Positions 1 through 64,000 of a stretch of DNA of 64,000 bases are shown here, piece by piece. How positions within the stretch are numbered: the stretch's first letter is position 1; each line of letters opens with the position of its first letter. This DNA is from Haloplanus rubicundus (lineage in GTDB: Archaea > Halobacteriota > Halobacteria > Halobacteriales > Haloferacaceae), in NCBI RefSeq assembly GCF_003342675.1, contig NZ_CP031148.1, positions 186,001 through 250,000 on the forward strand, in the 5' to 3' direction. Below the pieces are notes generated by a model. It had not been told where the DNA came from. It was given only the letters and a program-made list of their open reading frames with translations, and did no database searches. Made by a program: the position numbers and the translations under genes.

Positions 1-557
1 GCGTGCGCGGACCGCTGGCGCGTGCGGGCCTCGTCGGCGTCGTGGCGAGTCTCGGTATCACGCTCGTCTACGTCGGCCTCGCGGGGACGACGGCCGCACT
101 CGGCGCCCGAGCGCTGGCCGACATCGCGATACTCGAAGTCCTCGTCGGCGGCCTGTTCGTCGTCGCAGGGACGGCGATGGCCGCGGGGTGGAAAGTCTCC
201 CGCTCGGTCGTCCGGTTGCCGAAGCGGCGGCGGTCGGTCGTCGGCTTCTTCATCTTCGGCGTGCTGTACGCGGGCGCCGCCGCGGGCTGTACGGCGCCGC
301 TCTTTCTCGCCGTCGTGGCGCGGGGGCTGACCGCCGGCCCGCTGGTCGGCGTCGGCATCGCCGCCGCCTACGCGGCCGGGATGAGCACGGTGCTGGTCGT
401 CGTGACCGGCGTGTCGGCGGTGGGGAGTTCGTCGCTCGTCTCCGCCCTCGCCGGCCACGCGGAGCGGATCTATCGGGTCGCGGGCGGGCTGCTCGCGCTC
501 TCGGGGGCCGCGGAGCTCTACTACTACGCCTACGGTTTCCCGGAGGTGTGGCCGTGA
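1..557 (+). CDS. CcdA/DsbD-like membrane protein (5' truncated by window edge)
   Basis: Reading frame open from the left edge, so the true start lies outside the window; a GTG at position 3 is only an internal codon candidate. The visible 184 residues hold about four to five hydrophobic segments, and a segment reading AGCTAPLFLAV fits the second Cys-bearing membrane helix of CcdA-type proteins. Family members pass reducing equivalents across the membrane for cytochrome c maturation or thiol-disulfide exchange. The helix with the first Cys (usually near a SPCxxPL motif) would be off-window, so the redox pair cannot be checked. The stop overlaps the next gene by 4 nt (GTGA), implying translational coupling to the lipoprotein downstream. 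Confidence 0.75.
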   Translation, partial: VRGPLARAGLVGVVASLGITLVYVGLAGTTAALGARALADIAILEVLVGGLFVVAGTAMAAGWKVSRSVVRLPKRRRSVVGFFIFGVLYAGAAAGCTAPLFLAVVARGLTAGPLVGVGIAAAYAAGMSTVLVVVTGVSAVGSSSLVSALAGHAERIYRVAGGLLALSGAAELYYYAYGFPEVWP

Positions 558-1324
558 CGCGGCGCCGTCGACTGATCGCCGTCGTCGTTGCCCTGCTGCT
601 CGTCGGTGCGGGCTGTGTGGCGCCGACGAGTCAATCGGCGCCGCCCCCGGGCCTCGACGACGACGCCGTGACGGACGCGAACGCGCTCGTCCGGGCGCAC
701 ACGACGGCGCTCGAATCCCGGTCGTTCACCGCCCACGTGACGACGACCAGCCGACCGACCGACGCGGACTACCGCGTCGTCCTGAACCGGACGTGGCGCG
801 TCGATCCGACCGGGACGCTCCGGGGGTCGGTCGTGGACACCTCGGCGACCGTCGGCGACGCGCCGGAGCGATACGCGCGCCGGCCGGACGAGCGGGCGGC
901 GTGGCGCGAGGGGACGACCACCTACCGACGCGTCGACAGGGGCGAGAACGTCACGTACCGCCGCGTCGACCTGTTCAACTCGTCGGTGAAGCTGAGCGCG
1001 GCCATCCAGCGGCAGGCGCTGTACCGGCTGAACACGCGGACCGAGGCGACGGTCACGCCGGTGCTGCGGGACGGGAGCCGCCGGTACCGCATCGAGGCGC
1101 GATTGAACGACACCGCCGTGACGACGAACGCGTCCATGACGCTTCTCGTGGATACGAGCGGCGTCGTGCGGACGATGCGGACGAATCAGACCGTCCGGTA
1201 CCGCTCCGGGAACCGCGTCGTCACGCGGACGGTGCGAATCGAAGACGTGGGAACGACCACCGTCGAGCGACCGGACTGGTACCCGACGGCGGCCGAGGCG
1301 ACTCGGACGGCGACGGACGGCTGA
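554..1324 (+). CDS. Haloarchaeal secreted lipoprotein, function unknown
   Basis: 256 residues from a GTG that overlaps the upstream stop (GTGA). The N-terminus is a lipoprotein signal: Arg-rich start, hydrophobic stretch, then lipobox VGAGC with Cys about residue 22. The mature part is Thr/Arg rich and has the beta-strand rhythm of haloarchaeal lipoproteins related in style to LolA-type carriers (from memory this family is DUF7537). No catalytic motif is visible. Coupling to a CcdA-like protein suggests an extracytoplasmic role, perhaps thiol-related, but the mature part shows no Cys pair. The product class is secure; the function is not. Confidence 0.7.
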   Translation: MTRRRRLIAVVVALLLVGAGCVAPTSQSAPPPGLDDDAVTDANALVRAHTTALESRSFTAHVTTTSRPTDADYRVVLNRTWRVDPTGTLRGSVVDTSATVGDAPERYARRPDERAAWREGTTTYRRVDRGENVTYRRVDLFNSSVKLSAAIQRQALYRLNTRTEATVTPVLRDGSRRYRIEARLNDTAVTTNASMTLLVDTSGVVRTMRTNQTVRYRSGNRVVTRTVRIEDVGTTTVERPDWYPTAAEATRTATDG

Positions 1325-1540
1325 CCGCCGACGGCGTGCCGTCCGTCCGCTCGAACTAGTATCACTATTGTGGTATATCTAGTCGAACGTTGATGAACTA
1401 TCATCGAAATAACTCGATATGTCGAATCGTGAAAATCGCTTGTCAGCCACTCTTAGACGCTTATAGTGGTATTTTCACACGCGTAGGAACGCCCCAACGA
1501 CAGTCGTTCCCGATCGATCACGACATATCATATCGCAGAA

Positions 1541-1549
1541 ACATTTATC
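1541..1549 (+). promoter_or_regulatory. Putative TATA box of the small winged-helix gene
   Basis: ACATTTATC centred about 32 nt before the ATG at 1577, in a markedly AT-rich 200-nt region. The spacing fits a haloarchaeal promoter with a very short leader. The preceding AT-rich stretch also holds two GTGGTAT copies (1370-1376 and 1467-1473). Confidence 0.4.
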
Positions 1550-1576
1550 CGTTCGGCGGTTGACATACCAATCGTA

Positions 1577-1822
1577 ATGAGCGCCACGACGTTCGACACG
1601 ACCGAGACGGACCGCATCGCCATCGACGTGCCGGAAGGGCTGACCGCCGCCGAGTCGAAACTCGTCTACGTGTTCCTCGCCGCCTCGGACGGGGCGACGG
1701 TCGAGGAACTCAACGCGGCCCTCGACATCAGCAAAATCTCACTCTTCCCGGTCCTGCGGACGCTGACCGAGCGGGGCGTCGTCGCCCGCGACGGATCGGC
1801 GTACGTACCGAGCGCGTCGTAA
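1577..1822 (+). CDS. Small winged-helix DNA-binding protein
   Basis: 81 residues, ATG start behind an AT-rich promoter region. After about 18 N-terminal residues there is a single winged-helix domain: a TAAESKLVYVFL helix, an EELNAALDISK recognition region and an LTERGVVARDGSAYV wing. This is the pattern of small haloarchaeal TrmB/MarR-like regulators. There is no ligand domain and no partner gene beside it, so its targets are unknown. It is a stand-alone transcription unit; the 250 nt upstream is unusually AT-rich and could carry an autoregulatory site. Confidence 0.75.
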   Translation: MSATTFDTTETDRIAIDVPEGLTAAESKLVYVFLAASDGATVEELNAALDISKISLFPVLRTLTERGVVARDGSAYVPSAS

Positions 1823-1923
1823 AGTGACGACGGACGTGGCGCGTTCGCGCCGACGATTCTGCGACACTCGTACTCCTGATCGGGGAGCGTGTCACAGCTC
1901 GCCGAACTGGCGTGTCGTGAAAC

Positions 1924-2100
1924 TCAGCTGACGCCCCCGCGGGATTGGACGGGGGCGTCGGCCATGGATGAATAGGGTAGCATGTCCCGGATGTCGTACC
2001 GGGGAGACTGACCGGCTTGTGGCTGTGGCGACGGTGTTGGGTCGGGGACCGATTGATCGGTCGTCGTCTGGTGTGCTCGTACCTCGATCACCTCGTTCAT
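1924..2100 (-). CDS. Possible small gene of unknown function (58 aa)
   Basis: Starts MNEVIEV and ends QSRGGVS. Codon choice is reasonable but not strongly GC3-biased. The best support is a TATATAT on the minus strand (about 2120-2127), 24 nt upstream of the ATG, the spacing expected of a leaderless haloarchaeal gene. The middle is rich in Pro, Ser, Thr and Gln. Its 3' end is formed by one arm of a perfect 10-bp inverted repeat (1930-1959), so it could instead be a remnant of a mobile-element end. No family recognised. An upstream extension to 2184 is possible but would read through the TATA box. Confidence 0.3.
   Translation of the reverse strand: MNEVIEVRAHQTTTDQSVPDPTPSPQPQAGQSPRYDIRDMLPYSSMADAPVQSRGGVS
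1930..1959. repeat. Perfect 10-bp inverted repeat / hairpin
   Basis: Arms GACGCCCCCG (1930-1939) and CGGGGGCGTC (1950-1959) flank a 10-nt loop. No T-run follows on either strand, so it is not a simple intrinsic terminator. Compact G/C hairpins like this occur at the ends of haloarchaeal IS200/IS605-type elements; no transposase gene is present here. Confidence 0.6.
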
Positions 2101-2118
2101 CGAACTGGACGTGACGGT

Positions 2119-2127
2119 AGTATATAT
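2119..2127 (-). promoter_or_regulatory. Putative TATA box for the 58-aa minus-strand gene
   Basis: AGTATATAT read on the plus strand, centred about 24 nt from the ATG at 2100. Confidence 0.35.
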
Positions 2128-2292
2128 GCTTTGAGGCAATGGTCCTAAAGGTATTTTACCATATTTTTGTCCGATAGTCCCCATATATCCGGAGAGAATC
2201 TAGTTTTCGTCGAAGAACTTGATCGGCAGGGTCGAGCGGCGCCGCTCGTCGGGGTGATCGTAACGGTCCAGAGAGGACTTCCGATACTCCTA
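2128..2292. other. Gene-free AT-rich interval
   Basis: The upstream part of the 470-nt gap between the winged-helix gene and the HIT gene. It is AT-rich (runs of ATTTTACCATATTTTT type) and holds no convincing ORF, tRNA or repeat. It may contain the 3' untranslated end of the HIT gene. Confidence 0.4.
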
Positions 2293-2712
2293 TCAGTCGC
2301 CGCGGATGGCGGCGGCCACGTCCTCGAGTTCGGCGTCGGCCACGTCGGGTCGGTCCTCGATCAGGGCGTGGATGGGGCGCCCGCCGTCCGCCTCGGATCG
2401 GGGGACGACGTGGACGTGGACGTGCGGTACTTCCTGTCCGGCGGCGGCGCCGTTGTTGACGGCGATGGTCGTCGCCTCGGCGTCGACGGCGGCCTCGATG
2501 TGGGGGGTGAGGTCGTGCACTGCGTCGAAGACGGCCGTCGACAGGTCGGCGGGCAGGTCGTTGACGCGTTCGTGATGCGCCTTCGGGATGACGAGCGTAT
2601 GTCCTCGGGCCAGCGGATTGGCGTCGAGGAAGGCCATCACGTCGTCGTCCTCGTACACGGTGTAACTGGGGATGTCGCCGTCGACGATGGAACAGAAGAT
2701 GCAGTCGGCCAT
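2293..2712 (-). CDS. HIT-family nucleotide hydrolase/transferase
   Basis: 139 residues beginning MADCIFCSIV; this ATG gives the standard HIT length. A CxxC pair (C4, C7) at the N-terminus can bind zinc as in many HIT proteins. The family hallmark HxHxH is at residues 97-101 (PHVHVHVV). HIT proteins cleave dinucleoside polyphosphates or nucleoside phosphoramidates through a covalent nucleotidyl-His intermediate. It lies 50 nt downstream of the UDG-like gene on the same strand and is probably the last gene of that cluster. Substrate cannot be read from sequence. Confidence 0.92.
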   Translation of the reverse strand: MADCIFCSIVDGDIPSYTVYEDDDVMAFLDANPLARGHTLVIPKAHHERVNDLPADLSTAVFDAVHDLTPHIEAAVDAEATTIAVNNGAAAGQEVPHVHVHVVPRSEADGGRPIHALIEDRPDVADAELEDVAAAIRGD

Positions 2713-2762
2713 ACCTGTGAGGTTGGCGTCAGGTCTCAAAAACGTCCCGGAGACGGCGAAGT

Positions 2763-3455
2763 CTACGGCGTGACGCCGCAGGAGCGCAACGCCGCCGCCA
2801 GCGCCTCGCGGTACGACTCGCGGTCGTAGCCGAGTCGCGCGCGCCACACGTCGGCGTAGGAGGGGTGCAGGAGGGGTATCGCGGTGACGCCGAGCGACGG
2901 GCAGTCGATCGGATCGAGAACTGACTCCAGAAAGCCGTCGAGCGTCCGATCCTCGGCGGCGAGGAGGCTCGTCGTCGCGTGCTTGCCGGTCGGGAGCACG
3001 ACGGCGGGGTCGATAGTCTCGATTTCGGCGCGGAGGTGATTCCGGCAGTTCGACCGCTCCGTCGGCGTCGGTTCGCGGTTCGAGCCGTCGCCGTCGGATG
3101 GGAAGCATTTCACGGCGTTCGTGTAGAACGCGTCGTCGACGGCGCGGAACGACGTTCCGCGAGCAGTCGGCCGGCGGCCGACGACGCCGACGCTCGCGAG
3201 GAGTGATCGGATGCGGCGGCCGGAGTGTCGGGACGTGTAGGCCAGCCCCGAGCGGTTGCCGCCGGGCCACTCGGGGTCGTCGGGGTCGCCGGCGGCGGGC
3301 GCCTCGCCCACGACCATCACGGCGGCGTCCCGCGGACCGTTGCCCCACGCGATGCGGTCGCGCGCCTCGGCGAGGGCGGGACAGCGCCGGCAGTCCGGGT
3401 CGAGAACGAGGGCGTCGTCGGGTTCGGGCGGGACGGGCGACGGGTCGGGGGCCAT
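2763..3455 (-). CDS. Uracil-DNA glycosylase superfamily protein (family 4-like)
   Basis: 230 residues. Four cysteines suit a [4Fe-4S] cluster as in family 4/5 UDGs: C22 and C25 (DCRRC) plus C117 (AVKCF) and C137 (SNCRNH). The first active-site motif reads GEAPAAGD from residue 50, and the second reads LLHPSY near residue 205. Family 4 enzymes excise uracil from DNA, relevant to cytosine deamination in a GC-rich genome. The stretch after GEAP differs from the common family-4 spelling, so substrate range is uncertain. The ATG overlaps the prs stop by one base (TAATG), so the two are co-transcribed. Confidence 0.8.
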   Translation of the reverse strand: MAPDPSPVPPEPDDALVLDPDCRRCPALAEARDRIAWGNGPRDAAVMVVGEAPAAGDPDDPEWPGGNRSGLAYTSRHSGRRIRSLLASVGVVGRRPTARGTSFRAVDDAFYTNAVKCFPSDGDGSNREPTPTERSNCRNHLRAEIETIDPAVVLPTGKHATTSLLAAEDRTLDGFLESVLDPIDCPSLGVTAIPLLHPSYADVWRARLGYDRESYREALAAALRSCGVTP

Positions 3456-4306
3456 TACAGCGCGTCGGCGACGACGGGCGCGACGGAGGTGGCGGTCACG
3501 TCGCGCTCGATGGTGTCGGTGGCGTAGATGGCGGTCACGCCCGCGCGTTCGAGTTTGGTGCGCGCGTTCCGGGCGAAGAGTGGGTGGACGCAGGCGACGT
3601 ACACGTCGGCGGCCGCGCGGGCGTCGAGGACGCCGATGGACTCGCTCATCGTCGACCCGGTGGCGACGATGTCGTCGACGACGACCACGTCCCGGCCCTC
3701 GACGGCGGCGTCGCTGGGCGTGATCTCCACGTCCGTCCCGGAGTGGCGGACCTTCTCGAAGAAGTCGACGGCGCCCCGACCGTAGGCGTCGCGCACCGAT
3801 TCGGCGAGGCCGATGGCGCCGGCGTCGGGCGAGAGAAAGAGCGGATCGGTCAGGTCGGCGGGGAGGGGGTCGGCCAACCGCGCCGCGGCGCCGACCACGT
3901 CACAGGGCACGTCGAAGAAGTCCGTCACCGACGCCTCGTGTGGGTCGACCAGAATCACCCGATCCGTCCCCGTCGAGACGGCGCGTGCGACGGCCCGCGC
4001 CGAGACGGGTTGGCCCGCCTCGAACGCGCGTTCCTGTCGGCCGTAACCCATGTACGGCAGGACGGTCACCACCTCGTCGACGCCCGCCTCGCGGACGGCG
4101 TCCTGCAACTGCAGGAGTTCGACGTGGGCCGCGTCGGTGGTCGTCGACGCGACGACCACCGCCCGGTCGGTGTCGTCACCGACCGTCACCGACGCCATGC
4201 GTTCGCCGTCGGGGAACCGTTCGTAGTCCACGGCGGCGAGTTCGTGGCCCGTCTCGGCGGCGAGGGCCGCGCCGAGGGCTTGCGAGGCTGTCCCGGGTAC
4301 GATCAT
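3455..4306 (-). CDS. prs: Ribose-phosphate diphosphokinase
   Basis: 283 residues, the compact archaeal length. The enzyme makes PRPP from ribose 5-phosphate and ATP for purine, pyrimidine, histidine and NAD synthesis. Visible signatures are the YERFPDGE region near residues 28-36, DPHEASVTDFFD in the middle, and the PRPP-binding motif VVVDDIVATGSTM near residue 205. PRPP users upp and hisI/hisA/hisB lie elsewhere in the window. It is followed by the UDG-like gene with a one-base overlap and preceded by the beta-propeller gene with a 37-nt gap. Confidence 0.95.
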   Translation of the reverse strand: MIVPGTASQALGAALAAETGHELAAVDYERFPDGERMASVTVGDDTDRAVVVASTTTDAAHVELLQLQDAVREAGVDEVVTVLPYMGYGRQERAFEAGQPVSARAVARAVSTGTDRVILVDPHEASVTDFFDVPCDVVGAAARLADPLPADLTDPLFLSPDAGAIGLAESVRDAYGRGAVDFFEKVRHSGTDVEITPSDAAVEGRDVVVVDDIVATGSTMSESIGVLDARAAADVYVACVHPLFARNARTKLERAGVTAIYATDTIERDVTATSVAPVVADAL

Positions 4307-4343
4307 GTGGAGTGGCTCGACGGCCGCCCCGAAAACCGTTTCC

Positions 4344-5138
4344 TTACGTCTGGACCGCCAGCCGTCGAACGCCGGTCACGCCCAGTTCGCGGCTCCGCCA
4401 GCCGTCGCCCGCGTCGGCCAGTAACGTCCCCGTCTCGGTCACCGCTACCGTCGCCGCGTCGGTGTAGCCCACGTCGACGAGGCCGTCGACGGGGACGGGC
4501 ACGTCGACGGGCACCCACTCGCCGACCGCCTCGCGGACGAACAGCCCTCCCTCGCCGGCGGCGTGGGCCCGGTCGTCGGCCGAATCCGCGCTCACGACGC
4601 CGAACGCACCGTCGCGTTCGACCATCCAGCCGTTGCCCAGTCGGTACAGGCCGTCGTCGGTCGCCGCGAGGGGCATCCCCCGCCCGTGAACGTCGTGGAC
4701 GCCGTCGAGGCCGACGTTCCGGAGGTCGTCGCCGACGACCTGGTGGACGCCGCTCTCGGCGGCGATCATCCCGCCGTCGACGGCGCGGGGCGCCTCCACG
4801 TCGCCGAGCGTCGTCCACCCGTCGCCGAGGCGGGCGATCCGACCGTCCGGGCCGGCTGCGAGGAGGGCGTCGCCGTCGAAGCCGACGGCGACGGCGGGAC
4901 CGAAGTCGGTCGGGTCGTAGTCGCCGACCAGTACGTCCGCGTCGGTGGCGACGGCGCGCCGGTCCCCGGCGGCGGCCACGTCGCGGGCGGCCGCCCGGTG
5001 GTCGAGGCCGAACTCCCCCACTCGGTCGTCGGAGAGCGACACGGCCACGACGCCCTGGTCGGCGGCGATCAGCACCTCGTCGGCCCCCGTCCGGTCGGCG
5101 TAGACGCGCTTCTCGTCGATGGTCAGGTCGTGGTCCAT
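4344..5138 (-). CDS. HVO_0234-like beta-propeller protein
   Basis: 264 residues made of repeated short units such as GDGWTTLGDVEAP, GNGWMVERDG and GDGWRSRELG, each followed by hydrophobic strands. This is the look of a WD-like or Kelch-like beta-propeller. From memory, the family represented by Haloferax HVO_0234 sits beside prs, and it does so here. There is no signal peptide and no catalytic motif, so a cytoplasmic scaffold or sensor is most likely. The constant neighbourhood suggests a link to PRPP or nucleotide metabolism, but that is inference. Confidence 0.75.
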   Translation of the reverse strand: MDHDLTIDEKRVYADRTGADEVLIAADQGVVAVSLSDDRVGEFGLDHRAAARDVAAAGDRRAVATDADVLVGDYDPTDFGPAVAVGFDGDALLAAGPDGRIARLGDGWTTLGDVEAPRAVDGGMIAAESGVHQVVGDDLRNVGLDGVHDVHGRGMPLAATDDGLYRLGNGWMVERDGAFGVVSADSADDRAHAAGEGGLFVREAVGEWVPVDVPVPVDGLVDVGYTDAATVAVTETGTLLADAGDGWRSRELGVTGVRRLAVQT

Positions 5139-5180
5139 ACGGCCACTCCGGGGGCGGGACGCAAAAACGGTAGTGGACGG

Positions 5181-5876
5181 CTACGCCTCCGGCGACGTCG
5201 CCCGCCGTGCCCGAACGTGGTCGGTGAAGTTGTCGAACAGCCGCTTGGTCCGGCAGGCCGCCGCGTAGTTGTCGGCGTCGATGTCGTCGACGACGGCCTC
5301 GATGCGCTCCGCGGGGAGGTCCTTCCCTCGCGTGACGCGTTCGGCGCTCTCCTCGTCGTACTCGGGATGGAACTGCACGCCCCAGCAGTCGCCGCGGCGG
5401 AACGCCTGCACCCCGCGGTCGTTCTCGGCGAGGAGCGTCGCGCCGGTCGGCAACTCGACCACGCGGTCCGAGTGGGTCTCGAAGGCGGTGAAAGGGTCGT
5501 CGAGGCCATCGAGGAGGGGGTCGCCGTCGTCGACCCGGTCGATCAGTCGATATCCCAACTCGATGTCGGCCATCGCCTCGACGCGGCCGCCGAGCGCCTC
5601 GGCCAACACTTGGTGGCCGTAACAGACGCCGAGGATCGGCAGCCCGCGGTCGGCCGCCTCGGCCACCCAGTTCACGAGGCCGTCGATCCACGGCTCGTCC
5701 CAGTAGACCGAGGAACTCGACCCGGTGACGACGACGCCGTCGAACGCGAAGTCGGACGGCAACTCGCCGGCCGTCACGTCGAACTCGGCGAGGGCGGCGT
5801 CGAGCTCCCGGCGGAAGTTCGGGCGCGTGTGTTCGGAGCCGTGCGAGGCGTCGAGGAGGGCGAGCCGCAGGGTCAT
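5181..5876 (-). CDS. Class I glutamine amidotransferase-like protein
   Basis: 231 residues with the full class I triad: nucleophile Cys in LGVCYGHQ about residue 104, His and Glu in QFHPEYDEE about residue 174. It resembles the stand-alone GMP-synthase-like amidotransferase group that includes GuaA N-domains and gamma-glutamyl-hydrolase-like proteins. Such enzymes release ammonia from glutamine or cut gamma-glutamyl bonds. No synthetase partner is adjacent, so the acceptor is unknown. The minus-strand neighbours on both sides are close, but the gaps (about 35-40 nt) allow separate promoters. Confidence 0.85.
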   Translation of the reverse strand: MTLRLALLDASHGSEHTRPNFRRELDAALAEFDVTAGELPSDFAFDGVVVTGSSSSVYWDEPWIDGLVNWVAEAADRGLPILGVCYGHQVLAEALGGRVEAMADIELGYRLIDRVDDGDPLLDGLDDPFTAFETHSDRVVELPTGATLLAENDRGVQAFRRGDCWGVQFHPEYDEESAERVTRGKDLPAERIEAVVDDIDADNYAAACRTKRLFDNFTDHVRARRATSPEA

Positions 5877-5909
5877 TGGGCGTATCGAGGCCAGCGAGGG
5901 GTTAGTCTC

Positions 5910-6722
5910 TTACGCTGATTCGAAGAAGCCGAACAGTCGGTCGTTCACCGCGCGGGAGCGCTCGACCCCGATCAGGTGCCCGCCGTCGAGGCCGACGAAC
6001 TCCCCGCGCGGCAGATTCTCGGCGAGGCGGCGGCCGTACTCGACCGGCCACACCGCGTCGTCGCGGCCGTGCAGGACGAGCGCCGGGGTGTCGATTTCGT
6101 ACAGCCGATCGGTGACGTCGAAGGCCTCGACGGCGGCGGCCTGGGCCGCCCACGCCTCGCGGGGGGCGTCCTCGGCGGCCCGCCACTCGACGATTTGCTC
6201 GATGGCGTCGGGATGGGCGTCCAGAAAGTCCCGCGAGAGCGCGGCCGCGAGCGACGATTCGAGTGCGTCGGGGTCGTCGGGTGCCCCGAACAGGGGGTCG
6301 AGCGTCAGGTCGGCGCCGACGGGCGCGGTGCCGAGGAGGGCGAGCGACCGGGGGCGCGTCGAGAGTCGGGCGAGTTCGAGCGCGACCATCCCCCCGAGTC
6401 CCGCGCCGACGACGTGGACGCGCCGGGCGCCGTGGTCGTCGAGGACGGCCTGCACGTCGGCGACGAAGTCGTCGACTGCGTAGGGACCCGGCGGGGCGTC
6501 GGAGCGGCCGGCGCCCCGGAGGTCGGTCACCAGCGTCTCGAACGGCCCGGTCAGGCCGGCGTGTTGCCACCCCCACTGCCAGGCGCCGTACCCCACGTCG
6601 CCGAGGAAGACGACCGTCTCGCCGTCGTCGGCCCGTGGCCGACTGCTCGTGGAACGGTGTTCCACGCCGTCGTCGTCGGTCTCGTAGTACAGCGACACGG
6701 CCCCGTTCGATGCGGTGGGCAT
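5910..6722 (-). CDS. Alpha/beta-hydrolase-fold protein with Gly at the nucleophile position
   Basis: 270 residues with clear fold landmarks: oxyanion-side FLGDVGYGAWQW near 40-50, DLRGAGRSD near 67-75, acid-loop LVLHGRDDAVWP near 215, and a C-terminal His in LDGGHLIG near 248. The nucleophile elbow reads VVGAGLGGM at 104-112; the Ser of the usual GxSxG is Gly108 (codon GGA, 6399-6401). The acid and His are kept. The protein is therefore either a non-hydrolytic member, such as a cofactorless dioxygenase or binding protein, or a family with a shifted nucleophile. It is monocistronic or at the end of its cluster. Confidence 0.8.
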   Translation of the reverse strand: MPTASNGAVSLYYETDDDGVEHRSTSSRPRADDGETVVFLGDVGYGAWQWGWQHAGLTGPFETLVTDLRGAGRSDAPPGPYAVDDFVADVQAVLDDHGARRVHVVGAGLGGMVALELARLSTRPRSLALLGTAPVGADLTLDPLFGAPDDPDALESSLAAALSRDFLDAHPDAIEQIVEWRAAEDAPREAWAAQAAAVEAFDVTDRLYEIDTPALVLHGRDDAVWPVEYGRRLAENLPRGEFVGLDGGHLIGVERSRAVNDRLFGFFESA

Positions 6723-6774
6723 GGGTGACCGTACGACGGCGAGACAGTAGGGCGTATCGGAGTGCGACGGCGGA

Positions 6775-7023
6775 TCAGTAGACGCGGGCGACGAGAAGCA
6801 CCAGTCCGATCACGACGGCCCCGAAGCCGATGAGCAGCAGGCCGCCGCCGTAGGCCAGCGACGGCAGATCTACCGGAGAAGCCCCGCTCAGGAGGTCGAG
6901 CAGCGTCAGCTCGCGGAACAGCGATCCCCCGGGGAGGGAGACGCTCGTGAGCGCCGCGACGCCGAGAGCGAGGAGACCGGCGACGGTCAGGATCGACACT
7001 CGGGAAGCGGACGACGACTTCAC
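6775..7023 (-). CDS. Small two-helix membrane protein
   Basis: 82 residues from a GTG at 7023 (VKSSSASR). Two hydrophobic segments, LTVAGLLALGVAAL near 14-27 and GGGLLLIGFGAVVIGLVLLVA near 60-80, are separated by a polar loop. No family recognised. It lies between the hydrolase-fold gene and alaS on the same strand. The start is uncertain because the frame stays open upstream, but the region upstream lacks a hydrophobic or coding character. Confidence 0.55.
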   Translation of the reverse strand: MKSSSASRVSILTVAGLLALGVAALTSVSLPGGSLFRELTLLDLLSGASPVDLPSLAYGGGLLLIGFGAVVIGLVLLVARVY

Positions 7024-7124
7024 ACCGGTGATGTTCGCGGTTCCGCATATGAACCTTCGTCCGGAAAATTCAGCGCTGATAGTCGCGCGATGGCGGAACG
7101 GATCGACGCTCGGCGGGGGCGAGA

Positions 7125-9893
7125 TTACGCGTTCCGGATCGCCCGGAGCACGTCGGGAGCGTCGTCGAGGGCGTCGTCGAGGGCGTCCACCTCGGGGCCG
7201 CCGCCCTGCGCGAAGTCGGGGGGGCCGCCGCCGCCGCCGCCGACCTGTGCCGCGAGGCGTCCCACGACGTCGCCGGCGTTGATGTCCACGTCGTCGGGGA
7301 CGCCGACGACGAACTGGGCGCTCCCACCCTGGGCACTCCCGAGGACGGCCACCGCCCCCTCGTCGACGATGGCGTTCGCGGTGGCCCGGAGTTCGTCGGC
7401 GTCGGCGTCCATCCGCCGGATCACGGCGCTCACGCCGCCGACGTCGACCTCGTCGGCGTCGGCCGCGGCCGCGCGCACCTCCGCGAGTTCCTCCTTCAGG
7501 CGGTCGATCTGCTTGCCCCGCTCTTTCCACTCCTCGAAGAAGCGTTCGGCCGTGTCGGGCACCTCCTCGGGCGACACGTCGAGGACCTCTGCCGCCTCGT
7601 AGAGGGCGTCCTCCGTGCGCTGGGTCGCCTCGATGGCCGCCTCGCCCGCCGCGAAGACGATGCGCTCGACGCCGTCTTGGATCGGCTCCGTTTTGAGGAT
7701 CTTGATGGCGCCGATGTCACCCGTCTGTGAGACGTGCGTGCCGGCACACGCCTGCACGTCGTCGTCGACGTGGATGAGGCGGATCTGCTGGCCGGGGGGG
7801 ACACCCCCCTGATACAGGTCGAAGCCGTGTTTCGCCTCCGCCTCGTGGCGATCCGGCCACTCCTGGGTGACCGGGCGGTTGTCCGTCACCACCTCGTTGG
7901 CGACGCGCTCGATTTCTTTCACCTCCTCGCGGCTGATGCGCCGGAAGTGTCGCACGTCGAGGCGGGACTGGTCGGTCCCCTTCTGGGCGCCGGCCTGTCG
8001 GACGTGGTCGCCGAGGACCTGCCGCGCGGCGTAGCCGATGACGTGGGTCGCCGTGTGGTGGCGCATCAGGCTGTAGCGGCGCTCGGCGTCGACCCGACCG
8101 CGGGCGAACTCGCCTTTGCCCGGATTGCCGTCCGTGCGGTGAAGGACCACGCCGTCGCGGCGCTGTACGTCTGTCACCTCGACCGTCGTCTCGTCGGTCG
8201 AGAGGGTGCCCGTGTCGGCCGGTTGCCCCCCGCCTTCGGGGTAGAACATCGTCTGATCGAGCACGACGTCGTAGCCGTCCTCGCGCTCGAACACGTCGAG
8301 AACGACCGCTTCGAACTCCGTGCGCTCCTGGTCGTCGTAGAACAGGCGGTCGGTCTCGGGCAGGTCCGCGAGGCGGTCGTCGCGGTCGGCGGCCGCCTCC
8401 GACGCCCCTTCGCCCTCGTGTCGCGCCGCGACCAGCCCGTAGAAGTCGTCGGGCACGTCGACCCTAGCGCCGTGGTCCCGCGCGATGTCGGCGACCATGT
8501 CCGGCTGGATGCCGTGGGAGTCGTAGAGTTCGATCAGCGTCTCGCGGGGGATGGGTTCGTCGCGGGCGGCGTACTCCTCCGCGATGCTCTCGACCTTGCG
8601 GGAGCCGCGTTCGAGCGTCTTCCGGTACTTGCCCTCCTCGGTCCGCACCATGTCGCGGATGGTGTCGCGGTTGGTGTAGCCCAGCCGTTCGGCCTGCATG
8701 TCGACGAGTTCGTCGAGCGGCGCGTCGATACCCAACCCGTCGACGAGGCGCTTGGTCCGCCGGAGCACCATCCGCGCCAGATAGCCCGTCCCGACGTTCG
8801 AGGGGACGATGCCGTCGCCGAGCATATAGGCGAGGGTTCGACAGTGATCAGCGATGGCGTAGATATCCTCGAGGGGTTCGAGCAGGGCCGAGAGACGCGC
8901 GGCGTCGACGCCGAGTTCCTCGGCCACCTGGGAACGCGCCGACGCGAGGTCCTCGACTTCGTCGATGTCGAGATAGCCCGAGAGGCGGGCGGCCTCGCGG
9001 ATGAGTTCCTCCTCCTCCGCGGAGTGATCGATCCCCGCGTGGTCCGTGAGGAAGTCGATCATCTCGGGGTAGATGGCCTCGTAGACGGTGGGGGTCCCCT
9101 GACTCATCCACGTCCACCGCTCCAGCCCGTAGCCCGTGTCGACGATGTAGGTGTCCATCGGGCTGTAGCGGTTGCCGTCTTTCATCTCGTACTCGCCGTC
9201 GGGGTCCTGCTCCATCGACATGAAAACGAGCGTGGCGAGTTCGAGGCCGCGGTAGATCACCTCGAACGCCGGGCCGGCGTTGCCCCCGCCCACCCACGGA
9301 TCCTCGATGTAGGTGACGTCCGCGGGGTCGACGCCCATGTGCTCGAAGAAGCGGTCGCAGTACTCGACCGTCTCGTCTTTCCAGTACACCTCGCCCTCGT
9401 AAGCGTAGTCGTCGGCGGCGTCCTCGCGGGTGTTGAACGCGTGGTGGGCCATCATCTCGAAGGCCATCGTGTGCCGGCCGGTCTTGCCCACGTTGTCGAT
9501 GTCCTGCATCCGGATGCAGGGCTGACTGATCGTCAGGGGGTTCGCGGGCGGCGGCGTCTCGCCCGACGTGACCAGCGGCTGGAAGTCGTAGATGGACGCC
9601 TGCGTCAGGAGGACGTCGTCACGCCAGCGGTTCGCCGCGACGGGGTAGGGATCGATGCGCTCGTGGCCGTTGTCCTCGAAAAACGAGAGGAACGCCTCGC
9701 GCATCTCCTCCAGCGTGTACGCCTCGTCGAAGCCCGGATTGCCGATGAACGCGTAGTCGTCACAGGGCGGCTCGCCGCAGGTGTCGCGCTCGACGCGCGA
9801 CCAGAAGTGTGCGCCACAGGAGGCACACTCCTGTCGAGTGAACCCCTCCTCCTCGAAGTAATCGAGGCGATAGGCGTCTTCGAGTTCGCTCAT
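7125..9893 (-). CDS. alaS: Alanyl-tRNA synthetase (archaeal type)
   Basis: 922 residues from ATG 9893 ([10 protein letters not shown]). It charges tRNA-Ala and edits Ser/Gly-tRNA-Ala. The N-terminus carries the archaeal-type Cys cluster C23, C26, C39, C44 before the class II catalytic core. The editing domain has HHTATH near residue 612 and CAGTH near residue 715, the zinc-binding HxxxH and CxxxH pair. A Gly-rich DHHA1-like C-terminus (a run of six Gly after AAQV) precedes the end AIRNA. The frame continues upstream of 9893 but that part lacks AlaRS content. Normal length for archaea. Confidence 0.97.
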
Positions 9894-10005
9894 TACCACC
9901 TCATTGGCCCGTCTCCGCGTAAAACAGTTCCGGGACCGCTGACTCGGGCGTGATCGACCGATGGCGACGAGGCGCTCATCGATCGTCGACGACGGCGGCC
10001 CCGGC

Positions 10006-10014
10006 GAATATATG
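10006..10014 (+). promoter_or_regulatory. TATA box of the DUF429 gene
   Basis: GAATATATG centred 28 nt upstream of the ATG at 10038, the spacing of a leaderless haloarchaeal promoter. Confidence 0.55.
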
Positions 10015-10037
10015 TCCGTCACGCCCCTCCCCTGCCC

Positions 10038-10757
10038 ATGACAGCCGTCGGCGTCGACTGGGCGAGTGGGTGCTGGGTCGTCGTCGTCCACGAGGGAGAC
10101 GACGCGACCATCACGACCGAACCGGCCATGCTCAACGTGTGGCGCGAGCACGGCCGCGGGGCCGACGCCGTCCTCGTCGACATCCCCATCGGCCTGCCGG
10201 AGACGGCCCCCCGCGCCTGCGACCGGGCGGCCGCCTCCCTGCTCGGCGAGCGACACAGTTCGGTCTTCGACGTGCCCTGTCGCGCGGCCGTCGACGCCGG
10301 CGGCTACGAGGCGGCGCGAGCCGAGAACGGCGGCCGTCTCGGGAGTCAGAGCTGGGGCCTCGTCCCACGAATCCGCGAGGTCGACTGCTTTCTCGACGCC
10401 CACCCCGCGGCCGAGGCGCACGTCTACGAGAGCCACCCCGAGGTGTGTTACGCGGCGTTCGCCGCCCGGACGGACGCCGACGACCCCGGCTCGAAGCGAG
10501 AGACCGAGGGACTGGACGCGCGGCTGGCGATCCTCGACGCCGTCGACGAGGCGTTCGGCGCCGCGGTGCGTGCCTTCGTCGAGGACCGGCGCACCGGCCC
10601 GCAGTGGCACCACCGCATCCAGTCCGGACGCCTCGACGACGTCCTCGACGCGGCCGTACTCGCGCTCACGGCGAGAGGGGGATCGTTCGGCGTCCTGCCC
10701 GCAGGTCGGGACGCCGACGACCGGCAGGTGATCGTCTACCCGGACGACGGGGCGTGA
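10038..10757 (+). CDS. DUF429 protein (predicted RNase H-fold nuclease)
   Basis: 239 residues beginning [11 protein letters not shown]; the early GVDWA and [11 protein letters not shown] (about 50-60) acidic motifs match the DUF429 family, which is predicted to have an RNase H-like fold. Other typical segments are [14 protein letters not shown] and [11 protein letters not shown]. The C-terminal [11 protein letters not shown] segment resembles the last acidic helix of the fold. Enzymatic activity has not been settled for this family as far as I know. Stand-alone gene with its own TATA box, converging on the RFC gene 10 nt away. Confidence 0.85.
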
Positions 10758-10767
10758 CGGTGATGGC

Positions 10768-13700
10768 TCACTCGTCTTCGAGCGCCAGCGCCGCCAGCAT
10801 CGCCTCCAACTGCACCCGCTCGTTCGCCCCCTCGGTGATGCGGTAGTCGGCCTCGCCGAGCCGTTCCATCAACTGGACGGTCCGGCGGTCGTCGAGGTCG
10901 AACTCCCACGCCGACCGGTGCAGTTGATCGATCACGTCGCCGCCGGCCATCCCGGAGTCGACGAGGAGGGTCTCCAGGGTGGAGCGCGCCCGCGGGAAGT
11001 CACCCTCGATGGCGGCCTCGACCATGGACTCGATCTCCTCGGGCCGGGCGGTACTCGTCACCAGATACACCGCTTCGTCGTCGACGACGTCGCCCGTCGT
11101 CGCCGCCGCCTGGAGCGTGTTGATCACCCGCCGCATGTCGCCGCCGGCGGCGTAGACGAGGGCGTCGAGACCGTCTTCGGTCATCTCGATGCCTTCGGCC
11201 TCCGCGATTTCCCGGGCCTGCGCCGCGATGGCCTCGTCCGGGAGCGGCGAGAACCGGAAGACCGCACACCGGGACTGGATGGGGTCGATGATCCGGCTGG
11301 AGTAGTTACACGAGAGGATGAAGCGGGTGTTGTCGGCGAACTGCTCCATCGTGCGGCGGAGGGCTGACTGGGCGTCGGAGGTGTTGTGGGTCAGAACCCC
11401 GTTGGCGAGCATGAAGTTCGGCGTTCCCTCCATGCTGATGTTGTAGGCTTCGCCACGGTGACTGTAGTCGATGCGGCTGATTTCTGCAGTTTGAACCGCA
11501 CGTAGCCCGCCGTCCGAAAGGACCGCAGGCTCGAACTCCGCTCGTTCGTAGTGTTCGTGATGGGGAAGATCGCCGTCGCCGACGACGACGAACGTGTATT
11601 CGTCGCCGTAGATGTCGAGGAACTCCTCCACCTTCTCCGTCTGTCCCCACAGTTCGGCGACCCCTTTGACCTCGATTATCGTATCGCCGACCAAGAAGTC
11701 GGGATGGTACACCGATTCGGACAGTTCGAACGACGGTTCGTACTCGTAGTCGATGCCCGCGTCCTGCAGCGCCTTTCCGACCTCGTACTCCCAGTCGGAC
11801 CGGACGAGGTGTCCGAGTTCGTCGCTGTGTCTGACGTTCCCACCAGTCGGCTCGTGTCCCTGCAGTGCGTCCGAGACCTTCTGTGCGACCTCGGGATCAC
11901 GCATCGGGTTGTTGTCGCCGCTGATGTCACAGACCGGGTAATCACAGTTTTCGACGCTCTTCTGAATGATCGCGGCTCTCTCGTCGTCGTCCAGACTCGC
12001 CCACCACTCCGCGGAAGAATTCCCAATGCCCTCCTTTACCCGTTCCGCGTCGGCGTCGACAACCCACTCCTCCCACGGAGTCCCCGAGCGCATCTCACTG
12101 ATCGTTTTTCGGACCCACTCGACCGTCTCGTTGTCCATCTCCCAGACGTGGACCCCGTGGAACTCTCCGCCGTAGTTCGGGTTGTTTTCGCCCGCAAGTC
12201 GTCCATCCGAGAGTTTCTCGACGATCTCTCGTCGGCGCTCGTCCGACCACGTCGTCCCGTGCATCGGATTCTTTTCGCCGCGCATGTCTCGGCTGTGCCC
12301 CTCGTCCTTGCAGTCGACCGAGCAGAACCGGCCCGCAGTCCATGCGTCACAGATTTCACACTGCGACACGCCGATGTCGTCTTTGAAATCGGCGATTTCG
12401 TCGCCCGGAGACAGGTCCCGAAGCTCCTTCTCGACGAGGCGGCCGTCCTCGCCGACGACGAAGAAGGGGTGAGTCAGACTCGCCAGTATCGTCCGGCCAT
12501 CTTCCAGTTCGATTTCGAAGAAATCCGCGACGCCGGAGTCGACGAGTGTCCCTTTGTCGGACTGGATCTCGTTCGTCTCGAAATCGACTGACTGGATCGG
12601 CTCACCGTCGTCAGCCACCTCCTCTATCGGTTTTACCTCCGGACTTGACGGATATCCGGTTACGACTTCGGTCCCGGGCGGCACGCACAACGAGTCCGCC
12701 TCGTCGAGGAAGATCACCCGATAGTCGAACCCGCCGAAACTCGACCGCGCGAAGTTCTTGATCCGGTCGCGCACCACGTCGATGCCGCGCTGGTCGGAGG
12801 CGTTGAGTTCGAGGAAGTTGCCCCGCCAGTCGTCGCCGTACACCTCGCGGGCGATGGCCGTGGCGCAGGTGGTGTTGTGCATCACCGACGGCACGCCACC
12901 GGCGACGTAGTTGCGGGTCTCGGGGACGGTGAGATCGTAGACGCGCCGGGGTTCGTCGACCGACTCGACGGATTCGACCTCGTCGAAATAGAGGTCGCCG
13001 CTGGTGAGCGTGTGTAACGTCGTGAGTGCGTCGAGGACCGCCGCGGACGGGAGGCCGGACGCGATCGACCGAACGCGATCCGCGATGGTTCGGAACCGCG
13101 TCAGCGACCCGAGATCGTTGCCACCGTCGAGGAGGCTCTGTACGTCCGTCCCGTGCATGTCCGTTCCGTCCGCGACGTGTGCGTAGGGAACGTCCAGCGT
13201 CTCGATGGCGTTCCGGAGCGTCGCTCGAACGTGCTCGACGTCGACGCCATCCTCGTGAAGCTGATCGAGCAGTTCGACCGTTCGGTCGGTGCTGGGCGTT
13301 CGGCGACCGTCTGCGTACTCCAGTAGTCGGTCGGATCGGACGCCGACCTGCGCGGCGAGGGTTCGTCGCGTCTCGATTGGCTCCAGTTCGCCGCGCGTGC
13401 CGATCCACGTCGCGGGAATCGCAGCGACTGCATCGAGGTCCGCGGCGAGTTCGTCGATCCGTTCGAGCGTCCGCTGTGCGTCGTCGAGACGCGCCGTCGC
13501 CGCGTCGACGAGTTCGTCGACGCAGTCGAGATACTGCTCTCGACCGGGGGTGTCGGGGTTCAGACTGTCGGGGACGTAGTCGCCTTTCGTCAGGTAGAGC
13601 TGCTCACAGAGCGTGTCGACGGCGGCCTGTGTCGGTACCGTATCGTCGTTCGGATTCGGGTCGCGGGCAGCGTTGGTGGCGAGCCGTTCCGCCTTCTCGT

Positions 13701-15123
13701 CGAGCGTGAAGCCGACGTGTTCCGCGAACCGTTCGAGATGGCGGGCGCTGGAGACGTACAGCGTGTGATACTCGCGTGCAGTCCCCGAACCGTTCGTCGG
13801 CGCCTTCCGCTCGCGCTTGCGTCGACTCGGGATGCCGAATCCCGAGAGCAAGTACGAGAGGAGCGTGACGAGGTGTTCGTCCTTCTGTGTCAACTCGATA
13901 ATCCCGTGTTCGGTAACGTGGGCCTCGGCGTCGAAGACGGCACGGAGGAACGCCGCCCGACTCGCCTCGTCGGCGCGGACGAGCGTGGAACCGATGCCGA
14001 CCGTCCCGCCGCCGACGTCGAAACAGGCGCCGAGGAAGTGCGTCAGCGTCCGCGTGTGAAGCTCGCGGTACGGAACGTCGTCCTGTGCTCCCTCACGTGG
14101 TTCGAGACCGAACACCGACTCGGCGACGGTCTCGAACCGGTCGAGCAGGTCGTCGTCCGTGTTGTAGAACTTCACCCGACCGCCGTCGATTTGGGCCTCG
14201 CTCACGGCCAGTCCGACGAAAGACGCCAGCGCAGGCGTGAGTTCCCACGGCGGCGTGATCGGCTCGGAACGCTGGTTGTTCCGGGTGACGTACTGGACGG
14301 CGGTGACGTGCGTGCGTAGTTCGTCGCGGGAAACGTCGAGGCCGCGGAGGTACGACAGCGAGCAGACGGTGCTCGGTTCGTCCAGCGCGGTGTCGAGATT
14401 CCGGCGGTACGATCGGACAGTCTTCGTCGTAGTGCCGGCGGCGGCCGCGATAGTGGCGTCCGATTCCCCACGTCGGAAGCCGGCGACCGCGCGCTTCTTT
14501 TTGCCGACGTAGTTCTCCTCGACCGGGATGTCGTGGTCGGCGGCGAACGACTCCGTGACGTGAACGACGGTTCGGTCACCGTCCATCGCGTCCATCCAGT
14601 CGAGGTGACCGTCGCCCTCGGGCAGCGGCGTTCGGCGGGGACGGACGACGCGGGTCCCGGCGGAGAGGTTGCCGGCACGCACCCACTCCAGTCCGTCGTG
14701 AGTCACGGCCAGGAGTCTGTGTTCCGGCGTTACGGTCAGGTCGTTTCCGTCTCGCGTCGTGACACGGACGAGGTCGTCCGTCGTCTTTCCGAAGACGTGC
14801 GACGGCGTCGTGAATTCGAACGACCCGTCGTCGCGGAACGTCAACACTTCCACCCCCGCGTCCGGCTCTTCGAACCCGTCCACCTCCCCGACGACGTCAC
14901 CGATTCGCTCGACGCCACGGTTCGTCAGGACCGGCGTCTCGCCGGTTACGCACTTGCCAACCCCGGCCGGACCCGAAAACAGGAGGTGCGGAAGGTCGTC
15001 CTGTGCGATGTAGCTCCGCAGGCGGTCGACGATGTCGTCCTGTCCCTTCACGTCGTCGAGGGTCTCCGGACGGTACTTCTCGATCCAGATTTCCCGGCCC
15101 GTCGCCCCCTCGGCATCGCTCAT
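10768..15123 (-). CDS. rfcS: Replication factor C small subunit, interrupted by two inteins
   Basis: 1451 codons. The ATG at 15123 (MSDAEGATG) lies 28 nt from a TATA-like CATAAAC. The exteins total 323 residues, normal for archaeal RFC small subunit: residues 1-57 end GPAGVGK, residues 751-812 run TTCATA to FLDEADSL, residues 1248-1451 start TSDAQSA and contain [12 protein letters not shown] loads the PCNA clamp at primer ends with ATP. Intein 1 splits Walker A between Lys and Thr; intein 2 follows Walker B. Both begin with Cys, end His-Asn, and are followed by Thr. Neither ATPase motif is intact until splicing is complete. The large subunit is not in the window. Confidence 0.96.
11383..12687 (-). 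mobile_element. Intein 2 of RFC (Walker B site), with PD-(D/E)XK-like nuclease
   Basis: 435 residues (RFC precursor 813-1247). Splicing blocks: N-terminal CVPPGTEV, block B SLTHPFFV, block [14 protein letters not shown]-terminal VLTHN, next residue Thr. The central insert is not LAGLIDADG. It has a Cys/His cluster (CEIC, then CSVDC near 920-937), three NUMOD3-like motifs ([24 protein letters not shown]) and then a segment with [25 protein letters not shown]. That PD...ExK arrangement is the PD-(D/E)XK nuclease core. The insert is visibly less GC-rich than the exteins. Confidence 0.85.
12874..14952 (-). mobile_element. Intein 1 of RFC (Walker A site), with LAGLIDADG-like endonuclease
   Basis: 693 residues (RFC precursor 58-750), large for an intein. 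Splicing blocks: N-terminal CVTGETPV, block [10 protein letters not shown] near 130, block [18 protein letters not shown]-terminal VMHN, then Thr. Two LAGLIDADG-like helices are visible, [13 protein letters not shown] near 296-308 and [12 protein letters not shown] near 390-402, each keeping an acidic residue. An HTH-like segment ([17 protein letters not shown]) lies before them and another ([16 protein letters not shown]) after, perhaps adding DNA contacts. Confidence 0.9.
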
Positions 15124-15146
15124 ACCAGTACGGAGGGGCCGGTTCG

Positions 15147-15180
15147 CACATAAACTCCCCGAGACGGGGAACGTTAAGTA
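15147..15180. promoter_or_regulatory. Back-to-back TATA boxes of rfcS (-) and a 58-aa gene (+)
   Basis: Within the 79-nt divergent gap there is CACATAAAC (15147-15155, 28 nt from the rfcS ATG at 15123) and CGTTAAGTA (15172-15180, 27 nt from the plus-strand ATG at 15203). Both fit leaderless transcription, and the two pre-initiation complexes would be close enough to interfere. Confidence 0.45.
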
Positions 15181-15202
15181 CGCGCCCGGACCACCGGATG
15201 AC

Positions 15203-15379
15203 ATGGCCTCGCAGGGCGATCCGCGCGTGCTCTTCGTGATGAACCTCGTCCTCTCCTCGATATTCGCGGTCGGCATCGTCTGGGGGCTCGACTTCGTCGG
15301 CCTCGTCGGCTTCACCGTCTGGAACGTCGCCTCGCTCGCGCTCCTGTTGATGGCGGTGACGTACGTGGTGACGCGGTGA
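15203..15379 (+). CDS. Small two-helix membrane protein
   Basis: 58 residues, [11 protein letters not shown] start, with two hydrophobic helices ([20 protein letters not shown] and [21 protein letters not shown]). The ATG is 27 nt behind a TATA-like CGTTAAGTA. Very short, strongly GC3-biased, and the kind of conserved small membrane protein found in many haloarchaea; I do not recognise its function. It diverges from rfcS and precedes upp by 76 nt. Confidence 0.7.
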
Positions 15380-15422
15380 GGCGGGCGCGTCACCGACCGC
15401 GTTCCGAGCGCGACGATAGCGC

Positions 15423-15431
15423 GTTTTATTA
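15423..15431 (+). promoter_or_regulatory. TATA box of upp
   Basis: GTTTTATTA centred about 29 nt before the upp ATG at 15456, so a leaderless transcript is expected. Confidence 0.5.
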
Positions 15432-15455
15432 GCCTCGACTCGCGGAGTAGCGTGT

Positions 15456-16130
15456 ATGACCATCGAGGATCGAGAGGAGGCGTATCTCGTCACGCACGCG
15501 CTCGCCAAGGACACGCTCTCGAAGATTCGCGACGTGGAGACGGAACAGGTGGCCTTCCGGAAGGGGCTGGTGAAACTCGGCCGCATCTGTGGCTACGAGA
15601 TCATCGACGGCGCGATGGACACGGAGTACGTCGCCATCGAGACGCCGATGGCCGAAACCACCGGCGAGCGGGTGAAGGGGTTAGACGACGTGGTGATCAT
15701 CAACGTCCTCCGCGCGGCGACGCCGTTCGTCGAGGGGCTGTTGAAGGCCTTCCCCCGCGCCAAACAGGGCGTCATCAGCGCCGGCCGCGACGAGGAGGCC
15801 GGCATGAACGAGGACGGCGAGTTCCCCATCACCGTCGACTACGTGAAACTCCCCGAGATTCGGGAGACGGACACGGTCATCGTCGCCGACCCGATGCTCG
15901 CCACCGGGTCGACGATGTGTGCCGTCCTCGACTACGTGCTGGCGGACGCCGACCCCGAGAACCTCTTCGTCCTCTCGGCGGTCAGCGCCCCCGACGGCCT
16001 CCTCCGGGTCGGCGAGGCCGTCCCCGAGGCCGACCTGCTGACCGTCGCCATCGACGACCACCTCGACGAGAACGGCTTCATCGTCCCCGGACTGGGTGAC
16101 GCGGGTGACCGCGCCTTCCGGACGAAGTAA
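15456..16130 (+). CDS. upp: Uracil phosphoribosyltransferase
   Basis: 224 residues, the usual length. It salvages uracil: uracil + PRPP gives UMP + PPi. The PRPP-binding loop reads [14 protein letters not shown] near residues 144-157, and the N-terminal region with [13 protein letters not shown] and the [10 protein letters not shown] segment are typical of archaeal/bacterial UPRTase. Independent unit with its own TATA box. PRPP would come from the prs gene about 11 kb away. Confidence 0.95.
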
Positions 16131-16231
16131 CCCCTTCCTTTCGCGTCGAAGATCGGCCGACAACGTCCAGTTCGAGCGTCGAAAAATCTCCATCGAAACC
16201 GACCCGGGGACCGCTCTATAGCGCTCGGTAG

Positions 16232-16846
16232 TCATGACAACTCGACCCGGCCACCGGTCGCGCTCCGCAGGCGGTCACGGAGGCCGTCCGCGTCGGCGAC
16301 GGGGACGCGCACCTCGAAGGTCACCCGGGCCTCGTAGGCGGCGTCGAACTCGACGCCCACGCTTTCGAGGATGCCGCGGACGGTACCGGAGTCGTCGTAG
16401 TCGACGGTGGCCGTGAACCGCTCGTGGGGCCGTTCCTCGACGACGCCCGCGTCGTCGACGGCGTCGGCGACGGCCCGCGAGTACGACCGCGCCAGCCCGC
16501 CGACGCCGAGGTTCGGACCGTTCTTGTAGCGCACGACGGCGGCGACGACGTTCCGGAGGTCACGCTGGACGAGGACGTTCAGCGCCGGATCGCCCGACGA
16601 GCCGGACGGCTCGCCGTCGTCGCTGCACCACTCCCGCAGCAGGCCGTCCGCGTCGCCCTCGTCCTCGGGGACGCGGTACGCGGGGACGACGTGGCGAGCG
16701 TCGGGATACGCGTCGTTCACGGACGCGACGAACGCCTCCGCGTCCGCGACGGACCGCGCCGGGCCGGCGAAGCCGAGAAACGTCGAGCCGTTCACCTCGA
16801 CCCGACACTCCCCCTCGCCGGCGACGGTGCGGTACGTCTCGGCCAT
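16232..16846 (-). CDS. IMPACT / YigZ family protein
   Basis: 204 residues. The N-terminal half has the UPF0029/IMPACT signature: STFLGFAGPARS, then ARHVVPAYRV, then GEPSGSSGDPALNVL and RYKNGPNLGVGGLARSYSRA. A smaller C-terminal domain (from about residue 140) resembles the EF-G domain IV-like or ferredoxin-like DUF1949 fold. IMPACT proteins in eukaryotes modulate Gcn2; the prokaryotic role is unclear. Start codon overlaps the stop of the ACT-domain gene upstream, so they form one operon. Confidence 0.9.
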   Translation of the reverse strand: MAETYRTVAGEGECRVEVNGSTFLGFAGPARSVADAEAFVASVNDAYPDARHVVPAYRVPEDEGDADGLLREWCSDDGEPSGSSGDPALNVLVQRDLRNVVAAVVRYKNGPNLGVGGLARSYSRAVADAVDDAGVVEERPHERFTATVDYDDSGTVRGILESVGVEFDAAYEARVTFEVRVPVADADGLRDRLRSATGGRVELS

Positions 16847-17346
16847 CAGAACTCGACCCGGCGGACGTACGGCAGGTCGCGAATCTCGACCAGCAGGTCG
16901 CCGGGGAGGGCAGCGTCGGTGATGACGTACAGTTTGGGGTCGTCGACGAACTCGGGGTCCTCGCTGATCACCTGCCGGATGGAGATGTCCCGGTCCGCGA
17001 TGGCGGTCGTCACGTCGGCGACGATGCCCGATTCCGTCTCGTCGTCGACCCAGACCGTCAGCACGGAGAGGTGGAGGACGGGCGCGAGGTCCATCAGGCT
17101 GGGGATGGCGGTGATGTTCTGAAAGATGCGACGGAGTTCGGGGTCGTCGAGGATGGCGTCGGTCGTCGAGTCGACGACGCGGCGGTCCACGTCGATTTCG
17201 CGGGCGATGCCCGTGTTGGGAATCTCGATGCCGCCGGAGACGACCCGTCCCTCGTCGTTGACGGAGAAGCCCCGTTCGAGCAGGAGTCGGATCACCGCCT
17301 GCTGGCTCGGACTCCCCTCGAATTTCCCCATGATCTCGTCGAACAT
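16846..17346 (-). CDS. ACT-domain amino-acid-binding regulator
   Basis: 166 residues from ATG at 17346 (MFDEIMGKF). The N-terminal half looks like a small winged-helix (SPSQQAVIRLLLERGFSVNDEGRVVSGG). The C-terminal half is an ACT domain (VLHLSVLTVWVDDETESGIVADVT) with the alternating strand and helix pattern used to bind small effectors. This matches the archaeal group COG2150, predicted regulators of amino-acid metabolism. The frame stays open upstream but loses coding character. Directly followed by the IMPACT gene. Confidence 0.85.
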   Translation of the reverse strand: MFDEIMGKFEGSPSQQAVIRLLLERGFSVNDEGRVVSGGIEIPNTGIAREIDVDRRVVDSTTDAILDDPELRRIFQNITAIPSLMDLAPVLHLSVLTVWVDDETESGIVADVTTAIADRDISIRQVISEDPEFVDDPKLYVITDAALPGDLLVEIRDLPYVRRVEF

Positions 17347-17549
17347 TCGTCGTCGGAAGTTGACCGGGACGGTTGATATAGTCTCGGCTCCGATGGAAAG
17401 CAACGAACGGAACAGGATGGCGGCCTCCCGGGGCAGCGGGATTCGGTGACCGTCGTCTCGGTCAGTCCTGGCCAGCACTCGATACGTCCCGTCCCAGCGG
17501 CGACGGTCCGCAGACACGGCCCGTATGCTTATTTGCGAGAGTGGGAAAC

Positions 17550-17559
17550 GTGTTTACAC
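17550..17559. promoter_or_regulatory. Short inverted repeat just before the SDR start codon
   Basis: GTGTTTACAC: arms GTGT and ACAC around TT, ending 4 nt before the ATG at 17563. Its position over the expected transcription start would suit a repressor site. A related GTGTGG-type inverted repeat lies at 19663-19679 in the same gene cluster. Confidence 0.3.
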
Positions 17560-17562
17560 ATC

Positions 17563-18417
17563 ATGTCAGATGAACGAATACAACCGCCGGAGATTCACGC
17601 CGAGGACATCTTGATCCTGGATGAGCCGGCATTCTGCAGTGACAACGTCGCGGTCGTGACGGGTGCAGCGAGCGGGATCGGGCGAGCGACGGCCATCGCC
17701 TTAGCGGCCAATGGCCTGACGGTCGCGGCGACGGACATCGACGAGGACGGGTTGGCGGAGACGAAAGCCCGGAGCGAGGAACAGGCGCCCAGCGGACGGA
17801 TTACGACGATTCCCGGTGATCTGACCAGCGATACGGACATCGAGGAGATCGTCGCGGACGCGGCGGACCTCGGGACGATCAAATATCTGCTGAACATCGC
17901 GGGCGCACAGCACATCAGTCCGATTTCGGAGTTCCCGATGGACGCCTACGATCGACTCCACGCGATTATGCTCAGAGCGCCGCTCTATCTCACAAAATTG
18001 TGTCTCCCCGAGATGCAGGAGTCGGCCGATGGGCGAGGCTGTATCGGGAACATGTGTTCCGCACACGGCCACTATGTGACCGCGGACAAGGTCGCGTACA
18101 ACATCTCCAAATTCGGGATTCGTGGCTTGACCCAATCGATCGCGGCGGAAGGCGACGGGGCGATCAGATCCTTCTCCGTGAGCACGGAGTACGTCAAGAC
18201 ACCGCTGGTCACCGACCAGATTCCGGACACCGCCGAACAGCGGGGACTCACGCCGGAAGAAGTCGTGAGCGACGTCATGCTCGCCGAATCACGCTCGACG
18301 GAGATGATGGAGCCGATCGAGGTGGCCAACCTGTTCACGTTCGGGCTCTCCCACCACGGGCAGCATCTGAACGGCGCCGATCTCAGGTGGGACGGCGGGA
18401 TGACGCTGACCTACTGA
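17563..18417 (+). CDS. SDR oxidoreductase, 3-hydroxybutyrate dehydrogenase-like
   Basis: 284 residues. Rossmann motif TGAASGIG at 33-40, NIAGAQH at 111-117, catalytic S166, Y179 and K183 (YNISK). The segments AGAQHISPISEFP and, near the C-terminus, VKTPLVTDQIP followed by EEVVSDVMLAES parallel D-3-hydroxybutyrate dehydrogenases (AGIQHVAPIEEFP type), which interconvert 3-hydroxybutyrate and acetoacetate with NAD. There is a 25-residue N-terminal extension compared with bacterial enzymes. It converges on a cupin-like fragment and lies near a 3-hydroxyacyl-CoA dehydrogenase. Substrate assignment is by motif resemblance only. Confidence 0.82.
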   Translation: MSDERIQPPEIHAEDILILDEPAFCSDNVAVVTGAASGIGRATAIALAANGLTVAATDIDEDGLAETKARSEEQAPSGRITTIPGDLTSDTDIEEIVADAADLGTIKYLLNIAGAQHISPISEFPMDAYDRLHAIMLRAPLYLTKLCLPEMQESADGRGCIGNMCSAHGHYVTADKVAYNISKFGIRGLTQSIAAEGDGAIRSFSVSTEYVKTPLVTDQIPDTAEQRGLTPEEVVSDVMLAESRSTEMMEPIEVANLFTFGLSHHGQHLNGADLRWDGGMTLTY

Positions 18418-18433
18418 GGGCTCGCCGACCCGT

Positions 18434-18601
18434 TCATTCGGTCACCGTGATCTCGTCGGCCGTGTTCGGCACGAGACAGAGGAACGAGCCCTGGTCGTCG
18501 CCCAGTACGACGCCCTTGTGGAGTCCAGCAGCAAGGTCGACCGTCTCGTAGTCGACGGCCGCGGCGTGACGGACGACGGGGCTTGGCTCGGGTTCTGCCA
18601 T
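18434..18601 (-). CDS. Short cupin-like protein or fragment (55 aa)
   Basis: 55 residues, MAEPEPSP start. The text VDYETVDLAAGLHKGVVLGDD resembles the N-terminal part of haloarchaeal cupins, but the metal-binding beta-barrel that should follow is absent and the protein ends after TADEITVTE, 17 nt from the SDR stop. It sits 45 nt downstream of the 3-hydroxyacyl-CoA dehydrogenase on the same strand. It may be a truncated cupin left by a rearrangement or a genuine small protein. The upstream in-frame ATG at 18640 would add 13 residues that look non-coding. Confidence 0.45.
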   Translation of the reverse strand: MAEPEPSPVVRHAAAVDYETVDLAAGLHKGVVLGDDQGSFLCLVPNTADEITVTE

Positions 18602-18646
18602 CGGCGTGAAGATTCGTGAGCGAGAACGTGGCTCTATCACCGGGAC

Positions 18647-19603
18647 TCACTCGGCAAATGCCTCCTCGTACGCATCAAGCATCGCGAGCAGTTGTTGATC
18701 GCGTTCGTCGGCGAGTTGGTCGAAGTCCGCGCCCTCCCAATCGTAGACGCCGTGCCCGGTTTTCACGCCGTAGTGGCCGTCTTCGACGAGTGACCGGAGT
18801 GACTCCGTCGGCTCGGTGCCGCGATCGATCTCTTTGAGCAAGTAGGACATGACCTCTTCGTACACGTCCAAGCCGGTGAAATCGGATTTCTTGAACACGC
18901 CGAGGACCGGCACGCGGAATCCGAATCCGGCTCTGACGGCGCGGTCGATATCCTCGGCGCTCGCCACGCCTTTCTGCAGGAGCGACCACGCCTCGAAGTC
19001 CATCGCCATCTGGATGCGGTTCCCGATGAACCCAGGGATATCCTTTTTCACCTCGACGGGTTCCTTTCCGACGGCTTCCAGGAGGTCGTACGTCCGCGAG
19101 ACCGTCGTGTCATTCGTCTGATCACCCCGCACGACCTCGACGAGCGGGACGATATGTGGCGGGTTGAACCAGTGGGTCCCGACGACCCGACCGGGATCGT
19201 CGACAACACTGGCGATGTCCGTGATGGAGAGGCCGGAGGTGTTCGTTGCGAGAATCGCGTTCGCGGGCGCGTACCGATTCAAGCGGGTGAACACCTCGTG
19301 TTTGATCTCCAGGTCTTCGGTCACCGCCTCGGTCACGAGATCGGCGTCGCTTACGGCCTCCTCGATCGTCTCGTGGTACGAAATGCGCTCGGTGATGGCC
19401 GATCGGTCGTCGGCCGACAGGCGCCCCGCGTCGGCGAGGGTCGCAAGCGCGGTGTCGATATTCGTGCGTGCTTGCTCGAGTGCCTCCGTCGACGCATCGT
19501 ACAGTCGCACAGTCCGTCCATCTGCAGCGTAGACCGTCCCGATGCCATAGCCCATCGTCCCCGCCCCGACGATGGCGATCGTGGTGAATGAACTCGACTC
19601 CAT
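18647..19603 (-). CDS. 3-hydroxyacyl-CoA dehydrogenase family protein
   Basis: 318 residues: N-terminal NAD-binding domain with GAGTMGYG at 13-20, the NTSGLSI and GTHWFNPP motifs, and a C-terminal dimerisation domain starting near IPGFIGNRIQ and ending in a GHGVYDW segment. This length fits stand-alone 3-hydroxybutyryl-CoA dehydrogenase (FadB2/Hbd) or L-carnitine dehydrogenase, both of this fold. With a 3-hydroxybutyrate dehydrogenase-like SDR nearby, a role in short hydroxy-acid catabolism is plausible. It is divergent from the lactonase-like gene, sharing a 127-nt promoter region with a dyad at 19663-19679. Confidence 0.88.
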   Translation of the reverse strand: MESSSFTTIAIVGAGTMGYGIGTVYAADGRTVRLYDASTEALEQARTNIDTALATLADAGRLSADDRSAITERISYHETIEEAVSDADLVTEAVTEDLEIKHEVFTRLNRYAPANAILATNTSGLSITDIASVVDDPGRVVGTHWFNPPHIVPLVEVVRGDQTNDTTVSRTYDLLEAVGKEPVEVKKDIPGFIGNRIQMAMDFEAWSLLQKGVASAEDIDRAVRAGFGFRVPVLGVFKKSDFTGLDVYEEVMSYLLKEIDRGTEPTESLRSLVEDGHYGVKTGHGVYDWEGADFDQLADERDQQLLAMLDAYEEAFAE

Positions 19604-19662
19604 GCGCGGATCGAGTGGGCCTTCTGTGTCAGATGGCTAAACGGTTGTGGATGCGTAACACA

Positions 19663-19679
19663 CCACACGAACTGTGTGG
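19663..19679. promoter_or_regulatory. Candidate operator: inverted repeat in the divergent promoter
   Basis: CCACAC (19663-19668) and GTGTGG (19674-19679) around a 5-nt spacer form a perfect 6-bp dyad. It lies about 20 nt upstream of the lactonase TATA and 60 nt from the start of the dehydrogenase gene, so one protein could control both. Confidence 0.45.
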
Positions 19680-19698
19680 CCAAATGGTTCCGTAGGAA

Positions 19699-19707
19699 AC
19701 ATTTAGT
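19699..19707 (+). promoter_or_regulatory. TATA box of the lactonase-like gene
   Basis: ACATTTAGT centred about 28 nt upstream of the ATG at 19731. Confidence 0.45.
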
Positions 19708-19730
19708 TCGTCCCGTCGCAACGCCAACCC

Positions 19731-20537
19731 ATGGTAGAAGCTACCATAGACCTGTTCAGTCGGGGGCGCATGCAACTCGACCCACACTTCATGAAAGAGG
19801 GGGCGGTGTTGGCGTCGATGGAGAATCCGAATCCGACTCTCGAACGGTTGGATGCCTCGATTCACAACGCCATCATCGAGCATCCGGCGGGGACGTTTCT
19901 GTGGGATACGGGCTCCCATCCGGACGCCGCCGACGGCTACTGGCCGGCCGCGCTGTACAATCTCGTCGAACAGGACGACGCCGCGGACCACGAACTCGAC
20001 GCCGACCTCGCGGCGTTGGGCTATGACGTGGCAGATATCGACTTCGTGATCCAGTCGCATCTCCACCACGACCACGCTGGTGGGCTCACCTATTTCGAGG
20101 GGACGGACACCCCGATCTTCGTCCACGAACGGGAACTCAAATACGCCTACTACAACGGCGCAACCGGCGAGGATCACAACCCGTACGTGATCGAGGATTT
20201 CCATCGGGATCTCAACTGGCGGGTCATCCATCGTGACCGGACGATGCCATTCGAGGGCATCGAGTTCGTGCGGTGTCCGGGACACACACCAGGGATGATG
20301 GCGACGATCGTCCACTGTGACGACCCGGGGACGGTCATCATCGCCGGCGATGCTGCCCACTTGGAGTTCAACTACGAGAACGAACATCCGATCGGCGGGG
20401 CGCTGATCGACGATAAGCGCGCGTGGTTCGAGAGCGTCCGCGAACTGAAGGAACTCGAACGAACGTACGACGCGACACACGTTATCTGCGGCCACGACAT
20501 GGACCAGTTCCAGCGACTCGAAGGTCGTATCACCTGA
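19731..20537 (+). CDS. MBL-fold hydrolase, N-acyl-homoserine-lactonase family
   Basis: 268 residues. Metallo-beta-lactamase zinc motif SHLHHDHAGG at 109-118 (H110, H112/H113, D114, H115), further ligands in CPGHTPG near 183, IAGDAAH near 204, and CGHDMDQF near the C-terminus. The order and length match AttM/AiiA-type lactonases. The enzyme may open acyl-homoserine lactones or another lactone; the neighbouring hydroxy-acid dehydrogenases make a metabolic hydroxy-acid lactone an alternative. Divergent from the 3-hydroxyacyl-CoA dehydrogenase. Confidence 0.87.
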   Translation: MVEATIDLFSRGRMQLDPHFMKEGAVLASMENPNPTLERLDASIHNAIIEHPAGTFLWDTGSHPDAADGYWPAALYNLVEQDDAADHELDADLAALGYDVADIDFVIQSHLHHDHAGGLTYFEGTDTPIFVHERELKYAYYNGATGEDHNPYVIEDFHRDLNWRVIHRDRTMPFEGIEFVRCPGHTPGMMATIVHCDDPGTVIIAGDAAHLEFNYENEHPIGGALIDDKRAWFESVRELKELERTYDATHVICGHDMDQFQRLEGRIT

Positions 20538-20710
20538 CTGAACCGAAGGGATCCGTCGCCAGTGGCTGGCGGCGGCGTCCGCGTCGCCGCAGACGAGGCA
20601 TTCGAGTCACACCCACGACTCAAGGAAGAGGATCTTTCGGCCGCATCTGGACCGTGCGCGACCACGCTACGGACACCCGGCAACGACCGACTCGGGGATG
20701 ACGCCGCTAC

Positions 20711-21853
20711 TCATGCCCCGCCGTTCTCGGACGTCTCAGGGACGGCCGTGCTCGAAACGAACTCGACGGTGTCGTGGACGAGCCGCTCCGAATAGCCCGC
20801 CACGAACGCGAGCGTGATGTATAGGGGGCCGCTGCTGTCGTCGACGCCGACGGAGATATCCAGGAACCCGGACAACACGAAAAAGAAGACGGCGAGCGCG
20901 GAGATCGCGCCGACGATCATCCGGATCAACGCGGCCTGCCGACCGGAGAGATACTGGGGCGTAGTCGTCGAGGTCGACCGATTCTTGATCGACCGGATCC
21001 CGAACAACACGGCACCCAGCATTCCGAACAGGACGATATACAGCAGGAAGCCGGCGGGAGCCCGCTGACTGCTACCGGAGTCGTCGCCCGGGGGACCGGA
21101 AGCCGTCTCGTTCTGTGACGGGGTCGATGTTGCGGGTGGCGATCCGGTCGGTGTCGGTGACGGCGTCGCATTGGCCGTTGCATTGCCAGTCGGCCCGGAT
21201 TGCGGCGTCGACGTGGGGGACGGCGTGGCTGTGGGGGTCGCCGTCACGTTCCCAGCGCCCCCGCCGTCGACAGCGTCACCCGCGGCCGCGGCAGTCACAT
21301 CGGCAAACGGCGAGGGCAGGCCCGCGACACCGATACTGAAGATCGACACAATGATCATGAGGAGGACGACGGCGAGTCCACCGATTGCCAGGTAGTTGAT
21401 CTGTGTCTGCAGATGGCGTCGCTTCAGATGGACATCCTCGTACCCCTTGTGGAGGAGTTCGGTGGCCGACTGCAGATCGGGGATTTCGATTGTGTTCCGT
21501 ATCGAGCCGTCGTCAGTCGTGAGTCGGCGCTGCACCGCCCTCGCTCGCCAGCCCAACCCGGAGCCCTTCGCTTCCTCGACGAGTTCGTTCGCTTCCCCCT
21601 CGATAGCGTTCGTATCAGTACTCTGGAGTTTGAGTCGCTTGGCCGCATGCAGGTACGCCCAGCCCCGTTCGATATCGCCCTCATCGAGTGCGATACTCGC
21701 CCTCCCGAGCAGACTCCGACCACGTCGAACCCACTCCGGGGTGGTGTCGCTCTCGACCTCACTCGCGGCCGTCTTGAATTCGGCTCGAAACGAAATCAAC
21801 TCGGCTTCGAACCGACGGCGAGCCCACCGGTCCGTGGTCCAGCTCCCGATCAT
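20711..21853 (-). CDS. Membrane protein with Pro/Thr/Ser-rich linker, unknown function
   Basis: 380 residues. The N-terminal 135 residues are soluble, helical and charged, with TPR-like content (GRASIALDEGDIERGWAYLHAAKR). Then come a transmembrane helix near 150-175 (LAIGGLAVVLLMIIVSIFSIGV), a roughly 85-residue Pro/Thr/Ser/Asn linker (TPTATPSPTSTP type) likely outside the cell, and three further hydrophobic helices ending in GYSERLVHDTVEF. The last part resembles haloarchaeal proteins with a C-terminal GFSERL motif. Lower GC than core genes. No close functional neighbour; the 172 nt downstream holds nothing recognisable. Confidence 0.7.
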   Translation of the reverse strand: MIGSWTTDRWARRRFEAELISFRAEFKTAASEVESDTTPEWVRRGRSLLGRASIALDEGDIERGWAYLHAAKRLKLQSTDTNAIEGEANELVEEAKGSGLGWRARAVQRRLTTDDGSIRNTIEIPDLQSATELLHKGYEDVHLKRRHLQTQINYLAIGGLAVVLLMIIVSIFSIGVAGLPSPFADVTAAAAGDAVDGGGAGNVTATPTATPSPTSTPQSGPTGNATANATPSPTPTGSPPATSTPSQNETASGPPGDDSGSSQRAPAGFLLYIVLFGMLGAVLFGIRSIKNRSTSTTTPQYLSGRQAALIRMIVGAISALAVFFFVLSGFLDISVGVDDSSGPLYITLAFVAGYSERLVHDTVEFVSSTAVPETSENGGA

Positions 21854-21961
21854 ACCTGCCCCAACAGTTATTTTTCCTACAGGTCGGGGCTACTAAGTGT
21901 TTCTGCAGGGACTACGGTACCGTCCGAACCCTTTACCACCCACTCGCCCGTGCCCGCGACC

Positions 21962-22933
21962 ATGGCCCACACCGTCGTCTTCACCGACCACACTTTCGGC
22001 GACCTCGACATCGAGCGCGAGGTTCTCGCCGAGGTGGACGCCGAGTTGATCGACGCCGAGGCGAGCGACGAATCGCTCGAAGCCGTCCTCGCCGACGCCG
22101 ATCCCGACGGGATCATCGCGATGTACGCCGACGTGGACGCGGACCTCCTCGACTCGATCCCGAACTGTCGGGTCGTCTCCCGCACCGGCATCGGCTTCGA
22201 CACCGTCGACCTCGACGCAGCCACCGAACGCGGCGTCTACGTGACGAACGTGCCCGACTACTGCATCCCCGAGGTGTCGGATCACACCATCGCCCTCCTG
22301 CTCGCGCTGGCGCGCAAGGTCGTCGACTACAACGACCGGGTGCGGGCGGGCGAGTGGGACGTGACCGCCGGGCGGACGATGCGTCGCCTCGACGGGTCGA
22401 CGCTCGGCCTGATCGCCTACGGCGACATCGCACGCGCGGTCGGCGAGAAGGCAGCGGCGCTCGGCATGGACGTGATCGCCAACGATCCCTACGTCGACCC
22501 GGACGACGTGCCGGACTCGGTGACGCTCGTCGACGACCGCGCGGAGCTGCTCGCCGAATCCGACGCCGTCTCGATCCACGCGCCCCTCACGCCCGCGACC
22601 GAGGGGCTGATCGGCGCCGACGAACTGGCGCGGATGAAGGAGACGGCGTTCCTGCTCAACACCGCCCGTGGCGGCATTATCGACGAGGACGCGCTCGCCG
22701 ACGCGATCCGGGTGGGCGAGATCGCAGGCGCCGGCCTCGACGTGCTCGCGGAGGAGCCGCCGGACGAGGATTCGCCGCTGCTCGGCCTCGACGACGTGAT
22801 CCTCACGCCCCACGCCGCCTACAACTCCGCGGAGAGCGTCGTCGAACTCCGAGAGAAGGCGGCCCGGAACGTCGCGGCGGCGCTCGCGGGCGAGGTGCCG
22901 CCGTACGTCGTGAACGAGGCCGTACTGGACTAG
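21962..22933 (+). CDS. D-isomer 2-hydroxyacid dehydrogenase, CtBP-like
   Basis: 323 residues. NAD-linked 2-hydroxyacid dehydrogenase with the substrate Arg region (RTGIGFDTVDLDAA) near 76-90, LNTARGGIIDEDAL near 233, Glu in LAEEPPDEDSPL near 262, and His in LTPHAAYNS near 281. The Rossmann glycine motif reads LGLIAYGDIARAVG near 147, where the usual GxGxxG is AYGDIA, so the first glycine is replaced. The overall text is nearest to the C-terminal-binding-protein (CtBP) branch rather than to SerA. Its TAG shares the CTAG with the stop of the convergent winged-helix gene. Confidence 0.88.
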   Translation: MAHTVVFTDHTFGDLDIEREVLAEVDAELIDAEASDESLEAVLADADPDGIIAMYADVDADLLDSIPNCRVVSRTGIGFDTVDLDAATERGVYVTNVPDYCIPEVSDHTIALLLALARKVVDYNDRVRAGEWDVTAGRTMRRLDGSTLGLIAYGDIARAVGEKAAALGMDVIANDPYVDPDDVPDSVTLVDDRAELLAESDAVSIHAPLTPATEGLIGADELARMKETAFLLNTARGGIIDEDALADAIRVGEIAGAGLDVLAEEPPDEDSPLLGLDDVILTPHAAYNSAESVVELREKAARNVAAALAGEVPPYVVNEAVLD

Positions 22934-23172
22934 GCGATCCGCGGCTGGCGGTCACGCCGCGCCCGCGCGGCCTCCGCCAAGACGACCCGGTCCGAGCCGT
23001 CCAGTCGACGAACCAGCCCCTCCTCGGCCAGATAGCGGACGGTCGCGAGGGTCGTCAGCAGCGGCAGTCGGAGCCGGTCTGCGATGCTGGCCGGCGTCGC
23101 GTCGCCGACGCGCTGGAGGTACAGCACCACGAGCTTCGAGGTGTCGCTGTCGAGCCTGTCGAACGCCTGCAT
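22930..23172 (-). CDS. Small winged-helix protein
   Basis: 80 residues from ATG 23172 (MQAFDRLDSD). One winged-helix: TSKLVVLYLQRVGDATP, ASIADRLRLPLLTTLATVRYL recognition helices, EEGLVRRLDGSDRVVL wing, then a basic tail RARRDRQPR. This is a familiar small haloarchaeal MarR/ArsR-like regulator type. It lies tail-to-tail with the CtBP-like gene with overlapping stops (CTAG at 22930-22933) and 73 nt downstream of hisB on the same strand. Target unknown. Confidence 0.75.
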   Translation of the reverse strand: MQAFDRLDSDTSKLVVLYLQRVGDATPASIADRLRLPLLTTLATVRYLAEEGLVRRLDGSDRVVLAEAARARRDRQPRIA

Positions 23173-23245
23173 GCTCGCTTCCTCGGCGGCGGCGTTCAAA
23201 TAAGTAACGACGGGCGTCGAAAGGGAGTACGACAGTAGTTGAACT

Positions 23246-23830
23246 TTAGAGTTCGCCCTTCGTACTCGGCGTGTCCGAGCGTCGGTCGTCGATCCGGGTG
23301 GCGTCGTCGAGGGTGCGCGCGAGTGCCTTGAACAGCGCCTCCACCTCGTGGTGGGCGTTGTCCCCACTCACTTCGACGTGAAGCGTCAGCCCCGCCTGCA
23401 TCGCCAGCGAGCGCGCGAAGTGCCGTGCCATGACGCTCGTGAAGTCCCCGACGCGTTCCTCGGAGAACGTGCCGTCGAAGCGGAAGAGCGGGCGGCCGCT
23501 CACGTCCACCACCACCGAGGCGACGGCCTCGTCGAGGGGGACGCGCCGGTCGGCGAAGCGGCGGATGCCGCGCTTGTCGCCGAGGGCCTCGTCGAACGCC
23601 GCGCCGAGGACGAGGGCCACGTCCTCGACGGTGTGGTGGTCGTCGATCTCCAGGTCGCCGTCGCAGTCGACGGTCAGATCGAAGAGGCCGTGTTTGGCGA
23701 ACGACTCCAGCATGTGATCGAAGAAGCCGACGCCGGTGTCGACGCGGGCGTCGCCCTCGCCGTCGACGTCGAGGGTCAGATCGATGGTCGTCTCCGCGGT
23801 TTCGCGGGTGCGGGCGGCCGTGCGGTCCAT
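23246..23830 (-). CDS. hisB: Imidazoleglycerol-phosphate dehydratase
   Basis: 194 residues from ATG 23830 (MDRTAARTR), the standard length. It catalyses the sixth step of histidine synthesis, dehydration of IGP to imidazole-acetol phosphate. The two manganese-binding motifs are FFDHMLE with [10 protein letters not shown] (near 40-70) and the second repeat MARHF with DNAHHEVEA (near 130-165). hisA and hisI are on the same strand 2 and 5 kb away, so the his genes are dispersed. An upstream in-frame ATG at 23884 would add 18 unconserved-looking residues. Confidence 0.95.
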
Positions 23831-23925
23831 ACGCGACCCTCGCGGGGCGCGCGTAAGTCGGTTTTGGGCGGGGCGTCCCGACATCGCCGTGACGACACGG
23901 CACGGCCGCCGCGTTCGGTCGCCGG

Positions 23926-24798
23926 CTATCCGTTCGGCTTCCGCTCCTGATCGGGGTGGTCGGAGATGAAGACGCTCGTGTTGGGCGGAACGTCGTCGGT
24001 CACCCAGGAGTTCGCGCCGATGCTCACGTGATCGCCGATGTCGACCGGCCCGAGGACGTTGCTCCCCGCCCCGATGACGACGTGGTCGCCGATGTCTGGG
24101 TGGCGCTTGTACCCCTTCGCAAGCATGTGTTCCTCGCCCTCCTCCTCCTCGAAGTGGAGGGCGCCGAGGGTCACGTTCTGGTAGATGCGGACCCAGTCGC
24201 CGACGGTGGCCGTCTCGCCGATGACGACCCCGGTCCCGTGGTCGACGAAGAAGTGATCGCCGATCTCCGCCCCGGGGTGGATGTCGATGCCCGTCTCGCT
24301 TTTCGCGTACTCGGCGAGTTCGCGTGCGTACTGGAACTGTCCGTCCTCGTAGAGGGCGTGTGCGACCCGGTGGGTCAGGATGGCCTGAAATCCGGGGTAC
24401 GACCGGATGATCTCGCAGTAGCTCTTCGCGGCGGGGTCGCCCTTGTACGCGGCCTCGACGTCCCGCTTGAGGGTCTCCCGGATCGCAGGCAAGCGGTCGA
24501 GCGTCTCGTCGACGAGACCGGTCATGTCGGGCGCGTCACGATCCGAATAGGCCGCGGTGCCTTTCAGGATGCACGTTCCGAGCCGGTTCAGACGGTCGCG
24601 AGTCTCGGCGGGGTCGTCCAGCAGTTCCGTCCCGTTCCAGCAGCGGGGAAACAGGAGCCGTCTGAGGTGGAGTGGTTCGTCGCGCAGGAAGTCGCGGCGC
24701 GGATACTCCCGCGAGTCGTCCGTTGGGAACGGCGATTCGTCCGCTCGGTAGGCGTCGACGAGTTCCCGGTGGGTGTCGCCGGTGTGATCGTAGTCCAT
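23926..24798 (-). CDS. Serine O-acetyltransferase (EpsC type)
   Basis: 290 residues. An N-terminal helical region of about 150 residues is followed by left-handed beta-helix hexapeptide repeats ([54 protein letters not shown]) and ends [12 protein letters not shown]. The [14 protein letters not shown] motif is diagnostic for serine acetyltransferases, which make O-acetylserine for cysteine synthesis. The length fits the EpsC/SAT long form. Transcribed alone on the minus strand between hisB and hisA; no cysteine synthase is adjacent. Confidence 0.93.
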
Positions 24799-24857
24799 TT
24801 ACCTGATTGTTGTCGCTGGCGAGTAAAGTCGTTCCCCTGCGTTGGCGTCGGCCGGGA

Positions 24858-25580
24858 TCAGGCGTCCATCGCGTCGGCGAGGGTGAAGGCCCCCTCGTAC
24901 AGCGCGGTGCCGACGACGACGGCCGCGGCGCCGGCCGCCCGGCACGCCCGCACGTCGGCCAGCGTGGCGACGCCGCCGCTGGCGATCACCGGAATCCCCA
25001 CCGCATCGGCGAGACGTTCGATCCGGTCGGCCCGCACGCCCGCCAGCCGTCCCTCCACGTCCACGTCGGTAAACAGGATGCCGCCGGCACCCAGGTCCTC
25101 GTACCGCCCCGCGGCCTCGACGGGGTCGAGTCCGGTCCCCTCGGTCCACCCGGAGACGACCACCTCGTCGCCCTTGGCGTCGAGGCTGACGACGACGCTC
25201 CCCGGTCGCCGGTCGCTGATCTCGCGAACGATGTCGGGGTTTTCGACGGCCGCCGTCCCGAGGATTACGCGGTCGACGCCCCGGTCCAGCAGGGAGAGGG
25301 CGTCCTCGGCCGTCCGGATGCCGCCGCCGAGTTGGACCGGCACGTCCACCGCGTCGACGATGGCCTCGACCGCCGCGGCGTTTTCGCGTTCGCCCTCGAA
25401 GGCGCCGTCGAGGTCGACGAGGTGGAGCGTCCGGGCGCCCGCCGCGACCCACCGCTCGGCGGCCTCGACGGGGTCGCCGTAGCGTTTCTCCGTGCCGCGC
25501 TCCCCTTGCACCAGTTGCACCACCTCGCCGTCCTGCATGTCGACGGCGGGGATCACCTCGAAGGCCGGAAACTGCGTCAT
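24858..25580 (-). CDS. hisA: ProFAR isomerase (HisA)
   Basis: 240 residues from ATG 25580 (MTQFPAFEVIPAVDMQ). TIM-barrel isomerase converting ProFAR to PRFAR in histidine biosynthesis. Catalytic Asp in IPAVDMQDGEVVQL near residue 14, LVDLDGAFEG in the middle, and the second Asp in ILFTDVDVEGRL; the two phosphate-binding loops are QLGGGIRT and IASGGVAT. No HisF is adjacent. A 20-nt direct repeat sits upstream, between this gene and the divergent phosphohexomutase. Confidence 0.95.
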   Translation of the reverse strand: MTQFPAFEVIPAVDMQDGEVVQLVQGERGTEKRYGDPVEAAERWVAAGARTLHLVDLDGAFEGERENAAAVEAIVDAVDVPVQLGGGIRTAEDALSLLDRGVDRVILGTAAVENPDIVREISDRRPGSVVVSLDAKGDEVVVSGWTEGTGLDPVEAAGRYEDLGAGGILFTDVDVEGRLAGVRADRIERLADAVGIPVIASGGVATLADVRACRAAGAAAVVVGTALYEGAFTLADAMDA

Positions 25581-25640
25581 ACCGGGGAGAGGGCGTGGTG
25601 GCGTAAAGACCGACCGATCCCCGTGACCTCCATGGCCGTT

Positions 25641-25713
25641 CACGGGCCCCTCGCGGGACCACCCCGGACTCACTCCGCTCGTCCACTCGCTCCCACGGAC
25701 CCCTCGCGGGACC
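25641..25713. repeat. Two-copy 20-nt direct repeat in the hisA-glmM divergent gap
   Basis: CACGGGCCCCTCGCGGGACC at 25641-25660 and the same with one mismatch at 25694-25713, start-to-start 53 nt. Each unit contains the small dyad CCC-CTCGC-GGG. Function unknown; could be a regulatory site or a dispersed haloarchaeal intergenic repeat. Confidence 0.5.
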
Positions 25714-25759
25714 GCCGCAGACGCAACGGATTTGTGCCCCGCCCGACGACCCTCTCTCG

Positions 25760-27121
25760 ATGGAACTGTTCGGTTCGAGCGGTACCCGCGGCGTCGTCGG
25801 CGAGGAGTTCACACCCGAACGCGTCCGGCGGGTGGCCGCGGCCGCGGCCGCCGTCTGGGACGCGGACCGCATCGCCGTTGGCCGCGACACCCGTCTCTCG
25901 GGGGCGCCCTTCGCCGACGTCGCCGCGGGTACCCTCGCCGCCGCCGGCGCCGACGTGGACCGACTGGGAGTCCTTCCCACCCCCGGCGTCGCGTACTACT
26001 GCGCGACCGAGGACGTCCCCGCCCTCGTCCTCACCGCCTCGCACAACCCGCCCGAGTACAACGGCATCAAACTCCTCGGAACCGACGGGACCGAACTCTC
26101 CGTGGACGCGTACGAACGGGTGGAACGGGCGGTGGTGGACGCCGATCCCCCACTCGCCCACTGGGACGGCGTGGGCACGACCCGCCGGATCGACGGCGTC
26201 GGCGACGACTACCGCGCGGACCTGCTAACGGGCGTCGACCGCGAGGCCGTCGCGGCCGCCGACCTGACCGTGGCGGTCGATCCGGGCCACGGCGCCGGCT
26301 GTACGATATCGCCCGCCTTCTTCGGCGAACTCGGCTGTACGGTCCGGACGGTCAACGCTGACCCGGACGGCCACTTCCCCGGTCGCGATCCCGAACCGGT
26401 CGCCGAGAACCTGACCGCCCTCCGACGGCTCGTCCGCTCGACGGACGCCGACGTGGGGATCGCCCACGACGGCGACGCCGACCGGGCCATCTTCGTCGAC
26501 GAGCGCGGCGAGATGATCGACGGCGACACCTCCCTCGCGGCGCTCGCGGCCGCCGAACTCGGCGACGGCGACGTCGTCGTGGCCGCGGTCAACGTCTCCC
26601 AGCGGCTGGTCGACGCCGTCGCCGCGGCGGACGCTGACCTCGATCTGACGCCCATCGGCTCGACGTACATCGTCACGCGGGTGCGGGAGCGTCGCCGCGC
26701 GGGCGACCGGGTGCCCGTCGCCGGCGAGGGCAACGGCGGGGTGTTCTTCCCCGAGCACCGCCTGACCCGCGACGGCGCCTACGTCGGCGCGAAGTTCCTC
26801 GAACTGCTCGCCGACGCCGACCGGCCGGCGAGCGAGGTGGTCGCCCCCTACACCGACTACCACTTCGTCCGGGAGAACCTCGCGTACGACGACGGCGACG
26901 AACGCGCCCGACTCCTCGACGCGGCCGAGGCGTACGCCGTCGCGGCGGACGCCGACCTCGATACGACCGACGGCTACCGCCTCGACTACGGCGACGCGTG
27001 GCTCCTCGTCCGTCCTAGCGGCACCGAGCCCAAGGTTCGGATCTACGCCGAGGCACGGGACCCCGAGCGAGCGCGGACGCTCGCCCGGAACCTGCGTGAC
27101 CACCTCGAATCGGCGCGCTAG
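25760..27121 (+). CDS. glmM: Phosphohexomutase (phosphoglucosamine/phosphomannomutase family)
   Basis: 453 residues, normal length. Alpha-D-phosphohexomutase with all four domain signatures: FGSSGTRGVVGEEF at the N-terminus, phosphoserine loop LTASHNPPEYNGIK near 92-105, metal loop HDGDADRAIF near 237, sugar loop GEGNGGVFFPEH near 320, and phosphate loop RPSGTEPKVRIY near 425. The family interconverts hexose 1- and 6-phosphates for cell-surface sugars. Assignment to GlmM rather than ManB is by general resemblance only. The stop shares a CTAG with the convergent coiled-coil gene. Confidence 0.88.
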   Translation: MELFGSSGTRGVVGEEFTPERVRRVAAAAAAVWDADRIAVGRDTRLSGAPFADVAAGTLAAAGADVDRLGVLPTPGVAYYCATEDVPALVLTASHNPPEYNGIKLLGTDGTELSVDAYERVERAVVDADPPLAHWDGVGTTRRIDGVGDDYRADLLTGVDREAVAAADLTVAVDPGHGAGCTISPAFFGELGCTVRTVNADPDGHFPGRDPEPVAENLTALRRLVRSTDADVGIAHDGDADRAIFVDERGEMIDGDTSLAALAAAELGDGDVVVAAVNVSQRLVDAVAAADADLDLTPIGSTYIVTRVRERRRAGDRVPVAGEGNGGVFFPEHRLTRDGAYVGAKFLELLADADRPASEVVAPYTDYHFVRENLAYDDGDERARLLDAAEAYAVAADADLDTTDGYRLDYGDAWLLVRPSGTEPKVRIYAEARDPERARTLARNLRDHLESAR

Positions 27122-28239
27122 TCGGCCTCGGTGTCCGCGAGCGCCGCCTCGATCCGCTCGCGTTCGTCGCGGGCGGCGGTCAGTTCCGCCTCGACCGCCC
27201 CGCGTTCGAGTCGGTCGCGCTCCTCGTCGTCGAGTTCGTCGCGGGCGAGCGCCGTCTCGCGCAGGCGTTCGTAGTCCACCTCGTCGGGGAGACGGCGGAG
27301 TCGACGCGCCTTCGCGACCACCTCTTCGGGCGCGAAGCGGGCGACGACCGAGACGAGTTCGGCCGCCCGATACCGGAGCCGGTCGGCCGACGGCGGCGGC
27401 CACGACACCGTCAGTGGGTCGGCGTCCAGCCGTTCGAGATACGTGCGGTGGGTGGCGACGCGCGTCCGGAGCGCACCGGGGTCGTCGACGTAGTGCGAGA
27501 GCTTCGAGGACGAGTAGTCGGCGTACTTCAGGAGCGTGGGGATGGACTCCTCGCCCGCCGGATACGTCTCGACGTACTCCCGGAGGTCGTCGGGCGGTTG
27601 GGGGAAGGCCGCGAGCGGGTACGCCTCGCTCGCCTCGACGACGCGGAGGACCTCGCGGGCGCTCGCCTCGCGCCGGAAGTCAGTCCACGCCGCCCGCACC
27701 GACTCGTCGTAGGATTCGATCGGATCGCGCAGGCGCTCGACGGGGGCGTCGAGGTCGGCCTCGCCGAGCCGCTGGAGGCGTTCCAGCCGGTCGACCCGGT
27801 CGTCGAGTTCCCGAAGCCGTTTCCGGGCGTCGCGGCGGGCCGTTTCGTAGCGCTCCTTGGCGGTCGCCCGCGCGTCGAGCAGGGCGGCGCGGTCGGCCGC
27901 CGGTTCCAGGAGGTCACGCGCCCGTGCGAAGTCGTCCTCGTCGAGGCGGCGCTGGTCGAGCAGGTCGTTCGCCTCCTCGAACGCCTCGCGGGCCGGCAGG
28001 TCCTCGGGGAGGCCCTCGACGAGTTCGACGAACGACTCCTGAAACTGGACGAACGCACGGAAGTCGCCGGTGCCGGTCGCCTTGCCCTCGTAGCGGTCGA
28101 GGAGGCTCGTCGCCTCGCGGTGGGCGTCCCGGACCGTCTCCAGTCGGCCCTCGCCGTGGTCCGCGACGGCGTCCCGAGCGTCGGCCAGTTCGGCCCGGGC
28201 CGACCGGAGCCGGTCGACGTGATTCCCCGCGTCGCTCAT
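27118..28239 (-). CDS. Haloarchaeal coiled-coil protein, unknown function
   Basis: 373 residues, almost entirely charged alpha-helix with heptad-like stretches (residues 1-50, 120-190 and 330-370 in particular), such as [27 protein letters not shown]. There is no membrane segment or catalytic motif. A central region near 200-260 ([38 protein letters not shown]) looks globular. It overlaps the hisI stop by 4 nt (ATGA), so it is co-translated with hisI, and shares CTAG stops with the phosphohexomutase. From memory, a conserved haloarchaeal DUF family follows hisI in other genomes; function not known. Confidence 0.75.
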
Positions 28240-28601
28240 TCTTCGTACACGTCGTCGGGGTCGAAGACGCGTTCGCCGACCGTCTCCCCCTCGACGGTCC
28301 GGTAGAAACAGGAGCGGTAGCCGGTGTGGCAGGCGCCGCCCTCCTGGTCGACGAGATAGAGGAGGGCGTCGCCGTCACAATCCACCCGAACCTCCCGGAC
28401 GGACTGGACGTGACCGCTCGTGGCGCCTTTGGCCCAGAGTTCGTCCCGGCTCCGGGAGTAGTAGTGCGCCCGTCCCGTTTCGCGGGTGCGTTCGAGCGCC
28501 TCGGGTGAGGCGTACGCCAGCATCAACACCTCGCCGGAGTCGGCGTCCTGTGCGACGGCGGGGACGAGGCCGTCCGAACCGAAGTCCACGTCGACGGTCA
28601 T
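28236..28601 (-). CDS. hisI: Phosphoribosyl-AMP cyclohydrolase
   Basis: 121 residues from ATG 28601 ([11 protein letters not shown]). Opens the adenine ring of PR-AMP in the third step of histidine synthesis. Zinc and magnesium motifs are visible: [31 protein letters not shown] holds the DCDxD cluster and the CHTGxxxC zinc ligands; WAKGATSGH precedes it. No HisE domain is fused. The end overlaps the coiled-coil gene (ATGA). Confidence 0.95.
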
Positions 28602-28714
28602 AGGCGAGACAGGGTGGCTCCACCGATAGGTCTTGTGTCGTTCGGTTCGGCGGCGCCGCGGGCGCAGGGAGGTTCCGTCGACGGAACTATGTGTCGCGGT
28701 ACCGAGGAACGCAC

Positions 28715-31294
28715 ATGGACACGAGTCAGTCACGGGATATCTACGCGGAGACCTTGGCTGTCTTCGACCGGCGCGAGGATCGGTACGAACCGCTCACGAC
28801 GCCCGAAGTGGCGGCCGAACTGGACGCGAACCGCCGGACGGTCTACAAGCGGTTGCGGACACTCGTGGACCGCGGGGCGGTGGAGACGAAGGAAGTGGGG
28901 TCGAACGCGCGGGTCTGGTGGCGCCGACCCGACGACGGATCGTCCGGGCAGGCGTCGCAGGACGAGGTGCACGAACGGGAACTGGAGCGACGGTCACGGA
29001 TGATGGAGTCCGCCATCGACGGCATCGCCATCACCGACGACGACGGCGAGTACGTCTACGTCAACGAGAGCCACGTCGACGTGTACGGCTACGACGACGA
29101 CGAGGCGTTTCTCGGCGAACACTGGGAGCTGTGTTACCCCGAGTCCGAACTCGACCGGTTCGAGGCGGAGATCATCCCGGCCCTGTACGAGGAGGGCGCG
29201 TGGCGCGGTGAAGTGACGGGGCAACGGAAGGACGGCACGACGTTCCCACAGGACCTCTCCCTGACCGTCGCCGACGACGGCGGCATCATCTGTGTCGTGC
29301 GCGACGTTACGGAGCGTAGGGCACAGGAGCGTCGACTCCACGACGCACGCCGGTTCAACGAGGAACTGGTGGAGAACGCCCCGTTCGGCACGTTCCGTCT
29401 CGACGAGGAGCTCCGGATCACCTACGAGAACCCGCGGGCCGAGGAAATCATCGGCCTCCCCGACGGAGAGGAGTCCTCCGACGCCATCGGCGCCGACATC
29501 AGTAAACTGCCGCCCATCGTCGAGACGGGGCAAGCCGACCTCTTCGCTAGCCTGCAGGACGGCGAAACCATCGAGTTCGAGTTCCCTTTCGAATCCATCT
29601 ACGGCAAGGAAGCCTACTTCACCGGTCGCGCCGTCCCCGTCTACCGCGACGACGAGTTCGACGGCGCCATCCTCATGGCCACCGACATCTCCGAACGCCG
29701 GCAGTACGAACGGGAACTGCGCGAGGCCAACCAGTTCAACGAGGAACTGGTGGAGAACGCCCCGTTCGGCATGTTCCGCCTCGACGAGGACCTCCGAATC
29801 ACCTACGAGAACCCGCGGGCCGAGGAGATCATCGGCCTCCCCCACGGAGAGGAGTCCTCGGACGCCATCGGCGTCGACATCCGGAAACTCCCACCCATCG
29901 TCGAGACGGGGCAAGCCGACCTCTTTTCCCGTCTCCAGGAGGGCGAGACCATCGAGTTCGAGTTCCCCTTCGAATCCATCTACGGCAAGGAGGCCTACTT
30001 CACCGGCCGAGCGGTCCCCGTCTACCGCGACGACGAGTTCGACGGCGCCATCCTCATGGCCACCGACATCTCCGAACGCCGGCAGTACGAACGGGAACTG
30101 GAGCGACAGCGCGAGCAGTTGGCGGCGCTCGACGAACTCAACGACGTGGTTCGCGGGATCACCGAGGCCGTCGTCGAACAGTCCACCCGCGAGGAGATCG
30201 AGCAGGTGGTGTGTGACCGGCTGGCGGACTCGGACTCGTACCGCGGGGCCTGGATCGCCACGGTCGATTCGGGGGCGGGGCTGGAGCCACGGGCGGAGGC
30301 AGGCGTCGACGGCTACCTCGACGCCCTCCCGTTCGCCGACGACGGGGGAGTGCCCGAGGAGGGATTGATCGGGGACGCCGTCCGGACGGGCGAGATGCAA
30401 CTCGTCCGAAACGTCCGGGAGGACGGCCGCACCGACCGAATGAGCGAGGACGCCCGGGCGGTCGGCTACCGGTCGGCGGCGGTGATTCCGGTCGTCCATC
30501 AGGGCATGGTGTACGACGTACTCGGAGTGTGTTCGAAGCGGCCCGACGCGTTCGCGGAGAAGGAGCGGGAGATGCTCGGCCAGTTGGGCGACGTGATCGG
30601 ACACGCCATCGCCGCGGTCGACCGCAAGCGGGCGCTCATGAGCGACGAAGTCGTCGAACTCGAGATTCGGATTCCCGAACTGCTGGACGGCGAACACACG
30701 GCCGACGACACGGTCAGCATCGACCGCGTGACGCCGATGGGTGGCGACGAGTATCTCGTGTACGGCACGGCGATGGGCGACGGCATGGAGACGGTGCGTG
30801 CGCTCGGGGAGGACCGGTCGGGGTGGACGGAACTGCGGACGTTCGACGAACGGGACGGCGAGGTGCGGTTCGAACAGCACATCGCGGACCCGTCCGTCGC
30901 CTCCATCGTCGCGGACTTCGGCGGCAGCGTCAAACGCGGGGTGATCGAGGACGGGAACTACGAGGCGAGCATCCAGTTCCCGCCGGGGACGGACGTCCGG
31001 GGAGTCGTCGAGGGACTACGGGAGGCGTATCCGCCCCTCCAGGTCGTCAGCCAGCGACAGGTGGGACGGGAGCGCCCGTCGTCCCGACACGTCCTGAGCG
31101 CACTCGCAGAGGACCTGACCGAGCGCCAGCGGGTGGCGCTCGAAGCGGGGTACTTCGGGGGCTTCTTCGAGTGGCCACGACATCGCTCCGGGGAGGAGGT
31201 GGCCGAGTCGATCGGCGTCGGCGCGTCGACGTTCCACCAACACGTCCGCAAGGCCGAGCAAAAACTCCTCGACGTGGTGTTCGCCGAACTGTGA
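28715..31294 (+). CDS. Bat-like regulator with three PAS domains, GAF and HTH_10
   Basis: 859 residues from ATG 28715 (a GTG at 28691 is an alternative). Order: N-terminal winged-helix about 8-75 ([19 protein letters not shown]); PAS 1 about 96-205; PAS 2 residues 214-335; PAS 3 residues 341-462; GAF about 480-640; BAT (bacterio-opsin activator) domain about 645-790; C-terminal HTH_10 about 799-855 ([21 protein letters not shown]). PAS 2 and 3 differ at only 8 of 122 positions. It is a cytoplasmic signal-responsive transcription factor, probably redox, light or ligand sensing; no bop gene is in the window, so targets are unknown. Confidence 0.92.
29354..29719 (+). repeat. Tandem PAS-coding repeat, copy 1
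   Basis: 366-nt unit encoding residues 214-335 of the Bat-like regulator. It begins at TTCAACGAGGAACTGGTGG and repeats with a period of 381 nt at 29735-30100; long blocks are identical at the DNA level. Confidence 0.9.
29735..30100 (+). repeat. Tandem PAS-coding repeat, copy 2
   Basis: Second copy of the 29354-29719 unit; the proteins match at 114 of 122 residues, with differences clustered in two patches. Confidence 0.9.
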
Positions 31295-31298
31295 TCAC

Positions 31299-31306
31299 AT
31301 ATTTTG
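31299..31306 (+). promoter_or_regulatory. TATA box supporting the start at 31334
   Basis: CATATTTT begins only 4 nt after the upstream stop; its centre is 31 nt before ATG 31334 and only 16 nt before ATG 31319, which favours the later start. Confidence 0.4.
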
Positions 31307-31333
31307 GGTGCCGAAACTATGCGGCTTCACGGC

Positions 31334-31960
31334 ATGACGATACGTATGGACGGGGAACCGCGACCGCTCCCGGGGGGGAGGGGCCGGCACGAACGGTCGT
31401 CGATACTCGCTGACCGACGGCAGCGACGGGTTCTCTCGGAGTTGGCGTCGGTGTCGCAGCCAGTGACCGTCGACGAACTCTGCCACCGACTCGCCGCGCG
31501 CGACGACGACACGGCCGGATCGACCCTCGAATCGATTCGAATCGACCTCCGACACCGCTGTCTCCCGGGGCTGGAGACCGCCGGCTGGATCGAACGACGA
31601 CCGGACGGGATTCGCCTCGACGACCCGCTGTTCGCCGACTCGGTGCCGTTCTCGACACCGTCGCTGCGGGACCCCGACGACACCGTCTGGGACGTCGTCA
31701 GCGCACTCCTCGCCCGGCCGTACCGGCGGCACGTCCTGGTGGCCGTCGCGGAGTGCGACGGGCCTCTCACCGTCGAGGAACTCGCGGTCGAACTGCGGGG
31801 GGTAGTCGACGACGAGCGGACGCTCCCGACCAGCCTCCACCATATCGACCTGCCGAAACTGGACGCGCTCGGGGCAATCGAGTACGACCGGGACGGGCGA
31901 GCGGCCGAGCCGTCCGACCGGCTGCCGACGTATCTCGATCGACTGGAACTCGACGCGTAG
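31334..31960 (+). CDS. Two-repeat winged-helix protein (DUF7344-like)
   Basis: 208 residues from ATG 31334 (MTIRMDGEP); ATGs at 31319 and 31346 are alternatives. Two copies of a winged-helix-type repeat of about 80 residues: the first RRQRRVLSELASVSQPVTVDELCHRLA with LETAGWIERRPDGIRL, the second PYRRHVLVAVAECDGPLTVEELAVEL with LDALGAIEYDRDGRA. This is the haloarchaeal DUF7344 arrangement as I recall it. It follows the Bat-like regulator by 39 nt with its own TATA, so both may belong to the same signalling unit. No effector domain. Confidence 0.75.
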   Translation: MTIRMDGEPRPLPGGRGRHERSSILADRRQRRVLSELASVSQPVTVDELCHRLAARDDDTAGSTLESIRIDLRHRCLPGLETAGWIERRPDGIRLDDPLFADSVPFSTPSLRDPDDTVWDVVSALLARPYRRHVLVAVAECDGPLTVEELAVELRGVVDDERTLPTSLHHIDLPKLDALGAIEYDRDGRAAEPSDRLPTYLDRLELDA

Positions 31961-31966
31961 CCGCCG

Positions 31967-32959
31967 TCACGCCACGCCGAGCGCCCGCAACAGGCCAAAG
32001 AGCAGGTCGCCGTAGGTGAGGGCGACCACGAGGCCGAGGAAGACGGGGACGATGAACGGGACGCCCGGCGAGAGCCACACCGTCTCGCGGGTCGTCACGA
32101 CGCGCAGTCCCTCGCGGAGTTTCTCGGGCGTCGTGCCGTAGGCGCTCCCCTCGATGTCGTCGAGGAAGCGCTCGGCGGCCCAGGGGTCGTCGAAGTCGGC
32201 ATCGAAGTCGGCGTCGAGGTCGGCCGGCGTCTGATCGGTCGACCGCCCGTCGTCGCCGGCGTCGACGGCGCCGTCCGTCGGATCACCCGTCTCGTCGACG
32301 CTCTCGGGGTCGCGGTGTCGCTCGGGGGCGGCCCGGAGCGCCGGGAGCGTCGTCCCGCGCCAGCGGAGGTACATCCGCAGGGCGTCGATATCGAGGCCGT
32401 GCCGCGTAAAGCCCTCGCCGTCCTCGAACAGGCGGCCGTGTTCGCGGGGGAGCGCCGCCACGTCGGTCCGCCGACCGACGAACATGACGAGCGAGCGATC
32501 GCCACGGAGAGCGTTGCGGACGCCGAGATACAGCGGATAGGCGACCCCGACGAGCACCGCGTTCGTCAAGATGGTCAGCGAGAAGACGCCGAGCGTGGTC
32601 GCGACGAGCGGATACGCGTCGGTCGCGAGATAGAAGACGGGGTAGGTCGGAAAGAGGACAGCGAGTGTCATCAGCGCCTTGGCGTCGGCGCCGCCGAACC
32701 CGCCGAACCACCAGAGACCGTACGCGAGGGGGACGAGGATGAGGAGGCTGACGCCGACGCGGACGAAAAAGAGGCGGTCGACGACGGTCGCCATCGGGAG
32801 GTGGCCGCCGGCGTCGACGAGGAGGGCGAACACGCCGACGACGAGGAGAGGGTACCACAGTCGGTTCGGGAGCCGACGGGTGCGAACGTCGCGCCACGCC
32901 GCCCACCCGAGCGCCGGCACCGCGATCAGCCGCAACAGATCCGTCGTCGCCGCGAGCAT
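31967..32959 (-). CDS. Prepilin/preflagellin peptidase (A24 family)
   Basis: 330 residues. Membrane aspartyl protease that cuts class III signal peptides of type IV pilins and archaellins. The two catalytic aspartates are in WRDVRTRRLPN (D24) and GFGGADAKAL (D92, the GxGD-type motif). At least six hydrophobic segments occur; the segment between about 185 and 285 is a hydrophilic, acidic insertion (DADFDADFDDPW type) that is longer than in FlaK, followed by a final helix near the C-terminus. This fits haloarchaeal PibD relatives. It is convergent with the winged-helix gene; no pilin gene is nearby. Confidence 0.88.
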   Translation of the reverse strand: MLAATTDLLRLIAVPALGWAAWRDVRTRRLPNRLWYPLLVVGVFALLVDAGGHLPMATVVDRLFFVRVGVSLLILVPLAYGLWWFGGFGGADAKALMTLAVLFPTYPVFYLATDAYPLVATTLGVFSLTILTNAVLVGVAYPLYLGVRNALRGDRSLVMFVGRRTDVAALPREHGRLFEDGEGFTRHGLDIDALRMYLRWRGTTLPALRAAPERHRDPESVDETGDPTDGAVDAGDDGRSTDQTPADLDADFDADFDDPWAAERFLDDIEGSAYGTTPEKLREGLRVVTTRETVWLSPGVPFIVPVFLGLVVALTYGDLLFGLLRALGVA

Positions 32960-33060
32960 TGTCGGGTACCCACGCGGCAGGGTATTGGGGTTTCCGGATC
33001 GGCGGGGCAGTCGCTCGGGACACTGAGCGCGAAAAAATCGGAACGGCCGGGAATCCGGCG

Positions 33061-33450
33061 TTAGATGACGCGGTTCTGGAGGTAGTCGAGGTGCTTCGCG
33101 TTGTAGACGAGCTTCACCTCGTCGGCCGCCGGGCTGCCGATGCAGGTCAGCCGGACGTCCTTCTCCTCGACTTCCTCGTCGGAGAGGATCTGCTGCATGT
33201 CCATGTCCAGATCGCCCTCCATGACGATGGCCGCGCAGTTCGCACAGGCGCCGGCACGGCACGAGAAGGGCCAGTCGTAGCCCTGGGCCTCGGCCGCTTC
33301 GAGGACGTACTCGCCCTCGTTGACCTCCAGCGAGCCGTAGTCCACGTCTTCGAGACCGGCGTCGGCCGCCTTCTCGAAGAGGTCGTCGTCGTCCATCTCC
33401 CAGCCGTGATCGTCCAGTACTTCGTAATTGAGGTATTCTACCGTGGGCAT
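33061..33450 (-). CDS. fer: Haloarchaeal [2Fe-2S] ferredoxin
   Basis: 129 residues, the exact length of Halobacterium-type ferredoxin. Plant-type [2Fe-2S] ligands C64, C69, C72 ([10 protein letters not shown]) and C103 (LTCIGS). The acidic haloarchaeal insertion ([20 protein letters not shown]) near the N-terminus is present. Acceptor for pyruvate and 2-oxoglutarate:ferredoxin oxidoreductases. The start ATG gives [11 protein letters not shown] as in known members. The 232 nt upstream to lpd has no gene; a TATA-like TCTAAT lies near the expected -29. Confidence 0.96.
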
Positions 33451-33682
33451 CGGCTGAGTGTTGAGCGGCCACCCCATTAGACTTTGCTGTTCGGCAACGC
33501 CTCGCCACCGTCACGGCCGCCGAACGTATTCGATTTCGGGGATTACGACGACCTCGACGCCCGTCTTGACAGATGTAGTATGTGACAGCACGGCGAGAGC
33601 TGGCGGCGGTCGACCGACACGACGTAACCGCAATCAGTTTAGCGAACGTGACGACCCGCCGTCGCCGGCGCTCCCGTAACGA

Positions 33683-35107
33683 CTACCGGTTGAGGGTATG
33701 GATCGCCTGCCCGAGTGCGTTCTCCGCGGCCTCCATCACCGCCTCCGACAGCGTCGGGTGGGTGTGAATCGTCGCCGCCACGTCCTCCAGCGTCGCCCCC
33801 ATCTCGATGGCCAACGTGGGTTCGGCGATCAGTTCCGACGCCTCGGGACCGACGATCTGTGCGCCGAGGACGAACCCGTCGGCACTGGCGACGATCCGGA
33901 CGAACCCCTCCGTCTCACCCACTGTCAGCGCCCGCCCGCTGGCGTTAAAGGGCATCTCGCCGACGACGGGGTCGAATCCCTCCGCTTCCGCCTCGCTCTC
34001 GGTCAGCCCCACCGTCGCGATTTCGGGATCCGTGAACACCGCGGCGGGGATGGCCCGCGTGTCGAACGCCGCCGGTTCGCCCGCGATGGCCTCCGCGGCG
34101 ACGACCCCCTCCGCCGACGCCGTGTGTGCGAGCATCGGCTCGCCCGCCACGTCGCCGACGGCGTAGATGCCGTCCACGTCGGTCGCACAGCGCTCGTCCG
34201 TCTCGAAGAAGCCGTCGTCGGTCGGCTCCAGCCCCGCCTCCTCGGCGTCGAGCGTGTCCGTGATCGGTTCCCGACCCACCGCGACGAGCACCCGGTCGGC
34301 GCCGTAGGTGGACTCCTCGCCGTCCTCGGTTTCGGTGGTGACGACGATACCCCCGTCCGCGGCGTCGCGCCACCCGGTCGCCCCCTCGCCGAAGTGGAAG
34401 TCGACGCCTTTCGACTCGGCGCGCTTCCGAACCACCCGCGCCACGTCGTCCTCGTAGCCCGGGAGCACGTCGTCCAGCATCTCCACGACGGTCACGTCGC
34501 TGCCGAGTTCGGCGAAGACGGTGGAAAGTTCCATCCCGATGTAGCCCGCGCCGACGACGACGAGGCGGTCGGGGACGGAGTCGAGGTCGAGCAGCGCCGC
34601 CGAGTCGAGGATCGGCTCGTCGGCGAAATCGAAGCCCGGGAGTTCGATCGGGCGGCTTCCCGTCGCGACGATGCAGTGCTCGAAGCTGACGGTTTCGGCG
34701 CCCTGCCCCTCCCCGTCGTGTTCGACCCGGACCGTCCCGTCGTCGACGAACTTCGCGGTGCCCTCCATCAGGGAGACGCCGTTTGCCTTACAGAGCTTCT
34801 CGACGCCGCCGGTGAGGCGGTCGACGACCCCCTCTTTCCACTCGCGCATGGTGGCGAGATCGACGGCGGGATCGGCGTAGACGCCCATCTCCTCGGCGGT
34901 CGCGGCGTCGTGAGCGACACCCGTCGCCGTGATGTACGCCTTCGAGGGGATACAGCCCCGGTTCAGGCAGACGCCACCGTAGGCGTCGCGTTCGACCAGC
35001 GTGACGTCCAGGTCGCGCTGGGCTGCGCGGATGGCGGCGACGTAGCCGCCCGGTCCCGCGCCGATAACCAGTACCTCGGTTCCGGTAGTGACGTCTCCGA
35101 CGACCAT
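33683..35107 (-). CDS. lpdA: Dihydrolipoyl dehydrogenase (E3 / L-protein)
   Basis: 474 residues. FAD-dependent disulfide oxidoreductase reoxidising dihydrolipoamide with NAD. FAD motif VIGAGPGGYVAA at 14-25, redox-active pair C47/C52 in GGVCLNRGCIPSK, NAD motif VVGAGYIGMEL near 182, and the C-terminal His-Glu pair in HTHPTLSEAVMEAA near 452. It lies 57 nt after glyA on the same strand and near gcvPA/gcvPB, so it may serve as the L-protein of glycine cleavage, and it could also serve the 2-oxoacid dehydrogenase complex at 52-56 kb, which has no E3 of its own here. Confidence 0.96.
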   Translation of the reverse strand: MVVGDVTTGTEVLVIGAGPGGYVAAIRAAQRDLDVTLVERDAYGGVCLNRGCIPSKAYITATGVAHDAATAEEMGVYADPAVDLATMREWKEGVVDRLTGGVEKLCKANGVSLMEGTAKFVDDGTVRVEHDGEGQGAETVSFEHCIVATGSRPIELPGFDFADEPILDSAALLDLDSVPDRLVVVGAGYIGMELSTVFAELGSDVTVVEMLDDVLPGYEDDVARVVRKRAESKGVDFHFGEGATGWRDAADGGIVVTTETEDGEESTYGADRVLVAVGREPITDTLDAEEAGLEPTDDGFFETDERCATDVDGIYAVGDVAGEPMLAHTASAEGVVAAEAIAGEPAAFDTRAIPAAVFTDPEIATVGLTESEAEAEGFDPVVGEMPFNASGRALTVGETEGFVRIVASADGFVLGAQIVGPEASELIAEPTLAIEMGATLEDVAATIHTHPTLSEAVMEAAENALGQAIHTLNR

Positions 35108-35164
35108 CAGTGGTCCAACTCGGGGGACGACCGGTTATAAAAACTGGCAGGGATGGGCGGGTGC

Positions 35165-36418
35165 TTATTCGTACACCGGGAACTCGGCACAGAGCCGGTC
35201 GACTTCGTTGCGCACCTCGCCGGCCACGTCCGCGTCGTCGGGGTTGTTCAGCCGTTCGACGATCAGTTCGCCCACCGTCGCCATCGCATCCGTGCCCATG
35301 CCGCGGGTGGTGAGCGCGGGCGTCCCGATGCGGATCCCGCTGGTGACGAAGGGCGACCGCGTCTCGCCGGGCACCGTGTTCTTGTTCACGGTGATGCCCA
35401 CGTCGTCGAGGGCGTCCTCCGCGTCCTCGCCCGTGAGGTCCGGGTGAGACTCCCGCAGGTCGAGGAGGAGAAGGTGTTTGTCCGTGCCGCCCGACACCGG
35501 CTGGATGCCCGCGTCGGTGAACACGTCCGCGAGCGTCTTCGCGTTGGCGACGACTCGTTCGGCGTAGTCGACGAACTCGGGATCGAGCGCCTCGCCGAAC
35601 CCCACGGCTTTGCCCGCGATGTTGTGCATCAGGGGGCCGCCCTGCCCGCCGGGGAAGATGGCCTTGTCCACCGCGTCGGCGTGCTCCTCGGTCGTCATGA
35701 TCATCCCGCCGCGACCGGCGCGGATGGTCTTGTGCGTGCTCCCCGTGACGAAGTCGGCGTGGTCGACGGGCGAGGAGTGGACGCCCGCGGCGACGAGGCC
35801 GGTGATGTGGGCGATGTCGGAGAGGTGGTACGCGTCCACGTCGTCTGCAATCGACCCGAGGCGCTCCCACTCGAACTCGCGGGGGTACGCGGAGGAGCCG
35901 CTGACGATCATGTCGGGGTCGAACTCGGCGGCCTGTGCTGCCACCTCGTCGTAGTCGATGTAGCCCGTCTCCGGGTCGACGCCGTACTGTTCGACCTCGT
36001 AGAGCTGGCCGGAGAAGTTGACGTGGTGGCCGTGGCTCAGGTGGCCGCCGTGGTTCAGGTCGAGCGACATGATGCGGTCGCCCGGCTCCAGCGTGGCGAA
36101 GTAGACGCCCATGTTCGCCTGCGTCCCGCTGTGGGGCTGGACGTTGACGTGCTCGGCGCCGAAGAGTTCCTTCGCGCGGTCGATGGCGAGGTTCTCGACG
36201 GTGTCCATGTGCTGACAGCCGCCGTAGTACCGTTCCCCGGGGTAGCCCTCCGCGTACTTGTTCGTCATGACGCTTCCCTGGGCCTCCATCACCGCCTCCG
36301 AGACGTGGTTCTCCGAGGCGATCATTTCGAGGTTCTCTTCCTGTCGGCGCTCCTCGCCGGCGATGGCCTCGGCGACCGCCGGGTCGGTCTCTTCGAGGTG
36401 CGAATGGCTCGATGTCAC
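35165..36418 (-). CDS. glyA: Serine hydroxymethyltransferase
   Basis: 417 residues taking GTG 36418 ([10 protein letters not shown]); this start is 28 nt from a TATA-like TTATT and so fits leaderless transcription. A GTG at 36430 is the alternative. PLP enzyme moving the serine hydroxymethyl group to the tetrahydropterin C1 carrier. Motifs: [49 protein letters not shown], and the PLP-Lys in [15 protein letters not shown] near 225. Together with gcvPA/PB and lpd it forms a glycine/serine one-carbon neighbourhood. Confidence 0.96.
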
Positions 36419-36442
36419 GGCTAGGCCCACGGAAAACAGCGG

Positions 36443-36449
36443 AATAAGT
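36443..36449 (-). promoter_or_regulatory. TATA box of glyA
   Basis: AATAAGT on the plus strand (ACTTATT on the minus strand), centred 28 nt from GTG 36418; it decides the start in favour of 36418 over 36430. Confidence 0.4.
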
Positions 36450-36508
36450 AGCGTGGTTCGTCACAAACTTTCCCGTGGAATCGGGGTGCTCCACCGCCGG
36501 ATAGCCGG

Positions 36509-37264
36509 TTACCGGAACACAGTCCCCGAGCCGTTACAGACGCCACAGGCCACGGAGCCACCGTCGCAGAAACAGCCGACCCACTCGTCGCGATAGATCG
36601 GGGTCGAGTCGTAGTCGTACTCGATGCGGGACTGGTATCGGCCACCCATGCCACCACAGGAGCCACAGGCCGTCTGCCCCGACCCGGCGCAGGCCGGACA
36701 CTGACGCTCGCCCGTGGAGACGGCGACGATCGCCGAGCGCGCAGGTGGTTCCGCGGGCGTGGCGGATATCGAGCGCGCAGGCGGTTCCGCGGGCGTGGGG
36801 GGCGTCCAGTGGGTCGCGTAGAAGTCGGTCGCCAACGCCCGCGCGTCGGGCTCCAACCGATCCAGGTTGGGCTCCAGCGCCCGGGCGAGCAACGTCGCCG
36901 CGTCCCGATTCAGTTCTCGGCGGGTCGGGTCCCACACGTGCGCGAGCAACTCCTCAACGAACGCGTAATCGAAGGGGTCGTCCCAGAAGTCCCGGTACTC
37001 GAATAGGGTCGTGAAGGGGTTCCCCCGATACGTCGGGTTGTCGGCCCAGTACGCACAGATGAAGCTGATCGCCGGCGGCAGGCCGTCGGGGTCGAGCAAC
37101 CACAGGTTGTCGTCCAGAGCCTCGACGAGCCCTCTCGACGCGGCCGAGTCGATTGCCTCCCGGTCCGCGTCCCACACCTGCCCGAGCAGTCCGCGGACGA
37201 AATCGACCCCGAGCGGCTCCTCACGCTCCCACTGCGCGTCTATCTGATGTGCGAACGTATTCAT
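36509..37264 (-). CDS. Unknown protein with DnaJ-like zinc-finger C-terminus
   Basis: 251 residues, MNTFAHQIDAQW start. The first 150 residues hold two related helical repeats of about 75 residues (LLGQVWDADREAIDSAASRGLVEAL and LLAHVWDPTRRELNRDAATLLARAL), each with EALDDNLW/RALEPNLD-type ends. A linker contains a 12-residue tandem repeat (TPAEPPARS). The C-terminus has CPACAGSGQTACGSCGGMG and CFCDGG..CGVCNGSG motifs, as in the DnaJ CXXCXGXG zinc domain. Sits between gcvPB and glyA. Not recognised as a known family; chaperone-like or protein-binding role possible. Confidence 0.65.
   Translation of the reverse strand: MNTFAHQIDAQWEREEPLGVDFVRGLLGQVWDADREAIDSAASRGLVEALDDNLWLLDPDGLPPAISFICAYWADNPTYRGNPFTTLFEYRDFWDDPFDYAFVEELLAHVWDPTRRELNRDAATLLARALEPNLDRLEPDARALATDFYATHWTPPTPAEPPARSISATPAEPPARSAIVAVSTGERQCPACAGSGQTACGSCGGMGGRYQSRIEYDYDSTPIYRDEWVGCFCDGGSVACGVCNGSGTVFR
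36735..36798. repeat. 36-nt period direct repeat inside the zinc-finger gene
   Basis: GAGCGCGCAGGTGGTTCCGC starts at 36735 and recurs with one change at 36771, giving a duplicated TPAEPPARS linker in the protein. Confidence 0.6.
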
Positions 37265-37346
37265 CCGTACTAGATGACATCAAGACGACATAACTGTATC
37301 TGCGCGTCGAGACCGTCCGAATCGACGGTCGATTCGACCGTCGCGG

Positions 37347-38801
37347 CTACTCCAGCGCGTGCCACGACAGCCGCGGGTTCCGGGCCGCGGAGGCCTGATC
37401 GATCCGCCGGGCCGTCGTCGTCCGCGGCGTCTCGGTCAGGTCGTCGGCGTCCATCTCGGCGACGGCGTTGAACGCCGCCGCGAGGTCGTCGAGTCTCGCC
37501 TTCGACTCCGTCTCCGTCGGCTCCGTCATCAGCGCCTCGTCGACGATTTCGGGCCACTTCGTCGTCGGCGGGTGGACGCCGTAGTCGAGCATCGACTTCG
37601 CCACGTCGCCCGCGTCCGCGTTGGCGCTCGCGACGAACTCGTGGTGGAAGGGGCCGTACGGCACCTCGTACTCGATCTGTGAGGCGAGGTAGTTGGCGTT
37701 GAGCACGGCGGTTTCGCTCACGTTCTCCAGCCCCTCGTCGCCGTGACGCAGGATGTAGGCGTAGGCCTTCACGAGCACCAGCCAGTTGCCCATAAATTCG
37801 TGGACGCGCCCGATGCTGTGTTCGGGGGCGTACGTCTCGTAGCCGTCGTCCGTCTCGCGGACCTGCGGGGTCGGGAGGAAGGGCGCGAGATCCGCCCCGA
37901 CGCCGATGGGCCCCTGCCCCGGCCCGCCGCCGCCGTGGGGCGTCGCGAACGTCTTGTGCAGGTTGAAATGCATGATGTCGAAGCCCATATCGCCGGGGCG
38001 AGCCTTCCCGAGCAGGGAGTTGAGGTTCGCGCCGTCGTAGTAGAGGAGACCGCCGGCGTCGTGGACGATCTCCGCGATCTCCTCGATGGAGCGCTCGAAC
38101 AGCCCCAGCGTGTTGGGGTTGGTGAGCATCAGGAGCGCGGTGTCGTCGCTCACGGCCGCTTCCAGCGCGTCGACTTCGACCCGGCCCGCCTCGTTCGAGG
38201 GGAGTTCGACCACGTCGTAGCCGGCCATCGCCGCGCTGGCGAAGTTGGTGCCGTGGGCCGACTCGGGGACGATCACCTCGTTCCGGTCGTCGCCGTTCGC
38301 GTCGTGGTACGCTTTGGCCACCTGGATGCCCGTGAACTCGCCGGCCGCGCCGGCGGGGGGCTGCAGGGTCACCGCGTCCATCCCGCCAATCGTGGCGAGC
38401 GTCTCCTGCAGGTCGTACAGCAGGTGGAGGATCCCCTGTTTGTCCGCGTCGGCGCGGAGTGGGTGGACCCGGTTGCCCGGATGGGCCGCCACGTCCTCCG
38501 TGAATTTGGGGTTGTACTTCATCGTACACGACCCCAGCGGGATGGAGCCGGACTCGATGCCGAAGTTCATCTGGGAGAGGCGGGTGTAGTGACGCGCCAC
38601 CTCCGGCTCCGCGGGCGCGGGCAGGGTGAGTTCGTCGCGGGTCAGGTCGTCGGGCAGCGACGACTCGACGGCCACCGTCTCGGAGCGTTTCTCGGACAGC
38701 AGGGGTTCGTACTGCCCACCGGCGTACCAGCGCGTCTGTTGGTGGGGCGGGTCGGATGCCCCGTCCGCTCCGTCCGGCCGTTCGCGCCGTTCCTGACTCA
38801 T
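37347..38801 (-). CDS. gcvPB: Glycine dehydrogenase (decarboxylating) subunit 2
   Basis: 484 residues from ATG 38801, overlapping gcvPA by 4 nt (ATGA). C-terminal half of the split P-protein carrying the PLP lysine in [17 protein letters not shown] near 275. Also [11 protein letters not shown] near 105 and [20 protein letters not shown] near the C-terminus are typical. It decarboxylates glycine and passes the aminomethyl group to lipoyl-H protein. The N-terminal 45 residues are a charged extension. T- and H-protein genes are not in the window. Confidence 0.95.
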
Positions 38802-40132
38802 ACCGCGCTCACCTCCCGTTCCGGCGCGAGTGCGTCGATCAGCGCGTCCACGTTCTCGCGGTTGGTGTCGGTCACGCAGACGGCCAGCCGCTCCTCGCCG
38901 CCGTCGTCGACGGTCCGGAGGGCGAGGCCAGCCTCTCGACAGCGCTCGACGACGGCCGCCGCCGACTCGTCGGTGTCGATCAGCGCCTCGCGGAAGTGGT
39001 GGCCGTCGTAGACGGGGGCGGTGAAGCCGTCGAGGGCGTCGATGCGCTCGCAGGCCTCCCGGATGCCGGTCACGCACTCCTCGGCCAGCCCGGTCAGGCC
39101 GTCGGGACCGAGCCACGCCGCGTGGATGGCCGCCCGGAGCGCCAGCCACGCCTGGTTGGTGCAGATGTTCGAGGTGGCGCGCTCCCGGCGGATGTGCTGT
39201 TCGCGGGTCTGCAGGGTCAGCGTGTACGCGCGGTTGTCGGCGTCGTCCTCGCTGATGCCGACGAGGCGACCGGGCACCTGCCGGAGGAAGTCCTCGCGGC
39301 ACGCGAAGAGGCCGAGACCCATCCCGTAGGTCGTCGGCAGGCCGAGGACGCCGGCGTCGCCGACCACGATGTCGGCGCCGTACGACTCGGGGGGTTCGAG
39401 CACCGACAGGGCAACGGCGTCGGAGCCGACACAGAAGAGGGCGTCGTGGTCGTCCGCGAGGTCACCCACCGCGTCGAGGTTCGGTTCGAGGACGCCCCGC
39501 GCGTTCGGCGTCGCGGCGTAGATCAGGGACACCTCGTCGTCGACCCGGTCGGCCAGCGCGTCCACGTCGACCGTTCCCTCGCTCGTGGGGTAGGTGTCGA
39601 CGCCGATGCCCGGACCGTCGGTGTAGTTGTCGAGAACCGAGCGCACCCGGTCGGGCAGGTCGTCGGGCACGAGGACTATCTCACCGCTCGACTGCCGCAC
39701 CCGGTCGGCGAGGAGGGCGGCCTCACCGAGCGCCGTCGCGCGGTCGTACATCGAGCAGTTGGCGACGCCGAGGCCCGTCAGTTCGACGACGAGCGACTGG
39801 AACTCGAACAGCGCCTGCAGGAACCCCTGCGTGATCTCCGGCTGGTACTGCGTGTAACTGGTCAGAAACTCCGAGCGCAGGGAGAGGTGATCGACCACCG
39901 AGGGGACGTAGTGGTCGTAGTGACCACCGCCGAGGAACTCGGTCAGGTCGGGCGACTCGTCGAGGATGCCCTCGACGGCCGCCCGGGTCTCCCGCTCCGA
40001 GTGGGCGTCGATCCCGTAGTCGCCGTCGAACCGGACCGATTCGGGGATGTCGAACAGCGCGTCGGGGTCGCTTACCCCCACTGCGTCGAGCATCGCCGAC
40101 CGCTCCGCGTCGGAGTGAGTCGCGTACGGCAT
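38798..40132 (-). CDS. gcvPA: Glycine dehydrogenase (decarboxylating) subunit 1
   Basis: 444 residues, [15 protein letters not shown] start. N-terminal half of the split P-protein: [18 protein letters not shown] near 64-81, [20 protein letters not shown] near 93-112, [18 protein letters not shown] near 123-140, and [13 protein letters not shown] near 315. Functions only with GcvPB, with which it overlaps (ATGA). The 71 nt upstream to the alcohol dehydrogenase gene should hold its promoter or allow read-through. In many haloarchaea gcvT and gcvH precede this pair; here they do not. Confidence 0.95.
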
Positions 40133-40203
40133 GTCAATCGGACTCAGGCCGCTCGACGTATATAGTCGGCGTTGTGAGGTGGGGTACGTGGTCGATCATG
40201 ACA

Positions 40204-41391
40204 TTAGTGGGTCGTCTCGAACTCGCCGTCGAACGCCCGTTCTAGGATGTCGGCCAAGTCGTCCGGGTCCGTCGCCCGGGGGTTGCCGGTGAGACAGCCG
40301 TCGTCCATCGCCTGCTCCGCTAACTGCGGGATGGCGTCGCGCTCGGCCGCCGTCTCCGCGAGCGTCTCCGGGATGCGCACGTCGGCCGCGAGACGTCGCA
40401 CCGCCCACACCGCCTTCTCGGCCTCCGCCCGCGCCGGCTTCGACCGGTCCACGTCCTCGCCCAGCGCCGCCGCGATGTCCACCATCTTCTCGGGCACCTG
40501 CGGGAGGTTGTACTCCATCACGTAGGGGAGGAGGATGGCGTTGGCCAGCCCGTGGGGCACGCCGAACGTCCCACCGACCTGGTGGGAGACGGCGTGGACG
40601 GCGCCGAGGCCGGCGCCGTTGAACGCCATGCCAGCCTGCGAACTCGCCTTCGCCATCTTCGACAGCGCCTCGCGGTCGCCGCCGCGGTACTCGACCGCGC
40701 GGGGCAGGTACTCGCCGACCTTCTCGACGGAGTCGATAGCCAGCGCCGAGGTCTGGCTCTGGGCCCTGATCGAGACGTAGGCCTCGATGGCGTGGGTGAG
40801 TACGTCCATGCCCGTCGCGGCCTTGACCGGCGCCGGCGCGCTCGCGGTCAGTTCGGGGTCGACGAGAGCCAGATCGGCCAGCAGGCTCACGTCACCGATC
40901 TCCTCTTTGATCGAGGTGTCGGAATCCTTCACGATGGTCCAGTGGCCCACCTCGCTCCCCGTCCCCGCCGTCGTGGGGACGAACACGGTCGGCGGTGGGT
41001 CGTTCGGGACGTTACCGCTCCCCTCGAAGTCGAGGATGTGGCCGTCGTTGGTCGCGAGGATGCTCGCCGCCTTCGCGGTGTCGATGGAGGAGCCGCCGCC
41101 GACGCCGAGAACGAGGTCGGCGCCGGCCTCGTCGTACGCCGACGCCGCCTCGTGAACGACCACGTCCGTCGGGTCCGGCTGGACGCCGTCGAAGACGGAG
41201 TAGCGACGCCCCGACGCCTCGATGGCGTCGAGCAACGGATCGAGAACGCCCGCGGCCCGCACCCCTTCGTCGGTGATGACGAGGGGATGCTCGGCGTCGA
41301 ACTCGTCGAGATACGAGCCGAGTTCGGTCGCCGCCCCCCAGCCGAAGAGCATTCGGTTCGGTACGTTCCACATCTGATGAGTCGAGGTCAT
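40204..41391 (-). CDS. Iron-containing alcohol dehydrogenase
   Basis: 395 residues from ATG 41391 (MTSTHQMWNVPN). Group III Fe-dependent ADH: NAD loop VGGGSSIDTAKAASIL near 90-105, TTAGTGSEVGHW near 137, and metal ligands in DVLTHAIEAYVS near 197, AVSHQVGGTFGVPHGLANA near 263-280. Oxidises alcohols or semialdehydes such as 4-hydroxybutyrate or lactaldehyde-type substrates. Same strand as the M81 and aldehyde dehydrogenase genes upstream; a 162-nt gap with its own promoter space. An upstream in-frame ATG at 41484 would add an implausible Pro-rich stretch. Confidence 0.93.
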   Translation of the reverse strand: MTSTHQMWNVPNRMLFGWGAATELGSYLDEFDAEHPLVITDEGVRAAGVLDPLLDAIEASGRRYSVFDGVQPDPTDVVVHEAASAYDEAGADLVLGVGGGSSIDTAKAASILATNDGHILDFEGSGNVPNDPPPTVFVPTTAGTGSEVGHWTIVKDSDTSIKEEIGDVSLLADLALVDPELTASAPAPVKAATGMDVLTHAIEAYVSIRAQSQTSALAIDSVEKVGEYLPRAVEYRGGDREALSKMAKASSQAGMAFNGAGLGAVHAVSHQVGGTFGVPHGLANAILLPYVMEYNLPQVPEKMVDIAAALGEDVDRSKPARAEAEKAVWAVRRLAADVRIPETLAETAAERDAIPQLAEQAMDDGCLTGNPRATDPDDLADILERAFDGEFETTH

Positions 41392-41553
41392 AGTATCTAG
41401 GTTCCTGTTGTCGTAGCCGGGACAGTGATCGGGCGGCCGGCCCGGCGAAACGGATTCGCGTGACGTGGCCGCCGCGTATGCCATACGTTCCCGTTTCGGC
41501 GCAAGTCCGTTGTGTCACATATCGACGGGCAGTTAAGTTCGTGGGACGGGGCC

Positions 41554-43026
41554 TCACACCACGTCGTCGAGCGGGTAGATCGGCCGGGGAACGTGCTGGT
41601 AGTCGAACGCCGAGAGGTCGGGGCTACACAGCCCCGGGGTCGCCACCTCGCGCACCGCGCCGACGAGGGGTTCGAACGCCGCCCGGTAGTGGACCGTACT
41701 CTTGAGGACGAGGACGCGTTCGCGTTCGGGCGTGATCCCCTGACTCCGGAAGGCTTCGGGGTCGTACGGCTGCTGGCGGTGGGAACCGACGAGCACGTCG
41801 ATGCCGTCGACGTCGAGGAGGGCCGTCCGGCCGAACGATACGTCGAGTCCCGTCGACATCGGCCCGTAGTTGCGGTAGTTGCCGTCCGAGAGGAGGCGCA
41901 CCCGCCCCGTCACGTCCAGCGGGTCGCCGTTCTCGCCGCTCCGGCCGCCGAGCGACAGCGACAGCTCCGCGCCGACACCCGCCTCGGCCGCCGCCGCGAC
42001 GGCTTCGGGGTCGTAGATCGTCGCCAGCGCCGCGTCCTCGACGCCGGCGTCGAGGAGGGCGGCCAACAGGGCGGTGCCGTCCTGTGCGCTCCCGCCGCCG
42101 GGGTTGTCGGAGATGTCCGCGAGGAGCAGGGGGGCGTCCCCGTCCCACGTCGCCGCCTCCGCGGCGGCGTCGGCGACGCTCGTGTAGTCGCGGTCGAACT
42201 CGTCGCGGCGGTCGACCGCCTCGTCCGCGAGGGCGCGACAACGCTCCCGAACGTCGTCGGCAACGGACCGGTCCGCGACGCCGACGACCGAAAATCCGGC
42301 GTGGTCCACGTCGGCCTGCGCGAAGCCACCGAAGACCGACACGTCGGGGATTCCGTCCCCTTCGTCGTCGGCCGCCGCGGCGAGCAGGGAGGCCATCGGT
42401 TCCGTCTCCGTCCGGAGTTCCGGCAGGGGCGGGAGGAGCGGCGCGCGTTCGACGACGATTTCGGGGGCCAGTTCGCCACGGAGCGTCGCGGCCATCGCCC
42501 GCGCCGCCGTCTCGCCCGTGTCGCCGATGTCGACGTGCGGGTAGGTGTCGTAGCCGAACAGGCCGTCCGCGTGGGTCGCCATCCGCGTCGAGATGTTGGC
42601 GTGGAGGTCGAGCGACGCCATCACGGGCACGTCGTCACCGACCGCGTCGCGGACGCGGTCGAGGATGTAGCCGTCGCCGTCTCGTTCTCCCTCGCTCACC
42701 ATCGCGCCGTGGAGGGCGAGGAGGACGCCGTCGGGATCGGTCCGCTCGATGCCCGTCAGGACCGCCTCCAGCAACGTCTCGCGGGCCTCCGCGGTGACGA
42801 CGCCGCCGGGCGTGGCGTCGGCGGCGACGGTCGGCACCACGTCCCAGTTTTCCTCGCTTGCGACGCGGAGGAACCCGCCGACGGCGGTGTTCGTCCCCTC
42901 GAGGTCGGCGATCACGTCGTCGCCGTAGTGGAGCGACGCGTCGGCGAACGCCGACATATCCGTCGGGAGCGCCGAGAACGTGTTCGTCTCGTGTTCGATC
43001 TGTCCGATCAGGACGGTGTCGCTCAC
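41554..43026 (-). CDS. M81 family (MlrC-like) metal-dependent hydrolase
   Basis: 490 residues from GTG 43026 (VSDTVLIGQI), overlapping the aldehyde dehydrogenase stop (GTGA). Family hallmark HETNTFS at 12-18, LLALHGAMVSEGERDGDG near 100-118, MASLDLHANIS near 140, and ISDNPGGGSAQDGT near 300. MlrC cleaves the linear fragments of microcystin; M81 members are often next to ABC transporters in uncharacterised amide- or peptide-degrading loci. Here it is coupled to an aldehyde dehydrogenase and near an importer, consistent with a catabolic role on an imported amide or lactam. Confidence 0.88.
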   Translation of the reverse strand: MSDTVLIGQIEHETNTFSALPTDMSAFADASLHYGDDVIADLEGTNTAVGGFLRVASEENWDVVPTVAADATPGGVVTAEARETLLEAVLTGIERTDPDGVLLALHGAMVSEGERDGDGYILDRVRDAVGDDVPVMASLDLHANISTRMATHADGLFGYDTYPHVDIGDTGETAARAMAATLRGELAPEIVVERAPLLPPLPELRTETEPMASLLAAAADDEGDGIPDVSVFGGFAQADVDHAGFSVVGVADRSVADDVRERCRALADEAVDRRDEFDRDYTSVADAAAEAATWDGDAPLLLADISDNPGGGSAQDGTALLAALLDAGVEDAALATIYDPEAVAAAAEAGVGAELSLSLGGRSGENGDPLDVTGRVRLLSDGNYRNYGPMSTGLDVSFGRTALLDVDGIDVLVGSHRQQPYDPEAFRSQGITPERERVLVLKSTVHYRAAFEPLVGAVREVATPGLCSPDLSAFDYQHVPRPIYPLDDVV

Positions 43027-44477
43027 AGGTAGGGGTCCCCCATGTCGTCGTGTTCGATCACGACGCTGTCGACGGTCGTGAACGCCTCGACGCCCTCCAG
43101 TCCGCCCTCGCGCCCGATGCCGCTCTCCTTGTTGCCGCCCCACGGGCTCTGGGGCATGGAGACGGGGAAGGTGTTGACGGCGACGAGGCCGTGGTCCAAC
43201 CGGTCGGCCAGCTGCGTCGCGTCGAGCGAGTCGGTCCACAGCGACGCCGCGAGGCCGAACGGCGAGTCGTTCGCCACCGCGATGGCCTCCTCGGTCGAGG
43301 AGACGGTGACGAAGGAGAGGACGGGACCGAATATCTCCTCGCAGGCGACGGTCATATCGGGGGTCACGTCGTCGAAGACGGTCGGCTCGACGAAGTGGCC
43401 GTCCGCGAGGGTGGGGTCGTCGGGCGTTCCGCCGCCGGTCAGGAGCGTCGCACCCTCCTCGACCGCGGAGTCGACGTAGCCCAGTACGTCGGCTTTCGCG
43501 TCCGCCGAGATGACCGGTCCCATGTCCGTCTCCGGATCGTCGCCGCCGCCGAGCGTGATGCGCTCGGTCTTCTCGACGACCGCCGCGACGAGTTCGTCGT
43601 GGACGTCCTCGTGGACGAGACAGCGGGAGGTGGCGACGCAGTTCTGGCCGGCGTTGGAGAAGATGCCGGCGACGACGCCGCGGGCGGCGTTCTCCACGTC
43701 CGCGTCGTCGAGGACGATGGCGGGCGCCTTGCCACCCAACTCCACGTCGACGGGCGTGACGTGTTCGGCCGCGGCTTCGAGGACGCCCCGGCCGACGCCG
43801 GTCGATCCGGTGAACGTGATGGCGTCGACGCCGCCACTGCCGGCGAGTTCGGCACCCACCTCGCTCCCCGGCCCGGGGACGAGGTTGACGACGCCGTCCG
43901 GGAACGCCTCGGCCATCACCTCCCCGACCCACATGGTCGACAGCGGGGCGAGACTCGGTGGCTTGACGACGAGCGTGTTGCCCGTCGCCAGCGCAGCCGC
44001 GAACCCGCGCGTCCCGAGGAGGAGCGGATAGTTCCACGGGACGACGTGGGCGGTGACGCCGTACGGCGACCGCTTGGTGTAGTTGAGCCGGTTCTCGGCG
44101 GTCGGCACCGTGTCGCCCCGGACCTTGTCGGTCACGCCCGCATAGAAGCGGAACTGGGCGACGGTTTCGGCGATTTCGCCCTCGGCGGTCGGGCGGGGTT
44201 TGCCCGCCTCGGCCGCCAGCAGGGCGGCTAGCTCGTCGGCGTCGTTCTCGATGCGGTCGGCGACCGTTCTGAGCGGCGCGGCGCGGTCGGCGGGCGACGC
44301 CGACGCCCAGTCGTCGGCCGCCGTGCCCGCGGCGTCGATGGCGGCGCGCGCGTCGGCGGCGTCGCCGCTCGCTACCCGACCGACCGTCTCGCCGGTCGCC
44401 GGATTCTCGACCGACAGGGTCGTCGCGGCATCGTGGCGCTCCCCGTCGATCACCAGGTCGTATTCGTGACTCTCCAT
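43023..44477 (-). CDS. NAD(P)-dependent aldehyde dehydrogenase
   Basis: 484 residues. Complete ALDH signatures: VPWNYPLLLGTRG near 145, FTGSTGVGRGV near 226, general base in ELGGKAPAIV near 250, nucleophile Cys in NAGQNCVATSR near 284, and EEIFGPVLSF near 385. Closest in style to the succinate-semialdehyde/gamma-aminobutyraldehyde/betaine-aldehyde group. Translationally coupled to the M81 gene. Divergent from the glutamine-synthetase-like gene, with a 177-nt shared promoter region. Confidence 0.93.
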   Translation of the reverse strand: MESHEYDLVIDGERHDAATTLSVENPATGETVGRVASGDAADARAAIDAAGTAADDWASASPADRAAPLRTVADRIENDADELAALLAAEAGKPRPTAEGEIAETVAQFRFYAGVTDKVRGDTVPTAENRLNYTKRSPYGVTAHVVPWNYPLLLGTRGFAAALATGNTLVVKPPSLAPLSTMWVGEVMAEAFPDGVVNLVPGPGSEVGAELAGSGGVDAITFTGSTGVGRGVLEAAAEHVTPVDVELGGKAPAIVLDDADVENAARGVVAGIFSNAGQNCVATSRCLVHEDVHDELVAAVVEKTERITLGGGDDPETDMGPVISADAKADVLGYVDSAVEEGATLLTGGGTPDDPTLADGHFVEPTVFDDVTPDMTVACEEIFGPVLSFVTVSSTEEAIAVANDSPFGLAASLWTDSLDATQLADRLDHGLVAVNTFPVSMPQSPWGGNKESGIGREGGLEGVEAFTTVDSVVIEHDDMGDPYL

Positions 44478-44529
44478 GCGGCGACTCCCCCGCGACTCGG
44501 CCTAAGCGTTGTCCACCGAATGTGTGGGC

Positions 44530-44595
44530 ATTTATAAGAGATCGGCGCTGGTGAGCGCCCCGAACCACCGTCCCGGCCCGCCACCGTATTTATTC
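44530..44595. promoter_or_regulatory. Divergent promoter elements between ALDH and the GS-like gene
   Basis: CATTTATAAGAG around 44530-44541 can serve as the minus-strand TATA for the aldehyde dehydrogenase, and CCGTATTTATTC around 44584-44595 as the plus-strand TATA for the ligase, whose leader would then be about 40 nt. Confidence 0.35.
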
Positions 44596-44654
44596 ACTCG
44601 CAAGTCCCCGGGTGAACCGCTATGAGTTGGTAGGTCTCTCGTTACCCTGTTACA

Positions 44655-45977
44655 ATGACCGAGTACGAACGGGTTCGGCTGTTCTGGACGGACCTGAACG
44701 GCGTCGCGCGCGGTATCTCCTTGCCGGGAAGCGAGTACGAGGACGCGGTGGAGGAGGGGGTCGGCTTCGCCAACGGCGTGGCGGAGTTGACGCTCGAACC
44801 GGGACTGCTCGACGAGCCGCGCTACGGCGCGGAGGGCGGAGACATGATGGCCGTCGCCGACCCCGACTCGCTGCGCGAGGTGTCGTGGGCCGAGGACACG
44901 GCCGCCGTCTTCACCGACCTCACGAACGTCGATCACTCGCCGTTCGACCTCTGTGCCCGTGGCGCGCTCCGGCGGGTGATCGAGGACCTGCGAAGCGAGG
45001 GCTTTCACCCCTTCGCCGGTATCGAAGCCGAGTTCTCCGTGCTCCAGCCGGACGGCGACGGCGACTGGGAGCCGTACAACACCCGGTGTTCCTACGACAT
45101 GAGCGCAGTCGACATGGCCGACGACCTCGTCCGGGCGTGGTCGGACGCCATGGAGACGGCGGGATCGTCGGTACTCGGGGTCCACCAGGAGTCCCAGCCC
45201 GGTCAGTACGAGGTGAACATCGAGTACGACGACGCGCTGACGACGGCGGACTCGCTCATGTTCTTCCGGCACGCCGCCAAAGCCATCGCGCGCGACCGGG
45301 GGTACAAGGCCTCGTTCATGCCCCGACCGTACTCCGGCGAGGACGCCAACGGCCTCCACTTCCACCTGAGCCTGTGGGACGAGGCGGCAGAGGAGAACCT
45401 GTTCGCCAGCGAGACGGGCAACTTGCAGTTCCCGGCTGGCAAGCATCCGGCGGGCGAATCGGGGCTCTCGGAGACTGCCCACCACTTCATCGGCGGACTC
45501 CTCGATCACATGCAGGGTCTCACGGCGATCTGTGCCCCGACCGTGAACTCCTACCGGCGGCTCCTGCCGGGCATCTGGGCGCCCGTCAACGTCGCGTGGG
45601 GACCGGACAACCGCTCGACGATCCTCCGGATCCCGCCCGAACTGGGGCCGGCCGCCCGCATCGAACACCGGGTCCCCGACTCGGCGTGTAACCCGTATCT
45701 CGGCCTCGCAGCGACGCTCGCGGCGGGACTGGACGGCATCCGCAACGAGACGGAGCCGGGCGAACCGACCCTCGCCAACGCGTACGAGGAGGACTACGAC
45801 AGCCTCCCGCGGACGCTGTGGGCGGCACTGGACGAACTGGCGGCCGACGAGGTGTTGACCGAGGCGCTCGGCGAACCGCTCGTCGAGGAGTTCCTGAAGC
45901 TGAAACGCGACGAGTTCGACCGCTACATGGATTCGGTGACCGAGTGGGAGCGCGAGGAGTACATCGACGAGTTCTAG
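44655..45977 (+). CDS. Glutamine synthetase family ligase (possible gamma-glutamylpolyamine synthetase)
   Basis: 440 residues. GS-fold catalytic motifs are complete: GIEAEFSVL near 120 (metal), QPGQYEVNIEYDDALTTAD near 178, NGLHFHLSLWD near 230 (NxHxHxS), LLPGIWAPVNVAWGPDNRST near 298, and RIEHRVPDSACNPYL near 334. The spacing and short N-domain are those of the GlnA2/GlnA3/PuuA branch that glutamylates amines rather than ammonia. The adjacent aldehyde dehydrogenase and a PotABCD-type importer support an amine substrate, but ethanolamine, isopropylamine-type or other amines are possible. Stops overlap with the regulator (CTAG). Confidence 0.87.
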   Translation: MTEYERVRLFWTDLNGVARGISLPGSEYEDAVEEGVGFANGVAELTLEPGLLDEPRYGAEGGDMMAVADPDSLREVSWAEDTAAVFTDLTNVDHSPFDLCARGALRRVIEDLRSEGFHPFAGIEAEFSVLQPDGDGDWEPYNTRCSYDMSAVDMADDLVRAWSDAMETAGSSVLGVHQESQPGQYEVNIEYDDALTTADSLMFFRHAAKAIARDRGYKASFMPRPYSGEDANGLHFHLSLWDEAAEENLFASETGNLQFPAGKHPAGESGLSETAHHFIGGLLDHMQGLTAICAPTVNSYRRLLPGIWAPVNVAWGPDNRSTILRIPPELGPAARIEHRVPDSACNPYLGLAATLAAGLDGIRNETEPGEPTLANAYEEDYDSLPRTLWAALDELAADEVLTEALGEPLVEEFLKLKRDEFDRYMDSVTEWEREEYIDEF

Positions 45978-46669
45978 TCCCGATCCAGCATCGTCCCGAC
46001 GGCTTCCAGAATCTTCGCTTCCGAGCGCCGGAGGTGTTCGCCGACGGTCGACGTGTTCGCCGAGTCCATCGCCGCGAGTTCTTCGATGTTACAGGCCCGG
46101 GGCGAGTCGTAGTAGCCGTGTTCGATGGCGCGAGCGAGCACCTCGGTCTGTCGGGGTGAGAGGGCCTGAACGGCCTGTTTGATCTCCGTGAGTCCGGTGA
46201 GCAGGCGGCCGAGTTCCGGCTGGCGGAGCGCGTCCACCTCCACGGAGCCGATATCCCGGAGTTCGTCGTGGGTCGTGCTCACCTCGTCGTGGGTCGACGC
46301 GAGGACGCTCCAGTGTTCGCGGCCGTTCGAGACGGTGGCCGGAATCGTGGGAAAGCAGTTGTTCCGCAGGAGGACGTTGAGGACGGGTTCGGTGTCGGTG
46401 CGGTAGTCCCCTTCGAGGCTGATAAACGCCGTCTCCCGTGCCTCGTGGTAGCTGACTAGCTGCGCCGTGGTCATGACCTCGTGGTCGGCGAGCCACTCGA
46501 CCAGTGGCTCGACCTGTTCCTCGTGGACGCCGGTGGCCTCGATCATCGTGATGCTCGTCCCCGTCAGCCGGTACGAGTAGATGATCGTCGCCGAGACGCC
46601 CGGGAAGGCCTCGTTTACCGTCTCAGTCCAACAGCCTTTGTGTCTGATTCTGAACGTGTATTCGAGCAT
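45974..46669 (-). CDS. HTH_10 (bacterio-opsin activator-type) regulator
   Basis: 231 residues from ATG 46669 (MLEYTFRIR); a GTG at 46696 is alternative, but a TATA at 46711-46717 puts the transcription start between the two. N-terminal domain of about 150 residues resembles the BAT ligand domain of haloarchaeal regulators; C-terminal HTH_10 begins near 172 (LSPRQTEVLARAIEHGYYDSPR) and ends EHLRRSEAKILEAV. Lies between the importer and the GS-like gene and is probably the local regulator. Its stop shares CTAG with the ligase gene. Confidence 0.88.
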   Translation of the reverse strand: MLEYTFRIRHKGCWTETVNEAFPGVSATIIYSYRLTGTSITMIEATGVHEEQVEPLVEWLADHEVMTTAQLVSYHEARETAFISLEGDYRTDTEPVLNVLLRNNCFPTIPATVSNGREHWSVLASTHDEVSTTHDELRDIGSVEVDALRQPELGRLLTGLTEIKQAVQALSPRQTEVLARAIEHGYYDSPRACNIEELAAMDSANTSTVGEHLRRSEAKILEAVGTMLDRD

Positions 46670-46710
46670 CGTCCCGCTCCCACGGTACTTCGACACACTT
46701 GGCTACCCAC

Positions 46711-46717
46711 ATATTTA
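46711..46717 (-). promoter_or_regulatory. TATA box of the HTH_10 regulator
   Basis: ATATTTA on the plus strand (TAAATAT on the minus). A start about 27 nt downstream would give a leader of roughly 18 nt to ATG 46669, with a GGGAG motif just ahead of it. Confidence 0.4.
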
Positions 46718-46812
46718 CGGTTTGTCGTCGATTGCACGTCATGTTTCGGCGGGGCGGCGGGCCCGGCGGGTCGCGGGCACCGGGAATCGACGGCGGGAAA
46801 AAGAAGTGACAG

Positions 46813-47619
46813 TCAGCCGCTCTCCTCGCGGAACTCGACGATGAACGCCGCGACGACCAAGAGGAGCGAGACGTAGAAGATCAGCGACGCCACGGCGGGG
46901 ACGACCGGCGTGAACCCCTGGGTCATGCGGCCGTGGATCCAGGTGGTGATCGTGCTCTGCGCGCCGGAGAGGTAGGAGACGATGTAGTAGTTGTTCCACG
47001 AGAGCACGAACGCGAAGATGGCGCCGGAGACGACGCCGTCTTTGATCAGCGGGAGCGTGACCCGCCGGTACATCGTGATCGTGTCGGCGCCGAGGTCGCG
47101 GGCCGCCTCCTCGACGTTCGGGTCGATGCCGAGCGCCGTGATGGAGACGACGAACATCACGATGGGCGAGATCCAGACGAGTTCGCCGATGATCGAGGGA
47201 ACGATGCCGTAGCCGAGGCCGAGGACACTCGCCCACATCGACATCCCGAGGCCGAGCAGGATGAGCGGGAAGAAGATGGGGAGCAGGGCCAGCAGTTTGA
47301 ACCGCTCCTGCCACGGGAACTCGTAGCGCGTGTACGCGATGGCGCCGCCGGTGCCGATGATCGTGCTGAGGATCGTCACCGGCACCGAGATGCGGACGGT
47401 GTTCATGAACGCGGATCGGATGCTCCCCGAGGCGAGCGCCGCTTCGTACCAGCCGAGCGAGAACTCGTAGTCGACGATAGAGAAGAAGCGGCCGTCGTAG
47501 AACGACGCGATCACGAGCGAGAACAGCGGCGTCAGGAAAAAGAGGGCGACGAGGGCGACGTAGCCGTACCAGGCACCGGCGCCGAGACGGTCGATCAGCC
47601 CGCGGGATTCGACGCTCAT
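46813..47619 (-). CDS. ABC transporter permease (PotC-like)
   Basis: 268 residues with six hydrophobic segments and the EAA-type cytoplasmic loop EEAARDLGADTITMYRRVTLPLI near 155-177, the site that docks the ATPase. Belongs to the spermidine/putrescine (and ferric/thiamine) permease family. Its ATG overlaps the stop of the PotB-like gene by 4 nt. Last gene of the four-gene importer operon; the 143-nt gap after it contains the regulator promoter. Confidence 0.93.
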   Translation of the reverse strand: MSVESRGLIDRLGAGAWYGYVALVALFFLTPLFSLVIASFYDGRFFSIVDYEFSLGWYEAALASGSIRSAFMNTVRISVPVTILSTIIGTGGAIAYTRYEFPWQERFKLLALLPIFFPLILLGLGMSMWASVLGLGYGIVPSIIGELVWISPIVMFVVSITALGIDPNVEEAARDLGADTITMYRRVTLPLIKDGVVSGAIFAFVLSWNNYYIVSYLSGAQSTITTWIHGRMTQGFTPVVPAVASLIFYVSLLLVVAAFIVEFREESG

Positions 47620-48551
47620 GCGTCACCCCGCGATGCGATCTCCTTCAGGTTGATCGTCCGGAGGATGATCACTCCACAGACGAGGGTGATGATCAGGAGG
47701 CCGACCGCCTGTGCCGAGCCGAGCGGCCAGTTCTGACTGTACCCGAACGAGTAGTTGATGTTGCTGGCCATGGTGAAGATGGAGCCGCCGCCGAGGATCT
47801 GTGCCTCCACGTCGGCACCGAGGCTGAGGATGAACACGAACAGCGAGCCGATGATGACGCCGGGCTTGCTCAACGGGAGGATGATCTTCCGGAACAGCGT
47901 CCATCGCGTCGCACCGAGGTCGCGGGCGGCCGCGATCGTCTCGTCCTCGACCGAGAGCAGGGAGAGGTAGATGGGAAAGAGCATGAACGGCATGTAGACG
48001 TAGGTCGTCCCGAGGATGATCGTCCAGCGCTGGTACATCATCGTCGGGTAGTTCGAGACGCCGAACAGGCTCACGACGCTGTCGAGGACGCCGTTTTTGA
48101 CGAGAAAGAGCGCCCACCCGAACACCCGGATGTTCACGCTCGTGAAGAGCGGGATGATGAGGACAAGCAGGAAGACGGTCTTGTACCGGTCGATCTTCCG
48201 CGCCAGCGCGTACGCCGCGGGGTACGAGAACACGAGCGTGGCGACCGTCGTGACGGCGCTGACGGCGGCGGTGTTGACCAGTACGTCGCCGTACACTCCC
48301 TGACCGCTGGCCATGCCACCGATGATCTCGGCGTAGTGTTCGAACGTCCACACCGTGGGGTTCAGCGAGATGGAGTTCGCGGGCTGGACGGAGAACATCA
48401 CGATGGCGAGCATCGGCCCGACGAACATGACGAGCAGCAGGATCGCCAACGGCAGCAAGAGCACGTACGGCGGGCGAACGAGCGCCATGAGCGGGTTGTC
48501 GCTCTCCGTCGCCGCGTCGATCCGACCACGGAGTGTATCGATCGTGGACAT
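47616..48551 (-). CDS. ABC transporter permease (PotB-like)
   Basis: 311 residues from ATG 48551 (MSTIDTLRGR). About six transmembrane helices after a 35-residue N-terminal cytoplasmic segment; EAA loop IAAARDLGATRWTLFRKIILPLSKPG near 232-257. Pairs with the PotC-like permease as a heterodimer in the membrane. The start overlaps the ATPase stop by one base (TAATG), and the end overlaps PotC (ATGA), which indicates one polycistronic mRNA. Confidence 0.93.
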   Translation of the reverse strand: MSTIDTLRGRIDAATESDNPLMALVRPPYVLLLPLAILLLVMFVGPMLAIVMFSVQPANSISLNPTVWTFEHYAEIIGGMASGQGVYGDVLVNTAAVSAVTTVATLVFSYPAAYALARKIDRYKTVFLLVLIIPLFTSVNIRVFGWALFLVKNGVLDSVVSLFGVSNYPTMMYQRWTIILGTTYVYMPFMLFPIYLSLLSVEDETIAAARDLGATRWTLFRKIILPLSKPGVIIGSLFVFILSLGADVEAQILGGGSIFTMASNINYSFGYSQNWPLGSAQAVGLLIITLVCGVIILRTINLKEIASRGDA

Positions 48552-49612
48552 TATTCTGGGACCAGAATCGACTTGTCGGCGTCCCACTGGAGGTAGGCCG
48601 TGTCGCCGACGGCGATGTCGGTGGTTTCGTATCGGTCGTAATCGATTTCGGCGACGTAGTCGTCGTCGGTCGCCGTCGACGAGCACTCGACGAGGACTGT
48701 GTTCCCCCGGACGAGGATGTTGTCGATGGCGACTTCGGCGCCGAGCGGACGGGTGAGCGTCGGTTCGACCACGCAGTCGTCGTGCCGTACCACGAGGTGG
48801 GCGAGGTCACCGTCGACGTGGGTGGCCACCGTGGCCGTCCCCTCGAACTCGTCGCTGGAGACGGTCGCAGTCCCCGGGTCGGACTCGCCGGCGTCGACGG
48901 CGAACACGTTGGCGTCGCCCATGAACTCCGCGATGAACTTGTTGTTCGGCTCGCGGTAGATCTCCTCGGGTGGCCCGGTCTGGATCAGCTCACCCTCGTC
49001 GATGACGAACAGTTTGTCGCTCATGACCAGTGCGGCCTCCAGCGAGTGGGTGACGTAGACGAACGTCATGTCGAGTTCGACGTTGAGGTCGGCGAGTTCG
49101 CGCTGGAGCTGTTTCTGCAACACGTAGTCGAGCGACGCGAGGGGTTCGTCGAGCAAGAGGATATCCGGGTCGTACGCCAGCGAACGTGCGAGGGCGACCC
49201 GCTGGCGCTGGCCGCCGGACAGTTCGGAGACGTTCTTGTCGGCCTGAATCTCGGGGTCGAGCTCCACCTGTTCGAGGAGTTCCTCGACCTGGCCGTTCAC
49301 TTCCCGACCCGTGGTTCGGATGGGAAACTCGATGTTCTCGCGGACAGTCATATGCGGGAACAGCGCCCACGACTGGAACACGAGACTCGTGGGGCGTTCC
49401 TGTGGCTTGGTGTCGGTGATGTCCGCGCCGTCGAGGGTGATTCGGCCGCCGGTCGGCTTCAGATGTCCGGCGAGCATGTGCAACAGGGTGCTCTTCCCGC
49501 TCCCGGACGGCCCGACGATAGTCGCGAACTCACCGGTCTCGATCTCGAGATCGACGTCGTCGACCGCGACGAGCGAGCCATACTCCTTTCGTAGATTTGT
49601 TGCCTGTAACAT
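48551..49612 (-). CDS. ABC transporter ATP-binding protein (PotA-like)
   Basis: 353 residues. Walker A GPSGSGKST at 34-42, Q-loop LVFQSWALFPH near 80, signature LSGGQRQRVALARSL near 133, Walker B ILLLDEPLASLD near 158, His switch VTHSLEAAL near 190. The C-terminal 110 residues form the TOBE/MOP-type regulatory domain (ANVFAVDAGESD to ILVPE). The 104-nt gap to the solute-binding protein upstream is the longest in the operon. Powers uptake through the PotB/PotC pair. Confidence 0.95.
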   Translation of the reverse strand: MLQATNLRKEYGSLVAVDDVDLEIETGEFATIVGPSGSGKSTLLHMLAGHLKPTGGRITLDGADITDTKPQERPTSLVFQSWALFPHMTVRENIEFPIRTTGREVNGQVEELLEQVELDPEIQADKNVSELSGGQRQRVALARSLAYDPDILLLDEPLASLDYVLQKQLQRELADLNVELDMTFVYVTHSLEAALVMSDKLFVIDEGELIQTGPPEEIYREPNNKFIAEFMGDANVFAVDAGESDPGTATVSSDEFEGTATVATHVDGDLAHLVVRHDDCVVEPTLTRPLGAEVAIDNILVRGNTVLVECSSTATDDDYVAEIDYDRYETTDIAVGDTAYLQWDADKSILVPE

Positions 49613-49716
49613 TGATATATCGTCGCGGCACGAGGGCCGCGTGGGCACGGTTGTAAGTGACCACCGGCGGGACCGTCCGCGAAGACGGTCGACCGGGGTC
49701 GTTACAACCGTCGCTA

Positions 49717-50949
49717 TCAGAGCCGGCTCTTGGCCTGGCGCCAGATCGGCTCGAACTTCTCCAGATCCGGAATCCCGGTGTAGAACACCGACCGGTCGAT
49801 GATGTCCCGAACCTCGTCGACGCGAAGCACCTCCCGCTGCCGGTCGTTGTAGTTCTCCCACGCCGTCTGGTGGGGCACGACGTTCGTCCCGCCCGAGGTG
49901 GGCCACGAGAGCTTCAGCGCGTTCTGCCCGCGCTGCATGTACGCGAGGTAGTTGTCGGAGACGGTGGGCTGGTCGCCCTTGACGAAGGCCGTCGTCTCGA
50001 CCCAGATGACGCTTCCCTCGTCGGGCACGACCGCCTGGAACTCGAGGTTGCCGCCGCGGCGGAGCGTCCCGTTGATCCAGTTGCCCGAGATGAAGCCGAT
50101 GTCGATCTCGCCCGACTTCATCGCCTGGTTCATCGACGCGAAGTCCGGAAGCAGCGTCTTGGCGTTGTCGAATAGCTCGAACGTGGCCTGTTTGACCTGT
50201 TCGACCTCCGCTTCGGTGTGCTCCTTGAACGGGTCGATACCCTCGCGGAGCATGATGATCTGGATGCCCCAGAACATCAGGTCGTAGACACCGACGTTGT
50301 ACTCGTCGGACCACGCCGCGTCGTAGCTCGTGTAGGCGTCCTCGGGGACGTTGTCCGTGTTGACGACGAAGGAGGCCCACCCGAACCGCTGGGGGGCGCC
50401 GTACATCGTGCCGTCGATGTCGAACGTGTAGTCGTCCTCGTTGACGAACGCGTACTTGTATCCGTTCTCCTTTTTGAACAGGTCGATGTACTGATCGAAC
50501 GTGTACGGCTTCCAGTCCTCGTAGCTCATCGGCCGGATGAGACCGGCTTCGGCCAGTCGCGGGATCCACGCCATGTCGAACGTGGCCTGGTGGAACTGCT
50601 GCCACTCCCCGGACTGGAGGCGGTTGAACGCCTTCGGGTTCGACGTGAACAGGTCCAGTTGCGTCTGGCAGCTGAACTGCTCGCGGAACGGGTCCTGAAC
50701 GTTCGAGGCGTCGTAGCCCGTCCACGTCAGGTGGTTGATCGTCTCCCCAGTCTCGTCTGCCTCGGTGGGTTCGTAGAGCGCGCCATCCGAGGCAGCCGGC
50801 ACCGTCGCGAGTTCTTGGGTCCGCCAACTGTTCCCCTCGCTCCCGCCGCCACCGCTCCCGCCGAGACAGCCGGCCGCACCGGCCATCGCGGCGCTAGCGG
50901 TCGCCGCCTTCATGTACCGCCGCCGCGTGAGGTCGTGATCGTTGGTCAT
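49717..50949 (-). CDS. Extracellular solute-binding lipoprotein (PotD/F-like)
   Basis: 410 residues from ATG 50949 (MTNDHDLTRRR). Tat signal TRRRYMKAA followed by a lipobox AGAAGC (Cys28), so the protein is exported folded and anchored by lipid, as is usual in haloarchaea. The mature domain is a periplasmic-binding-protein type 2 fold with PotD/spermidine-like segments (WIPRLAEAGLIRPMS, YDLMFWGIQIIMLREGIDPF). First gene of the importer operon; a 240-nt upstream region is available for regulation. The ligand is unknown, with polyamines the default guess. Confidence 0.92.
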   Translation of the reverse strand: MTNDHDLTRRRYMKAATASAAMAGAAGCLGGSGGGGSEGNSWRTQELATVPAASDGALYEPTEADETGETINHLTWTGYDASNVQDPFREQFSCQTQLDLFTSNPKAFNRLQSGEWQQFHQATFDMAWIPRLAEAGLIRPMSYEDWKPYTFDQYIDLFKKENGYKYAFVNEDDYTFDIDGTMYGAPQRFGWASFVVNTDNVPEDAYTSYDAAWSDEYNVGVYDLMFWGIQIIMLREGIDPFKEHTEAEVEQVKQATFELFDNAKTLLPDFASMNQAMKSGEIDIGFISGNWINGTLRRGGNLEFQAVVPDEGSVIWVETTAFVKGDQPTVSDNYLAYMQRGQNALKLSWPTSGGTNVVPHQTAWENYNDRQREVLRVDEVRDIIDRSVFYTGIPDLEKFEPIWRQAKSRL

Positions 50950-51081
50950 AGTGGGTGATCGACTCGCGGCCGGACAGACATCGCGTCCCACCGCGTCACG
51001 ATAGGCTATGCAACAGTGTCACGAATCACCATTACGCTGGCTATGTGCGGGCGTTTAAGTTGGGGCCCGGGACGCCACTAT

Positions 51082-51116
51082 TTTTAATTAAAAGGCAACG
51101 ATGGTAACGGATCGTT
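51082..51116. repeat. AT palindrome and dyad downstream of ilvA
   Basis: TTTTAATTAAAA (51082-51093) is a perfect 12-bp palindrome; AACGAT (51097-51102) and ATCGTT (51111-51116) form a 6-bp dyad. Reading from ilvA the dyad is followed by GCCTTTT, so it may act in ilvA termination; the palindrome could equally belong to the importer promoter. Confidence 0.4.
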
Positions 51117-51189
51117 TTACTTTGCGACAATTTGATTGTGATTTGTCGTTTATATCTCGGCCAGCCGGATGCTCGGTCGGTTCTCCGGC

Positions 51190-52413
51190 TCAGTTCACGC
51201 GCTCGACCTCGTAGCCCGCGTCCTCGATGGCGGCCATGACCGACTTCGCGTGACTCTCGCCGCTCGTCACCACTTGGAAGACGAGGTAGGCGTCGCCGAC
51301 GTGCAGGTCGCCGACGGCGCGGTCGTGTCTCACCGTCCGGATGTTGGCGCTTTGCTCGCCGATGATGCCCGAAATCCGCCCCATCTCGCCGGGCTGGTCG
51401 CGGATGCGGATGCGGAGGCGAAGCAGCTGATTCCGGTCGGTCAGGGCGTGGGTCAACACCGTCTGGAGCATCGACATGTCGATGTTGCCGCCACAGAGCA
51501 GGGGGACGACCATCTCCCCCTCGACGTCCACCTCGTCGCTCAGCATCGCCGCCACGGAGGCCGCACCGGCCCCCTCGACCAACTGCTTCGCGCGTTCGAG
51601 AACGACGAGGATGGCCCGCGCGATGTCGTCGTCGCTCACCGTCACCACCTCGTCGACGTTCTCCTCGATGAGTCCGAGGGTTAGCTCCGAGATACTGCCC
51701 GTGGCGATGCCGTCCGCGATGGTCTTCGGTGACTCCTCGTCGACCGGCGCCCCCTTCCGGAGGCTCTCGTGGACCGTCGACGCCAGTTCGGCCTGCACGC
51801 CGATCACGCGCACCGAGTCGTCGAGGGCCTTCAACGCCGTGCTGATCCCGCCGATCAGGCCACCGCCGCCGATGGGAACGATCACCGTGTCCACGTCCGG
51901 CACCTGCTCGTAAATCTCCAGCCCGAGGGTGCCCTGGCCGGCGACGATGTCCGGGTCGTCGTAGGCGTGGACGAACAGCATCCCCGGCTGCTCGGCCAGC
52001 GACTTCGCGTAAGCCATCGCCTCGCCGAACGTCGAGCCGTGGAGTTCGACCGTCGCGCCGTAGCTCCGGGTGGCGTCGATTTTCGCCTGCGGGGCGTTCT
52101 CCGGCATCACAATGGTCGACTCCAGCCCCACCGTCGTCGCCGCGAGCGCGACGCCCTGGGCGTGGTTGCCCGCACTCGCCGCCACGACGTGTTTGTCGCC
52201 ACCCGCCGCCGCCTCCTGTTTCAGCTTGTTGTACGCCCCACGAGTCTTGAACGACCCCGTCCGCTGGAGATGCTCCATCTTCAGATGGACGTCAGCGCCC
52301 GACATCTCCGAGAGCGAGCGGTTCGTCTCGATTGGCGTCTGCCTGACGATGGCCGGGTCGTCGAACCGGCCCCGGGCGGCTTCGATATCCGCGAGCGTGA
52401 CAGTCTCCGTCAT
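51190..52413 (-). CDS. ilvA: Threonine ammonia-lyase
   Basis: 407 residues. PLP enzyme converting threonine to 2-oxobutanoate and ammonia. PLP lysine K56 in RTGSFKTRGAYNKL, SAGNHAQGVALAA near 82, glycine loop VPIGGGGLIGGIS near 183, and a single C-terminal ACT domain from about residue 325 (LLRLRIRIRDQPGEMG) for feedback control. The short ACT-containing form fits the TdcB/IlvA-type archaeal enzymes. Located just downstream of a 2-oxoacid dehydrogenase operon on the same strand with an 80-nt gap; its product is a substrate type for such complexes. Confidence 0.93.
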   Translation of the reverse strand: MTETVTLADIEAARGRFDDPAIVRQTPIETNRSLSEMSGADVHLKMEHLQRTGSFKTRGAYNKLKQEAAAGGDKHVVAASAGNHAQGVALAATTVGLESTIVMPENAPQAKIDATRSYGATVELHGSTFGEAMAYAKSLAEQPGMLFVHAYDDPDIVAGQGTLGLEIYEQVPDVDTVIVPIGGGGLIGGISTALKALDDSVRVIGVQAELASTVHESLRKGAPVDEESPKTIADGIATGSISELTLGLIEENVDEVVTVSDDDIARAILVVLERAKQLVEGAGAASVAAMLSDEVDVEGEMVVPLLCGGNIDMSMLQTVLTHALTDRNQLLRLRIRIRDQPGEMGRISGIIGEQSANIRTVRHDRAVGDLHVGDAYLVFQVVTSGESHAKSVMAAIEDAGYEVERVN

Positions 52414-52493
52414 ACGGCATCCTGCGCGTACCGGCCGAATAAGTGCCGTGCTTGGTGCAAACGGGTGTTTAAATAGCGAGCGGCTGTAGGCGA

Positions 52494-54026
52494 TCAGTCG
52501 ACCAGCAACCGGGCCGGACTGCGCAGTAGTTCCATCACCCGGTTGGTGAAGCGGGCGGCCACCGCGCCGTCGACGACGCGGTGATCGACCGACAGGGAGA
52601 GCGGGAGGGTGTGCCGCGGCACCACCTCGCCGTCGACGACGCGGGGGCGCTCCGCGACCCGGCCGAGCGCCAGGATCGCCACCTCGGGGTGGTTGACGAT
52701 GGGTGTGGCGTACTCCCCGCCGATGACGCCGACGTTCGTGATGGTGAAGGTACCGCCCTGCATCTCCTCGCGACTGATCGACCGGTCACGCGCGCGTTCC
52801 ACCTTCCCCGCCGTCTCGGCTGCGAGGTCGAGCAGTCCCTTCCGATCGACGTCCTCGACGACGGGGACCATGAGACCCGCGTCCGTCGCCGTCGCGACGC
52901 CGAGGTTGTAGTCGTCGTGACAGACGATTTCCTCCGCCGCCTCGTCGAGCGAGGCGTTGACCTGCGGGAACTCACGGAGCGCCCGCGTCACCGCGCGCAT
53001 GACGAAGGGGAGGTAGGTGAGGGAGACGCCCTCGGCCTCGGCGTAGGATTCGAGTTCGGCTTTCGTCTCCACCAGCCGCGTCACGTCCACCTCGTCGGTG
53101 TGAGTGACGTGAGGCGCCGTATACTTCGCCTGCTCCATCTGCTCGCCGATGGCGCGGCGGACGCCGCGGTAGGGGATGCGGTCGCCGGGACGCGGGCCGT
53201 CGTCGGTCGGCGGGGCCGCTTCGGCGGGTGGGGACGCCGCTTCCGCCTCCGCCTCCGGTTCGGCCTCGCCACCTCTCTCCGCGAACTCCCGCACCATCGC
53301 GGGCGTGACGAACGCCTCGCCGTCCCGCCGTTCGTCGGTCGGCACCGCGTCGAGGTCGACGCCGAGTTCGTCGGCGAGCCGTCGGGTCGCCGGGGCGGCG
53401 AGGGTGCGCTCGCGGTCCGCGGACCCCATTCGCCCGGCTGCTTCCGCGGCCGTCGTCACGACGTCGGCCGATTCGCGGTGGGACTCCGCGTCGGCCGTCG
53501 CGTCGCGCTCCGTCACGACGCTCGTCGCCGACTCGTCGGGCGACCGCGGCGTCGGTTGGTCCGTCCCCTCGACCGCCGCCCGCACGTCCGCGTCGGTGAC
53601 GCGCCCGCTCGGTCCCGATCCCGCGACGCCGGCGAGGTCGACGCCGAGTTCGCGGGCCAGTCGGCGGGTGCTCGGGGAGGCGAAGACGCGGCCAGCGGCG
53701 GCCTCGCTCCCGTCGTCCGCCGCGGCGTCGGTGGCGGTGGTCTCCGGGTCCGATTTCGACTCCGCCGCCCCCTCGTCCTCGTCACCGCCCACATCGACGG
53801 AGACGAGTCCCGCCCCGACGGGCACCATCTCGCCCTCCTCGGCGTGGAGTTCCGTGACCGTGCCGGCGAAGGGGGAGGGGAGGTCGACCAGCGCCTTGTC
53901 CGTCTCCACCTCGGCGAGTGGCTGGTCCTCCTCGATGTCCTCGCCAACCTCGACCAGCCACCGGACGAGTTCGCCCTCGGCGACACCCTCGCCCACGTCC
54001 GGGAGTTTGAACGTCTCGACGGTCAT
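52494..54026 (-). CDS. 2-oxoacid dehydrogenase E2 (dihydrolipoamide acyltransferase)
   Basis: 510 residues. Lipoyl domain 1-76 with the lipoyl Lys in VETDKALVDL near residue 44; two peripheral-subunit-binding-type domains (FASPSTRRLARELGVDLAGV near 109 and LAAPATRRLADELGVDLDAV near 200); acidic linkers; catalytic domain from about 275 ending with the active-site motif SVDHRVVDGAVAARF near 482. Transfers the acyl group from E1 to CoA. Start overlaps the E1beta stop by one base (TAATG). Order is E1alpha, E1beta, E2 on the minus strand, without E3. Confidence 0.95.
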   Translation of the reverse strand: MTVETFKLPDVGEGVAEGELVRWLVEVGEDIEEDQPLAEVETDKALVDLPSPFAGTVTELHAEEGEMVPVGAGLVSVDVGGDEDEGAAESKSDPETTATDAAADDGSEAAAGRVFASPSTRRLARELGVDLAGVAGSGPSGRVTDADVRAAVEGTDQPTPRSPDESATSVVTERDATADAESHRESADVVTTAAEAAGRMGSADRERTLAAPATRRLADELGVDLDAVPTDERRDGEAFVTPAMVREFAERGGEAEPEAEAEAASPPAEAAPPTDDGPRPGDRIPYRGVRRAIGEQMEQAKYTAPHVTHTDEVDVTRLVETKAELESYAEAEGVSLTYLPFVMRAVTRALREFPQVNASLDEAAEEIVCHDDYNLGVATATDAGLMVPVVEDVDRKGLLDLAAETAGKVERARDRSISREEMQGGTFTITNVGVIGGEYATPIVNHPEVAILALGRVAERPRVVDGEVVPRHTLPLSLSVDHRVVDGAVAARFTNRVMELLRSPARLLVD

Positions 54027-55021
54027 TAGAAGTCGACGACCTCCCGAATCCCGTCCTCGATTCGGGTCGGCGAGGGGAGGTAGTAGTCCTCCAGCGCGTA
54101 GAGGGGAACCGGCGTGTCGAAGCCGGTGATCCGCTCGATCGGCGCCTCCTGGTAGAGCAGCGCCTCCTCCTGCAGGATCGCCGTTATTTCGCCACCGAGC
54201 CCGCCGGTCCGCGGCGCCTCGTGGACCACGGCGGCCCGGCCCGTCTTCTCGAAGGAGTCGACGATGGTCTCGCGGTCGAGCGGCGAGAGCGTCCGCAGGT
54301 CGATCACCTCGCAGTCGACGCCGTCCTCGGCGAGGGTCCCCGCGGCCTCCATCGTCGGCCGGGTCATCGCCCCCCAGGTGTAGACGGACACGTCGCTCCC
54401 CTCGCGGCGGACGGCAGCCTCGCCGAGGGGGACGGTGTGGTCGCCGGTCGGCACGTCCTCGCGGAAGGCGCGGTAGATGAGTTTGGGTTCGAGGAAGACG
54501 ACGGGATCGGGGTCGCGGATGGCCGAGGCGAGGAGGCCCTTCGTGTCGGCTGGGGTGGAGGGGATCACCACCTTCAGCCCCGGTTCGTGGACGAAGAAGG
54601 CCTCCTTCGACTCCGAGTGGTGTTCGGGCGCGCGGATGCCGCCGCCGTAGGGGGCGCGCACGACCATGGGGCAGGTAAAGCGCCCGCGGGTTCTGGTGCG
54701 CAGGCGGGCCGCGTGGCTGACGATCTGGTCGAACGCGGGGTAGATGAAGCCCATGAACTGGATTTCGGGCACGGGCCGGAGGCCGTAGGCGGCCATGCCG
54801 ATGGAGGTGCCGACGATGCCCGACTCCGCGAGGGGCGTATCGATCACGCGGTCGTCGCCGAACTCCTCGTAGAGGCCCTCGGTGGCGCGGAAGACGCCGC
54901 CGTTCTTGGCCACGTCCTCGCCGAGGACGATCACGTCGTCGTCGCGTTGCATTTCGGTCCGGAGACCGTCCCGGACCGCCTGTACCAGCGTCAGATTCTG
55001 CGTGTCGGTGTCAGTGCTCAT
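54026..55021 (-). CDS. 2-oxoacid dehydrogenase E1 component, beta subunit
   Basis: 331 residues, standard length. Transketolase-type pyrimidine and C-terminal domains: GEDVAKNGGVFRATEGL near 32-48, PLAESGIVGTSIGMAAYG near 60-77, RAPYGGGIRAPEHHSES near 123-139, and a Glu-rich C-terminal half (VHEAPRTGGLGGEI near 270). Forms the E1 heterotetramer with the alpha subunit. Substrate could be pyruvate, branched-chain 2-oxoacids or 2-oxobutanoate. Next to E1alpha (1-nt gap) and overlapping E2. Confidence 0.94.
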   Translation of the reverse strand: MSTDTDTQNLTLVQAVRDGLRTEMQRDDDVIVLGEDVAKNGGVFRATEGLYEEFGDDRVIDTPLAESGIVGTSIGMAAYGLRPVPEIQFMGFIYPAFDQIVSHAARLRTRTRGRFTCPMVVRAPYGGGIRAPEHHSESKEAFFVHEPGLKVVIPSTPADTKGLLASAIRDPDPVVFLEPKLIYRAFREDVPTGDHTVPLGEAAVRREGSDVSVYTWGAMTRPTMEAAGTLAEDGVDCEVIDLRTLSPLDRETIVDSFEKTGRAAVVHEAPRTGGLGGEITAILQEEALLYQEAPIERITGFDTPVPLYALEDYYLPSPTRIEDGIREVVDF

Positions 55022-55022
55022 A

Positions 55023-56123
55023 TCAGTCCCTCAGGAAGGCATCGTCGCCGTATCGGTCGCGCAGTCGGTGCAGGTGGGCGCGTTGCTCGCCCAGTTCGGG
55101 GGGAATGTCGGCGTACACGTCCGCGAACATCGCGTCGGGGGCGGGCCGGGCGGTGTTCTCGGCGCGTTCGATGGCCTCGCTCACCTGCTCGCGGACGCTC
55201 GCCTCGACGGCGTCGATCCGGTCGTCGTCGAGGCGCCCCGTCTCGCGCAGGAAGCGTTCGAGTCGGGGGATCGGGTCGCGTTCGCGCCACGCCTCGACCT
55301 CCGCCTCGTCGCGGTAGACGGTGGGGTCGTCGGCGGTAGTGTGGGCGCCGAAGCGGTACTGCACCGCCTCGATCAGCGTCGGGCGCGGCCGGTCGCCCGG
55401 CTCGCGGGCCTTCTCGACGGCCGCGCGCATCACCGCGTAGGTCGCCAGCGGGTCCATCCCGTCGACCTGCACGCCGTCGATGCCGTAGGCGGCGGCCTTG
55501 CCCGCGAGCGTCGGACTCGCGGTCTGGCGCTCCCGCGGCACCGAGATGGCCCAGCCGTTGTTGTTGCAGACGAAGACGGCGGGGACGTCGAAGACGCCGG
55601 CCACGTTCAGCCCCTCGTGGAAGTCGCCCTCGCTGGTGGCGCCGTCGCCGAAGTAGGCACAGGCCACCGCATCGTCACCCCGGAGCTTCGACGCGAGCGC
55701 CAACCCCGTCGTGTGGGGCACCTGCGTCGCGATGGGCACCGCGGCGGGGAGGACGTTCACGTCGGCGCGCCACCCGCCCGCGCCGTGGCCCATCCAGTAG
55801 AGCAGGATGTCCGACAGCGAGAGGCCGTGGACGTGGACGGCGGCGTGTTCGCGGTAGCTGGGGGCGATCCAGTCTCGCGGCTCCAGCGCCATGGCGCTGG
55901 CCACCTGTGCCGCTTCCTGCCCGGCCAGCGGCGGGTAGGTGCCCATCCGTCCCTGTCGCTGGAGGTTGACCGCCCGCTCGTCGAAGTGGCGGGCGAGGCG
56001 CATGTGGCGATAGAGGGCGAGCAACTCGTCGTCGGAGAGGTCGGGACGGTCGCCGACGAGTTCGCCCGACACGTCGAGCACCCGGACGGGGTCGTCCGGC
56101 TCGCGGTCGAACACGTCGCTCAC
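55023..56123 (-). CDS. 2-oxoacid dehydrogenase E1 component, alpha subunit
   Basis: 366 residues. Thiamin-diphosphate-binding signature YFGDGATSEGDFHEG near 167-181 with the partner NNNGWAIS near 197, and the conserved phosphorylation-loop-type region YRFGAHTTADDPTVYRD near 270-286. Decarboxylates a 2-oxoacid and reductively acylates lipoyl-E2. First enzyme gene of the operon after lipA (61-nt gap). The archaeal complexes of this type have been linked to branched-chain acid degradation rather than to pyruvate in Thermoplasma and Haloferax. Confidence 0.94.
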   Translation of the reverse strand: MSDVFDREPDDPVRVLDVSGELVGDRPDLSDDELLALYRHMRLARHFDERAVNLQRQGRMGTYPPLAGQEAAQVASAMALEPRDWIAPSYREHAAVHVHGLSLSDILLYWMGHGAGGWRADVNVLPAAVPIATQVPHTTGLALASKLRGDDAVACAYFGDGATSEGDFHEGLNVAGVFDVPAVFVCNNNGWAISVPRERQTASPTLAGKAAAYGIDGVQVDGMDPLATYAVMRAAVEKAREPGDRPRPTLIEAVQYRFGAHTTADDPTVYRDEAEVEAWRERDPIPRLERFLRETGRLDDDRIDAVEASVREQVSEAIERAENTARPAPDAMFADVYADIPPELGEQRAHLHRLRDRYGDDAFLRD

Positions 56124-56184
56124 GGTTCGGGCCTCGCCATGGCCGGGTGCTCGCGCCGCCGCGTCTTATGCGTTCGGACCATGT

Positions 56185-57114
56185 TCACGTCGCCGCGTGG
56201 GCCTCGCGCCGGGCCTCCTCGACGCTCCGGCCGTCGCGGAGGACGGCGTCGACGAACAGTTCCCCCGCCCGGTACGACGACCGGACCATCGGCCCGCTGG
56301 CGCAGTAGAGGAAGCCGAGTTCCTCCTCGGCGACGCGGCGCCAGGTCTCGAAGGCGTCGGGGTGGACGTACTCGTACACGTCGAGGTGGGAGCGGGAGGG
56401 CTGGAGATACTGGCCGAGCGTCACCACGTCGACGCCGGCCTCGCGGCAGTCGGAGAGCGCCCGGTAGATCTCGTGGTCGTACTCGCCGAGACCGAGCATG
56501 AGGCTCGTCTTGGTGTAGACGCCCGCGGTGTCGGCGGCGCGTTCGAGCACCGAGAGGGACTGCTCGTAGCCGGCGCGGCGGTCCCGGACCGGCCACTGGA
56601 GGCGTTCGACCGTCTCGACGTTGTGTGCGAGCACGTCCGGGCCGGCGTCGACGATACGGTCCACGAGGTCGGCCTCGCCTCGGAAGTCGGGGATGAGCAC
56701 CTCCACCAGCACCCCCGGATCGCGCTCCTTGATCGCCTCGATGGTGCGGGCGAAGTGGCCCGCGCCCTGATCGGGCAGGTCGTCGCGGTCGACGCTCGTG
56801 AGGACGACGTAATCCAGTCCGATCTCCGCGACGGCGTCGGCGACGCTCGCGGGTTCGTCGGGATCGAGCGCCTCCATCCCGCCCGTCTCCACGTCACAGA
56901 AGTTGCAGCCGCGGGAGCACCGGTCGCCCATGAGCATGAAGGTGGCCGTGCCGGGACCGTTGCGACCGCTCCAGCACTCGCCCAGGTTGGGGCAGTTCGC
57001 CTCCTCGCACACGGTGTTGAGGTCGCGGTCACGGAGGGTCGCCTTGATCTCCGTGAACCGCTCACCCGACGGGGGGTGCATCCGCAGCCAGTCGGGTTTG
57101 CGTTGCCGTGCCAT
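56185..57114 (-). CDS. lipA: Lipoyl synthase
   Basis: 309 residues from ATG 57114 (MARQRKPDWL). Radical SAM enzyme inserting two sulfurs into octanoyl-lipoyl domains. Auxiliary cluster Cys36, 41, 47 (CEEANCPNLGEC), radical SAM triad C66, C70, C73 (CSRGCNFC), and the C-terminal RSSYRAGE whose Ser ligates the auxiliary cluster. Position immediately upstream of E1alpha links it to lipoylation of the E2 encoded by the same operon. No octanoyltransferase gene lies in the window. Confidence 0.96.
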   Translation of the reverse strand: MARQRKPDWLRMHPPSGERFTEIKATLRDRDLNTVCEEANCPNLGECWSGRNGPGTATFMLMGDRCSRGCNFCDVETGGMEALDPDEPASVADAVAEIGLDYVVLTSVDRDDLPDQGAGHFARTIEAIKERDPGVLVEVLIPDFRGEADLVDRIVDAGPDVLAHNVETVERLQWPVRDRRAGYEQSLSVLERAADTAGVYTKTSLMLGLGEYDHEIYRALSDCREAGVDVVTLGQYLQPSRSHLDVYEYVHPDAFETWRRVAEEELGFLYCASGPMVRSSYRAGELFVDAVLRDGRSVEEARREAHAAT

Positions 57115-57186
57115 GTCCGTCTCTTCGGTCCGCCGAGCAAAAACGTGTGGGCTCGCCACCCGCCGATTGCGGTGCATCGTCCGTTA

Positions 57187-57196
57187 CATATATATT
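57187..57196 (+). promoter_or_regulatory. TATA box of the DUF5786 gene
   Basis: CATATATATT centred about 31 nt upstream of ATG 57223, the strongest TATA match in the window. Confidence 0.55.
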
Positions 57197-57222
57197 CGGA
57201 GATGTCCAAGCCAACTCGTACC

Positions 57223-57396
57223 ATGTCAATGGGTGCCTATGACGAAGACGAGCACGAACGCCGCGCGCAGAAAACGGGGCAGGTCGACACGGAGTTCGAC
57301 GACGAGCGGTCGGAGTTCCGAGGGACCCTCTCGTACGAGTCCGGCGACTCGACGGAAGCGCTGTTGGACCAGTTCAAACAGCTACAGGGCAAGTAG
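57223..57396 (+). CDS. DUF5786 family small acidic protein
   Basis: 57 residues. MSMGAYDEDEHERR opening and the GDSTEALLDQFKQLQ ending match a conserved haloarchaeal small-protein family (DUF5786 from memory). Acidic and hydrophilic, with no membrane or zinc motif; predicted helical at the C-terminus. Preceded by a strong TATA box and short or no leader, suggesting robust expression. Diverges from lipA with a 108-nt gap and converges with the membrane protein gene 1 nt away. Function unknown. Confidence 0.85.
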   Translation: MSMGAYDEDEHERRAQKTGQVDTEFDDERSEFRGTLSYESGDSTEALLDQFKQLQGK

Positions 57397-57397
57397 C

Positions 57398-58111
57398 TCA
57401 CGACTCCGTTCTGAGCAGTAGTATCGCCGCCGTCGAGACGGCGGTCACGGCGACGACGTGGCCGACCAGCGCCCAGACGAGGAGCGCCCGGTCGAGGACG
57501 AAGGGGAGTAAGGCCAGTTCGAGCAGGCTGAATCCGACGGTGGCGGCGTCGATACGGCGACACCGGCGGGCCGTCTCGGAGGTGACGCGGTAGCGGAGCG
57601 ACCGCCACAGCGACACCAGCGCCGTCCACCACGAGGTGCCGATCCGGTAACAGAGGTCCCACAGGATCAACAGCGTGACGAACGTCACGGGGGCGGGGGA
57701 TCGCCCGCCGACGAGCGTCTCGAACGGCGTCGGTCCCGCCCCGGTGAGGAGATAGGTCACGACCGCGACGAACCCGAGGACACCGAATAGCGTCTCGACG
57801 CCGGTGCCGAAGAGGAGGCGACGGTGGGCGTCGGGGAGGGCGAGTTCGCGCGTCGCGGCGCCGATGTAGAGCATGGCGACGCTCCCCGCGGCGGCGACGG
57901 CGACGGCGACGGTGCCCGCGACGAGGGCGGAGGATGGCAGGCCGTAGCCGACGGTGAGACCGACGACCAGCGTCTCGAAGAGGAGAAACTGGATGCCGAT
58001 GGCCTGCCGAGCCGAGAGGTCGAGGCCCGGAATCCCGCCCACGAGGCTCTCGTACACCCAGGTGTCGCCGAAGGTGGGGTCGCCGTCGACGGCGGTGCGG
58101 GTCCCGATCAC
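57398..58111 (-). CDS. Haloarchaeal multi-pass membrane protein, unknown function
   Basis: 237 residues from GTG 58111 (VIGTRTAVDGD), overlapping the NAD-epimerase stop by 4 nt (GTGA). About six hydrophobic helices; the segment VTFVTLLILWDLCYRIGTSWWTALVSLWRSL near the middle is distinctive. A frame continuation upstream of 58111 is Arg/Gly-rich and not credible. Coupled to an NmrA-like oxidoreductase, possibly acting on a membrane lipid or quinone, but this is speculative. No family recognised with confidence. Confidence 0.7.
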   Translation of the reverse strand: MIGTRTAVDGDPTFGDTWVYESLVGGIPGLDLSARQAIGIQFLLFETLVVGLTVGYGLPSSALVAGTVAVAVAAAGSVAMLYIGAATRELALPDAHRRLLFGTGVETLFGVLGFVAVVTYLLTGAGPTPFETLVGGRSPAPVTFVTLLILWDLCYRIGTSWWTALVSLWRSLRYRVTSETARRCRRIDAATVGFSLLELALLPFVLDRALLVWALVGHVVAVTAVSTAAILLLRTES

Positions 58112-59007
58112 GCCGCGGCCTCCGCGGACCGCTCGGTTATCGCCCGCCGAACCGCCTCGTCGAACGGGGTCGGATCGACCGGCACGAGCCGGGAGAGTCG
58201 GTCGTCGTTGACGACGACGGGGTTTTTCAGCCCCTCGATCAGGGGGCGGGCGACGCTCCAGGGCACGTCGGTCATCAGCCCGACCCAGTACGCGGAGAGC
58301 CGCGGCGTCAGCACCGGGACGGCGAGGATGATCGGCTCGTGACCCAGGTGTCGGCCCGTCCGCCGGAGCATCTCGGCGTAGGTCAACACCTCCGGCCCGC
58401 CGATTTCGTACGTCTCGCCCGCCGTCTCGGGAACGTCGAGGACGCCGACGAGATACGCGAGCAGATCGGTGACGGCGATGGGTTGACAGGGCGTCCGCAC
58501 CCACCGCGGCGTCACCATCACCGGCAGGCGGGAGGCGAGCTGGACGACCATCTCGAAGCCCGCGCTCCGGGGGCCGACGACGATGGCCGCCCGGAGCGTC
58601 GTGAGGTCGTACGTCCCCGTCGCGAGGACGTGTTCGACCTCTCGACGGGACTGGAGATGCGAGGAGAGCCGGTCCCGCTCCTCGCCGAGGCCACCGAGAT
58701 AGATCACCCGCCCCACTCCCGCGGCGCTCGCGGCGTCGGCGAAGTTTCGCGCGGCCCGGCGATCCCGGGCCTCGAAGTCGTCGCGGGCCGTCATCGAGTG
58801 GACGAGGTAGTACGCCGCCTCGACGTCGAGGGCATCCTCGAACGAGTCCGGATCGAGCAGGTCGCCGACGACGACGCGGACGCCGGGCGGCGGGTCGTAG
58901 CGCCCGGCGTCGCGGACGAGGGCGGTCACCTCGTGACCCGCGTCGACGAGGGCGGGGACGAGGCGACGCCCGACGAAGCCCGTGGCGCCGGTGACGAGTA
59001 CGCGCAT
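58108..59007 (-). CDS. NmrA/complex-I-NDUFA9-like NAD(P)-binding protein
   Basis: 299 residues. N-terminal Rossmann fold with VTGATGFVGRRLVPALVDAG at 5-24, VVGDLLDPDSFEDAL near 47, YYLVHSM near 66, and a substrate-loop segment RVIYLGGLGEERDRLSSHLQSRREVE near 100-125 that replaces the classical YxxxK. This is the extended atypical SDR group that includes NDUFA9-like proteins. Its substrate is unknown. It is the first gene of a two-gene unit with the membrane protein. Confidence 0.88.
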   Translation of the reverse strand: MRVLVTGATGFVGRRLVPALVDAGHEVTALVRDAGRYDPPPGVRVVVGDLLDPDSFEDALDVEAAYYLVHSMTARDDFEARDRRAARNFADAASAAGVGRVIYLGGLGEERDRLSSHLQSRREVEHVLATGTYDLTTLRAAIVVGPRSAGFEMVVQLASRLPVMVTPRWVRTPCQPIAVTDLLAYLVGVLDVPETAGETYEIGGPEVLTYAEMLRRTGRHLGHEPIILAVPVLTPRLSAYWVGLMTDVPWSVARPLIEGLKNPVVVNDDRLSRLVPVDPTPFDEAVRRAITERSAEAAA

Positions 59008-59248
59008 ACCGACCGATGGGGGCGGCGCGACGTTAACGCTCGCGGTCGGCGTTCAGGATCGGCCTGCGCGGTCGGGCGCGGGGAGGCTCAGGCTTCAGGG
59101 ACGACCTGAGCCGACTCCGCCGGTCGGCTAGTATCCGATTACCTATGACCCCGGGGGGTGTAGATGTCGGCGTGTATCCGATTCCGTTCCCGCGACAGGT
59201 CGCCCTCCCTCCGGTCGGACGGTGGTTCGACGCCACCGGTGACGCCGC

Positions 59249-60100
59249 GTGAGCGGTGCGTCCGACGAGGAGTCCTCGCGTCGCCGTCTGCTCGCCCTCC
59301 TCGCCGCGGCCCTCCTCGCGCTACTCGGCGCGGGGACCGGATTCTTCGGGGGCGACGACGGGGACGACGAGGACGGTGTCGACCTCTCCGTCGACTACGA
59401 CGTGACGCCTGACGAACCGGTCCCGACCCCCACGCCGACACCGACGCCGACGCCCACACCCGGTGGCGGCGAGAGCGGCGCCGACGGCGCGACGGACCCG
59501 TCGGAACGGCCGGACGGCACGACGGGGACCGACGCGGACGACTCGACGTCCGGCACTCTGCCCCGGCGCGACGACCCCGACGACGAGTCGGACAACCCGA
59601 ACGACAACCCCCGATCACCGACGGGGACGCCGGGCGGCGAACTGGTCGCCACGTCGACCCCACCGATGTCGGTCTCCGACGTCGAACCCGGCGACGGCGG
59701 CACAGTCGACCTCTCGCTCACGCTGTCGGGGTCGCCGGCGCAGCTCTGGATCCGGGGCGTCGTGACGGCCGTCGACGAGGGCGGCACGACCGAGGCCGAA
59801 CGGAGCGCGGGCGACGCCGGCGGGACGGGTGAACTGCAGGAGTACGTGCGGGTCCAACTGTGGTACGACGCCGACGGCGACGGCGCCGTCAGCGGCGGCG
59901 AACGGGTGGTCTACGAGGGGACGCTCGCGGAACTCGACGCCCGTGACGGATGGGTCGCCCTGACGGGGACGTGCGTGGCACCGGGGACGCACACGGCCCG
60001 GTTCCGGTGGGACCTCCCGTCGGACGCCCCGAACGTCGTCCAGACGGACGGGGTGTCGTTCTCGCTCGGCGTCGCCGCGGACACGAGCGGGTGTGCGTGA
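59249..60100 (+). CDS. Secreted protein with PT-repeat linker and TasA/SipW-like domain
   Basis: 283 residues from GTG 59249. N-terminal signal RRRLLALLAAALLALLGAG followed by FFGGDDGDDED. Linker of Pro-Thr dipeptides near 58-70, then an acidic low-complexity part to about 130. The C-terminal domain (VDLSLTLSGSPAQLWIRGVV to LGVAADTSGC) has WYDADGDGAVSGGE, a calcium-loop-like segment, and the DLPSDAPNVVQTDGVSF pattern seen in haloarchaeal SipW-dependent/TasA-like surface proteins. It lacks a transmembrane anchor at the C-terminus. Isolated gene after a 241-nt gap with no other feature. Confidence 0.7.
   Translation: MSGASDEESSRRRLLALLAAALLALLGAGTGFFGGDDGDDEDGVDLSVDYDVTPDEPVPTPTPTPTPTPTPGGGESGADGATDPSERPDGTTGTDADDSTSGTLPRRDDPDDESDNPNDNPRSPTGTPGGELVATSTPPMSVSDVEPGDGGTVDLSLTLSGSPAQLWIRGVVTAVDEGGTTEAERSAGDAGGTGELQEYVRVQLWYDADGDGAVSGGERVVYEGTLAELDARDGWVALTGTCVAPGTHTARFRWDLPSDAPNVVQTDGVSFSLGVAADTSGCA
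59420..59461 (+). repeat. Hexamer microsatellite coding for PT repeats
   Basis: Imperfect tandem of CCGACG/CCCACG-type hexamers encoding consecutive Pro-Thr pairs in the surface-protein linker; prone to slippage. Confidence 0.7.
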
Positions 60101-60138
60101 CGGTAGGTCTTTGCCGCTCGGCCCGTTCGGTCCGACCG

Positions 60139-60348
60139 ATGAGTTCCGATCCCTGTGACGGCTGTGGCGAGGAAGTGCCCGTCGCGGGCGGCGCCGGCGA
60201 CTTCTGGACGTTCGAGGCCGAGGCGACGGGCGGCATGACGCTCGAACTCGCCGACGGCAGCGAACACTTCCTCTGTTTCGACTGCATCGAGCGCCTGCCC
60301 GACGACCGCGAGGTGACGGCGGCGGACGTGGCGGCGCTGTCCGAGTAG
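60139..60348 (+). CDS. Small zinc-ribbon-like protein
   Basis: 69 residues. Two CxxC pairs, CDGC near residues 6-9 and CFDC near 46-49, can bind one zinc. Between them lies an aromatic/beta segment (GGAGDFWTFEAEATGGMTLELADGS). This is a conserved haloarchaeal small protein type (DUF7561 as I recall). It follows the secreted protein on the same strand after 38 nt. Nucleic-acid binding or protein interaction possible; no direct evidence. Confidence 0.75.
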   Translation: MSSDPCDGCGEEVPVAGGAGDFWTFEAEATGGMTLELADGSEHFLCFDCIERLPDDREVTAADVAALSE

Positions 60349-60419
60349 TCGGGGGTGTATATCAACACGCCGATAGTTCAACACGAGCGACCTTGTGGGT
60401 CCCGACCGACCGGGACGGT

Positions 60420-60803
60420 ATGACCGACGAATTCGGCGTCGTCAGGCTGGAGGCGATGGACGAGGAGCCGCTTCCGGAGTCCGGAATTTGCCACCGGAAA
60501 CTCACCGAGGCGCTGGGCTGTATCGAGATGCGAGTGAACGCGGTGACCCTCGATCCCGGGGAGGCGACGGCACCCCACGCCCACGAGCGCCAGGAGGAGG
60601 TGTACGTCGCGCTCGACGGAGGCCACGTTCGCATCGAGGGGACCCTGCACGAGGTGCCGGCGGGCGGCGTCGTCCGGGTCGGCCCGGACGCCGTGCGGAG
60701 CGTCCGGAACGACGGCGACGAGGCGCGAACGTGGCTCATGTTCGGAGCCCCGCCGCACGGAACGGTCGACGACTTCGGGGAGTACCGGATGCCGGAGGAG
60801 TGA
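60420..60803 (+). CDS. Cupin-domain protein
   Basis: 127 residues from ATG 60420 (MTDEFGVVRL). Single cupin barrel with metal motif 1 PHAHERQEEVYVALDGG near 61-77 and motif 2 around PAGGVVRVGPDAVRSV near 90-105; motif 2 lacks the usual second His (PDAVRS), so the metal site may be incomplete. Small cupins of this type may be isomerases, dioxygenases or binding proteins. Stand-alone; upstream ATG at 60393 is the alternative start. Confidence 0.8.
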   Translation: MTDEFGVVRLEAMDEEPLPESGICHRKLTEALGCIEMRVNAVTLDPGEATAPHAHERQEEVYVALDGGHVRIEGTLHEVPAGGVVRVGPDAVRSVRNDGDEARTWLMFGAPPHGTVDDFGEYRMPEE

Positions 60804-60867
60804 CCGCCGATACCGTGGGGACGGGGGCGTCCGACAGAATTACTTGCGACCACAGGCAGGGTCCACC

Positions 60868-62673
60868 GTGGACCCCGACCGCATTCCGCCCTCGTTCCCG
60901 GCTCCGTCGTTTCGCGGCAACCAGCGCGAGGCCCTGCGCGCCATCCGCGACGCCTTCGCCGCGGGCAACGACGCCGTCCTCGTGCGGGCGCCGACGGGGA
61001 GCGGGAAATCCCTCCTCGCGCGCGCCATCGCCGGCGCGGCGCGGACGCCCGAGGAGGCGGCACCCGCGGAGGCGACAGGTGCCTACTACACCACGCCGCA
61101 GGTGTCCCAACTCGACGACGTGGCCGAAGACGACCTGCTCTCGGATCTGAACGTGATCCGGGGGAAGGGAAACTACACCTGCATCCTGCCGGACGAGACG
61201 ACGACGCCGGTGGACCGCGCGCCCTGTGCCCGGCAGTCGGGCTACGACTGCTCGATCCAGCACCGCTGTCCGTACTACGCCGACCGCGCCATCGCCTCCA
61301 ATCGCGCCATCGCGGCGATGACGCTCGCCTACTTCATGCAGACCGCCGGCTCGGAGGTGTTCGGCAAGCGGGACGTGGTGGTGATCGACGAGGCCCACGG
61401 CCTCTCGGAGTGGGCGGAGATGTACGCCACGGTCGACCTGCGCCCCCGAACCGTCCCCGTCTGGGACGACGTGGGCGTCCCGGACGTGACCGAGGCGGAC
61501 GACCCGCTGGAGCGAACGGCGCGCTTCGCGGAGACGCTGGCCGGGGTCTGTGAACGCGTGGCCGAGGACCTCGTCGCCAGCGACGAGTTGACGCCGGGGG
61601 AGGCCGCCCGCCGGGACCGACTTCAGGACCTCCGCTCCGACCTCGACTGGTTCGTCTCGGACTACCGCGACCCGACGAGCACGACGACGTGGGTCGTTGA
61701 CCAACCCGACGGCGAGGGGACGCCGATCACGATCAAACCGCTCGACCCCGGCCGCTACCTCCACCACACCGTCTGGGACCGGGGGAACAAGTTCGCCCTC
61801 CTCTCCGCGACGATTCTGGACAAGGCGGCGTTCTGTCGCGGCGTCGGTCTCGACCCCTCGAACGTGGCCCTCGTCGACGTGCCCCACACGTTCCCGCTGG
61901 AACACCGCCCGCTCTACGACGTGACACAGGGGAAGATGACCTACGAGCACCGGGACGAGACGCTGCCGAACGTGGCGCGCCTGCTCGTCCGCCTGATGGC
62001 GCGCCACCCCGAGGAGAAGGGAATCGTCCACTGTCACTCCTACGCGATCCAGGAACGACTGACCGACCGCCTCGACGACTTCGGCGTCGGGGCGCGCGTC
62101 CGGTCACACGACCGCGAGAACCGCGACGCGGCGCTGGAGGAGTGGAAGACGACCGACGACCCCGACGTGTTCTGCTCGGTGAAGATGGAGGAGGCGCTGG
62201 ACCTCCGGGGGGATCTGGCGCGCTGGCAGGTGTGCTGTAAGGCGCCGTATCTCAACACGAACGACTCGCGGGTGGCGCGACGGCTGGCGGAGGGGCAGTG
62301 GGCGTGGTACTACCGGGTCGCGCTCCGGACGGTGATCCAGGCGGCCGGCCGGGTCGTCCGCGCCCCCGACGACCACGGCGCGACCTACCTCGCGGATTCG
62401 AGCCTGCTGGACCTGTTCGACCGCGCCCGGGGCGACATGCCCGACTGGTTCGCCGACGCCGTGGACGGGATGAGCCGGCCGGCGCTCCCGGAATTCGACC
62501 CCGCGGCGGCGCTCGCCGGGACGGCGGCGACGCCCGGCGCGACCGGCGGCGGCTCCGAACCCTCGGGTCGGAACCGGTCTCGGTCGTCGAGGCGGCGGAC
62601 CGACGGCTCGGACGATGGCGCCGACGACGCGGGGAACACGGATCACCCCCTCTCCGACGTGTGGGGGGAGTGA
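60868..62673 (+). CDS. XPD/DinG-like Fe-S DNA helicase
   Basis: 601 residues from GTG 60868. Superfamily 2 helicase: Walker A APTGSGKS with K47, Fe-S cysteines C105, C120, C128, C134 as in XPD, DEAH box VVIDEAHGLSEW near 172-183, motif III-like LLSATIL near 315, and C-terminal VIQAAGRVVRAPDD (motif VI) near 494-507. Unwinds DNA 5'-3' in related proteins. The last 70 residues are Ser/Arg/Asp-rich and unstructured. Haloarchaea carry several paralogues, so this need not be the repair XPD itself. Confidence 0.92.
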   Translation: MDPDRIPPSFPAPSFRGNQREALRAIRDAFAAGNDAVLVRAPTGSGKSLLARAIAGAARTPEEAAPAEATGAYYTTPQVSQLDDVAEDDLLSDLNVIRGKGNYTCILPDETTTPVDRAPCARQSGYDCSIQHRCPYYADRAIASNRAIAAMTLAYFMQTAGSEVFGKRDVVVIDEAHGLSEWAEMYATVDLRPRTVPVWDDVGVPDVTEADDPLERTARFAETLAGVCERVAEDLVASDELTPGEAARRDRLQDLRSDLDWFVSDYRDPTSTTTWVVDQPDGEGTPITIKPLDPGRYLHHTVWDRGNKFALLSATILDKAAFCRGVGLDPSNVALVDVPHTFPLEHRPLYDVTQGKMTYEHRDETLPNVARLLVRLMARHPEEKGIVHCHSYAIQERLTDRLDDFGVGARVRSHDRENRDAALEEWKTTDDPDVFCSVKMEEALDLRGDLARWQVCCKAPYLNTNDSRVARRLAEGQWAWYYRVALRTVIQAAGRVVRAPDDHGATYLADSSLLDLFDRARGDMPDWFADAVDGMSRPALPEFDPAAALAGTAATPGATGGGSEPSGRNRSRSSRRRTDGSDDGADDAGNTDHPLSDVWGE

Positions 62674-62799
62674 GACGCGATACCACCCCACACAATAATA
62701 TAACGTATGGTCTGTTATTCTTCTTTCTACTGCTGTTATACTGCTGTTTCCCGTAGAAAGATTTAGGTTGTAGCATCATATTGGACTGAGTGTAGACGA

Positions 62800-62934
62800 A
62801 TGAGCAACAAATCGTTCGAGTCGTCGGTCGTCCTGTATCGTAGCGGCACACTCACGCTCTCGCAGGCGGCGCGACACGCCGGCTGTTCCGACGCGGAGAT
62901 GGCGGCAGCGGTGGGGACGACGCGGGGCGATTAG
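62800..62934 (+). CDS. 44-residue haloarchaeal protein (DUF7317-like)
   Basis: MSNKSFESSVVLYRSGTLTL start, followed by SQAARHAGCSDAEMAAAV, an HTH-like helix pair. It is close to haloarchaeal small proteins in which the N-terminal helix continues into a longer tail; here the protein ends TTRGD, so it may be a shortened version. An AT-rich 120-nt upstream region (62674-62799) contains plausible promoter sequence. Its stop overlaps the nmd3 stop tail-to-tail (TTAG at 62931-62934). Confidence 0.6.
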   Translation: MSNKSFESSVVLYRSGTLTLSQAARHAGCSDAEMAAAVGTTRGD

Positions 62935-64000
62935 TCCGGCAGCAAGTGCAGGCCGGCGCGGGTCTTGACGACGGGCGTCGTCTCCGCGTCGGGATCGAAG
63001 AAGTCCGGGCGGGGAACGGTCTCGGCCGCGTACGTCTCGGGGTCGAGCACCTGCACGGCGTGGTCGTCCTCCACGGTCACCACCGTCGTCTCGACGGCGT
63101 CGTCGCGGGTGGCGAGACGCCGGGCGTCGGTCTCGCCGTCGAACGGCTCCTCGTACGCGTCGCCCGAGGCGAGTCGGACGCCCTTCAGGTTCCCGCTGAC
63201 GCTCTGGACGAGCACCGGCCCGTCGCCGTCGTCGGGATCGATCACGTCGCCGGGCGTGAACTTCGGCAGGCGGACGGCGTAGGTGACCCGATACACCTCG
63301 TTGCCGTCCCCGTCCTCCGTGACGAGGGTGGGGTAGCTCTCGACGCTCCCGCCGAGTTCGCGGACGATGCGTTTCGACACCTCCTCGCCCAGCCCGTTGG
63401 TCGAGAGCTTCACGTCCGGGCCGTCGTCGGTCTCTTTCACCTCCGTGACGAACGCCTCGCGGTCGCCGTCGCCCTCCTTGTCGGCGACGTGGGATTCGGC
63501 GATTTCGACGGCGCGGGCACGCTCCTCGGGGGTGGGCGTGCGGTCTGTCGCCCGAATCTGGACGGTGCTGGCGTAGTAGCCGCCGGCGATGCGGCCACAG
63601 CGATCACAGGTGCCCCGCGAGATTTTGACGGGGACGACGACCGACTCCTCCAGGGGCGTCTCGCGGACGACGCCGGTGAACTGACAGTGCATGCGGATGG
63701 TGTTCTCGTCGACCTGTTCGGGGTCGACCGCCCAGGTGACGTTCCGGGCGTCGACGTGGACGGCGAGGGCCTCGCTCACCTCGTCGACCGCCACGTCGGT
63801 GTAGTCGCGGGCGCCCACGTCCACCCAGCGGTTGCCGCGCTGGACGGCGCCACAGCCCGAACAGACGAGCACCTCGATGCGCTCGGGCGCGTCGATCATC
63901 TCGTAGTCGTCGAAGTAGCAGGCGTCACAGAGGCGGGCGTCCCGGTCGCGAGGGGTGCCGGGGAGCGGCTCCGCTCGCGCCGGGACCGGATCGCCACAGC
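62931..64000 (-). CDS. nmd3: Archaeal NMD3 homologue (N-terminus cut by window edge)
   Basis: Frame open to the right edge; at least 355 residues. N-terminal zinc-binding Cys pairs are visible (LCDAC near the edge, VCSGCG near the ATG at 63899, and CDRCG further on), followed by the long NMD3 body ending RPDFFDPD and LHLLPD. The ATG at 63899 (MIDAPERIEV) is internal, because upstream in-frame sequence is coding and contains further zinc ligands. Eukaryotic NMD3 is the 60S export adaptor; in archaea it is thought to act in large-subunit maturation. Confidence 0.92.
   Translation of the reverse strand, partial: CGDPVPARAEPLPGTPRDRDARLCDACYFDDYEMIDAPERIEVLVCSGCGAVQRGNRWVDVGARDYTDVAVDEVSEALAVHVDARNVTWAVDPEQVDENTIRMHCQFTGVVRETPLEESVVVPVKISRGTCDRCGRIAGGYYASTVQIRATDRTPTPEERARAVEIAESHVADKEGDGDREAFVTEVKETDDGPDVKLSTNGLGEEVSKRIVRELGGSVESYPTLVTEDGDGNEVYRVTYAVRLPKFTPGDVIDPDDGDGPVLVQSVSGNLKGVRLASGDAYEEPFDGETDARRLATRDDAVETTVVTVEDDHAVQVLDPETYAAETVPRPDFFDPDAETTPVVKTRAGLHLLPD

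Follow-up and report, generated by a model that had tools for sequence, protein, structure and literature searches.

What can a protein of the alpha/beta-hydrolase fold do once its nucleophile is gone? The question is raised by a gene in a 64,000-nucleotide stretch of the genome of Haloplanus rubicundus (NZ_CP031148.1, positions 186,001 to 250,000), which is referred to here as the window. The gene occupies positions 5910–6722 of the minus strand, begins with ATG, and encodes a protein of 270 aa that was assigned to the fold from its ORF, by Pfam, and by an AF2 model. As noticed in the sequence-only reading of this locus, the elbow has the sequence VVGAGLGGM, and Gly108 (codon GGA, positions 6399–6401, read directly from the sequence) occupies the position of the nucleophile. 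The acid and the base of the triad, recognized in the same reading from the motifs GRDDAVW and DGGHLIG, correspond to Asp222 (positions 6057–6059, context HGRDDAVWP) and His249 (positions 5976–5978). With these two residues, the window protein has the acid and the His of a canonical Ser-hydrolase; the G-x-Nuc-x-G motif with Ser, Cys, or Asp as the nucleophile is absent from it and from all 86 analyzed rows of its clade. A further departure was found in the HG oxyanion motif: in place of its Gly, the small residue preceding the oxyanion NH, there is Asp42 (codon GAC, positions 6597–6599; sequence and alignment). All four codons are on the minus strand. With the nucleophile gone, the earlier caution that the annotation “hydrolase” would mislead is supported.

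The superfamily assignment of the window protein is firm. Pfam Abhydrolase_1 matched with 66.2 bits (cut-off 25.8), and Abhydrolase_6 was also above its own cut-off. Among the matches listed for curated families (25 of 27 families), only three general Pfam models exceeded their cut-offs. Structure prediction, proposed earlier as a check, gave a confident single hydrolase domain (pLDDT 94.5, pTM 0.92); the model of a Ser-bearing paralogue reached a pLDDT of 93.1. In fold searches, the model aligned over nearly its full length with the esterase Est1 (6eb3; Z 35.6, rmsd 1.7 over 252) and with the 3-oxoadipate enol-lactonase PcaD (2xua; Z 35.3, rmsd 2.1 over 251), its nearest solved relatives by both sequence and fold. 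These differ from it in being Ser-type enzymes and share 25–30% identity with it. A PcaD function was rejected, the score against NCBIfam TIGR02427 (126.3 bits) being far below the cut-off of 255.85. No natural nucleophile-less protein was among the matches listed in the fold searches, which excludes nothing. In the open-access literature that was searched, no publications were found on the protein family, its neighbors, or the likely Haloferax locus tag of this gene, tentatively HVO_0207.

Homologues bearing Ser at position 108 would have reduced Gly108 to a point change in one strain or an error; Gly was found in 86/86 rows of the orthologous clade and Ser only outside it, in the sister paralogue clade and in more distant homologues. 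The first set of homologues was drawn from 60 related genomes, 56 of which gave matches, and comprised 70 loci picked by match score and not by residue 108. In its tree, the rows separated into three groups, namely 48 with Gly, 15 paralogues with Ser, and 7 distant rows with Ser, every group being set off by a single branch (support 97/97, 98/95, and 99/98, respectively), and position 108 was Gly in 48/48 clade rows. The wider alignment of 234 rows had 185 Gly (161 distinct sequences), 48 Ser, and 1 Glu in the nucleophile column. Eighty of the 185 Gly rows were found via two patterns, one containing the Gly, and this part of the sample is biased towards Gly; these 80 named loci were the best 80 of 243. 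Dropping rows more than 80% identical as well as two short rows (L208 and L233) left 86 Gly, 41 Ser, and 1 Glu; 30 of the 86 Gly rows come from the named loci and 37 from the unbiased first set. Apart from the two short rows, every Gly row outside the tree was more than 80% identical to a Gly row within it. Masking the nucleophile column did not break up the 86 Gly rows, which were still separated from the rest by a branch (SH-aLRT 99), with no Ser row among them. The 42 remaining rows, comprising the sister paralogue clade and distant homologues, had Ser in 41 cases and Glu in one (Ser in 25/26 dereplicated rows of the sister clade and in 16/16 more distant rows). The column can be accounted for by two changes, the first between Ser and Gly and the other to Glu within the Ser clade. 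The distant rows suggest that Ser is the older state. The single Glu belongs to L230 (genome G203), a Ser-clade paralogue with the elbow GAEMGG.

Within Haloplanus, codon 108 was GGA, GGG, GGC, or GGT, always encoding Gly. Since the codon varies while the residue is constant, and Gly is clade-wide, a strain mutation or a sequencing error is ruled out. The gene is under purifying selection, as pairwise dN/dS values against the window gene were 0.13–0.27 in 13 Haloplanus comparisons. With the threshold set at E 1e-40, a class-wide search matched 358 of 391 genomes, the Ser paralogue being counted too. When 30 genomes were re-searched, chosen because even their top match ranked among the weaker ones, the best hit was a Ser protein in 8 and a Gly protein in 22. 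When the search was widened to the phylum, each of the eight matching genomes whose label gave no closer kinship than the same phylum yielded a Ser-bearing protein.

Elsewhere in this genome, outside the window, another hydrolase-fold protein (L245/L246, G000:C2:2703039-2703944; Pfam Hydrolase_4) also has a Gly elbow, WGFGLGGG. Gly was present in 12/12 genomes of the genus, the window's own included; five relatives from other genomes had Ser in two cases and no clear elbow match in three. This protein may represent an independent Ser-to-Gly change.

The clade is defined not only by Gly108 but also by an acid at residue 42, which is an addition to the sequence-only reading. Asp or Glu was found there in 79/86 clade rows (Asp 59, Glu 20) and in 177/185 of the full set of Gly rows vs. 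0/42 others (Fisher p 8e-27 if the rows were independent, although they share kinship). The other rows had Gly at this position in 25/26 Ser paralogues and 16/16 distant homologues. Seven of the 86 clade rows had Thr, Ala, Ser, Pro, or Val at residue 42, with Gly108 and His249 retained. By alignment, residue 42 would take the place of the Gly in the HG oxyanion motif and would thus stand just before the second oxyanion residue. Residues flanking the second oxyanion residue are reported to contact the ligand often in this fold (PMC7034887). Besides residue 42, the Gly and Ser clades of haloarchaea are told apart at sites such as 108 (Gly/Ser), 109 (Leu/Met), and 131 (Gly/Cys). With the sister clade of Ser-bearing paralogues (elbow GASMGG), the Gly protein has in common the cap residues W180, R181, D185, and A186 and the Trp-rich helix with W48, W50, and W52; neither clade shows any variation at R181, D185, or W48.

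In the window, the Gly108 gene is followed on the same strand, after 33 bp, by a gene for a class-I glutamine amidotransferase-like protein (positions 5181–5876, minus strand; Pfam GATase 80.4 bits, cut-off 22.8) with an intact C85-H170-E172 triad. Upstream, also on the same strand, is the alaS ORF for alanyl-tRNA synthetase (positions 7125–10613, minus strand; Pfam tRNA-synt_2c 407 bits, tRNA_SAD, and DHHA1), the conserved part of which begins at an internal Met. A small protein of about 74 aa, probably membrane-embedded, is encoded between alaS and the Gly108 gene (positions 6775–6999, minus strand, start codon not fixed); a similar sequence was found in 9/12 Haloplanus loci (L001–L009) and in L072. 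Positions 4344–5138 of the minus strand encode an HVO_0234-family beta-propeller protein (PF23366) adjoining a ribose-phosphate diphosphokinase gene.

The usual gene order is alaS, the Gly108 gene, and the class-I glutamine amidotransferase gene. The last was downstream on the same strand in 72 of the 80 named loci (best 80 of 243), within 300 bp in 42; alaS matches were present in the upstream flank, on the same strand, in 69/80, the nearest matched piece being less than 1 kb away in 36. Matches covering the amidotransferase site, some of them from duplicate loci, had Cys in 132/132, His in 130/130, and Glu in 130/130. Its best matches among solved structures were a class-I glutamine amidotransferase (7d54), GMP synthases, and gamma-glutamyl peptidase 1. 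The data do not support a strict partnership: the amidotransferase also occurs in genomes without a match to the Gly108 protein family in the class-wide search, and genome G081 has a clade member and no amidotransferase at E 1e-15.

In 25 of the 80 named loci, a gene for an AMP-binding, adenylate-forming protein comes after the Gly108 gene (e.g., L091:10833-12152); these loci belong to two Haladaptatus and otherwise to what we take, from record titles, to be Natrialbaceae. In the 23 of these 25 loci that have the amidotransferase, the AMP-binding gene sits between it and the Gly108 gene. AMP-binding proteins usually have a Ser/Thr-Gly-rich P-loop and a Lys near the C-terminal end. The P-loop was altered from this motif in 25/25, and Pfam scans of five of the proteins showed the C-terminal domain in two and none in three; both proteins with the domain had Glu where the Lys is expected. 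To judge from these motifs, the AMP-binding protein looks like a second pseudo-enzyme. The wider neighborhood of the 80 loci included acyl-CoA dehydrogenase in 12 (one Pfam-checked), an Fe-S electron-transfer protein in 24, and ferredoxin in 11; the latter two were named from the sequence by eye, and their occurrence was too scattered for use. The Haloferax alanyl-tRNA synthetase dealt with in the consulted part of PMC5198076 is a different gene, AlaS2 (hvo_2717).

The remaining dyad is mostly, but not strictly, retained. The Asp222 position was Asp in 84/86 clade rows and Ser in 2/86 (one change), the His249 position was His in 78/86 and Arg in 8 (at least three changes), and both residues were present together in 76/86. 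One or the other was lost in 10/86 clade rows vs. 0/42 others (Fisher p 0.03 on the assumption of independent rows, which does not hold); the sister clade had His and Asp in 26/26 rows, along with Ser in 25/26 and the oxyanion-motif Gly in 25/26. The four Asp-to-Ser loci represent the same locus as the window gene, because the amidotransferase (L196, L197, and L206, 58–62 bp downstream) or alaS (L200) adjoins. Among the seven His-to-Arg loci with flanks, the amidotransferase adjoined only in L187, and no alaS match was found within the 1.5-kb flank; in the eighth (G051), the amidotransferase was about 1.7 kb downstream. Diverged copies may therefore be present among the His-to-Arg rows, and dyad loss is a weaker argument for that reason. 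Co-variation of residues 249 and 42 was unsupported: 8/8 Arg249 rows have acid 42, an outcome with a chance of about one half given 79/86 acidic rows.

Hydrolase-fold proteins without a nucleophile are already known, DPP10 and NDRG3 (PMC7022630) among them. According to PMC4350108, human DPP10 (DPPY, S9B) has Gly651 in place of the catalytic Ser and Asp568 in place of the oxyanion-hole Tyr, its His-Asp hydrogen bond is intact, and it is enzymatically inactive; restoring the Ser does not bring back activity, and the protein modulates a partner. The haloarchaeal protein resembles it in the Ser-to-Gly exchange, the retained His and Asp, and an Asp in the oxyanion region, and might resemble it as a non-enzymatic modulator. 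This likeness is taken at the level of fold and active site. DPP10 is a human membrane glycoprotein with a beta-propeller, whereas the haloarchaeal protein is a single hydrolase domain of 270 aa; Asp568 corresponds to Tyr547 of DPP4, and its comparison with residue 42 is one of kind, not of position. NDRG2 and NDRG3 are likewise non-enzymatic hydrolase-fold proteins with a substituted triad, but in the account of PMC7022630 no triad residue is retained in them and the site is blocked by helices. For the window protein, no match to Pfam Ndr was listed at E up to 10, in a search where HMMER filters drop weak matches.

We consider it the best explanation, with a probability of roughly 0.6, that these proteins are a conserved haloarchaeal pseudo-hydrolase which lost its nucleophile once and which most likely binds a ligand in the old pocket, as a binding or regulatory protein. 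An ancestral Ser-His-Asp hydrolase would have been duplicated, and one copy would have undergone a single Ser-to-Gly loss of the nucleophile and a Gly-to-Asp/Glu change at residue 42 in the oxyanion turn, with the fold, the cap residues, and the Trp-rich helix retained. The usual acyl-enzyme route would then be closed and hydrolysis presumably lost; indeed, acyl-enzyme chemistry is very unlikely because the nucleophile is absent and a carboxylate stands in the oxyanion turn. A small ligand may occupy the former active site, where residue 249 (His or Arg) could serve as the cationic partner of Asp222, of Asp/Glu42, or of both through a putative salt bridge. The role would be binding or regulatory, perhaps exerted on the neighboring amidotransferase as a candidate partner. 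This reading is favored because DPP10 is the best parallel. It builds on the observed substitutions, purifying selection, confident predicted fold, and synteny, and on the one change to Gly in the masked tree, with the same grouping in the first-set tree. Dyad loss in 10/86 rows, the clade-specific acid 42, and the invariance of R181, D185, and W48 also appear to favor it. Counted against it are the complete dyad in 76/86 rows, which goes beyond the needs of a pure scaffold, the loose amidotransferase link, and the His-to-Arg rows that are maybe diverged copies.

The sequence-only reading had described a His-Asp pair without Ser as typical of cofactor-less dioxygenases or of proteins adapted to binding; the binding option fits better, and the dioxygenase option is weakened. 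HOD, with Ser101 at the elbow (Ala in its relative AqdC), needs only a His-Asp pair, its base His251 acting with Asp126, 25 residues after the elbow (PMC10548524). The dispensable nucleophile and the presence of a His-Asp pair are the common ground with the haloarchaeal clade, which differs in its Gly elbow (Gly108 instead of the Ser or Ala of HOD-type dioxygenases), its later acid Asp222, and a dyad that is not strictly retained. By sequence offset, the position 25 residues past the elbow (133) was acidic in 0/86 clade rows, position 134 in 1/86, and position 135 in 6/86. Cofactor-free oxygenation of the HOD kind thus seems a poorer fit than binding or regulation. More generally, it is rather unlikely that the protein is catalytically active with no nucleophile and with His249-Asp222 as the general base, be it a lyase, a water-activating hydrolase, or such a dioxygenase. 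The 76/86 members with both dyad residues, the sufficiency of the pair in HOD and AqdC, the space that a Gly elbow would give to O2 or water, and the possible status of several His-to-Arg rows as diverged copies speak for it. It is hard to reconcile with Arg for His in 8/86 rows and Ser for Asp in 2/86, the latter at the conserved locus, or with an acid in the oxyanion turn, which should disfavor an oxyanion.

Chemistry could instead have been relocated, with Asp/Glu42 replacing the lost Ser as the nucleophile or base and acting together with His249. The confinement of acid 42 to the clade (79/86 vs. 0/42) as well as the frequent ligand contacts beside the second oxyanion residue (PMC7034887) would suit this proposal. 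A putative likeness is the Glu that dienelactone hydrolase may have close to its nucleophile in the same turn, which the literature consulted did not show. The proposal is nonetheless improbable: in seven of the 86 rows, residue 42 is not an acid, and the His-to-Arg rows have the acid but no base. We give equally little weight to a variant in which Asp/Glu42 would face His249 across the space freed by Gly108 and form a new catalytic or ligand-clamping center. If true, haloarchaea at large would have an enzyme of the hydrolase fold whose nucleophile or base has moved to a new site, and the degenerate-looking AMP-binding protein would hint at a pseudo-enzyme complex around a live amidotransferase in Natrialbaceae and Haladaptatus. 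A structural passenger without a ligand, retained for folding or complex formation only, is hardly probable. That Gly at a nucleophile elbow relieves strain and that the dyad is partly lost speak for it; the conservation of R181, D185, W48, and mostly of acid 42 goes against it.

Automatic annotation would call this protein a hydrolase in many haloarchaeal genomes. The clade is a natural experiment, combining a single loss of the nucleophile, the gain of an adjacent acid, and a piecemeal loss of the dyad with an intact paralogue as the control, and it offers a prokaryotic parallel to the paired active-site changes of human DPP10. The gene row of alaS, pseudo-hydrolase, and amidotransferase is testable in genetically tractable hosts such as Haloferax.
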